This document shows, in pieces, positions 1 through 38,343 of a DNA stretch of 38,343 nucleotides. A model generated the notes under the pieces. The model searched no databases. It was not told the origin of the DNA and saw nothing but the letters and a program-made list of their open reading frames with translations. The stretch lies in NCBI GenBank assembly GCA_030832235.1, contig JAURJO010000110.1:1-38343 (forward strand). Reading direction: 5' to 3'. A program made the translations under genes and the position numbers. The stretch's first letter is position 1; each line of letters begins with the position of its first letter. The stretch comes from Verrucomicrobiota bacterium. Lineage in GTDB: Bacteria > Verrucomicrobiota > Verrucomicrobiia > Opitutales > Opitutaceae.

Positions 1-306
1 CCCCTTCACGTCGATTTCGTCCACGTCGATCTTTCCGCCCGAAATGTACGCCCACGCCGAGTAGCGGGCGGATACCTCTCCTACCTCAAGGGCGAGACCG
101 GGCTGCTTCAGCTTAACACCGCGGACGGTGGCCGAGGAGAACCCGGCCGCGACCTCGCCGACCTCAAGATTCAGGTCAGGCTGGCCCGCAAGGGCCTTGC
201 GCACGGCCCAGGTCTGGAATCCCGAGCTGAGCGCGACAGCGCCGGCGATGACGACCAGCGTGAGCAGTGAACCGAGGGCGATGATGACGATCTTCGCGGC
301 TTTCAT
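1..306 (-). CDS. Partial N-terminus of a membrane-anchored, AsmA/DUF748-like protein (runs off the window edge)
   Basis: Reverse-strand reading from ATG at 306: MKAAKIVIIALGSLLTLVVIAGAVALSSGFQTWAVRKALAGQPDLNLEVGEVAAGFSSATVRGVKLKQPGLALEVGEVSARYSAWAYISGGKIDVDEIDVKG; open to the edge. N-terminal TM helix followed by AsmA-like beta pattern. Confidence 0.5.
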   Translation of the reverse strand, partial: MKAAKIVIIALGSLLTLVVIAGAVALSSGFQTWAVRKALAGQPDLNLEVGEVAAGFSSATVRGVKLKQPGLALEVGEVSARYSAWAYISGGKIDVDEIDVKG

Positions 307-459
307 GGTAAGCCTGACACCAGTCCTCTCAACGGGTTGCTGCGACAAGTGAAAATCCCGCCTTACCGCACGCTGGGCGGACTATCCCGGCCTAGCGATT
401 TTGATCCCCGCCGCCTGCCCCCGCGGGGCAGGTTGGCGAAACTTGCCCCGAGACCTACG

Positions 460-1806
460 TCACTTGCCCGAGGGGGGCGATTGCCATGGCACGGCGCCGC
501 CGCGTTGAATGTGCAGCGCGAGACGGGACTGGAGTTCGCGGGCGACGCGTTGGTTCTGCGCGAACACATTGTTCCTCTCCTGCGGATCCTCGCGGAGGTT
601 AAACAGCTCGAGCGGGGAATAGGGTGTGTTCTGCGTGATCTTCCAATCGCCGCGGACCAGCGCGTGGTAATCCTTGCCGCCGTAAGCCGGGCCGCCTTCG
701 CGACGCACGAAGTAAAGTTCGCGCTCGGCGGTAGCCGGTGCCGCGCCGCGCAGGATCGGCACGAGGCTCAAGGCGTCGGTTCCCGCCGGCACGGGCCGGC
801 CGGCCGCTTCGAGGCAGGTGGCAAAGAGATCGAACAGGAGCCCGGCGTAGGTGCTCTCCGTGCCGGGCTTGGCTACGCCGGGCCAGCGGACGATGAAGGG
901 CACGCGCAAACCGCCGTCGTAGTGGCTCTGTTTTCCGTCGCGCCACGGGTCGTTGTTGTTCGCGTGCGGCAGCGAGCCGCCGTTGTCGGAACTGAACGCG
1001 ACCAGCGTGTTCCCCTCGAGGCCGGTTTCGCGGAGCGTCGCCAGCACGCGACCGATGCCGTCGTCCATGTGCTCCACCAGCGCGACCGTGGCGGCGCGCG
1101 GGGCTGGCAGACCCGGGTTCCGTTCCTTCACGCGGGCTAGAGCTTCGGCGGGCGGCTCGATCGGAGAGTGCGGGGCGTTGTAGGCAAGATAGAGGAAGAA
1201 TGGTTTTCCCTCGGCCCCGCGCGCGCGGAGGTACTCGCAGGTCCAGTTCGTGAAAAGGTCGGTGGCGTGGCCGGTCGGGGTGATCATCTCGCGGTTGCGC
1301 CGGAGGTAATTGTTTCCGTGCCGCAGGTGCGTCGTGTAGCTGTCCATCATGTCCCCAAGGAAGCCGTGGAAGAAATCAAAGCCTCGGTCGTTGGGTAGGT
1401 TCGGTGCCTCGAGCCCTAGGTGCCACTTTCCAATGATCGCCGTGTGGTAGCCGGCGGGGCGGAGCAGGTCGCCGATCGTGGGCACGCCCGGTGCAAGGTG
1501 ACCCCAGGAATTGGCAGGCGCGGTGCGGATTACCCCGGGCACGCCCACGCGGTCGGGAAAGCGCCCCGTGAGCAGCGCGGCGCGCGAAGGTGAGCACACG
1601 GTGCAATTGGCCCGCATGCCGGTGAAGCGCACGCCTTCGGCGGCGAGGCGGTCGATATTTGGCGTACGCACGTCGGCGCCGCGGCGGAAGGAGCCGACGT
1701 CGCCGTAGCCGAGGTCATCGGCGAGAATGACGATGAAGTTCGGCGGTTGGGCGGCGACTGGCAGAGTGAGAGCGGCTAAGAGGCCGAGCAGGGTGGCGAT
1801 GCGCAT
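460..1806 (-). CDS. Sulfatase (arylsulfatase family), secreted
   Basis: Signal peptide, NFIVILADDLGYGDVG, CTVCSPSRAALLTGRFP (formylglycine C-x-P-S-R signature), GKWHLG, NGG motifs. Confidence 0.95.
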   Translation of the reverse strand: MRIATLLGLLAALTLPVAAQPPNFIVILADDLGYGDVGSFRRGADVRTPNIDRLAAEGVRFTGMRANCTVCSPSRAALLTGRFPDRVGVPGVIRTAPANSWGHLAPGVPTIGDLLRPAGYHTAIIGKWHLGLEAPNLPNDRGFDFFHGFLGDMMDSYTTHLRHGNNYLRRNREMITPTGHATDLFTNWTCEYLRARGAEGKPFFLYLAYNAPHSPIEPPAEALARVKERNPGLPAPRAATVALVEHMDDGIGRVLATLRETGLEGNTLVAFSSDNGGSLPHANNNDPWRDGKQSHYDGGLRVPFIVRWPGVAKPGTESTYAGLLFDLFATCLEAAGRPVPAGTDALSLVPILRGAAPATAERELYFVRREGGPAYGGKDYHALVRGDWKITQNTPYSPLELFNLREDPQERNNVFAQNQRVARELQSRLALHIQRGGAVPWQSPPSGK

Positions 1807-1842
1807 GGCGGGAATCCTTGAGGGTAAGGGATGAGCTGCCCG

Positions 1843-2724
1843 TCAGGCGGCGGGTTCGGGAAACTCCGCGATGCCGGGATGGGCGGCATTGGCCGCCGCG
1901 TAGGGCAGCGCGTGGCGCACGGCCTCGTCGAGGGTGCCACCTCGCTGGTAGAGCGCGGTGAGCACGCACGCGAACAGGACGTCGCCGGAGCCGGTGGGAG
2001 AAACCTCGGTGACCTTGGGCGGCAGGAAAGTCCGTTCGCCCGCGGCGTCGCGTACACGCACCGGCGCGGGGCCGTCGGTCACGATCCAGCGGGATGCGCC
2101 GGTAACGCTGCCGGAGCAGACGTTTTCCGGGAGACCGGCGAACTCCTGCGCGTTGATCTTCACGAGGTCCGGGCGGAGAGACGCGAGGTCGGCCAGGGCC
2201 GGCCCGTAGGTATCGACTGCGAGCGCCGCGCGGCGGGCCCAGCGCGCGAGCGCGTCGCGCAATGGTGCGAAGGCGGGTGTCGCCCAGCCCGGCAGACTGC
2301 CGCACACCGCGAGCACCGTGCCGGCAGGCTGGGCGTCGAGGAACGCCGCGCAGGCGGCGGCCGCCGTCGCGTCGGGCGGAACGTCAGGCCCGAGAAATGT
2401 CGTCTCTGGCCGGTTGGCGGCGCGGACCACGGTCCCGGCGCGGGTGGCGCCAGTCGTGCGGAAGACCCGGTGATGAAAACCACGGGCTTGCAGCCACTCC
2501 TCGCATTCGGTTCCGGTGGCGCCGCCCGCAAAGCAGAGCGCCGTGTGGGGCGCGCCGAGACGCCGGAGCATCCGCGCGACGTTGATGCCCTTGCCGCCGA
2601 CCTGGAACGACTCCGCGCGGGCGCGTTGCGTCGCGCCGGGTGACCACGTGTCGAATTCGAGGGTGCGCTCCGCGAGGAGGTTTCCGGTGAGCGTGAGGAT
2701 CAGCGGGGTGGGGGCGGCGGTCAT
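1843..2724 (-). CDS. PfkB-family carbohydrate kinase (1-phosphofructokinase/tagatose-6-P kinase-like)
   Basis: MTAAPTPLILTLTGNLLAERTLEFDTWSPGATQRARAESFQVGGKGINVARMLRRLG; C-terminal SPTGSGDVLFACVL anion-hole motif. Start chosen internal to the 616-aa track ORF. Confidence 0.9.
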   Translation of the reverse strand: MTAAPTPLILTLTGNLLAERTLEFDTWSPGATQRARAESFQVGGKGINVARMLRRLGAPHTALCFAGGATGTECEEWLQARGFHHRVFRTTGATRAGTVVRAANRPETTFLGPDVPPDATAAAACAAFLDAQPAGTVLAVCGSLPGWATPAFAPLRDALARWARRAALAVDTYGPALADLASLRPDLVKINAQEFAGLPENVCSGSVTGASRWIVTDGPAPVRVRDAAGERTFLPPKVTEVSPTGSGDVLFACVLTALYQRGGTLDEAVRHALPYAAANAAHPGIAEFPEPAA

Positions 2725-4142
2725 CGCGGGTCGCGTTGGGCTCGGTAAAACACGTGGTTCACGAGGAAGCCGAGGCCGAAGACGCCGCTGAGCGTGCGGA
2801 TGTTGCGCATGGCGCCGAAAACCATCGTGAGCGGGCTCGCGCGCGGCTCGCGCACCCGCAGGAGCAGCGCGCAGCCGAGCAGGGCCAGCACCGGTTGCAC
2901 GAGGAAGCACAGGTGGTGCACCGCGAAGGCGTCGGACCAGCGCGCGAGCGCCCACGTGAGCACCAGCCCGCCGGTGACGGGCGCGATCGCGGCGACGAGC
3001 GAGGTGATCGCGAGGTTGAGCCCGATGGCCAGGTTGCGGGCCTCGAGGGGGAGCAGGCGCAGCAGCAGCGTGAACTGGCCGAGGATGAAGCCCGCGCCCG
3101 TCGCGCCGCCCCAGATCCACATCCCGTAGAGCAGGGCGCGGTTCTCGAGGTTGAGGAAGCACCAGGCGAAGTTCTGCACCTGCCAGAGGATGAGCGACAC
3201 TGCCATAACGGGACGGTTGCCGAAGCGGTCGAGCAGGCGTCCCCACGCCGGCAGCGAGAGCGCGCCGCTCAGCTGCGCGAGCGTGGCGAGCAGGCCGACG
3301 TCGAATGCCGAAAGTTCCAGCTGTTCGAACATGAACACATGGTAGAATGGCCCGAAGCAATTGGCGGCGAAGGACCACACCGCGCCGAACGCGATGAAGA
3401 CGAGCAGCGAACGCGCGCCGAGCACGAGGCGCAGTTGCTCGCCGAGCGCGCTGGGCTCCGACGGCGGCGCGCGCCGCGCACGGGTCGGGCTGATCCATTG
3501 CCAACGCAGCGAGAACACACGCATGACGCAGGCGCCGGCGATCAGCGCCTGGAAGACGGGGATCGCGTAGTCCCACTGCGCCAGCGACCAGCCGGCGACC
3601 AGCATGAAAACGAGCGTCGAAAACTGCAGCGTGCCGTTGCGGCGGCCGAAGTATTTTCCGCGGATGCGGTACGGCACCCATTCCTGGATCCACGCGTTCC
3701 AGGAAACACCCGCCACCGCCCCGAAGCAGCTCGTGACGAGAAACCAGACCGACAGCCAGAGTCCGGCCACGCCGGGATCATTGCGCGGGATGTATGGCAG
3801 CAGCACCCCGAACAGCGCCCAGCACGCGAGGTGGAGCGACGCCGCGCCAACGCAGATCACCTTGGGCGGACGCCAGCGTGCGAGGAAGCCGGCGATGAAG
3901 ATCTGGAGGAAGTTGCCGAGGAACGGCAGCGCGCTAACCAAGCCGATCGTCGTCTTCGGCAACGCGAACGCCTTGGCGACCAGCGCTGTCATGAACACGT
4001 TCACCGGCAGCGACATCGTGACGATCGGCATCGCCATCACGCCCTCGGCTGTGCCCAGGCGCAGCGACCTAAGCAGGTCGGCCTTGTGCTGTTGGGCGTT
4101 GGCGCGCGAGAGGGCGGCGTTCACGCCGGGTTGGTGCGTCAT
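2721..4142 (-). CDS. MFS transporter
   Basis: Multiple hydrophobic segments; MPIVTMSLPVNVFMTALVAKAFALPKTTIGLVSALPFLGNFLQIFIAGFLARWRPPK; stop overlaps kinase start by ATGA (2721-2724). Confidence 0.85.
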   Translation of the reverse strand: MTHQPGVNAALSRANAQQHKADLLRSLRLGTAEGVMAMPIVTMSLPVNVFMTALVAKAFALPKTTIGLVSALPFLGNFLQIFIAGFLARWRPPKVICVGAASLHLACWALFGVLLPYIPRNDPGVAGLWLSVWFLVTSCFGAVAGVSWNAWIQEWVPYRIRGKYFGRRNGTLQFSTLVFMLVAGWSLAQWDYAIPVFQALIAGACVMRVFSLRWQWISPTRARRAPPSEPSALGEQLRLVLGARSLLVFIAFGAVWSFAANCFGPFYHVFMFEQLELSAFDVGLLATLAQLSGALSLPAWGRLLDRFGNRPVMAVSLILWQVQNFAWCFLNLENRALLYGMWIWGGATGAGFILGQFTLLLRLLPLEARNLAIGLNLAITSLVAAIAPVTGGLVLTWALARWSDAFAVHHLCFLVQPVLALLGCALLLRVREPRASPLTMVFGAMRNIRTLSGVFGLGFLVNHVFYRAQRDPR

Positions 4143-4264
4143 GCGCGCCGGACCGGCAAGGGCAATTGGCCCGGACCGGTGGCGGAGCGCCGGGGCCGTG
4201 CTGCAGGATTTGCCCTCGAGTCCCTCCACTTGCGTCGGCCTGAAAGTCTCTGGTTTTGAGCAAC

Positions 4265-4415
4265 CACGGATGGACACGGATTAACACGGATTCAGCCCGG
4301 CTCGGGTGTAGCCGCGGCCGATCGCCGCGGAGCATGCGGTTGGTCTGACGGCCGAAGGTGACTCTGAATCGCTCCGCATTTTTTTCACCGCGGATTTCAC
4401 GGATGGCGCGGATGA
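4265..4415. repeat. Dispersed intergenic repeat, copy A (family 1)
   Basis: Starts cacggatggacacggattaacacggat, ends ccgcggatttcacggatggcgcggatga, internal acggccgaagg; second copy with same architecture at 23182-23328. Confidence 0.75.
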
Positions 4416-4460
4416 ATGAGAGAAGCTGTAGCTACTTCGGGATGAAATGAGCGGTCGGAT

Positions 4461-5129
4461 TTGAACAGGAAGGCCGGGAAGTGCGGGAAGGCGGTGGCCG
4501 CGGTTCGGCAGGAATTGCGCGGGCGGGAGACCCGCGGCACGATTCGTGGCGTGCCTTCCTCGGTTGTCCCTTCCGCCGTTTTCCAGCGTCGCGCGACCGT
4601 CGCGCAGGCGCGCTGGTTACTGGGGAAGCACCTGGTGCGGCGGCACGCCGACGGCCGGATGGAGTCCCGAATCATCACCGAAACCGAGGCTTACGACGGT
4701 GAGCGTGACCTGGCTTGTCACGCCCGCGTCGGCCGTACCGACCGTACCGAGGTGATGTATGCTGCCGGGGGAGTTTGGTACGTGTATTTGTGCTACGGCG
4801 TTCATGAGATGTTGAACCTTGTGGTCGGTCCGGCCGATTGGCCCGCGGCGGTGTTGATTCGCGGGCTGGAGGGCGTCTCGGGTCCTGGGAGGCTCACGCG
4901 GGCTCTCGGCATCGGACGCCATTTGAATGGTGCGGCGGCTTGTGACCCAGTCACCGGACTCTGGATCGAAGACCGTGGCGTGCAGGTGGCGCCGCGAACG
5001 ATCGTGGCGGGGCCGCGGGTAGGTGTTGAGTTCGCCGGACCGGTTTGGGCGGCGAAGCCGTGGCGCTTCAGTCTGAACGCTGATCCGCGAGGCGGGCCTG
5101 CGCGGCCGCGAGCACCGACTCGGGGCTGA
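4461..5129 (+). CDS. mpg: 3-methyladenine DNA glycosylase (AAG/MPG family)
   Basis: LARWLLGKHLVRR-like N-term, RIITETEAYDGERDLACHARVGRTDRTEVMYAAGGVWYVYLCYGVHEMLNLVV, AAVLIRGLEG. True start may be internal. Confidence 0.9.
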   Translation: MNRKAGKCGKAVAAVRQELRGRETRGTIRGVPSSVVPSAVFQRRATVAQARWLLGKHLVRRHADGRMESRIITETEAYDGERDLACHARVGRTDRTEVMYAAGGVWYVYLCYGVHEMLNLVVGPADWPAAVLIRGLEGVSGPGRLTRALGIGRHLNGAAACDPVTGLWIEDRGVQVAPRTIVAGPRVGVEFAGPVWAAKPWRFSLNADPRGGPARPRAPTRG

Positions 5130-5964
5130 GCGTTGAAAGGTCGGCTGCCTCCCGCAGTACCCGCACCCGTGGCGACGGCGGGGCCCAGGTCGCGGGATCC
5201 GTGGGGCCGAACAGCAGGACGCAGCGGGCGCCGCAACCGGCGGCGAGGTGGCTGATGCCGGAGTCGTGTCCGAGAAACAGTCGGCAGCCCGCCAGTTCCA
5301 CGATCAGTTCCTCGAGGTTTTTTCCCCTGAGCGTGGCGATGCCCGCGGTCGAAAGACCTTGGGCGTCCCAGCGCGCGACCTCCGCCTCGCCGAGGATAAA
5401 AACGGGGCGGATCGGGAGTTCACATGCGACACGAAGCCAGTTCGCCAGCGGCCAGTTCTTCCGCGGCGAACCGCTGCCGGGATGAATGAGAATCGAAGAA
5501 CGTTCGCGCGAGGTGGGTGCCGCGGGGGGGAGCGGGTAAATCAGCGGACCCGGTTGCAGGCCCAACGGGGTCAGGGCGGCTTGAAAATGGCCGGCTGCCG
5601 GTCCGTTTCCGGGCGGGGGCAGCGCCGGCGCCTCCAGGAAGACTTGCCCGGTGCGCGTTGGGAAATGCCGCCGCACCGCGCCGTCCGGGTCGGGCCAGAA
5701 GTTCAGCACCAAATCAAAGCTCGAGAGCCACTCCGCCAACGATCCCGGCAAGGGGCCCGCCTCGTGCAAGGGCGCCCAGCGACCCTCGTGTTGAGATAGG
5801 AGTTCCGAGATCAGACCACGCGCCAGAGCGATGCTTGCCGCCGTGGTGTTGCCGACCAACGTGAGGTGCGCCTCCGGCCAGTGTTGCCGCAGGAGCGCCA
5901 AAGCCGGCAGCGTGACGATCAGGTCGCCGAGCGCACCGCCTCTAAGGACGAGGATCCGGCGCAT
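5068..5964 (-). CDS. Glycosyltransferase family 9 (heptosyltransferase-like)
   Basis: MRRILVLRGGALGDLIVTLPALALLRQHWPEAHLTLVG; ILIHPGSGSPRKNWPLANWLRV; GHDSGISHLAAGCGARCVLLFGPTDPATWAP. Confidence 0.9.
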   Translation of the reverse strand: MRRILVLRGGALGDLIVTLPALALLRQHWPEAHLTLVGNTTAASIALARGLISELLSQHEGRWAPLHEAGPLPGSLAEWLSSFDLVLNFWPDPDGAVRRHFPTRTGQVFLEAPALPPPGNGPAAGHFQAALTPLGLQPGPLIYPLPPAAPTSRERSSILIHPGSGSPRKNWPLANWLRVACELPIRPVFILGEAEVARWDAQGLSTAGIATLRGKNLEELIVELAGCRLFLGHDSGISHLAAGCGARCVLLFGPTDPATWAPPSPRVRVLREAADLSTLSPESVLAAAQARLADQRSD

Positions 5965-6730
5965 GGCTCTTCGTCGCCGTCGGCGGAGTGTACGATTCCA
6001 GCACGGCGGTGCCTTTCCCGATCTTGAACTCGACCTCGAATTTAACCGGCAGCCGCCGGGGATCATCGGCGATCCAGACGCGCACCGTGCTGCCGCGCTT
6101 GAACATGCCTTTCGGCGGCGTCCGCTCCATCCGCGGTTCGAGCACCGCGGTGCGGAAAGTGCCGAGCGGCGTGCGCACCTCCTCGGTGCCGGCGTGATGG
6201 ACCGTGAGCTCGTAGAAATCGTTGGCGAAGAGCACGAGCGCCTCGCGACTGCCGCCGGGCGCGAGGTTCCACGTGCGGGTCTGCAGCAAACCCATGATTA
6301 GATCCGTGGGTTCGCCGTCCGGCATTCGCAGGAGCTGGGGTTTTCCGGCGGACTTCGGACCGGAGTAGGTCGCCTCACGGCGTTCGTGGTCGAATGTCAC
6401 CGCGGTCTCCGTCCGCTTCTCGCGCTGCACGCTGGTCTCGCGCAGCGAAAGCAGGTGGCCGTTCGTGAGATCGAAGACGCAGGTCTCCTCCGCGTCGAAG
6501 GGCAGGAGCATCCGCGCGAGTCGGCGCGTGGTGGTGGTCGTCGTCACGACCAGGCGAGGCGTGTCGCTTCTGCCGTCGGCGCGGACCGCGTTGACAGTGA
6601 TTTCCCCCGCACCCGGCACGATCACCCAGGAAACGCGGTACGTGAGCTTCTCCCCGTCGCGGAACGCGAGCTCGGCGGCGGTCGCCGCGGGCAAGGCGGC
6701 GATCAGTAAAAGAAGAGGGCGGATCAGCAT
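5942..6730 (-). CDS. DUF3108-like exported protein
   Basis: Signal peptide MLIRPLLLLIAALPAATA; ELAFRDGEKLTYRVSWVIVPGAGEITV ... GTFRTAVLEPRMER...VRVWIADDPRRLPVKFEVEFKIGKGTAVLESY is the DUF3108 pattern. Overlaps GT9 start by 23 bp. Confidence 0.75.
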   Translation of the reverse strand: MLIRPLLLLIAALPAATAAELAFRDGEKLTYRVSWVIVPGAGEITVNAVRADGRSDTPRLVVTTTTTTRRLARMLLPFDAEETCVFDLTNGHLLSLRETSVQREKRTETAVTFDHERREATYSGPKSAGKPQLLRMPDGEPTDLIMGLLQTRTWNLAPGGSREALVLFANDFYELTVHHAGTEEVRTPLGTFRTAVLEPRMERTPPKGMFKRGSTVRVWIADDPRRLPVKFEVEFKIGKGTAVLESYTPPTATKSHAPDPRP

Positions 6731-6792
6731 GTAACCGGAGTGAACTTGTCCCGCCCGTTGCGGTGTGACGAGCGCGCAAAGGCGGGACTGCT

Positions 6793-9510
6793 TCAACCGG
6801 TGGTGGCGGCGGCGGGGAGTCCCGCCCCCGCGAGTCGCCGGCAGGTTGCGAGCGTGTCGATCTCCGCGGGCGTCTTGTCGGTGCGGATGCGGGCGATGCG
6901 CGGGAAGCGCAGGGCGAAGCCGCTTTCATGGCGGTCGCTCGGCTGGATCGAGTCGAAGGCGATTTCCAGCACGACGTCGGGCACGACGATCCGCCGCCGG
7001 CCGCGTTCCTCCAGCGTGCGCTCGAGAAAATGCGGGGTGAGCCGCGCGATCTCCTCGTCGGTGAGCCCGGAGTACGCCTTGCCCACAGTGAGCAGGCGGC
7101 CGGTGGCGTCGTCGCGGATCGCAAAGGTGTAATCGCTGAGCACGTCGCGCCGGCGGCCATGGCCGAACTCCACGGCGACGACCACGACGTCGAGGGTGGC
7201 GGCCGCCTTCTTCAACTTCAGCCACGCCAACCCGCGACGGCCCGGAGCGTAGGGGCTGGCGGGGTCCTTGGCCATGAGTCCCTCGTTGCCCCGCGCCTTC
7301 GCCGCGAGGAACGCGGCCTCGATTTCCACCGCATCGCCCGCCGCGCGGCGCGGCGCGAGCAGGAAGGAGTCCGGCGTGGAGCCGGTGGCGATCGATTCCA
7401 AGGAGGCACGGCGTTCACGGAGCGGCCTCCCCAGGAGAGTAACTCCGCCCAGCCATAGGAGGTCGTAGGCGCAGAACGAAACCGGCACCTCGGCACCGAG
7501 GAAGAAGTCGTCTCCCTTGCGGCCCAGCCGGCGTTGCAACTCGGCGAAGGGCAGCGCGCGGCCGTCGCGCCAGGCAAGCAGTTCGCCGTCGAGGATCGCG
7601 TCGGCCGGCAGACCCGCGAGGCTTCGCGCGAGATCGGGAAACTGCATGGTGATCCGCTTCAGGTCGCGGGAGTACAGTTCCACGCGTTCGCCCAGCTTGT
7701 GCGCCTGGCAGCGGATACCGTCGTACTTTTCCTCCAGCCAGACCGGCGCGTTGAGGCGTTCGAGGATCGCTTCGGCCGTCGGTTCCGGGCTCGCGAGCAT
7801 GAACTGCAGCGGGTGAAAAACCTTCAGCTGGATCTCCCCCAGACGACCGGCGCGGGCGGCTCGGGTCACGACCGCGAGATCGCCACACAGCATGTTCGCT
7901 TCCCGCACCAACTCCACGGGCCGGCCGGTCGCGAGCGCAATCGCCTCCTCGATGAGGCCTTCCTTCAGGCCGATGCGCAGGTCGCCGGTGATAAGCTTCA
8001 CGAGGTACTTCGCCTCGGCCGGGCTGAGTCGCGGGAGGAGTGCGGTGGTGCGCTCGAGCTTGGCGGCGGGCGCCGGTTCCGCGGCGACTGCCGTAAGAAA
8101 GGCCGCCAGATCCCCGAGGGAAACCGGTGCGCCCTGCGGCTGGCGGCCGGCGAACATCGCGGCGGTGGCGTCACCGGCGTCGGGAAAGCGCCGGAACTGC
8201 GCGCGGTATTCCGCCTCGCTGAGTCCGGCCGCATCGAGGACCGCGCGTTTCAGCAGCGCCCAACCGAGACCGAGTGTGCGGCCGTCGCTCTGCGGAAACG
8301 CCCGGGCGCTGAAGAACACCGCGGCGCATCCGGCCGCCTCCTCCGGCAGGACGGCGAGATAGTTGGCGAGTAACTCCACTTTCCGCGTGCGTTGCGCGGC
8401 GGCGTGGATCGCGTCGGCGGTGGCGGTAAGGTGCAGCAGGGCGTCCGGCGTGTCCGCGCCACCGTTGTTTCCGCGCGCAGGGCAATCAGGCGGAGCCGCC
8501 TCGATGCGCGGCACGGACGCCGTACGCGCTATCGCCAGCTCCAGCTGGTTTTCCTCGCCGATCGCCCAAGCCTCGATGCCTCGCTCGCGCAGGGTCGCGG
8601 CGAACTCCCGCGCGAAGCCGTGGAGCGTGAGGACGCGGCGCGGGCTGACGGCTTCGACGAAGCGCAACAGGTCGGGAAAATCGGCGTGATCGGAGAGCGG
8701 AAACGCCGCGTCGCATTGGTAGCGGAAGGTGGCGTTGGGATCCATCGCCCAGCCGGTGATCGCCGCGGTGCGGCGGCGAGGGATTTTCCGGAGAAACGCG
8801 GAGGCGCGCGATTGCGGCGGGCAGATCACCACGTGACCCGGGGATTCGGCGGCGTCGAACGCGCGGTGCGGCGGGAAAGCGATGCCCAGTTCCTCGTAGA
8901 TGCGGGTGAGTCGGTGCGTCTGCGGGTGGAGCATCACGGGCAGACGAGCGTCCGTGAGACCGCTCAGCAGTTCCTGGCTCTTGCCCAGGCTGTAGCCGAA
9001 AAGCACCGGCACCTCGCCGTCGGCTAGGGCCGCGTGGCAGAACGCGGTGATGTCGGCGAGGACGCGCTCGGTCGGCGGAAACACGTACTGCGGGCGGCCG
9101 AAGGTTGTCTCCATGATGACCGTGTCGGCGCGCGGCGTCGCGCAAATCTCGGCGGAGCGTCCCGGCCGAAGTTTGAAATCGCCCGTGTAGAGGAGCGAAC
9201 CGAGCTGCTCGTGCTCGAGCAGGCATTGGGCGGAACCGTGGATGTGGCCCGCGGGGTAAAGCGTGACCACGGTCGAAGGATCGAGACGTTCCGTCTGCCC
9301 GAACGGCAGCACGTGCTCGATGCGCTTGGCGGGCAACCGCGCCTGCATGAGGCGCGAGGTGCCGGCGGAGCAAAGCACTTCGCCGTGCGCGGCGAGGTGG
9401 TCGAAGTGCGCGTGGGAGACGAAGGAACGCGGCCGCGCGTGGTGGGCGTCGAGCCACCAGCCGACCTCGGGCAACCAGACGCCCGCGTTGAACTCCACCT
9501 GCCAAGGCAT
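6793..9510 (-). CDS. Fusion protein: ligase-associated MBL-fold DNA exonuclease (N-term) + ATP-dependent DNA ligase (C-term)
   Basis: 905-aa uninterrupted ORF. N-term MBL motifs SHAHFDHLAAHG, AGHIHGSAQ, TGDFKL, LFGYSLGKSQEL; C-term ligase motif I EEKYDGIRCQAHK, SRDLKRITMQFPDL, DAILDGELLAW, GNEGLMAKDPASPYAPGRRGLAWLKLKK. Confidence 0.93.
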   Translation of the reverse strand: MPWQVEFNAGVWLPEVGWWLDAHHARPRSFVSHAHFDHLAAHGEVLCSAGTSRLMQARLPAKRIEHVLPFGQTERLDPSTVVTLYPAGHIHGSAQCLLEHEQLGSLLYTGDFKLRPGRSAEICATPRADTVIMETTFGRPQYVFPPTERVLADITAFCHAALADGEVPVLFGYSLGKSQELLSGLTDARLPVMLHPQTHRLTRIYEELGIAFPPHRAFDAAESPGHVVICPPQSRASAFLRKIPRRRTAAITGWAMDPNATFRYQCDAAFPLSDHADFPDLLRFVEAVSPRRVLTLHGFAREFAATLRERGIEAWAIGEENQLELAIARTASVPRIEAAPPDCPARGNNGGADTPDALLHLTATADAIHAAAQRTRKVELLANYLAVLPEEAAGCAAVFFSARAFPQSDGRTLGLGWALLKRAVLDAAGLSEAEYRAQFRRFPDAGDATAAMFAGRQPQGAPVSLGDLAAFLTAVAAEPAPAAKLERTTALLPRLSPAEAKYLVKLITGDLRIGLKEGLIEEAIALATGRPVELVREANMLCGDLAVVTRAARAGRLGEIQLKVFHPLQFMLASPEPTAEAILERLNAPVWLEEKYDGIRCQAHKLGERVELYSRDLKRITMQFPDLARSLAGLPADAILDGELLAWRDGRALPFAELQRRLGRKGDDFFLGAEVPVSFCAYDLLWLGGVTLLGRPLRERRASLESIATGSTPDSFLLAPRRAAGDAVEIEAAFLAAKARGNEGLMAKDPASPYAPGRRGLAWLKLKKAAATLDVVVVAVEFGHGRRRDVLSDYTFAIRDDATGRLLTVGKAYSGLTDEEIARLTPHFLERTLEERGRRRIVVPDVVLEIAFDSIQPSDRHESGFALRFPRIARIRTDKTPAEIDTLATCRRLAGAGLPAAATTG

Positions 9511-9677
9511 CCGGCGACTGTCTCCCGTCGTGGCCCCGGCTCAAGCGGTGTCGCGTGAAATCCGCGGTTCAAATTCGCTGAAGGCGGAATCCCCTTCCTC
9601 CTTCGCCGAGCCTAAGGAGGACAAAACGGCAGTCGCGGTCTCAGTATTGTCCGCGGTACAAGGCAGCGGCTTCACGA

Positions 9678-9742
9678 GACGCCTTTCGTCTGGAAATGCC
9701 GAACCGACTTTCGTCACGAAACGCGTGCGGTGTAGCCGAGGG
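9678..9742 (-). repeat. Dispersed repeat family 2, copy 1 (inverted relative to copy 2)
   Basis: Reverse complement cctcggctacaccgcacgcgtttcgtgacgaaagtcggttcggcatttccagacgaaaggcgtc aligns without gaps to 23475-23538 (53 of 64 identical by hand count). Confidence 0.75.
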
Positions 9743-9954
9743 TGTATACCCGCCTCAGGCGGGTTCCCTCGGATCGTCGGAAACTCCTTCCGCCAATTCC
9801 CTTTCGATCTCTCTGACTTCCCGCCCTGCGACGTGCCCTTCGTGGCCTTCCGTGAAGGAGGAAGCCTCGGCGAAGCAGGCTCCCTCATCTGTCCCAGCTG
9901 GCGCAGCCCGAGCGACGCTTCTGTTGCAGCGGAGCCGCCCTGGGAAATCCGGCC

Positions 9955-11304
9955 TCAAGCTTTAAGCTTGGCCGCGACGAGGGCGGCGCTCTGGGACTGC
10001 AGTCGGGCGAAGGCCTCCACCACGCGGTCGAGCGCGGGGCGGTCGGCGAGCAGGACAGTTTGGGGCAGCGCCACGACCTGCGCGCAGGTGGCGCGGTTGC
10101 CCTTGAGCTCCGCGAAGCTTGCGCGGAAAGCCTTCAGACGTTCGGCGGGGAATAGCCGTTGGAATCCGCGGGAGGCGATCACTTCATCGAAGATGCCGTC
10201 GAAGTACTGCTCCTTGTAGACGGAACTGCCGGGGATTCCCTCGGCGCTGAGCGCCTTGAGGAAAACGTCACGCGACAGACCGTTGAACCCGGTGGCGTCG
10301 TAGCGCACGGGATAGAGGTGATACACCCCGCGGCTGTTTTCCGGTACGCGCACCGGTGCGATGCCGGGTATGCGGGCGAGGCGCTCGTTCAGGTATGCTG
10401 CCGCCTCGCGCCGGCGCGCCGTCTCGGCGACCAGCTTCTCAACCTGTTGTAACAGGACCACGCCCTGGAATTGGGTGAGGCGGAAGTTACTGCCGCGCGT
10501 GAAGAAGCCGCTGCCCTTGAAGTTGCCCACCGAGCGGCCGCAATTGTGGAAGGAGTCGCAGCGGTCGATGAGGTCGCCATCGATGCTGGTGATGGCGCCG
10601 CCCTCGCCCGCGGGAATGTGTTTCGATTGTTGGAAGCTGAAGCAGCCTAGCTCGCCGAGTGTGCCGCATTTGCGGCCTTTGTATTCCGCGAGCCAGGCCT
10701 GGCAGGCGTCCTCGACGACGCGCAGCCCGCGTGCGCGGGCGACATCGTTCACCGGGTCCATGTCGCAGGGGAGGCCGAAGATGTGCACCGGCAGGAGGGC
10801 GCGGGTACGGTCGGTGATGCGCGACGCGATCGAGGCGGGGTCGATGTTGAGGGTGGTGGGATCGGTGTCGGCCAGCACTGGCAGCGCCTTGTGCGCGAGG
10901 ATCGCGTTGTAGGAGGCGATGAACGTGTAAGGAGAGACGATGACCTCGTCGCCGGCGTCGACCCCGACCACGTGGAGGGCGGTGATCAGCGCGGTGGTGC
11001 CGCTTGAGGTCGCGAGGCAGCGGCGTGCCCCCATTAGGTCGGCCCAGCGGCGCTGGAAGTCAGCGACGGCGCCGCCAGCAGCCTGGTTCCATTTCCCACT
11101 GCGGCAGACCTTGAGCATTTCGGATTCCCATTCCGCCTTCCACACCGGCCAGGTCTGCCAGCCACCCGTGTGCACGGGCTTGCCGCCAAGAATAGCGGGC
11201 TTCGCGACCGCAGATGTGGCGCCGATGGCGGGCGCCGCACCGGCGGCGATTGCTGCCCCCGCGAGGGAGGAACGGGTCAGAAACTCACGGCGGGAAGTGC
11301 TCAT
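9955..11304 (-). CDS. DegT/DnrJ/EryC1/StrS-family PLP-dependent aminotransferase-like protein with Tat signal
   Basis: Tat signal MSTSRREFLTRSSLAGAAIAAGAAPAIGATSA; TSSGTTALITALHVVGVDAGDEVIVSPYTFIAS; VEDACQAW; SFQQSKHIPAGEGGAI (PLP lysine region). Confidence 0.9.
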   Translation of the reverse strand: MSTSRREFLTRSSLAGAAIAAGAAPAIGATSAVAKPAILGGKPVHTGGWQTWPVWKAEWESEMLKVCRSGKWNQAAGGAVADFQRRWADLMGARRCLATSSGTTALITALHVVGVDAGDEVIVSPYTFIASYNAILAHKALPVLADTDPTTLNIDPASIASRITDRTRALLPVHIFGLPCDMDPVNDVARARGLRVVEDACQAWLAEYKGRKCGTLGELGCFSFQQSKHIPAGEGGAITSIDGDLIDRCDSFHNCGRSVGNFKGSGFFTRGSNFRLTQFQGVVLLQQVEKLVAETARRREAAAYLNERLARIPGIAPVRVPENSRGVYHLYPVRYDATGFNGLSRDVFLKALSAEGIPGSSVYKEQYFDGIFDEVIASRGFQRLFPAERLKAFRASFAELKGNRATCAQVVALPQTVLLADRPALDRVVEAFARLQSQSAALVAAKLKA

Positions 11305-11398
11305 GGGGCGGGTGCGGGGTGCGTCAGGAGGCTGATTCGCCTGCGAGCGAAGGCAAGAGGTGAGCTCCTTCCCGCACGCGCCCGGGTGCCTTCCGCGT

Positions 11399-11450
11399 AA
11401 ACATTGAACGCCCTGACCCCATCCAGATGGGGTCAGGGCGTTCAATGTTT
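11399..11450. repeat. Perfect inverted repeat (25-bp arms, 2-nt centre)
   Basis: aaacattgaacgccctgaccccatc-ca-gatggggtcagggcgttcaatgttt read directly. Confidence 0.9.
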
Positions 11451-11656
11451 CATGAGCGGGCATCCTACCGTATCTCTCACAGCTGTTGCGGCCCGAGCGG
11501 TTTGGGCGTCGGCATCTACGGCAGCGAGTTGCTTCCGGTTCACAATCCGTTTCTTCGAGCTTACGGATCAGGGGCTTACGTCGGGTGCGCCCCGACTATG
11601 GTTCCGCATCCTGTTTCTGCGTAGGCCGAGCACCCGGCGGGGGTATGGGCGAACAA

Positions 11657-11695
11657 CGAACGCCCTGACCCCTTTGAAAAGGGTCAGGGCGTTCG
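11657..11695. repeat. Second inverted repeat sharing the arm core GAACGCCCTGACCC
   Basis: cgaacgccctgaccc(cctttgaaaa region)gggtcagggcgttcg, 15-bp perfect arms; 53 bp downstream of nothing on + but just 3' of the TonB receptor gene (minus). Confidence 0.85.
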
Positions 11696-11721
11696 GCGTT
11701 TCTTTTCGGTGGGCGAGTGCT

Positions 11722-14700
11722 TCACATCCGCCAAGAGGCGGAGAGGTTGAAGCTGGTAGGCTGCTTTAGGCCGAAGCCCACGGGTACCGTCTCGCGCGCG
11801 GGTGAGTTGTAATTGCCGTCGCGCGGACGCAGCGCGGTGGTGGCGGTTCCGTTGGTAGAGGTTGTCCAGTAGATCGTCCGGTCATTGAGCAGGTTGTTGA
11901 CCACCAGGTTGAGCTGGATGTTGCGGCGGTTGACGCGCCACAGGTAACCGAGGGTGGTCGTGACGGTCGTGTCGCCCTTCGGAGTGAATAGCGGGGTGTT
12001 AACGCTGCGATTCGGGTCATCGATCGCGCGCGTCGGGTTGGCCGGATCGACAATCGTGTCGGCCCCGCGGTTGCCCATGACCTCTCGGCCCCGGTACTGG
12101 ACACCGAGGCCGAAACGCAGACCGCGGGCCCGTCCTTCCTGCACGGTATAGTCACCAAACGCCTTGTAGAGGTGCTGGTTGTTTCCCGTGGTGCGCGAGA
12201 GGTTCAGGTTGTTGTAGGCGGTGAAGATCGTGTTGTACGCGTTTACGGCGGCATCGACGTCCGGGGAGCGGACGTTGGCGGGGATCGAGGTGTCCACGGT
12301 GGCAACGTTGTTGGAATCGACCTTTCCACCCACGTCCTGGAGAATCAGCCGGAAGTTATCGCGGTTCCGTGCGATGTAGGCGCGGGTGAGTTGGTAGGCG
12401 TTGGCGCCGTACACCTCGGGCAGGACCACGCTGCCGCTGACCCGCAGGCCCTTGATCACGTTGACGGTGACCTCGGCTTCGTAACCCCGGGCGATGCGAT
12501 CCTGCAGGTCGCTGCCGCTGATGAACACCGGCACGCCGCGCTTGTTGAGGTCGTCGGTCGAGCCGATCGGCGTGGCGGTGAGCAGCGTGTTGAATGGGAA
12601 TCCGCTCACGGTGAACGGATTGTTGATCTCCTTGCTGGTGTAGTAGGTGAGATTCACGTCGAGCCGGCGTTGGAAAAACTCGAAGCGCGTGCTGTAGTTC
12701 CATCCGGTGGACACGGTGGGCTGGACGATGCCGCCCCCCTGCAGGAGCGCATAAGCCTTCTGCGGGTTGAAGCTCTCGGAGTAGTTGGCGGACGGGCTCA
12801 GCCACGACAGCAGGTGCACGACGGTGCCGACGGACTTCGTGGTCACGTAGCCATTGAGCACCGGAGCGTTGTAGTCGTCCTGGAAACGGTAGCCGAGGTA
12901 GCGCGGGTCGCGCGTGCCGCCGGTGAGGCGCGGCCGGGTGATGGCGGGGATGGCAGAAAGCGGGCGGCCGGCCGAGTCGAGCGGCACGTAGGTGAGCGAC
13001 GCCCAGTCGGCAGGGGCGTTGGGCTTGAAGAGCGGCTTCAGTGGATCGCGGTCGGTCGGGTAGTCACCGTTGACGGCCATCTGCTGCGAACCGGACTGGT
13101 AACGATCGCGACGGGCGGCCCCCAACAGGATGATCCGGTCCTGCCAGAAGCGCGCGTTGAGGGCGGCCATCGCGTAGCGGTAATTGGTGTCGTTGACGGA
13201 CTCCGCGTCGAAGCGCGTGTGGTCGATCACCCAGCGCGGAGTGACCATCGAGGTGGTTCGCGTGGCGGGATCGTAATAGGGGATGGACTTGCCCGCGAGG
13301 TCGATGAACGGGCGGCTCGGCTCGTTCCAGTAGCGGCGGACCTTGATGGTGGAGGCGGTGCCGTTGATCCACGCGAGCGTGTTGTCGCCCTGCGCCAGGC
13401 TGAGCCATTGGTAGGAGAGGGTGTAGTGGTTCCTGTTCTCACCGACCATGGTGTTGATGGCGAAGCGCCCGAAGCGGGTGTCCTTCCGCCAGGCGACCGA
13501 GGCGCGGACGTTGTGGTAATCGTAGTGGCGGAACCCGCGGAAAAAATTGCCGTCGCCGTAAGCCTGGAGGAAGTGCGGGTTGGGCTGGCCGTTCGGCAGG
13601 ACGCGGTTGACGTCAATGTAGGTGTTGTTGGCGCCGCGGTTCTGCTCCCCGTTGGTGTAGTTGGAGTTCTTGTTGATGTCGGCCGCGAGCTCGACGCTGA
13701 AGTCCCCGAGGCGCTGCTCGACCGTGAGCTGCACGTCGCGGAACGTGCTCTCGAGGAGCGGGCCGTCCTGGTTGATGGAGAAGCGTTCCGAGGGTCGGCG
13801 GAAACCCGACGCGGCCTCGACGGTGTCGAAGCGCGCGGATGGCACGTTCCACGCGTGGACGAGATTGGCGTTGGTCAGGCCGAATGCAGGTGCGGATCCG
13901 GACACGTAGCCCGCGATCGGGGTGCTGGCGGTCGTGCCGCCACCGATGGTGATCGGCTCGTTGGTGTAGCTCGCGACGCCGTTGAAGCCGCTGTACGGGT
14001 CGAAGACGTTGTAATTCGCGCCGCGACGGGCCACGCCTTGGGCCTGCAGCGCGGTGAGCTCCGCGGCGGTGGCGGTGGCAAGCGCGGCGGGGGTGGCGAA
14101 CGTGGTGCGGCCGTTCCAACCCGAGAGCTGGTCCTGCAGATTGTTGATGGGCGAATTGATCTCTCGGTTGATGGCCTCGGCCTCGAGGCGGATCACGGTA
14201 TCGCGCAGGGGGCGGAACGTCATGGTGGCGAACGCGCCCTTGCGTTTCTCGAACTGTTTCTCCCGCCAGCCGAGGCCGTGCTGGGCCACGCCCGCGATGC
14301 GCACGGCGAGGCGTTCGGTGAGCGGCTGGTTGACGTCGATCGTGGCGCGCATGAGGTGCCACGATCCGGCGGTGAGCTTCACATCCTGGAACGCGCGGTC
14401 CGTGCGGGCCTGCTTGGTCGTGGAGGAGCTCACGCCGCCGAGGCTGCCGTTGCCGAAGAGGATCGAGTTGGCGCCGCGACCGAAGTCGTAGCGCTCGAGC
14501 GCGTAGCTGTCGTTGTCCCCGTTCACCGGGAAGAAATTGCGGAGCTGCTGTCCCGCGCCCACGCCGCGAGAGGTGTAGCGCACGGTGAAAGTGGTGAAGT
14601 TGAACGTGCCGATGTCGGACTGAAACGTCGCCCCGGGCGACCAGTTCTGCGCGTCCATGAGGTCGGTGAGATTCAGCGCCTCGATGAACTCGCGGTTGAT

Positions 14701-14949
14701 GACGGAGTACGCGGCCGGCGTGTCGCGTAGATCGGTCGCGAGGCGTCCGCCGGCAAGTGCGCTGGCGGCGGCGAAGCCCGTGTCTCGGTCGGTGTTCACC
14801 GTGAAGGGCGTGAGCTGCACGGCGTCCTCGGCGCGCGGGGCCGCGGCGGCCGCGGCCGGCATCACGGGGGCAACCTGCCCTCGAAGCACGGCAAGCGGAA
14901 GGCAGAGCAACAGAAGCGCGGCGCGGCGCGGAACGGGGAGGGTTTGCAT
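11722..14949 (-). CDS. TonB-dependent receptor (1075 aa)
   Basis: Signal peptide; plug region VQLTPFTVNTDRDTGFAAASALAGGRLATDLRDTPAAYSVINREFIEALNLTDLMDAQNW; long beta-barrel; C-terminal ...TSFNLSASWRM ending. Confidence 0.92.
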   Translation of the reverse strand: MQTLPVPRRAALLLLCLPLAVLRGQVAPVMPAAAAAAPRAEDAVQLTPFTVNTDRDTGFAAASALAGGRLATDLRDTPAAYSVINREFIEALNLTDLMDAQNWSPGATFQSDIGTFNFTTFTVRYTSRGVGAGQQLRNFFPVNGDNDSYALERYDFGRGANSILFGNGSLGGVSSSTTKQARTDRAFQDVKLTAGSWHLMRATIDVNQPLTERLAVRIAGVAQHGLGWREKQFEKRKGAFATMTFRPLRDTVIRLEAEAINREINSPINNLQDQLSGWNGRTTFATPAALATATAAELTALQAQGVARRGANYNVFDPYSGFNGVASYTNEPITIGGGTTASTPIAGYVSGSAPAFGLTNANLVHAWNVPSARFDTVEAASGFRRPSERFSINQDGPLLESTFRDVQLTVEQRLGDFSVELAADINKNSNYTNGEQNRGANNTYIDVNRVLPNGQPNPHFLQAYGDGNFFRGFRHYDYHNVRASVAWRKDTRFGRFAINTMVGENRNHYTLSYQWLSLAQGDNTLAWINGTASTIKVRRYWNEPSRPFIDLAGKSIPYYDPATRTTSMVTPRWVIDHTRFDAESVNDTNYRYAMAALNARFWQDRIILLGAARRDRYQSGSQQMAVNGDYPTDRDPLKPLFKPNAPADWASLTYVPLDSAGRPLSAIPAITRPRLTGGTRDPRYLGYRFQDDYNAPVLNGYVTTKSVGTVVHLLSWLSPSANYSESFNPQKAYALLQGGGIVQPTVSTGWNYSTRFEFFQRRLDVNLTYYTSKEINNPFTVSGFPFNTLLTATPIGSTDDLNKRGVPVFISGSDLQDRIARGYEAEVTVNVIKGLRVSGSVVLPEVYGANAYQLTRAYIARNRDNFRLILQDVGGKVDSNNVATVDTSIPANVRSPDVDAAVNAYNTIFTAYNNLNLSRTTGNNQHLYKAFGDYTVQEGRARGLRFGLGVQYRGREVMGNRGADTIVDPANPTRAIDDPNRSVNTPLFTPKGDTTVTTTLGYLWRVNRRNIQLNLVVNNLLNDRTIYWTTSTNGTATTALRPRDGNYNSPARETVPVGFGLKQPTSFNLSASWRM

Positions 14950-15147
14950 GGGCCGGGTGGGGGATGAATGGAAGGACGGAGCGTCTTGCCGGGGCTTGCA
15001 GGCTGCCCCGCATTCTCCGTGCGGGGAGATGAGTCCTATGGAAAGGAACGCGTCGAGCTTGCTAGCCTGAAACCGTGGTCCGCTGGAAAGTCGGAGTATT
15101 CGGCGGTTGGCGATACGGGTTTCGGGAGTTCCTCGGTTAGCGGCAAA

Positions 15148-15924
15148 TCATCTCCGCCGTTTCGCGCGGCCGGCGAGGAATTCCCGGATGCGCGCGGCCG
15201 CGTCGCCGTCGCGCAGACACACCACCGACGCGGCCGACTCCAGCGCGGCGGGATCGGCGGGTTGATTCGCGCAGGCCGCGAGCAGGCGTTTCACCTCGCG
15301 CACGGCGACGGCTCCGTTGGCGGCGACTTCAGCGACCCACGCGGCGAGGTGGGGGTCCAGTTCCTCGGGCGTGCCCTGCCAGTCGGCCAGCCCGATGCGG
15401 GCGGCCTCGGCGGCGTCGACCACACGTCCGCTGAGCGCAAGGTCCTTGGCGCGGGCGAGTCCGACGCGCCGCACCAGGCGGAAACTCCCGCCCCAGCCTG
15501 TGATGAGTCCGAGGCGCGCCTCCGATTGCGCGAAGCGCGCGGCGGTCGATGCGAAGATGAGATCGCAGGCCAGCGCGAGCTCGAGTCCGCCGCCCATGGC
15601 GTGGCCCTCGACGCGCGCGATCACGGGCAGCGGCAGCGCCTCGAGCCGGTTCATCAGCCGGTGGCCGCGCTCGACCCACGGCACGATCGTGCGCTCGTCG
15701 ATCGTCTCCATCACGCGCAGGTTGGCGCCGGCGCAGAACACCTTCGGCGAGCCGCTCCGAATCACCACGGCCCTCAGCGCGCCGGCGCGGGCCTCGATGG
15801 CGGCGAGCGTGGCGTCCAGCGCCGTGATCACCTCGTGATCCAACGTCGGCGGTTTTCCTTCCGGCGGTTGCAGCAGGATCGAGCACAGCGGGCCGTCGAA
15901 GGAAGTGAGCACCTGGGTCGTCAT
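15148..15924 (-). CDS. Enoyl-CoA hydratase/isomerase family protein
   Basis: VIRSGSPKVFCAGANLRVM; VIARVEGHAMGGGLELALACDLIFASTAARFAQSEARLGLITGWGGSFRLVRRVG crotonase motifs. Confidence 0.92.
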   Translation of the reverse strand: MTTQVLTSFDGPLCSILLQPPEGKPPTLDHEVITALDATLAAIEARAGALRAVVIRSGSPKVFCAGANLRVMETIDERTIVPWVERGHRLMNRLEALPLPVIARVEGHAMGGGLELALACDLIFASTAARFAQSEARLGLITGWGGSFRLVRRVGLARAKDLALSGRVVDAAEAARIGLADWQGTPEELDPHLAAWVAEVAANGAVAVREVKRLLAACANQPADPAALESAASVVCLRDGDAAARIREFLAGRAKRRR

Positions 15925-15959
15925 GCGGGGCGGGGTGCGTCCGAGCCAACGGGGTTTGG

Positions 15960-15972
15960 TTTGACAATCAAA
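15960..15972. promoter_or_regulatory. Candidate operator palindrome TTTGA-CAA-TCAAA in the divergent promoter region
   Basis: Symmetric 5+3+5 sequence in the 91-bp gap between divergent enoyl-CoA hydratase and CoA-transferase genes. Confidence 0.3.
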
Positions 15973-16015
15973 TCGTTAGTCGCGGCCTAGGCGCCACCCC
16001 GCCCCTCGTCGCTTC

Positions 16016-17212
16016 ATGGAAACTCCGTCCGCGCTCTCCGGCATTCGCGTCGTCGATTTCACGCACGTCTACCAGGGCCCCGTGGGCACCCAGCTTCTCG
16101 CCGACCACGGGGCCGACGTGATCAAGGTCGAACGGCCCGACGCCGGAGACTGGAGCCGCCGCTGGGGGCCGTTCGTCCATGGCGTGAGCCTGCCGTACGC
16201 GGGCTTGAACCGGAACAAGCGGGCGTTCGCGGTGAATCTCAAGACCGCCGGCGGCCGCGCCGCCGTGCACGCGTTGATCGCGACCGCGGATGTGCTGGTG
16301 CACAATTTCCGTCCCGGCGTGATGGAGAAACTGGGCCTTGGGCACGAGCAGCTGGCCGCGCGCCACCCGCGGCTCGTCCACGCGTGGTCGGGCGGCTGGG
16401 GTGACCACGGGCCCGCGGTCGAGCGCGGCCGGGGCGGCCATGATCTGATGGCGCGTGCCGAGGCGGGTTGGTTCACGCAACCCGACCCCTCGCGGCCGCC
16501 GTTCCCCGCGGGGATCTCCGCCGACTACGCCGCCGGGTTGATGCTGATGCAGGGCATCCTGATGGCGCTGCTGGCCCGCGAGCGCACCGGCCGCGGCCAG
16601 CGGGTGACGACCGATCTGCTCAGCGTGGCCTTCCACGCGCACTCCTGGGAGGGGCCGGCGGCGATGAACGCCGCGCGCGTGACCGAGGAGTCGGGCGTTT
16701 CCGCGCAGGAGGCGATCATCGATAAATCGTTCGCCACCGCCGACGGTTACCTCGAGGTGTCGCCGGTGTTCTCCGACAACGCGGTGCGGGACATCTCCCT
16801 GGCCCTCGGGCTGGACGATCTCTCCCAGCGGGCGGAATTCGCGACCCTTGGCTTGCAGCGTGCCAACCGCACCGCCTTGAACGGCCTTCTCGCGGAAAGA
16901 TTCCGCTCCCGCCCGACCGCCGACTGGCTGAACGAGCTCGAACCGCGCGGGGTTTTCTGCGCCCGCATCAACACCCTGGAGGAGGCGGCGGCCGACGAGC
17001 AGGTGCGCCGCAACGGCATGGTGGTCGAGGTCGATCACGGTCCGGCGGGTGTTCTGCGTCTGCCCGGCGTCCCGGTGCGCCTGCACGGCACGCCCGCCCG
17101 TCCCCCGCGTCCCGCGCCCGCCCTCGGCGCGCACACCGCGGAAATCCTCCGCGAGCTCGGCTACGACGACGACGCGCTCGCGGCCCTGCGCCGCGAGGGC
17201 GCCCTCGGCTGA
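16016..17212 (+). CDS. Family III CoA-transferase (CaiB/BaiF)
   Basis: LSGIRVVDFTHVYQGPVGTQLLADHGADVIKVERPDAGDWSR; LNRNKRAFAVNLKTAGGRAAVHALIATADVLVHNFRPGVMEKLGLG. Confidence 0.95.
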   Translation: METPSALSGIRVVDFTHVYQGPVGTQLLADHGADVIKVERPDAGDWSRRWGPFVHGVSLPYAGLNRNKRAFAVNLKTAGGRAAVHALIATADVLVHNFRPGVMEKLGLGHEQLAARHPRLVHAWSGGWGDHGPAVERGRGGHDLMARAEAGWFTQPDPSRPPFPAGISADYAAGLMLMQGILMALLARERTGRGQRVTTDLLSVAFHAHSWEGPAAMNAARVTEESGVSAQEAIIDKSFATADGYLEVSPVFSDNAVRDISLALGLDDLSQRAEFATLGLQRANRTALNGLLAERFRSRPTADWLNELEPRGVFCARINTLEEAAADEQVRRNGMVVEVDHGPAGVLRLPGVPVRLHGTPARPPRPAPALGAHTAEILRELGYDDDALAALRREGALG

Positions 17213-17241
17213 AGCCCCGCCGGCGCGGCGCCCTTCGCGGA

Positions 17242-18225
17242 GTGGCGGGCGTGCGGTTCGAGCGCACCGATGTCGAGGGTCGGGGCTTCGTGCGCGCGCG
17301 CACCCTGGCTTCCGCGACCGCCGTCCCCGACCCCGTGCAGCGGGCGCGGGCCGACTACGCGAACGCGCGGACGATCCGCGGCGGTTACGGCAACACGTTT
17401 CCCGGCGCCTACCTCACGTACGCGTTCAATCGCAACCTGCTCGCGCGCGCCAACTGGTCCAACAGTATCGGCCGGCCGCCGTTCGCCAACCTCGTGCCGC
17501 GGGAGGACGTCAATGACACGACGCAGACGCTCACGGTGGGAAACCCGTCGCTCCGCCCGCAGTTCGCCGAGAACACCGATCTCGCCCTGGAATACTACTA
17601 CGAGCCGGTGGGCGCGGTGTCGGTGGCGGTGTTCCGCAAGACGTTGCGCGACTTCATCGTTTCGCTCGGCGGCCAGACCGTGTCCAACGGGCCTAACAAC
17701 GGCTACGGTGGGGCCTACGGCGGCTACTCTCTCGTGACCGATCTCAACGCCGGCTCCGCGCGCATCCAGGGCGTCGAGCTGAGCGTGCAGCAGCAGCTTT
17801 CGTTTCTGCCCGGTCTCCTCGGGCGCGTCAGCTTCTTCGCGAACCTCACGCGCCTGACCACCGAGGGCGACTACGGCGTGACCGGTCCGCGCACCACGAG
17901 CCTCGTGCCGAACTTCGTGCCCACCACCGCCAACGCGGGCTTTAGTCTGCCCTGGCGCGGCCTGCGCGTCCGCGCGCTGGCCAATCACACCGGCGAACAC
18001 CTGGTCGGTTATTCCTCCGATCCTTCGCGCCTGCGGTACAAGTTCGCCCGCACCGCGTTCAACCTGAACCTGAGCTATGTCTTTTCGCCGCGGTTAGAGG
18101 TGTATTGCGACTTCCAGAACCTGACGAATGCGCGTCAGACGTGGTACTACTACATCCCCGGACGGCTCCAGGGTGACTATGACAACGGTGCGTTCGTGAA
18201 CTTCGGCCTCAGCGGCCGCTTCTGA
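17242..18225 (+). pseudogene. C-terminal beta-barrel remnant of a TonB-dependent receptor (N-terminal plug missing)
   Basis: FPGAYLTYAFNRNLLARANWSNSIGRPPFANLVPRE...TVGNPSLRPQFAENTDLALEYYYEPVGAVSVAVFRKTLRDFI...FNLNLSYVFSPRLEVYCDFQNLTNARQTWYYYIPGRLQGDYDNGAFVNFGLSGRF; no signal peptide, TonB box or plug upstream because the CoA-transferase gene ends 29 bp earlier. Confidence 0.85.
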
Positions 18226-18564
18226 GGTGAATTCCGGGCCGGAGGTCCCGGTAACGCCGATCGCGTCTCCGCCGAAGCGCAGTGGCGCTCGGGCTGCGCC
18301 CCTTCGACGAGGGGCGGACTCGGGTCGGCCTGCCTTCTGGCGTCCTGGAGCCGACCCGCGCCGGAGCCCTGATCTTCGGATTCGCCGCCGCCGGTTGACT
18401 TCCGGCCGTGAACCAGCCGCGGGGTCTCCGCTGAACGCGGGACGGGGCGTGCGTGATGTTTTTGGAGGAGGGCCCGCGCGGCGAGGGCCTTCCGTGTTCA
18501 CCCGGACCTGCGCGGGCACTTGGAATCCGCCGCTGGATCACTCAACTTCGCCGGACCCCGCCCC

Positions 18565-19488
18565 ATGATGCACCGTCGAGATTTTGTACGTTCCCTTGCC
18601 GCCGGCGTCGCCGCGCCCGTCCTGGCGCGCGCGGCTGCGCCCGAACCCTTCCGGCTCCGGCACGTCCTCGCCTCGGCGCTCTACGGCGGGCTGCCGCTTG
18701 GCGACATCCTGCCGGAGGTCGCGAAGGCGGGCGCCGAGGGGATCGACATCTGGTGCAAGGTGCATGGCACGCAGCGCGAGCAGATCGACGCGATGGGTGA
18801 CGACGCGTTCGCCGCGCTGCTCGCCCGCCACCGTGTGCAGCTGACCGCCAGCACGCGTTACCCGCTCGGGCCCTTCGGCCTGCAGCCCGAGATCGCGTGG
18901 CTGCGTCGCCACGGCGGAGGCATCGTCGTGACCGGCAGCCGCGGACCCCGGGCCCCGCAGGGCGCCGAGGCCAAGGTGGCGGTGCGGGCGTTTCTCGAGC
19001 AGATGAAGCCGCACGTCGCCGCGGCGGAGGCCGCGGGCGTGACGATCGCCATCGAGAACCACGGCAGCCAGATGCTGTGTCACCCGGATTCGCTGCGCTG
19101 GTTCGCCGAGCTGAACCGCTCCCGGCACCTCGGCGTCGCCTTCGCGCCGCACCACCTGCACCCGTGGAGTGATGAAATCCCGCGGCTCGTCCGCGACCTC
19201 GGCGCCGGCCAGCTGCCTTTTGTCTACCTGCAGGAGCACAACGAGGGTATCTCGCGGCAGGTGGCCAAGGAGATCGAGCTGCGGCAGCTGCCGGGCTTCG
19301 GCGGCGGCCTCGACTGGCGGCAACTCGTGCGCGCGCTGCGTGACATCCGTTTCAACGGGTGGGTGGAGATTTTCATGCACCCCACGCCGCGCGGCATCCC
19401 GATCCTGCCGACGCTGCCCGAGGTCACCGCCGCGGTGGCGCGCTCCCGCGCCCACATCGACCAATGCCTGCGGGAGGTCGCGGGTTGA
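18565..19488 (+). CDS. Sugar phosphate isomerase/epimerase-like TIM-barrel protein with Tat signal
   Basis: MMHRRDFVRSLAAGVAAPVLARAA Tat signal; AGVTIAIENHGSQML; GWVEIFMHPTPRG typical of the AP endonuclease 2-like isomerase family. Confidence 0.82.
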   Translation: MMHRRDFVRSLAAGVAAPVLARAAAPEPFRLRHVLASALYGGLPLGDILPEVAKAGAEGIDIWCKVHGTQREQIDAMGDDAFAALLARHRVQLTASTRYPLGPFGLQPEIAWLRRHGGGIVVTGSRGPRAPQGAEAKVAVRAFLEQMKPHVAAAEAAGVTIAIENHGSQMLCHPDSLRWFAELNRSRHLGVAFAPHHLHPWSDEIPRLVRDLGAGQLPFVYLQEHNEGISRQVAKEIELRQLPGFGGGLDWRQLVRALRDIRFNGWVEIFMHPTPRGIPILPTLPEVTAAVARSRAHIDQCLREVAG

Positions 19489-21560
19489 AACCATTCCGCC
19501 TCGGGTGGGCCGCGCTGGCGCTGGCGGTGGGCGCGGCCTTGCAAGCGGAGCCGCGCGTCGCGGGGTTTGACCGCTTCCACGCGGCGTCACCCGATGCCGA
19601 GGGTGGCCGCATCCTGTTCAACGAACTCGGCTGCTCCGGTTGTCACGGCGGTGAGACGGGTCTGCCGCCGCGCCGCGGGCCCGACCTCGCCACGGCGACC
19701 TCGCGGGCGCGGGCGGAGTGGTTGCGGGCGTTCATCGCCGATCCGGTGCGGCATCGCCCGGGCACCGCGATGCCCGGCCTGCTGGCCGAGGACAACCGGG
19801 AGCGGGTGGACGCGATCGTGCATTACCTGGGATCGCTCGCGCCCAAGGCTGCCGCCGGCCGCGCAAAGCCGCTGCGGCACATCAATGTCGCGTTCGGGCG
19901 GGAGCTTTACCATGCGCGCGGCTGCGTCGCCTGCCACGCGGCGCGCGGGAACGACGGCCGGTCCGGAGACAAGCCGGCGGCCGCCGGCGGGGCCGCCTTT
20001 CCCGATCTCACCGCCAAATACACGCTCGCCACGCTGGCGGAGTTTCTGCGCGATCCGCTGAAGGCCCGGCCCGACGGGCGCATGCCCCGGATCGAGCTCG
20101 ACGAGCAGGACGCCGTGGACATCGCCGGCTACCTGCTCGGGGCCGAGGGCAGCGACGGTGAGGCGCTGCCGAAATTGGAGGCCTTCCGCCCCGACCCCGC
20201 GCGCGCCGAGGTCGGCAAGGCCCTTGTGCGCGAGGCCCGCTGCGCCGCGTGCCACACCTTGCCCAAGGATGTAGCGACCACGGCGGTTCCGACGCGGAAC
20301 GCGGACGGGGGTTGTCTCGCCGACACTCCGGCGGCTGGTCTGCCTCGCTACGGCTTGAACCTATCCCAGCGTGCGGCGCTGCGGGCGTACCTGGCGGCGC
20401 GTGACGGGGCACTTGCCCCATCGTCGCGCGTCGCGCTCACGTTGGAGGCGCTGAATTGCCTCGCCTGCCACGAGCGGGACGGTCGCGGCGGTCCGGAGGA
20501 GCACCGTCGCGCGTTTTTCGAGGGCGACCCCAATCTGGGTGACGCGGGATCGGTTCCGCCGCCCCTCACGGGAATCGGTCGCAAGCTGCAGCCCGAGTGG
20601 CTGGAGCAGGTTTTGAAGGGCGGCGGCCGGGTGCGGCCCTACCTGAAGACCGCCATGCCCGTCCACGGCACGGCGACGAACGGACTCGCCGCCTTGCTCG
20701 CGGAGGTGGACGGGCGGTCCGAGAAGAACCTGCCACCGGGCGAGGTCGAGGCGGGTCGCAAGCTGCTGGGGTCGCTCGGCGGAGTGAACTGCGTGACCTG
20801 CCATCGCTGGGGGTCGAACGCGTCGCTGGGTATTCAAGGGCCGGATATTTCCGATCTCGCGCGACGACTCCGGCCCGCCTGGCTGCGCGAGTATCTGCTC
20901 GATCCCTCCGCCCACCGCCCTGGCACGCTCATGCCCTCTTTCTGGCCCGGGGGCGTGGCGTCCAACCGCGAGATCCTCGGCGGTGACACGGACCGGCAGA
21001 TCGCCTCGATCCTCGAGTTCGCCCGCGCGGGCAAGGGGCTCCCCGAAGGGATCACCCCGCGGACGGCGGGCGAATTCGAGTTGGTGCCGGGGACACGGCC
21101 CGTCGTGCTCCGAACGTTTCTCGAGGAGGCGGGCACCCACGCGATCCTCGTCGGCTTCCCGGCGGGGGTTCACCTCGCCTACGATGGCCGGGCGGCGCGA
21201 CCGGTGTTCGCGTGGAAGGGCCGGTTCTTCGACGCCTACGGTACCTGGTTCAGTCGGTTCGCGCCATTCGGCAAACCGCTCGGCGACGCGGTCGTGCGTT
21301 GGTCCGCCGCGCCCGGGGCGCCGGCGCGTCGCTTCGACGGCTACCGCCTAGACGCCGGCGGAACGCCCACGTTTCTCCTTTCGATTGACGGGGTGGCCGT
21401 GGAAGACCGGTTCGAGGCGACGCCGCAGGGCCTGCGCCGCACGGTGCGTTGGAATGCGGAGGCCTTGCGTGTGCCCGGGGTTGATCACCCCTCCGGCGTG
21501 ACGGTCACCGAGGAACGCGGCGGTGCACCCGGGAGTCTCTCCTTCCTCTACCAGTGGTGA
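19485..21560 (+). CDS. Multiheme c-type cytochrome (five CxxCH motifs)
   Basis: CSGCH, CVACH, CAACH, CLACH, CVTCH in one ORF; signal peptide MKPFRLGWAALALAVGAALQA from TTG 19485 overlapping upstream stop (alternative ATG 19464). Confidence 0.9.
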   Translation: MKPFRLGWAALALAVGAALQAEPRVAGFDRFHAASPDAEGGRILFNELGCSGCHGGETGLPPRRGPDLATATSRARAEWLRAFIADPVRHRPGTAMPGLLAEDNRERVDAIVHYLGSLAPKAAAGRAKPLRHINVAFGRELYHARGCVACHAARGNDGRSGDKPAAAGGAAFPDLTAKYTLATLAEFLRDPLKARPDGRMPRIELDEQDAVDIAGYLLGAEGSDGEALPKLEAFRPDPARAEVGKALVREARCAACHTLPKDVATTAVPTRNADGGCLADTPAAGLPRYGLNLSQRAALRAYLAARDGALAPSSRVALTLEALNCLACHERDGRGGPEEHRRAFFEGDPNLGDAGSVPPPLTGIGRKLQPEWLEQVLKGGGRVRPYLKTAMPVHGTATNGLAALLAEVDGRSEKNLPPGEVEAGRKLLGSLGGVNCVTCHRWGSNASLGIQGPDISDLARRLRPAWLREYLLDPSAHRPGTLMPSFWPGGVASNREILGGDTDRQIASILEFARAGKGLPEGITPRTAGEFELVPGTRPVVLRTFLEEAGTHAILVGFPAGVHLAYDGRAARPVFAWKGRFFDAYGTWFSRFAPFGKPLGDAVVRWSAAPGAPARRFDGYRLDAGGTPTFLLSIDGVAVEDRFEATPQGLRRTVRWNAEALRVPGVDHPSGVTVTEERGGAPGSLSFLYQW

Positions 21561-23086
21561 ACCTTACTTTCCGGATTTCCGCGGAGATTGCCGGCCGACT
21601 TCGGCGCGCCGGCGCACTGCTGGTGGCGGCCGCCGCATGCGCGTGGGCCGCGGGTCCGGCTTACGTCATCGAGGACATCCTGACGGGCGCCTCCCCGTCG
21701 GCCTCGCGAAGCACGACGTGGAAGCCGGGGGAGGGGCTGGTCCTCGAGGTGGGCGGCATGGATTTTCTGGCCGACGGCCGCCTGGCCGTGGCGATCCGCA
21801 AGGGTGAGGTCTGGATCATCGACGGGCTCTCCGGTGCGGCGCCGGGTGGCGTTCGGGCCAGGCTGTTCGCATCCGGACTGCACGAGCCGCTCGGGCTTTT
21901 GCGCGACGGCGAAGCGCTCCTCGTCGCCCAGCGCACCGAGGTCACCCGTTTGCGCGACACCGATGGCGACGGCGTGGCCGACGAGTACCTCACGGCCGGC
22001 CGCGGGTGGAACGTCTCCGGAGCGTATCACGGTTACGCGTACGGGCCGAAACGCGACGGCGCGGGACGTCTCTGGGTCGCGCTGAATCTCGACCTGGGCG
22101 ACCGCTCCGACAACGACGCCGCGTGGCGCGGCTGGGCGGGTGTGATCGGGGTCGGCGGCGTCTTCGAGCCGATGGCGGCGGGCATGCGTTCGCCGTGCGG
22201 ACTCGGTGCCAACGCGGCCGGGGATATGTTCTGCGTGGACCAGCAGGGCACGTGGATCCCCGCGACGCCGATCTATCACCTGCGGCGCGGCGCGTTCTTC
22301 CTGAACCCGGAGGGGATGAAGTCACAGGAGCGCTCCGACTCGCCGTTGCGGCTTTCGCGGCCCGTGCCGAACCGCGTGCCGTATCCGGAAGCGGTCCGGG
22401 CGGTGCCGGAGATGCGGCCGCCCGCGGTTTGGCTGCCGTACAACAAGCTGGGCCGCAGCGGCACCGATCTCGCGGTGTGCGCGGCCGGCGGCGGTTTCGG
22501 GCCGTTCGACGGGCAGCTTTTCGTGGGCGAGTTCACGGACGCCAAGGTGAGCCGGGTTTTCCTCGAGCAGATCGACGGCGAATACCAGGGCGCGGCGTTC
22601 CCGTTCGTCGCGGGTCTGGCGTCGGGAGTCACCCGGGTCCTTTTTGGTCCGGATCATGCCCTCTATGTCGGGATGACGAGCCGCGGCTGGTCCTCCCTCG
22701 GCACCAAGTCCTACGGGCTGCAGCGGGTGCGGTGGACCGGCGCGACGCCCTTCGCGATCCGCGCGATGCGGGTGACGCCCGGAGGCTTTGAACTCGAGTT
22801 CACGGCTGCGGTCGACCCGGCAACGGCGGGAGATCCGGACGCGTACAGGATGACATCGTACACCTACCTCTACTCAAACGCCTATGGCAGCCCGGAGCTG
22901 GATCCGCTAACCGCGCAGGTGACCAGCGCCGAGGTCTCCGCCGATCGCCTCCGCGTGCGTCTCGTGGTGGAGGGCCGGCGCGAGCTGCACGTGCACGAGC
23001 TTCGTGCCTCGGGGGTCCGCTCCGCCGCCGGCGTCCCTTTGGAACACCCCGACGCCTACTACACGTTGAACCGGATCCCGCGTTGA
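21557..23086 (+). CDS. Glucose/sorbosone dehydrogenase-like beta-propeller protein, exported
   Basis: GEGLVLEVGGMDFLADGRLAVAIRKGEVWIIDG; LHEPLGLLRDGEALLVAQRTEVTRLRDTDGDGVADEY; AAGMRSPCGLGANAAGDMFCVDQQGTWIPATPIYHL. Start GTG overlaps the cytochrome stop (GTGA). Confidence 0.85.
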   Translation: MNLTFRISAEIAGRLRRAGALLVAAAACAWAAGPAYVIEDILTGASPSASRSTTWKPGEGLVLEVGGMDFLADGRLAVAIRKGEVWIIDGLSGAAPGGVRARLFASGLHEPLGLLRDGEALLVAQRTEVTRLRDTDGDGVADEYLTAGRGWNVSGAYHGYAYGPKRDGAGRLWVALNLDLGDRSDNDAAWRGWAGVIGVGGVFEPMAAGMRSPCGLGANAAGDMFCVDQQGTWIPATPIYHLRRGAFFLNPEGMKSQERSDSPLRLSRPVPNRVPYPEAVRAVPEMRPPAVWLPYNKLGRSGTDLAVCAAGGGFGPFDGQLFVGEFTDAKVSRVFLEQIDGEYQGAAFPFVAGLASGVTRVLFGPDHALYVGMTSRGWSSLGTKSYGLQRVRWTGATPFAIRAMRVTPGGFELEFTAAVDPATAGDPDAYRMTSYTYLYSNAYGSPELDPLTAQVTSAEVSADRLRVRLVVEGRRELHVHELRASGVRSAAGVPLEHPDAYYTLNRIPR

Positions 23087-23181
23087 TTGACGGGAGTCGT
23101 TCGGCAAAACACCGCCGCATTTTCACCACGGAGCAACGGCGGCCCCCGTCGCGCTCCCGCCGCACCGTGCGGTTGAGTAAT

Positions 23182-23328
23182 CACGGATGGACGCGGATCG
23201 ACACGGATAAATGGGTATCTTTTGAAGCCGGGGTCCGGCGGCCCAGGAGAATGCCGGCGTCCGTACGGCCGAAGGCTGGCCTGAAGGCGGCGAAGCTGAA
23301 CCGCGGATTTCACGAATGGCGCGGATGA
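23182..23328. repeat. Dispersed intergenic repeat, copy B (family 1)
   Basis: cacggatggacgcggatcgacacggat ... acggccgaagg ... ccgcggatttcacgaatggcgcggatga; matches copy A at 4265-4415 (24/27 and 27/28 in the end boxes by hand count). Confidence 0.75.
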
Positions 23329-23474
23329 GGTAACGGGGCTCAAGCCTCCCGGGATTTTCCGCCGTTCTGTTCGGAACGAGACCGGTCGTGCGGCGCTTCC
23401 GAACCGCTTGGCGGGAGGAATCCTCCGCCCATCCGGGCGAACTCTCCTTCGCCGAGCTTTCGTCGGGCAAACGA

Positions 23475-23538
23475 CCTCGGCTACACCGCATGCCTTTCGT
23501 GACGAGAGTCGTTCCGGTGTTTCCGGATGAGAGGCATC
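23475..23538 (+). repeat. Dispersed repeat family 2, copy 2
   Basis: cctcggctacaccgcatgcctttcgtgacgagagtcgttccggtgtttccggatgagaggcatc; inverted match to 9678-9742. Confidence 0.75.
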
Positions 23539-23566
23539 CCAGGTGGTCGCCGCACCGCCGCGGGCT

Positions 23567-23947
23567 TCACGATTCCTCCGAGCGACGGGTGCGCCACGCG
23601 TCCTTAAGTCCGCGATACAGCGTCACGGCCTTCCGTTGGCGTGGTTCGCCGAACAGTACGCGCAGCGCTCTCGGTAACCGCACGGGCGAGTAGCGGTAGT
23701 CGGAGAAAACGGCGGCGATCGCGTCGATCGAGTTGCAACGGGAGAGCGCACGCACGAGGTCCCATTCCGCGGTGAGCGCGTGGCCCGTCGCAAGGAAGCG
23801 CAGGGTGTCGGCCGCGCGCAGCCGTAACGGAAAGACGCGGCTCCGGATCCTCCAGAGGACTTTTTCTTCGGAGAGTCCGGCTGAGTCGGCCAGCAGGTCG
23901 CGGATCGTGGGGCGATGCACGTCCACGCGGGAAACCGGGGCGTTCAT
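23567..23947 (-). CDS. Small uncharacterised protein (126 aa), translationally coupled to PAS-LuxR regulator
   Basis: MNAPVSRVDVHRPTIRDLLADSAGLSEEKVLWRIRSRVFPLRLRAADTLRFLATGHALTAEWDLVRALSRCNSIDAIAAVFSDYRYSPVRLPRALRVLFGEPRQRKAVTLYRGLKDAWRTRRSEES; ATGA overlap with upstream gene. Confidence 0.6.
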   Translation of the reverse strand: MNAPVSRVDVHRPTIRDLLADSAGLSEEKVLWRIRSRVFPLRLRAADTLRFLATGHALTAEWDLVRALSRCNSIDAIAAVFSDYRYSPVRLPRALRVLFGEPRQRKAVTLYRGLKDAWRTRRSEES

Positions 23948-24582
23948 TGTCTCCGTGGAGACGCGCCCGGGAGGTTGGGGTCCTGCCTCCGGCGCTGCCG
24001 GTGAAGGGTGACGTTGATGGTGTTGGGCTCCACGCCGAGCACCTGGGCGATTTCCTTGGTCGAGTAGCCGAGCGACCGCAGATTGCCGATCATCCCGGAG
24101 CGGGAGAGCCTTTGCGTGGGTGCCGGCTGGGATTGTTGCTCCTGCAGCAGTGTCCCCGCCAGGCGCGAGATGAATTCTTCCTCCGGGCGCACCCCGGAAT
24201 CGGCCGGAACGGTGAGGCCGATGTAATACAGGCACGGCAGGTCGGTTTTGGGACGGATCCGAGCAGCCCAGACTCGCGCGAGAAACTTCTTTCCCGCCTT
24301 GGTCACGTTCTCGAGCTCACCGCACCATCCCGTCGGCGCCGCGGAGATCGCTCGGCGAATTTCGCGGAGTTGCCCTTCTGGAAAATCCCGCCGAACCAGC
24401 AGGCGTGGCGTCAGGCTGAGCACTTCCCGCTCCTCCCAGCCGTAAACCCGCGTGAAGGCTTGGTTCACGTAGACAAGCGTGTTGTCCCGGTTGGCAACGG
24501 TTGCCGAATACGGAAACTCCTCCAGGATCTTTCCCAGCCGAGAACCGCGGATCGCCACGTTCTGCGCACGAATTTCGGGCAT
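23944..24582 (-). CDS. PAS-domain transcriptional regulator with LuxR-type HTH
   Basis: PAS: FPYSATVANRDNTLVYVNQAFTRVYGWEEREVL...GELENVTKAGKKFLARVWAARI; HTH: RLSRSGMIGNLRSLGYSTKEIAQVLGVEPNTINVTLHRQRRR. Alternative TTG start at 24597. Confidence 0.82.
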   Translation of the reverse strand: MPEIRAQNVAIRGSRLGKILEEFPYSATVANRDNTLVYVNQAFTRVYGWEEREVLSLTPRLLVRRDFPEGQLREIRRAISAAPTGWCGELENVTKAGKKFLARVWAARIRPKTDLPCLYYIGLTVPADSGVRPEEEFISRLAGTLLQEQQSQPAPTQRLSRSGMIGNLRSLGYSTKEIAQVLGVEPNTINVTLHRQRRRQDPNLPGASPRRQ

Positions 24583-25255
24583 GTGTTCTGAAGCCAATCT
24601 CTAGCTTTTATGACTGGAAGGATAGGATTCTTACATTGACTTTCATCGGTCGTCCGAGGGGGGAAGGGGTTTCCGGTGATGTCACGCCGGGCAAGGGGCG
24701 TTGCTCCGAATGGAGTTTTGCGACGGTCGCAGGGAGGTGGTTTTTGAATTCGGAGCGGGCAGCACAATTCGGGGCGATTTGCCTCATCGAGGCCACGGGT
24801 GCTCCGGCGTACTCAACAGAGGTTCGACGCGAAGGGTTCCGGAAAGTTTCCGGGCGGCGGGCAGCGACGGATGAACCCGGGATCGTATCGGTTCCTGATG
24901 ATCGTTCAAGGTCCCTTGGTCTGGAATCGCGTGAGGTCGGTCGCGGCGGCGTCACGTTTCGCCGGAGACAGGAAAACCTTCGCCCCCCGGAGCTTCGTTT
25001 CGGCGGCGAGCAAGCTTTCAGGGAGCTGGTCGCGCGGCCTGAGCATAGCTGTTGGAGCAGCGTGTCGCCGGCCTACCTCACGACCGAGGCGCCCCGCCCG
25101 CTGAGGAGCATTCGGCTGAGGTAGCTTTTTTTGGCGGAGCCGGTGACTGCGCTTGCACCGTGCTGGTGTCCGCAGGGCCGGGCGCCGCTTCGATCCGCAC
25201 GCGGGGATTGCCAAGCGCGCGGCTGCTCCTGCTACTGGCGGGCCTGTTTTCGCGC

Positions 25256-26443
25256 ATGTCTTCCGCCGCTTCCGTAACTTCCGCCGTTCCCTCCGGCGCC
25301 AACGCGCGCCTCGGCATCATCGGGGGCGGGCAGCTTGCGCGCATGACCGCGCTTGCGGCCGCGCCTCTGGGGGTGGATGTGACGGTGATCGAGAAGGCGC
25401 CGCTTAGCCCGGGAGCACAGGTCGTGCACCGATCGGTGACGGGCGACTGGTCCGATCCCTTGGTGCTCGCGCGCTTCGCGCAGGGGCTGGACGTGATCAC
25501 CCTGGAGAACGAGTTCATCGACGCCGGACTCCTGCGCGGACTCGAGGAGACGGGGGTGCCGGTTTTCCCGACGTGGGGCACGATGTCGCTCACGCAGGAC
25601 AAGCTCATCCAGAAGCGCACGCTGGCGTCCGCCGGACTGCCGGTGCCGGATTTCCGCGAAGTCGCATCTCCGGCTGATATCGTCGTCGCGGGCGCCGAGT
25701 TCGGGTGGCCGCTGGTGCTCAAAGCCCGGCGCAACGGATACGACGGCAAAGGCAATTTCACCCTTCGTTCGGCGGCCGATGTCCCCGCGGGCTGGGAGAA
25801 GCTCGGCGGCGGGCGCGTCGCGCTCTACGTCGAGGCGTTCTGGCCGTTCCAGTCGGAATTGGCCGCGATCGTGACACGCGGACGCAACGGTGAGTCGGTC
25901 ACTTATCCGGTGGTGGAAACGATCCAGCGCGACCACATCTGTCACGAGGTGCTCGCGCCCGCGCCGGTTGCGGCGTCGATCGCCGCGCGGGCGGCCGATG
26001 TAGCGGGACGCGCGGTCGCGGCGGTGGGCGCCGTGGGGAGCTTCGGTGTCGAGATGTTCCTTTCGGCCGACGGCCGCCTCGCGGTGAACGAGCTTGCGCC
26101 GCGGGTGCACAACTCCGGCCACTACACGATCGAGGGCTGCGTGTGCTCCCAGTTCGAGAACCACGTGCGCGCCGTGCTCGGCTGGCCGCTGGGTCGGCCG
26201 GACCTCGTCGCGCCGGCGGTCGTGATGGTCAACCTGCTCGGCACGCGTTCGGGCACCGGACGCGCGGAAGGCCTCGCGGCGGCCCTCGCGGTCGAGGATG
26301 CCCACGTGCACCTTTACGGCAAGGCGACCGCGGGCGCCGGGCGCAAACTCGGCCACGTCACGGCCCGGGGCCGTGACCTCGCAGAGGCGCGCGAGCGCGC
26401 GCGGCGCGCGGCGGCCGCCATCACCTTCGGAGATTCCTTATGA
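25256..26443 (+). CDS. purK: N5-carboxyaminoimidazole ribonucleotide synthase
   Basis: [96 protein letters not shown]. Confidence 0.96.
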
Positions 26444-26955
26444 AAAAGAACCCGCGTCCCCTCGTCGGCATCATCATGGGCAGCGACTCGGACTGGCCCA
26501 CCATGGAGGCCGCCTGGCAGGTCTGCACCGAGTTCGGCGTGCCCTGCGAGACGCGCGTGGTCTCGGCTCACCGCACGCCCGACGACATGTTCGAGTACGC
26601 CAAGACAGCCCAGCGGCGCGGGCTGCGGGTGATCATCGCCGGGGCGGGCGGCGCCGCGCACCTGCCCGGCATGGTCGCCAGCCAGACCACGTTGCCGGTG
26701 GTTGGCGTGCCGGTGGAGAGCAAGAGCCTCAAGGGTCTCGATTCGCTGCTTTCGATCGTGCAGATGCCCGGCGGCATCCCCGTCGCCACGGTCGCCATCG
26801 GCGGCGGGCGCAACGCCGGCTTGCTCGCCGTCTCGATCCTGGCGCTGGGCGATGCACGGTTGACCGCCCGTCTCGCGGCCTTCCGCCGGAAGCTCGCGGC
26901 CGAGTCGCGCGCGCGCGGGCGGAAGCTCCAGGGCCGCGTGGCGGGCGTGGTTTGA
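26440..26955 (+). CDS. purE: 5-(carboxyamino)imidazole ribonucleotide mutase
   Basis: [106 protein letters not shown] overlap with purK. Confidence 0.97.
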
Positions 26956-27001
26956 ACGGCCGACCGGCCGCATCTTTCCTTCCCGGCGAGCGTCTGGCCC
27001 G

Positions 27002-27568
27002 ATGGACGCAATCCCTCGCATGGATGAAACCGCGACGAAAGACTTGGTCGACCTGGTGCGCCGCGCGCAGCGCGGCGACGAGTCGGCTTTGCACGAGCTC
27101 ATCGTCGCCTACCAGAACCGGGTGGCGGGGTTCGTGTTCGCGATCACCAACCGTCGTGACCAGGTGGAGGACCTTTCCCAGCAGGTTTTCATCAAGATGG
27201 TGCGGGCCATCGGTGGTCTGCAGGCGCCTTCCCAGTTTGAGTCGTGGCTGTTCCGACTCGCGCGCAACACCTGCATCGACCAGCTGCGCCGGCAGAAGCT
27301 GCGCCGCATCTTCCTGCCCTTCGCGGAGGAGCACGAGAACATCGCCGAGCCGGCCGGGGCGGTGGACACCGAGGAGCTGGACGCGTTGCGGCATGCGCTC
27401 GCCCAGCTCCGGCCGCAGGACCGCGCATTGCTCGCCCTCGTGCAGGAAGGGCGGAGCCACGCCGAGATCGCCGTGGTCCTCGCGACCAGCGTGGCGGCAG
27501 TGAAGGCTCGCCTGCACCGGGCGCGGGAACATCTTCGTGAGCACTACCAATCCAATCATGAACCCTGA
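27002..27568 (+). CDS. ECF-type RNA polymerase sigma factor
   Basis: Region 2: ALHELIVAYQNRVAGFVFAITNRRDQVEDLSQQVFIKMVRAIGGLQAPSQFESWLFRLARNTCIDQLRRQK; region 4: LRPQDRALLALVQEGRSHAEIAVVLATSVAAVKARLHRAREHLREHY. Alternative start ATG 27020. Confidence 0.94.
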   Translation: MDAIPRMDETATKDLVDLVRRAQRGDESALHELIVAYQNRVAGFVFAITNRRDQVEDLSQQVFIKMVRAIGGLQAPSQFESWLFRLARNTCIDQLRRQKLRRIFLPFAEEHENIAEPAGAVDTEELDALRHALAQLRPQDRALLALVQEGRSHAEIAVVLATSVAAVKARLHRAREHLREHYQSNHEP

Positions 27569-27929
27569 GGAAAAAGCCTGGGACGATCTGCGGGCCGCCG
27601 CTTCCTCTCGGCTCCGGCCGGGCTTCGCCCGCGGCGTCCTGCGGGCGGCCCGCGGGCCGGGCGCGGGCGCGTGGGTCGCGCTGCGGAGTTCCGCCGCGGC
27701 CTGCCTGCGGCCCGGTTTCGCCGCGCGGGTCGTGCGCGCCGCGCGCGCCGCCGCGGCCGGGCCGTCCTACGCCAGCCAGCTGGCCTTGAGCGCCGTCACC
27801 GCCGCCCTGTGCCTCGCGGCAGTGCTGCTCCTGCATCAGCGCAACCAGCGGCTGGCCGACGAACGCAACCTCGCCGAGTGGCGCGCCATCGTGGCGTTCG
27901 CCCAGGAGATCGACGTGCACGGACGATGA
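27558..27929 (+). CDS. Small single-TM protein with tandem 31-aa repeat; candidate anti-sigma factor
   Basis: MNPEEKAWDDLRAAASSRLRPGFARGVLRAARGPGAGAWVALRSSAAACLRPGFAARVVRAARAAAAGPSYASQLALSAVTAALCLAAVLLLHQRNQ...; overlaps the sigma factor stop. Confidence 0.7.
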   Translation: MNPEEKAWDDLRAAASSRLRPGFARGVLRAARGPGAGAWVALRSSAAACLRPGFAARVVRAARAAAAGPSYASQLALSAVTAALCLAAVLLLHQRNQRLADERNLAEWRAIVAFAQEIDVHGR

Positions 27930-28561
27930 GCCAGCGTGTGTTCGTCGCTCTGCTCACCGTCGGCGTGTTCGCCGCCGGCTACGGCGCCCGGCTCCTCACC
28001 GAGCCTTCGCAGCCGGTGCCGCCGGCCCCGCCGTCCCTCGCGCGGGAATTCGCGCCCGCGGTGACGACGGGTAGCGGCGGTGAGCAGCGCCAGCGGCAAC
28101 TCGATCGCGCGCGGCTCGTGGCGGAGATCCAAAAGCTCCGCCCGCAGATCGAGGCCTACAGCGCCCAGATGCAGGAGATCGACACCGAGTTCGACCGCGA
28201 ATTTCTCCGACTCCTGCGCGAGGACCAGCGAGAGCGTTACAGCGCCAGCCAGCGCAAGGTCGCCGAGCGCGACGCCAAGCGCGCCGGTTCGCGCGAGCCG
28301 CTCTCCGACGAGGAGATCTTCCGCGAGCAGGACCGCTCGATGACTTGGGTCTACTGGAAGGTAACCGTCACCCCGCGTCTCGAGATGCTCACCCGCGCCT
28401 GCCAGCTCGACGCCGTCCAGCAGAACGACACCCGCGCACTGCTGGTCCTTCGCCGCTCCAAGTTCATGGCGCTCTTCGACTCGACCCCGCACCTCGGCAT
28501 CCGCCTGAGCGGGCTGGCGCCGTTGATCGAGCGCGTGGCGACGCCTCCCGCTGCGCGCTGA
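27926..28561 (+). CDS. Membrane-anchored/periplasmic helical protein (candidate periplasmic sensor of the ECF locus)
   Basis: MSQRVFVALLTVGVFAAGYGARLLTEP N-terminal TM, then charged helical region EIQKLRPQIEAYSAQMQEIDTEFDREFLRLLREDQRERYSASQRK; ATGA overlap with previous gene. Confidence 0.7.
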   Translation: MSQRVFVALLTVGVFAAGYGARLLTEPSQPVPPAPPSLAREFAPAVTTGSGGEQRQRQLDRARLVAEIQKLRPQIEAYSAQMQEIDTEFDREFLRLLREDQRERYSASQRKVAERDAKRAGSREPLSDEEIFREQDRSMTWVYWKVTVTPRLEMLTRACQLDAVQQNDTRALLVLRRSKFMALFDSTPHLGIRLSGLAPLIERVATPPAAR

Positions 28562-28615
28562 CGTCGCCGTGGTTTTTGGGTGGAGCCGTGCGCGGCCCCC
28601 CGCACAGTGCCGGGC

Positions 28616-30037
28616 ATGCCGAAGTCGCCGCTCGCCGGTCTGAATGTCCTGCTGCTGGAGGACGACACGCTGCTGCGGCGGCGCCTCACCGGTTTCCTCG
28701 AGGCGGAGAAAGCGGAGGTCACCGCCGTCAACACGGTCGCGGCCGCGCGCCGCGCGCTCGAGGACCTGCCTTTCGAGGCGGCGTTGATCGATGTGAACCT
28801 GCCTGACGGCCGCGGCACGGACCTCCTGCGGGACAAGGCTTTCCCTCCGACAACCACGGTGATCGTGATGACCGCCGAGGGTGGGGTGGCGGGCGCGATC
28901 GAGGCGGTGCGGGCCGGGGCGGCCGACTATCTCGTGAAGCCCTTCGACCCGGAGGACTTCGCCGTGCGGTTCGCCCAGGCGCGCCGGCAACGGCAGGATC
29001 GTCGGGCCGACGAGCACCGCCGGGGGCAGGAGAGTGAACTCGTTTTCGGTCCCAGCCTCGCGGGGGTGAGGGAGCAGCTGACGCGGATCACGACCGCGGA
29101 CCGACGCCTGGGCGAAAACCTGCCGCCCGTGCTGATCGAGGGGGAGACGGGGACGGGCAAGACCGCGTTCGCGCGTTGGATCCATCGCAACGGCCCGCGC
29201 GCGGACCAACCCTTGGTCGAGTTGAATTGTTCCGCGCTGCCGGAGTCGCTCGCTGAAGCGGAGTTGTTCGGTCACGAGCGCGGCGCATTCACCGACGCCA
29301 AGGCCGGCCGGATCGGCCTGATGGAGGCGGCCGACGGCGGCACGCTGTTCCTCGACGAACTGCCCAGCCTTGCGCTTGGTTTGCAGGCCAAGCTGCTGAC
29401 CGCGATCGAGGATCGGAAATTGCGCCGCGTCGGAGCCTCGCGCCCGTTGCCTGTCGACGTCCGGATCATCGCCGCGACGAACGCCGATCTCACGGCGCTG
29501 GCCGCCGCCGGGAGTTTTCGCGCCGACCTGATGCATCGGCTCGACTTATTTCGCGTGCGGCTGCCTCCGTTGCGGGAACGCGGCGAGGACATCATCACCC
29601 TGGCCGAGGAGTTGCTCGCGCGCGTTTGCCGTCGCTACGGGCAAAAGCAGCCGGCGATCCCCGCCGCCGGGCGCCGGCGGCTGATGGCCCACCGCTGGCC
29701 GGGAAATGTCCGCGAACTCGCCCACGAAATCGAGCGGGCCGTCGTGCTGGGCGGCGAGGATGCCCTCGCCTTTGCGCACCTCGCGGCTGCGCCGGTCGCG
29801 GGAAGCGTCGCTCGGGATGGCGGTATTTTGCGCCAAGACTTCGTTTTTCCGGAATCGGGTTTCTCTCTGGAAGCCGCGATCGACGAGATGGTCATGCGTG
29901 CCCTGCGGCAGGCGAATGAGAATGTTTCCGCGGCGGCGCGGCTGCTCGGCGTCTCGCGCGATGTGGTGCGCTATCGCTTGAAAACGGTCAGGCCGGAGAA
30001 CGGTTCTGGGGAAAATTCCCCGACGGATGGGAGTTGA
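28616..30037 (+). CDS. NtrC-family response regulator (REC-AAA+-Fis HTH)
   Basis: REC: VLLLEDDTLLRRRL, ALIDVNLPDGRG, DYLVKPFDPEDF; Walker A GETGTGKTAFARWIH; HERGAFTDAKAG; GGTLFLDELP; C-term HTH ENVSAAARLLGVSRDVVRYRLK. Confidence 0.94.
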   Translation: MPKSPLAGLNVLLLEDDTLLRRRLTGFLEAEKAEVTAVNTVAAARRALEDLPFEAALIDVNLPDGRGTDLLRDKAFPPTTTVIVMTAEGGVAGAIEAVRAGAADYLVKPFDPEDFAVRFAQARRQRQDRRADEHRRGQESELVFGPSLAGVREQLTRITTADRRLGENLPPVLIEGETGTGKTAFARWIHRNGPRADQPLVELNCSALPESLAEAELFGHERGAFTDAKAGRIGLMEAADGGTLFLDELPSLALGLQAKLLTAIEDRKLRRVGASRPLPVDVRIIAATNADLTALAAAGSFRADLMHRLDLFRVRLPPLRERGEDIITLAEELLARVCRRYGQKQPAIPAAGRRRLMAHRWPGNVRELAHEIERAVVLGGEDALAFAHLAAAPVAGSVARDGGILRQDFVFPESGFSLEAAIDEMVMRALRQANENVSAAARLLGVSRDVVRYRLKTVRPENGSGENSPTDGS

Positions 30038-30130
30038 TGGGATTGCCTACCCGAAACCGAGAATATCGTAGATCGGTAAGAAAAACTGTAAGGTAATGAT
30101 GGGTATTGGTTTATGTCGTTTCTTCCTTCT

Positions 30131-30146
30131 TGGCATGCGAGCTGCA
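30131..30146 (+). promoter_or_regulatory. Candidate sigma-54 (-24/-12) promoter
   Basis: TGGCATGCGAGCTGCA versus consensus TGGCACGNNNNTTGCW: invariant GG and GC dinucleotides at correct spacing, two mismatches elsewhere. Confidence 0.45.
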
Positions 30147-30157
30147 AGAGGTGGGGC

Positions 30158-30496
30158 GTGTTCAGGACTTCGCCCAACCTAGTCTGCGTAATCGGGATCG
30201 CCATCGGCGGCGCCTCGTTCGCTTTCGGCGCAGCGGCCCCCGCGGCCGATTCGGCCGCCAAGGCTCCGGCTGAATTGCAGAAGCTGGTCGAACAATCGAA
30301 CCAGCAGCGCGATCGCATGATCGCGGAGCACGATGCTCTCGCGCGTCAGCTGAAGGATGCGAGCGAGGACAAGCGGCGGGAGATTTACGAGAAGATGAGC
30401 GAGCAGAAGAAGGCTTTCGAGGCCGCCCAGAGTGCGCTGCACAAGCGGATCCGCGATGAGCAGCGCGCGCAGCGTTCCCAGCAGCGTCCGCGGTGA
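30158..30496 (+). CDS. Small secreted coiled-coil protein
   Basis: GTG start with upstream aagaggtgg; MFRTSPNLVCVIGIAIGGASFAFGAAAPAADS signal-like N-term, then ELQKLVEQSNQQRDRMIAEHDALARQLKDASEDKRREIYEKMSEQKKAFEAAQSALHKRIRDEQ. Alternative ATG at 30113 (track ORF). Confidence 0.6.
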   Translation: MFRTSPNLVCVIGIAIGGASFAFGAAAPAADSAAKAPAELQKLVEQSNQQRDRMIAEHDALARQLKDASEDKRREIYEKMSEQKKAFEAAQSALHKRIRDEQRAQRSQQRPR

Positions 30497-30525
30497 TTTT
30501 TTAGTTTAGCGTAATATCAGTCACA

Positions 30526-30561
30526 GGGGGCGGTCGCCGGCGCGACCGCCCCCATGTTTTT
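30526..30561 (+). terminator. Rho-independent terminator
   Basis: gggggcggtcgc-cggc-gcgaccgccccc followed by atgttttt; 29 nt after the small ORF stop. Confidence 0.85.
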
Positions 30562-31759
30562 CCGACCTTTCGTATCGCGTGAACATGGCTTGTCCGAGGG
30601 GCGCCTGCCGCGCAGCCTTCGGGATCCAATCGCCTTGAGACTTCCCCTCGGAGCCGCGTTTCCCCTTCTCCTCGCGTCCACCTTGTGCGCGGGAAGGGCG
30701 TCCTCGCCTGCCGTTTCGATTCCGGCCCTGCCCGCGTGGAGCACGTTCGCGTCCGTCGAGTCGGTCTTCGGCTATAAGGACAACCTGCTCCTGAGCTCGG
30801 CTGGCGAGGAGCGGAGCGCGTTGGCGCGGGGAACCGCGGAGATCCTGCTGATGCGCACCCCGACCCAGGCGTTGGAGTACTCCGCTTTCGCGCAAGCCGA
30901 GGGCACCCGGTTCCTTCAGGGCGAGACGGTTCGTAACGAGGCGCGTTTCTGGTTCCGGCAGGAACTCGGTTGGCGTCCGGGACCGCAGTGGGAGCTGCAC
31001 CTCCCGGTCACCGGGTATTTCGATGACAAGGTGTTCGATCAGTCCGACACGGAGGTCGAGCGTCTCACCGCGGTGCTGCGGGTCCTCGGGGCGGTGGCGG
31101 GTCCCACCCTTCGCTGGGATTTTCATCGCATCGCGTGGCTGGAGGTGAGTGCCGCGGCGCAGCGCGACGTGTACGCCGACGGCAGCAACGACGGTTGGAC
31201 GCGCCATGGCGGCTTGCGCCTCAACGTTTCGCTTTCTCGTGGTTGGGAAGCCGGGGCCGGGGTGAACTCGCGCCGGCGGGCATTTGATTCGCGCGAACAA
31301 TACTCTGCCTCCGGGCGCATCCTGCCGGGATCCTCCCTGCGTTCCCGGGAAGAGGAGTATGAAATCAGGATGGCGCGAAAGTGGGGAACGGCGGAATCGT
31401 GGAAGTGCGGGCTCCGATGCGCATTCCTCGATTATCGCGACAACGGCTCAGGCTACTTCGACCGTCGTGAAGGGCAGGCCGAGCCCGAGCTCGAGTGGAG
31501 GCCCGCGGGTTGGCGCCTGCTGCTGCGCGCGGCCGCCCGGCGCGTGGAATTCGGGACCCAGACCGTCGGTATCGGACTCAATCCCGCGCCGCGCATCCGC
31601 GACGAGTACGAAGCCGAGGTTCGGGTGGAGCGGAAATTTTCCGAGAAATGGAGCCTGGTCGGCGGGTTCCGCTGGGAGCGCGCGCGGTCCAACGAGCGCG
31701 TCGCGTCCTACGAGGTGAACGAAGGCTTGCTAGGCGCGCGTTGGAGTTGGGAGAGATAG
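30554..31759 (+). CDS. Outer-membrane beta-barrel protein (start uncertain)
   Basis: Signal-like LRLPLGAAFPLLLASTLCAGRASS, alternating beta-strand pattern to C-term (EKWSLVGGFRWERARSNERVASYEVNEGLLGARWSWER). Track start ATG lies in the preceding terminator tail, so true start is probably downstream. Confidence 0.65.
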   Translation: MFFRPFVSREHGLSEGRLPRSLRDPIALRLPLGAAFPLLLASTLCAGRASSPAVSIPALPAWSTFASVESVFGYKDNLLLSSAGEERSALARGTAEILLMRTPTQALEYSAFAQAEGTRFLQGETVRNEARFWFRQELGWRPGPQWELHLPVTGYFDDKVFDQSDTEVERLTAVLRVLGAVAGPTLRWDFHRIAWLEVSAAAQRDVYADGSNDGWTRHGGLRLNVSLSRGWEAGAGVNSRRRAFDSREQYSASGRILPGSSLRSREEEYEIRMARKWGTAESWKCGLRCAFLDYRDNGSGYFDRREGQAEPELEWRPAGWRLLLRAAARRVEFGTQTVGIGLNPAPRIRDEYEAEVRVERKFSEKWSLVGGFRWERARSNERVASYEVNEGLLGARWSWER

Positions 31760-31775
31760 CGGTGCTGCCGCCGCG

Positions 31776-33170
31776 ATGACGTCCTCCCCATACCCGCCGT
31801 CCACGCGCCTCCGGGTGGCGGTCGCGGGTTTGAGCCTCACGGTGCTTGTTTTCGCGGTGGTGGTCGGCGCCGCGACGTGGCGGCTGCGGGTCGGACTGAA
31901 GGAGCAGATCCTCAACCGCGAGGCGGCGACGCTTTCCGCCGTCGCCTCAATGCAGCTCGATCTCGGTGCGGCCGAATATGGAACCGTCGCGGTGGGCGAG
32001 GTGCCCGGCGCCTTGCTGGTGGCGGTCCTGCGGACGGCGCGGCTGCGTGACGTCGCGGCCGTGCGGATCTTCGACGCCCGTGGCGGGTTGAACTCCTCCG
32101 ACGGTATACTCGGCGAGCTGCCCCCGCCGAAACCGGCGGATTGGGGGCGGGTTGCGGCGGGCGAGTCGTTCGCGCGGTTGCTGCCGGGACCACCGCCGGA
32201 GGAAATCCTTCTTCCCGCGTCGGCCGCGAGGGAGGCGGGTCTGCTGGAGGCGTGGGTGTCGCTGCACCGGGGCGGGAGCGACGCGCCGGCGGGCGCGGCG
32301 CAGTTCCTCCTTTCGGCGGCGCCGGTGCGGGCCGAGCTCGCGGCGCACGATGATCGACTGTGGCTGCAGGCCGCGATCGCGTGGGCGGCCGGGTCCTGCG
32401 TGATCGTGATCGGGGTGGCCTGGGCCTTCCGCCGACTCGCGGCCGCGAACCGGGAACTAGCCACGCGCACCGCCGACCTCGAACGCGCCAACCGTGAACT
32501 GGTTCTCTCGGCCAAGACTTCCGCGCTCGGGGCGGTCGCGGCCCACCTGGTGCACGAGCTCAAGAGCCCCTTGGCCGGACTCGAGCAGTACGTCGCGGCG
32601 CAAGGAGCCGCCGGCGCCGAGGATGGGGGAACGGAACTACGGGCGGCCTCGGAACTCACGCGCCGGCTGCGCACCATGGTCAATGAGGCGGTCGGGGTGA
32701 TGCGGGACGAGCAGGCCGGCGCCTCGTTCGAGCTGACCTGCGAGGAATTACTCGAGGTCGTCGCCTCGCGGGTGCGCCCCGAGCTCGCGCGCGCCGGAGT
32801 GAGCTTGGAGCCCGCCGGTGAAGCGGCCGTGCGGGTCGATGGTCGCCGTGCCAACCTTGCGATGCTGGTGCTGAAGAATTTGGTGCAGAACGCGGCCGAG
32901 GCCGCGCCCCGCGGCGGTCGCGTGCGGATGCGCGGCGGCGCTGGCGTCGATGGATCCGTGGAGTTTTTGGTCGAGGACGACGGACCGGGATTGCCGGAGA
33001 CCGTGCGATCGCGGCTCTTCGAGCCCTGCGTTTCCGGCAAGCCCGGCGGCACGGGCATCGGTCTCGCCCTCAGCCACCGGCTGGCCCGGCAAGCGGGAGG
33101 CCGGCTCGAATTGGTGCGCTCCGGTTCCTCGGGGACCTGCTTCCGCCTTGTCTTGGAAAGGGAGCCGTGA
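31776..33170 (+). CDS. Sensor histidine kinase
   Basis: Two TM segments; H-box GAVAAHLVHELKSPLAGLEQYV; N-box LKNLVQNAAEAAPRGG; G-box VEDDGPGLPETVRSRLFEPCVSGKPGGTGIGLALSHRLARQAGG. Confidence 0.94.
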   Translation: MTSSPYPPSTRLRVAVAGLSLTVLVFAVVVGAATWRLRVGLKEQILNREAATLSAVASMQLDLGAAEYGTVAVGEVPGALLVAVLRTARLRDVAAVRIFDARGGLNSSDGILGELPPPKPADWGRVAAGESFARLLPGPPPEEILLPASAAREAGLLEAWVSLHRGGSDAPAGAAQFLLSAAPVRAELAAHDDRLWLQAAIAWAAGSCVIVIGVAWAFRRLAAANRELATRTADLERANRELVLSAKTSALGAVAAHLVHELKSPLAGLEQYVAAQGAAGAEDGGTELRAASELTRRLRTMVNEAVGVMRDEQAGASFELTCEELLEVVASRVRPELARAGVSLEPAGEAAVRVDGRRANLAMLVLKNLVQNAAEAAPRGGRVRMRGGAGVDGSVEFLVEDDGPGLPETVRSRLFEPCVSGKPGGTGIGLALSHRLARQAGGRLELVRSGSSGTCFRLVLEREP

Positions 33171-33239
33171 TTCCTGCGCAGCCTGCGCTTTTGGACGAAA
33201 CCACTCGGGGCGCGGGAACCTGATTCCCGCCGACGCGGG

Positions 33240-35207
33240 ATGCCCGGCCATCCGGCACTCCTCCGGCTGCTGGCGCTCGCGGCTGGCCTGTTCACCCAGC
33301 GGCTCGCGGCGCAGGAGGGCTCCCTGCAGTGGGCGCTCACCTTGCAGGGCTGGTCGGTATCCTCGCCCGCGGTGAGCCCCGACGGGGCGACGATCTACGT
33401 CGGTGTCGAGACGAGGACCGCGGGCCGTCTGGTCGCGGTGGCGGCGGACGGCTCGGTGCGTTGGAGCATCCTGCGGCCCGACGGCATCAGTGCGTCGCCG
33501 GCGGTGGGCGCCGACGGCACGATTTACGCCGGGTGCTACGACGGGAAGCTCTACGCGATCAATCCAGCCAACGGGGCGATCCGGTGGCAGTACGACGCGG
33601 GCTCCTTCATCGTGAGCTCGCCGGCGATCGCGGCGGATGGCACGGTTTATTTCGGCGCGGGGGACGGGCGGTTGCACGCCGTCGACGCTCGCGGCGCGCT
33701 TCGCTGGACCTTTCAGACCGGGGATTGGGTCGAGTCCTCCCCGGCGCTGGGCCCTGATGGCACGGTTTATTTCGGTTCGCGGGACCGCGCTTTCTACGCG
33801 ATCGCCCCCGATGGGCGGGAGAAATGGCGTTTCGCCTCGGCCGGCGCGGTCACGGGTTCCCCGGCGCTGGGCGCCGACGGTACCATTTACTTTGGATCTG
33901 CCGACCAGCGCATGTACGCATTGTTCCCCGACGGACGGAAGCGCTGGGACCATTTCACCAACGGCGACATCCAGGCGTCTCCCGTGCTCGGCGCCGATGG
34001 CGCGGTTTACTTCGCGGCGCTCGACGCATCCTTCTACGCGCTGGAGCCGGACTCGGGTGCGCTCCGCTGGCGCGTGCCGCTCAACACCAACAGCGTGTCG
34101 ACGGCGGCCGTGCGGTCGGACGGGGCCGTCGTGGTTGGTGGCGACGACGGGATCGTGCGCGCGCTTAATCCGGCGGATGGTTCCGTGCGTTGGCTCTTCG
34201 ACACCCGCAAGGCGGTGCCCGACGACACCATCGATTCCTCACCGCTGCTCGCGCCGGACGGCTCCGTCTACTTTTCATCGCTCGACGGCCGCCTCTACAA
34301 ACTCCGGGGCAACGGCCTCGGGCTTTCCGAGGTTTCGAACTGGCCCGCATTCCGCGGGGACGCCCGCCGCAGCGGTCGTTCCCTGTTCGGGGCGGGCCTG
34401 GGACGTCTGCTCAACCTTTCGGTGCGCGCTCCGGTTGGCGCCCGGGAGACGTTGATCACGGGCTTCGTGGTGCAGGGTGCGGCGGCCAAGGCCTATCTCG
34501 TGCGAGGAGTCGGTCCGGGCTTGGAAGGCTTCGGCGTGGTGGGCTACATGCCGGACCCTAGGCTGGACCTATACGCGGGAGCCACGCGAATCGGAGGCAA
34601 CGACAACTGGGAGGATGCCCCGCCCGGTCTTTCCGTTTCCGACACCGCCGCGGCGGTCGGAGCATTCCCGTTGCTGCCGGGCAGCCGCGACGCCGCGATC
34701 GTTGTCGCGCTTTCCCCCGGCGCGTACTCCGCACACCTGCGAGCGGTGGATGATGCCGGCGGGGTGACGCTGTTCGAAGCCTACGACGCGATCGGCGGGG
34801 ATCCCATCAGCCGGTTTATCAATCTTTCCCTGCGCGGTCGTGCGGGGGAAGGGGACTCCACATTGATTTCCGGCGTCGTGGTGGGTGGAACGGGACTGGT
34901 GAACCTCCTGCTCCGGGCGGTCGGTCCCGGCCTCCGACTTTTCGGGGTCGATGGGGTGCTGGAGCGCCCGCGGATCTCCTTCTACAACGGGGCCACCCTT
35001 GTGAAAACGAACGAGGGCTGGTCCGGTGTCCCCAACGCCGCCGATCTGGCGGGTGCGGCCCGGGCTTCCGGGGCTTTCCCTCTTGGAGCGGGCAGCGCGG
35101 ACGCGGCCCTTACCGTGGTGGTTCCCCCGGGACCCTATACCATCCACGTGGCGGGAGTCGACGGTGTCGCAGGCGAGGTGCTGACCGAGGTCTACGTGCT
35201 GCGGTAA
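33240..35207 (+). CDS. PQQ-like beta-propeller repeat protein with two tandem C-terminal beta domains, secreted
   Basis: Repeats of about 40 aa: SPAVGADGTIYAGCYDGKLYAINPANGAIRWQYDAG / SPAIAADGTVYFGAGDGRLHAVDARGALRWTFQTG / SPALGPDGTVYFGSRDRAFYAIAPDGREKWRF...; then RLLNLSVRAPVGARETLITGFVVQG... and RFINLSLRGRAGEGDSTLISGVVVGG... duplicates. Confidence 0.9.
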   Translation: MPGHPALLRLLALAAGLFTQRLAAQEGSLQWALTLQGWSVSSPAVSPDGATIYVGVETRTAGRLVAVAADGSVRWSILRPDGISASPAVGADGTIYAGCYDGKLYAINPANGAIRWQYDAGSFIVSSPAIAADGTVYFGAGDGRLHAVDARGALRWTFQTGDWVESSPALGPDGTVYFGSRDRAFYAIAPDGREKWRFASAGAVTGSPALGADGTIYFGSADQRMYALFPDGRKRWDHFTNGDIQASPVLGADGAVYFAALDASFYALEPDSGALRWRVPLNTNSVSTAAVRSDGAVVVGGDDGIVRALNPADGSVRWLFDTRKAVPDDTIDSSPLLAPDGSVYFSSLDGRLYKLRGNGLGLSEVSNWPAFRGDARRSGRSLFGAGLGRLLNLSVRAPVGARETLITGFVVQGAAAKAYLVRGVGPGLEGFGVVGYMPDPRLDLYAGATRIGGNDNWEDAPPGLSVSDTAAAVGAFPLLPGSRDAAIVVALSPGAYSAHLRAVDDAGGVTLFEAYDAIGGDPISRFINLSLRGRAGEGDSTLISGVVVGGTGLVNLLLRAVGPGLRLFGVDGVLERPRISFYNGATLVKTNEGWSGVPNAADLAGAARASGAFPLGAGSADAALTVVVPPGPYTIHVAGVDGVAGEVLTEVYVLR

Positions 35208-35297
35208 GGCGCCGGCGGTCATTCTCCCGAGGGGAAACTGCTTGCCACTGCCGAAGTGTGGACCGGACACTCCGCGGCTTCCCTCCCAGCAAACCAC

Positions 35298-35319
35298 GCG
35301 GGCCACGGCCCGCTTTTTT
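35298..35319 (+). terminator. Intrinsic terminator-like hairpin with T6 tract
   Basis: gcgggcc-ac-ggcccgc tttttt (likely 6-bp stem, 4-nt loop), 90 nt after the PQQ gene stop and 7 nt before the ATG at 35327. Confidence 0.75.
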
Positions 35320-35326
35320 GGACGAC

Positions 35327-37237
35327 ATGGACGACAACGCCACGAACGAGAACCAGCCCGCCGCCGACTTCAACAAGATCGACCTGAGTCAGCTGCAGGG
35401 CTTCAACTTCGGCACGCAATGGACCCAGGATAAGACGGTCCCGGGCGATCGCCGCTCATCGGAGGATCGTCCGCGCCGCGATGGCGGTGGCTTCGACCGC
35501 CGTGATCGGCGTGGATTTCGCCGTCCGGCCGGAGAAGGCGGTGGTGATGCTGGCCCGGGAGGGCCCGGCGGTCCGGGGCGTCGCGATGAGGGTGGCGAGC
35601 GCCGTTTCCGCGGTGGTGGCCCCGGTGGTTTTCGTGATGGTCCGCGACGCGAAGGTGGACCGCGTGACGGCGGCCAGCGCGAGGGTGGCGGCGAACGCGG
35701 TGGTTTCCGGCGCGGGCCCGGTGGCCCTCAGTTCGGAGGCCGTGGCGCGCCGCAATTCGGTCCGTACGAGAGCCCCTATTTCACGGCGACGTTCTATCCG
35801 GAGGATGCGAGCTTCAACACGCTCGTGCAGACGATCCGGAAGTCATGCCGCACGGTGGAGCTATTCGAGATCGCGCGCACGGTCGTGGCCAAAAACGACC
35901 GGTTCGTGGTGGTGCTCGGGCATCGCGCTCCCGCCGGCGCACCCGCTACGGCGGAGGCCGCGGCGAAACCGGTGTTCCACATCTCGGTGCCGGATGGGCT
36001 GCCGTTCGAAACCGACGAGGCGGCGGTCGCGCACGTGATGGCGAATCATCTCGAGCGTTTCTTCGATCGCGCGGACGTCGAGGTCGAGGCGCCGAAAGGC
36101 AGCTACCAAGTGATCAACCGTTGCGGCGTCACCGGCGAGTTGCTCGGGCCGCCCAATTACCATCGTTACAACCAGATGGTGCAGCAGCACTACACCTCGA
36201 AGCTGAGCGGCCGGATGGGCCCGGAGGCTTTTCGCAGCCGCATCGAGACGGTGCGGGATCCCGAGCTGGTGAACCAGTGGCTGGCCAAGATGAAGAAGGC
36301 CACCCGCTACACGTGGAAGCTTTCCGACGCGGCGGCCGCGCCCGCGGCCCCCGCCTCCGAGACCCCGACCGAGGCTCCCGCGGCGGACGCCCCGGCTCCG
36401 GCTGCTCCGGCGGCCCCGTTCTTCGACACCCTCGAGGACGCTCGCCTGCACCTGCTCACGCACGCGCGTGAAAAGGTGGTGCGCACCGCGGAGAACGCCC
36501 GCTTCACCGGCCGTCTCCTCGAGACCCTGCCGCCGGGCGAGATTCACCGCGCGGTGGAGGGCGCGTTGGAGCGCCAGCGCCGGTTCCCGCTGGACACCGC
36601 CAATGGCCTGCGCGGCCGTTTGCGCCGCGAGCACTTCACGATCTTCAAGAAGGGCTCCAAGGGCGTTTCGTACGTCTGCGCGGTGAAGCGGAAGTTCCGC
36701 GTGCCGGGCCAGACTTTCTCCGACAGCATCGGTGCCCTCATCGCCTACATCGAGGCCAACCCGATGGTGCGCGCGGGCGAGCTGCCGGCCAAGTTCCTCG
36801 GCATCAAGCCCGCCGCGGCCCCGGCGGGGGCGGCTCCTTCCGACGCCGCGGCCTCCGATGCTCCGGCCGTCCCCGCGGTCGCTCCCGAGCAAGCGGTGCC
36901 GAAGGCGGAGGAGTTCAGCATTGATGACCGCGCGCGTCTCGCGCGCCTGCAGGGCGATCTGGTCTGGCTGGTACGCGAGGGTTACGTCACCGAGTTCATC
37001 GATGGCCGTCTCTTCGCCCCGCCGGTCATGGTTGAGGCTCGCAAGAAGGAGATCGAGGCCGAGGAGCACGACCCGGAAAACTTCCCGGAGGCTCCCGCTT
37101 CCGCCGAGGCTCCGGCCGCAGAATCCGCCCCCGCGGAGGCCGCGGCCGTCGCCCAGCCGGTCGCCGATGCCGCTCCCGCTTCACCGGAGGCCGCGCCCGA
37201 GACGCCGGCCGAGGGCAATCCTCCCGCCGGGAACTGA
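35327..37237 (+). CDS. RG/RGG-rich low-complexity protein of unknown function (candidate nucleic-acid binding)
   Basis: MDDNATNENQPAADFNKIDLSQLQGFNFGTQW...RRDGGGFDRRDRRGFRRPAGEGGG...GGERRFRGGGPGGFRDGPRREGGPRDGGQREGGGERGGFRRGPGGPQFGGRG then folded region YFTATFYPEDASFNTLVQTIRKSCRTVELFEIARTVVAKNDRFVVVL; Ala/Pro/Glu-rich linkers and tail. Track ORF starts at 35258. Confidence 0.8.
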   Translation: MDDNATNENQPAADFNKIDLSQLQGFNFGTQWTQDKTVPGDRRSSEDRPRRDGGGFDRRDRRGFRRPAGEGGGDAGPGGPGGPGRRDEGGERRFRGGGPGGFRDGPRREGGPRDGGQREGGGERGGFRRGPGGPQFGGRGAPQFGPYESPYFTATFYPEDASFNTLVQTIRKSCRTVELFEIARTVVAKNDRFVVVLGHRAPAGAPATAEAAAKPVFHISVPDGLPFETDEAAVAHVMANHLERFFDRADVEVEAPKGSYQVINRCGVTGELLGPPNYHRYNQMVQQHYTSKLSGRMGPEAFRSRIETVRDPELVNQWLAKMKKATRYTWKLSDAAAAPAAPASETPTEAPAADAPAPAAPAAPFFDTLEDARLHLLTHAREKVVRTAENARFTGRLLETLPPGEIHRAVEGALERQRRFPLDTANGLRGRLRREHFTIFKKGSKGVSYVCAVKRKFRVPGQTFSDSIGALIAYIEANPMVRAGELPAKFLGIKPAAAPAGAAPSDAAASDAPAVPAVAPEQAVPKAEEFSIDDRARLARLQGDLVWLVREGYVTEFIDGRLFAPPVMVEARKKEIEAEEHDPENFPEAPASAEAPAAESAPAEAAAVAQPVADAAPASPEAAPETPAEGNPPAGN

Positions 37238-37258
37238 TCCCGTTTCCGTGTTTTGATT

Positions 37259-37293
37259 TCGCCAGCGGGGTTCGCTCCGCTGGCGATTTTTTT
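37259..37293 (+). terminator. Rho-independent terminator
   Basis: cgccagcgggg-ttcg-ctccgctggcg a ttttttt, 22 nt after the RG-rich gene stop. Confidence 0.88.
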
Positions 37294-37733
37294 CACGCAC
37301 GCAGCCGCACGTGGTGCGCGTGTTCCGGGCCGATTGAAAGGTCGAGGTGCAGCGCTCCCACGGGGAGCCAGGTCGCGACCTTCTCCGGCCACTCCACCGC
37401 CAGGCACCACGGCGGTTCCATGAAATCCTCGATCAGCAAATCCTCGACTTCACGCGCCGATTCCAGCCGGTAGGCGTCCAGGTGCAGCAGATTCGTTTTA
37501 CCGCGGTGCAGCGTGAAAATGTTGAAGGTCGGGCTGGTGACGCCGCCGTCGACTCCGAGCCCCCGCGCCAAACCCTGCACGAAGGTCGTCTTGCCCACCC
37601 CGAGATCACCGTGGAGGGCCACCACGGATCCGGGTGACAAGGCGGCGCCAAACTCGGTCGCGAGCGAGCGCGTCTCCTCGGCCGACCGGGTGGTCACTCC
37701 GGCGCGCAGTTTATCGAAAATGCTCGTAGCCAT
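37293..37733 (-). CDS. tsaE: tRNA threonylcarbamoyladenosine biosynthesis protein TsaE (P-loop ATPase)
   Basis: TRSLATEFGAALSPGSVVALHGDLGVGKTTFVQGLARGLGV...VTSPTFNIFTLH...LLHLDAYRLESAREVEDL...CLAVEWPEKV. Confidence 0.96.
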   Translation of the reverse strand: MATSIFDKLRAGVTTRSAEETRSLATEFGAALSPGSVVALHGDLGVGKTTFVQGLARGLGVDGGVTSPTFNIFTLHRGKTNLLHLDAYRLESAREVEDLLIEDFMEPPWCLAVEWPEKVATWLPVGALHLDLSIGPEHAHHVRLRA

Positions 37734-38343
37734 GCAGGGAGGAGAGGGACCGCGCGCCGGTTTGGCGCCGAGTGACCGGACAAAAGCGGCCGATGCACGT
37801 CAGCCGCACCCGCGGGAACCGCCGCCGCCACGATGATTCCAGGGCCGCGCGGGACGCGCGGGACGCCACCGAGAAGAGCAACTCGTAATCCTCGCCCTCG
37901 GAGAGGGCTGAGCGGGCGGTGGCGCCCTTCCGTCGCGGGAGACGTTCCAGTTCCAAGTTAGGAAAGGTTCCCGGCGGTGTGAGCGCCGCGAGGTCCTTCG
38001 CGAGACCGTCGCTCAGGTCCATCATCGATCGCACGGCTTTCCGACGGGCGAGCCACTCGCCCTCGGCCAGGCGCGGGGTGAAGGCGTGGTGGTGGCCGGA
38101 AGCGCGGCTGTTACCGAGCTCTCCCGTGACGTAGATCCAGTCGCCTTTCCGGGCGCCGGTGCGGGTGAGAACACGGCGGCCCGTGGCGGTGCCGAGCAAG
38201 GTGAGGCTCGCCGCCAGCGCGCCCGGCGCCTCGGCGATGTCGCCGCCCACGACCGTGACCCCATGGCGGCGAGCGGCGGCGGCGAGTCCTCTATAGAAAC
38301 GCTCCAGCCAGCGGACGCGCACGCGCGCATCGAGTGTGACGGC
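37711..38343 (-). CDS. thiL: Thiamine-phosphate kinase, partial (5' end beyond window)
   Basis: RHGVTVVGGDIAEAPGALAASLTLLGTATGRRVLTRTGARKGDWIYVTGELGNS; SMMDLSDGLAKDLAAL; SEGEDYELLFSV. Overlaps tsaE by 23 bp. Confidence 0.93.
   Translation of the reverse strand, partial: AVTLDARVRVRWLERFYRGLAAAARRHGVTVVGGDIAEAPGALAASLTLLGTATGRRVLTRTGARKGDWIYVTGELGNSRASGHHHAFTPRLAEGEWLARRKAVRSMMDLSDGLAKDLAALTPPGTFPNLELERLPRRKGATARSALSEGEDYELLFSVASRASRAALESSWRRRFPRVRLTCIGRFCPVTRRQTGARSLSSLHGYEHFR

Follow-up and report, generated by a model that had tools for sequence, protein, structure and literature searches.

A conserved, single-copy protein family of Verrucomicrobiota with an arginine-rich arm and winged-helix domains is predicted to bind nucleic acid

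A gene near the end of a 38,343-nucleotide stretch of DNA (the window), taken from a draft assembly some 4.0 Mb in size, encodes a member of a conserved protein family with a disordered, positively charged arm, a defined order of domains and, in relatives, a C2H2 site. Sequence and structure models together predict, with a probability of roughly 0.6, that the product binds nucleic acid and is a lineage-specific, single-copy protein of Verrucomicrobiota. RNA would be slightly preferred over DNA as the ligand, at close to even odds. The family appears to be new and unnamed; its constituent modules are recognisable, and binding of nucleic acid is the most likely function that the models suggest. 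The features of the gene and its product are as follows.

35327..37237, + strand: complete gene, 636 aa plus stop, from ATG 35327 to the stop at 37237; homologues are full length with the same Met
35378..35422, + strand: acidic segment with the short motif DLSQLQGFNFGTQW, residues 18-32; W32 invariant in 58/58 aligned relatives
35423..35770, + strand: disordered arginine-rich arm, residues 33-148 (R 21%, G 33%); pLDDT <50, net positive in 58/58, under purifying selection
35771..36322, + strand: domain A, residues 149-332, with the signature CxxTGxLLGPPNYHRY and invariant G258, H279 and W318; pLDDT mostly >90
35975..36061, + strand: degenerate C2H2 site in domain A, with S220, D223, H236 and H241 at the C, C, H and H columns of the alignment with relatives
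36323..36418, + strand: Ala/Pro-rich linker, residues 333-364; pLDDT about 60, dN/dS 0.29
36419..36694, + strand: domain B, residues 365-456, ending in the predicted basic winged helix 1 (FPLDTANGLRGRLRREHFTIFKKGSKGVSYVCAVKRKF), net +9; from the helix-helix-hairpin order in both models, Foldseek and charge
36695..37036, + strand: predicted winged helix 2, residues 457-570, ending in LQGDLVWLVREGYVTEFIDGRLF, never net positive; from an AspA profile match (E 0.07), the models and charge
36803-36913, + strand: disordered insert (second linker) splitting winged helix 2, residues 493-529; from the models
37037..37234, + strand: acidic Ala/Pro/Glu tail, residues 571-636, net -11; length varies among relatives

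The string quoted in the preliminary description of this DNA, GGERRFRGGGPGGFRDGPRREGGPRDGGQREGGGERGGFRRGPGG, was confirmed within the encoded protein. A candidate start, GTG 35258, lies upstream of ATG 35327 and is less likely to be used, since the homologues open with the same MDDN. When the gene was compared with its closest relative (84% identical), the arm had a dN/dS of 0.07, the folded domains 0.055-0.062 and the linkers 0.25-0.29. These low values in the arm and folded domains relative to the linkers excluded a chance ORF, and that of the arm indicated that the arm is under selection, with its sequence drifting among more distant relatives. In the same comparison, dS was 0.20 over the first 36 codons (35327-35434) versus about 0.9 overall; this low value comes from few sites and was absent against two more distant relatives.

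The protein had been described as RG/RGG-rich, and with regard to composition this was correct. Residues 37-148 (112 aa) are 57% R+G, where the background is about 10% each for R and G, while the richest 112-aa R+G stretch reached 23-36% in 12 of the 13 other long ORFs of the window and 46% in the remaining one, which is unverified. The RGG motif itself did not survive the comparison with shuffled arms. The window arm contains 2 RGG, 5 RG and 9 RR, compared with 3.0, 8.8 and 5.3 in shuffles of the same arm, and the arms of 58 relatives contain 39 RGG in total versus 34.5 after shuffling. RGG was missing from the arms of 32/58 relatives, and arm glycine fell to zero in some. RGG/RG repeats are thus neither enriched over composition nor conserved, in the window arm or across the 58 arms, so that by this sequence criterion the protein falls outside the RGG/RG-box class. 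All 58 arms are net positive and contain 13% arginine or more; the net charge of the window arm is just +8, and many acidic residues (Asp/Glu) are present. Judged by its sequence, the accurate label is an arginine-rich mixed-charge arm, not an RGG-box-rich one. Eukaryotic RGG/RG-box proteins such as CIRBP (PMC8562343) likewise have an R/G-rich disordered arm beside folded domains, whereas the arm here mixes Arg with Asp/Glu and its RGG is neither enriched nor conserved. The proposed disorder was borne out by AlphaFold2, with pLDDT <50 at residues 28-141 and mostly >90 across the folded parts, and the Ala/Pro/Glu linkers and tail were also present, the tail being acidic. Two findings had been named beforehand as counting against the preliminary description; a non-conserved RGG tract was found, and the fold of an unrelated enzyme was not.

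We examined the region behind the arm with structure models, which agreed with the earlier proposal that it is folded. AlphaFold2 gave folded regions at residues 149-332, 365-492 and 530-582 of the window protein, and the predicted core of a finger-bearing relative (L200) reached pLDDT 96 and pTM 0.85. When the L200 core was searched with Foldseek, single winged-helix domains matched with a probability of 0.93-0.99; the winged-helix matches included PerR, Zur, Z-alpha (TM 0.74 on target), linker histone H1 (TM 0.66) and cullin WHB (TM 0.71). Winged-helix proteins were matched again in a structural search of a viral library. Against the PDB, Foldseek gave zero matches below E 0.001, and no fold was assigned to domain A; the Foldseek check advised in the preliminary description thus gave high-probability winged-helix matches, none of them significant by E-value. 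The C-terminal domains have the helix-helix-helix-hairpin order of the winged-helix superfamily in high-confidence models, at the same probability of 0.93-0.99. The placement of the winged helices on the domains is partly inferred, because the Foldseek output came without a query range and with E-values >0.001; by secondary-structure order, winged helix 1 would close domain B, with winged helix 2 at residues 457-570. The net charge over the relatives was positive for winged helix 1 in 97% and for winged helix 2 in none.

A sequence search against solved structures gave a weak match to AspA (E 0.07, in winged helix 2) and weak C2H2 matches. The C-terminal domains resemble PerR/Zur, MarR and AspA in helix order and wing (Foldseek probability up to 0.99), with E-values that are not significant; the family protein differs in that its two winged helices are oppositely charged and joined to an Arg-rich arm and a domain of unassigned fold, and in missing the metal-sensor or ligand domains of those proteins. 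One candidate, eIF4E, appeared among the matches to the first model and was rejected, as its probability was 0.01-0.02 and it was missing from the top matches of the better model.

An intact CX2CX12HX4H was found in domain A of 17/32 non-Opitutales sequences and 0/26 Opitutales sequences. The window protein departs from the C2H2 ligand set CX2CX12HX3-5H, since it has lost the two Cys and kept the two His. Pfam zf-C2H2 matched four members weakly, with a best E of 0.004. The S-D-H-H pattern identical to that of the window protein recurred in 13 sequences, suggesting that the window-type site descends from an intact finger that lost its cysteines; alternatively, the C2H2 site may have been gained in one clade with losses afterwards. 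At least five changes of this trait were required on a tree without an established root. A bacterial C2H2 finger is shared with Ros/MucR (PMC9779718) by relatives of the window protein only, and the finger here is embedded in a larger domain with its ligands lost in Opitutales; no sequence family match to Ros/MucR was detected. The resemblance to nucleic-acid-binding proteins proposed in the preliminary description thus keeps a compatible fold, namely the winged helices and the C2H2 finger of relatives, and loses RGG boxes as its defining feature.

The acidic segment before the arm carries a motif with the family consensus DLSxLxxFxFGxxW, more fully DLSxLxxFxFGPxW(A). Its tryptophan, W32, was invariant across the 58 aligned sequences together with G258, H279, W318 and G552. 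Across the five genomes searched, no other protein was found to carry it, and this unstructured invariant-Trp peptide looks like a putative docking motif.

We next consider the distribution of the family, which proved wide when its phylogenetic spread was checked. It was present in 53/57 relatives, and among 195 genomes sampled evenly across the phylum Verrucomicrobiota a member was carried by 119, nearly always in one copy. Akkermansia-like gut bacteria were among the carriers, and genome G163 carries a family member. The family was absent from the other 76 genomes, including the complete genome G072, so it is not universally essential. G072 consists of one 4.3 Mb contig and belongs to the same family as the window, Opitutaceae, so at least one close relative does without the gene or has replaced it. 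At locus L198 (G170:C1:1559536-1560514) the family gene is apparently broken, with a two-piece match, the N-terminal motif absent and an in-frame TGA in one piece. In a scan of the whole collection, the best 80 of 393 relatives had titles naming Verrucomicrobiota or an unassigned MAG, and the nearest named were Opitutaceae MAGs. Searches for relatives on plasmids or in viruses found none, and a horizontal or phage origin was rejected. Profile searches of Pfam, NCBIfam and PHROGs gave no family that covers the protein, in agreement with the earlier statement that no characterised family was recognised. A tested function of the family was not found in the literature, and the available text of an essential-gene study of Verrucomicrobium spinosum (PMC12283558) names no gene attributable to it.

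With regard to gene neighbourhood, tsaE and thiL lie convergently downstream of the family gene across many Opitutales loci, and no generally kept neighbour was found outside Opitutales. The conservation of tsaE/thiL stops at this order, so it marks a map position and not a function, and the operon logic was rejected as a functional clue. The gene directly upstream in the window, on the same strand, encodes a PQQ/BamB-like beta-propeller protein that is extended at its C terminus (33240-35207), and genes related to it occupy the corresponding place in 18 related loci. Farther upstream are a sigma-54-dependent response regulator (28580-30034) and a histidine-kinase-like ATPase (31776-33167), with two ORFs between them (30113-30493 and 30554-31756) that had no Pfam match. 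In nine non-Opitutales loci (L171, L176, L180, L185, L186, L196, L197, L198 and L200) a gene of ~590 aa adjoins the family gene divergently.

The same 195 genomes were searched for known RNA-binding proteins. Hfq and ProQ were found in 0/195, with the controls detected in the same searches, and the family protein itself had no Pfam match to an Sm-like or FinO/ProQ domain. CsrA was found in 21/195 genomes, with no clear relation to the family, and RRM proteins in 186/195. In Bacteroides an RRM protein, RbpB, acts as a global RNA-binding protein (PMC11697453); given this precedent and the 186 genomes with RRM proteins, the phylum has another global RNA-binding candidate. The idea that the family replaces Hfq is weakened by these RRM proteins and remains a weak claim. 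The family protein and RRM proteins such as RbpB are both candidate general RNA binders, here in a phylum where Hfq was not found; the family protein has no RRM and coexists with the RRM proteins.

Binding of nucleic acid is supported by the positive arm in 58/58 relatives, the positive winged helix 1 in 97%, purifying selection, and the winged-helix and zf-C2H2 matches. The predicted disorder of the arm beside a confidently folded core, the invariant Trp, the wide single-copy distribution and the lack of plasmid or viral relatives also speak for it. Against it are the lack of a PDB match below E 0.001, the presence of protein-contact winged helices (MukE, ESCRT-II and cullin WHB) among the matches, the arm net charge of only +8 and the 76/195 genomes without the family. 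Arg/Gly-rich arms are typical of RNA-binding proteins, which slightly favours RNA; this is offset by the winged helices, which are DNA-binding in more cases and also make protein-protein contacts. The DNA branch of this reading can be put as a possible explanation of its own, though we hold it at less than even odds. In it the protein is a DNA-binding architectural or transcription factor whose winged helices both bind duplex DNA, whose arm compacts or bridges DNA as a linker-histone tail does, and whose finger, in relatives, adds contacts: most of the winged-helix structural matches are DNA-binding proteins, linker histone H1 is among the matches, and the bacterial C2H2 fingers of Ros/MucR belong to transcription regulators (PMC9779718), but winged helix 2 is net positive in no relative and there is no fixed regulated neighbour beyond Opitutales.

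In a protein-protein scaffold, the winged helices would instead pair with a partner in the manner of MukE/ScpB or ESCRT-II, and the charged arm and acidic tail would serve electrostatic assembly and not nucleic-acid binding. The weak fold matches do include MukE, ScpB and ESCRT-II, the chain shows alternating blocks of charge, and the invariant Trp peptide resembles a docking motif. Two consecutive winged helices are common to the family and MukE/ScpB of SMC complexes; the family protein has an extra domain and an arm in addition, and the fold match is weak (for MukE, E 0.076 and a probability of at most 0.54, versus 0.93-0.99 for single winged helices). As no SMC or kleisin gene was identified as a neighbour either, membership in MukE/ScpB did not hold, and we consider the scaffold unlikely. 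Less probable still is the full preliminary reading of an RGG-box protein that forms RNA condensates. It fits the R+G content and predicted disorder of the arm, and phase separation of Arg-rich disordered proteins with polyanions is reported (PMC9705477), whereas the unenriched and often missing RGG and the arms without glycine speak against it.

If the protein is a nucleic-acid-binding protein, as we prefer, the basic winged helix 1 would make the structured contact with nucleic acid together with domain A, which would be zinc-stabilised in the relatives that keep the finger. The Arg-rich arm would add long-range electrostatic contacts to the phosphate backbone, dimer or partner contacts may be made by the acidic winged helix 2, and the invariant-Trp N-terminal peptide could dock on a constant partner, e.g. 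the ribosome, RNA polymerase or a nuclease component. The single copy, the apparently vertical inheritance and the lack of a fixed operon partner beyond one order fit a housekeeping role, either in RNA metabolism or in the nucleoid and transcription. A more specific proposal, which we regard as rather unlikely, is an undescribed global RNA-binding or RNA-chaperone protein that acts beside the RRM proteins, with the arm and basic winged helix binding RNA and the Trp peptide docking to the translation or decay machinery.

Taken as a whole, this is a conserved single-copy family across the phylum that has no profile model in the searched libraries. Its finger site, intact in one section of the phylum and degenerate in the other, forms a natural series on the need of zinc for activity. 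Should it bind RNA, the family would become a candidate hub of post-transcriptional control in a phylum whose searched genomes gave no Hfq or ProQ match.
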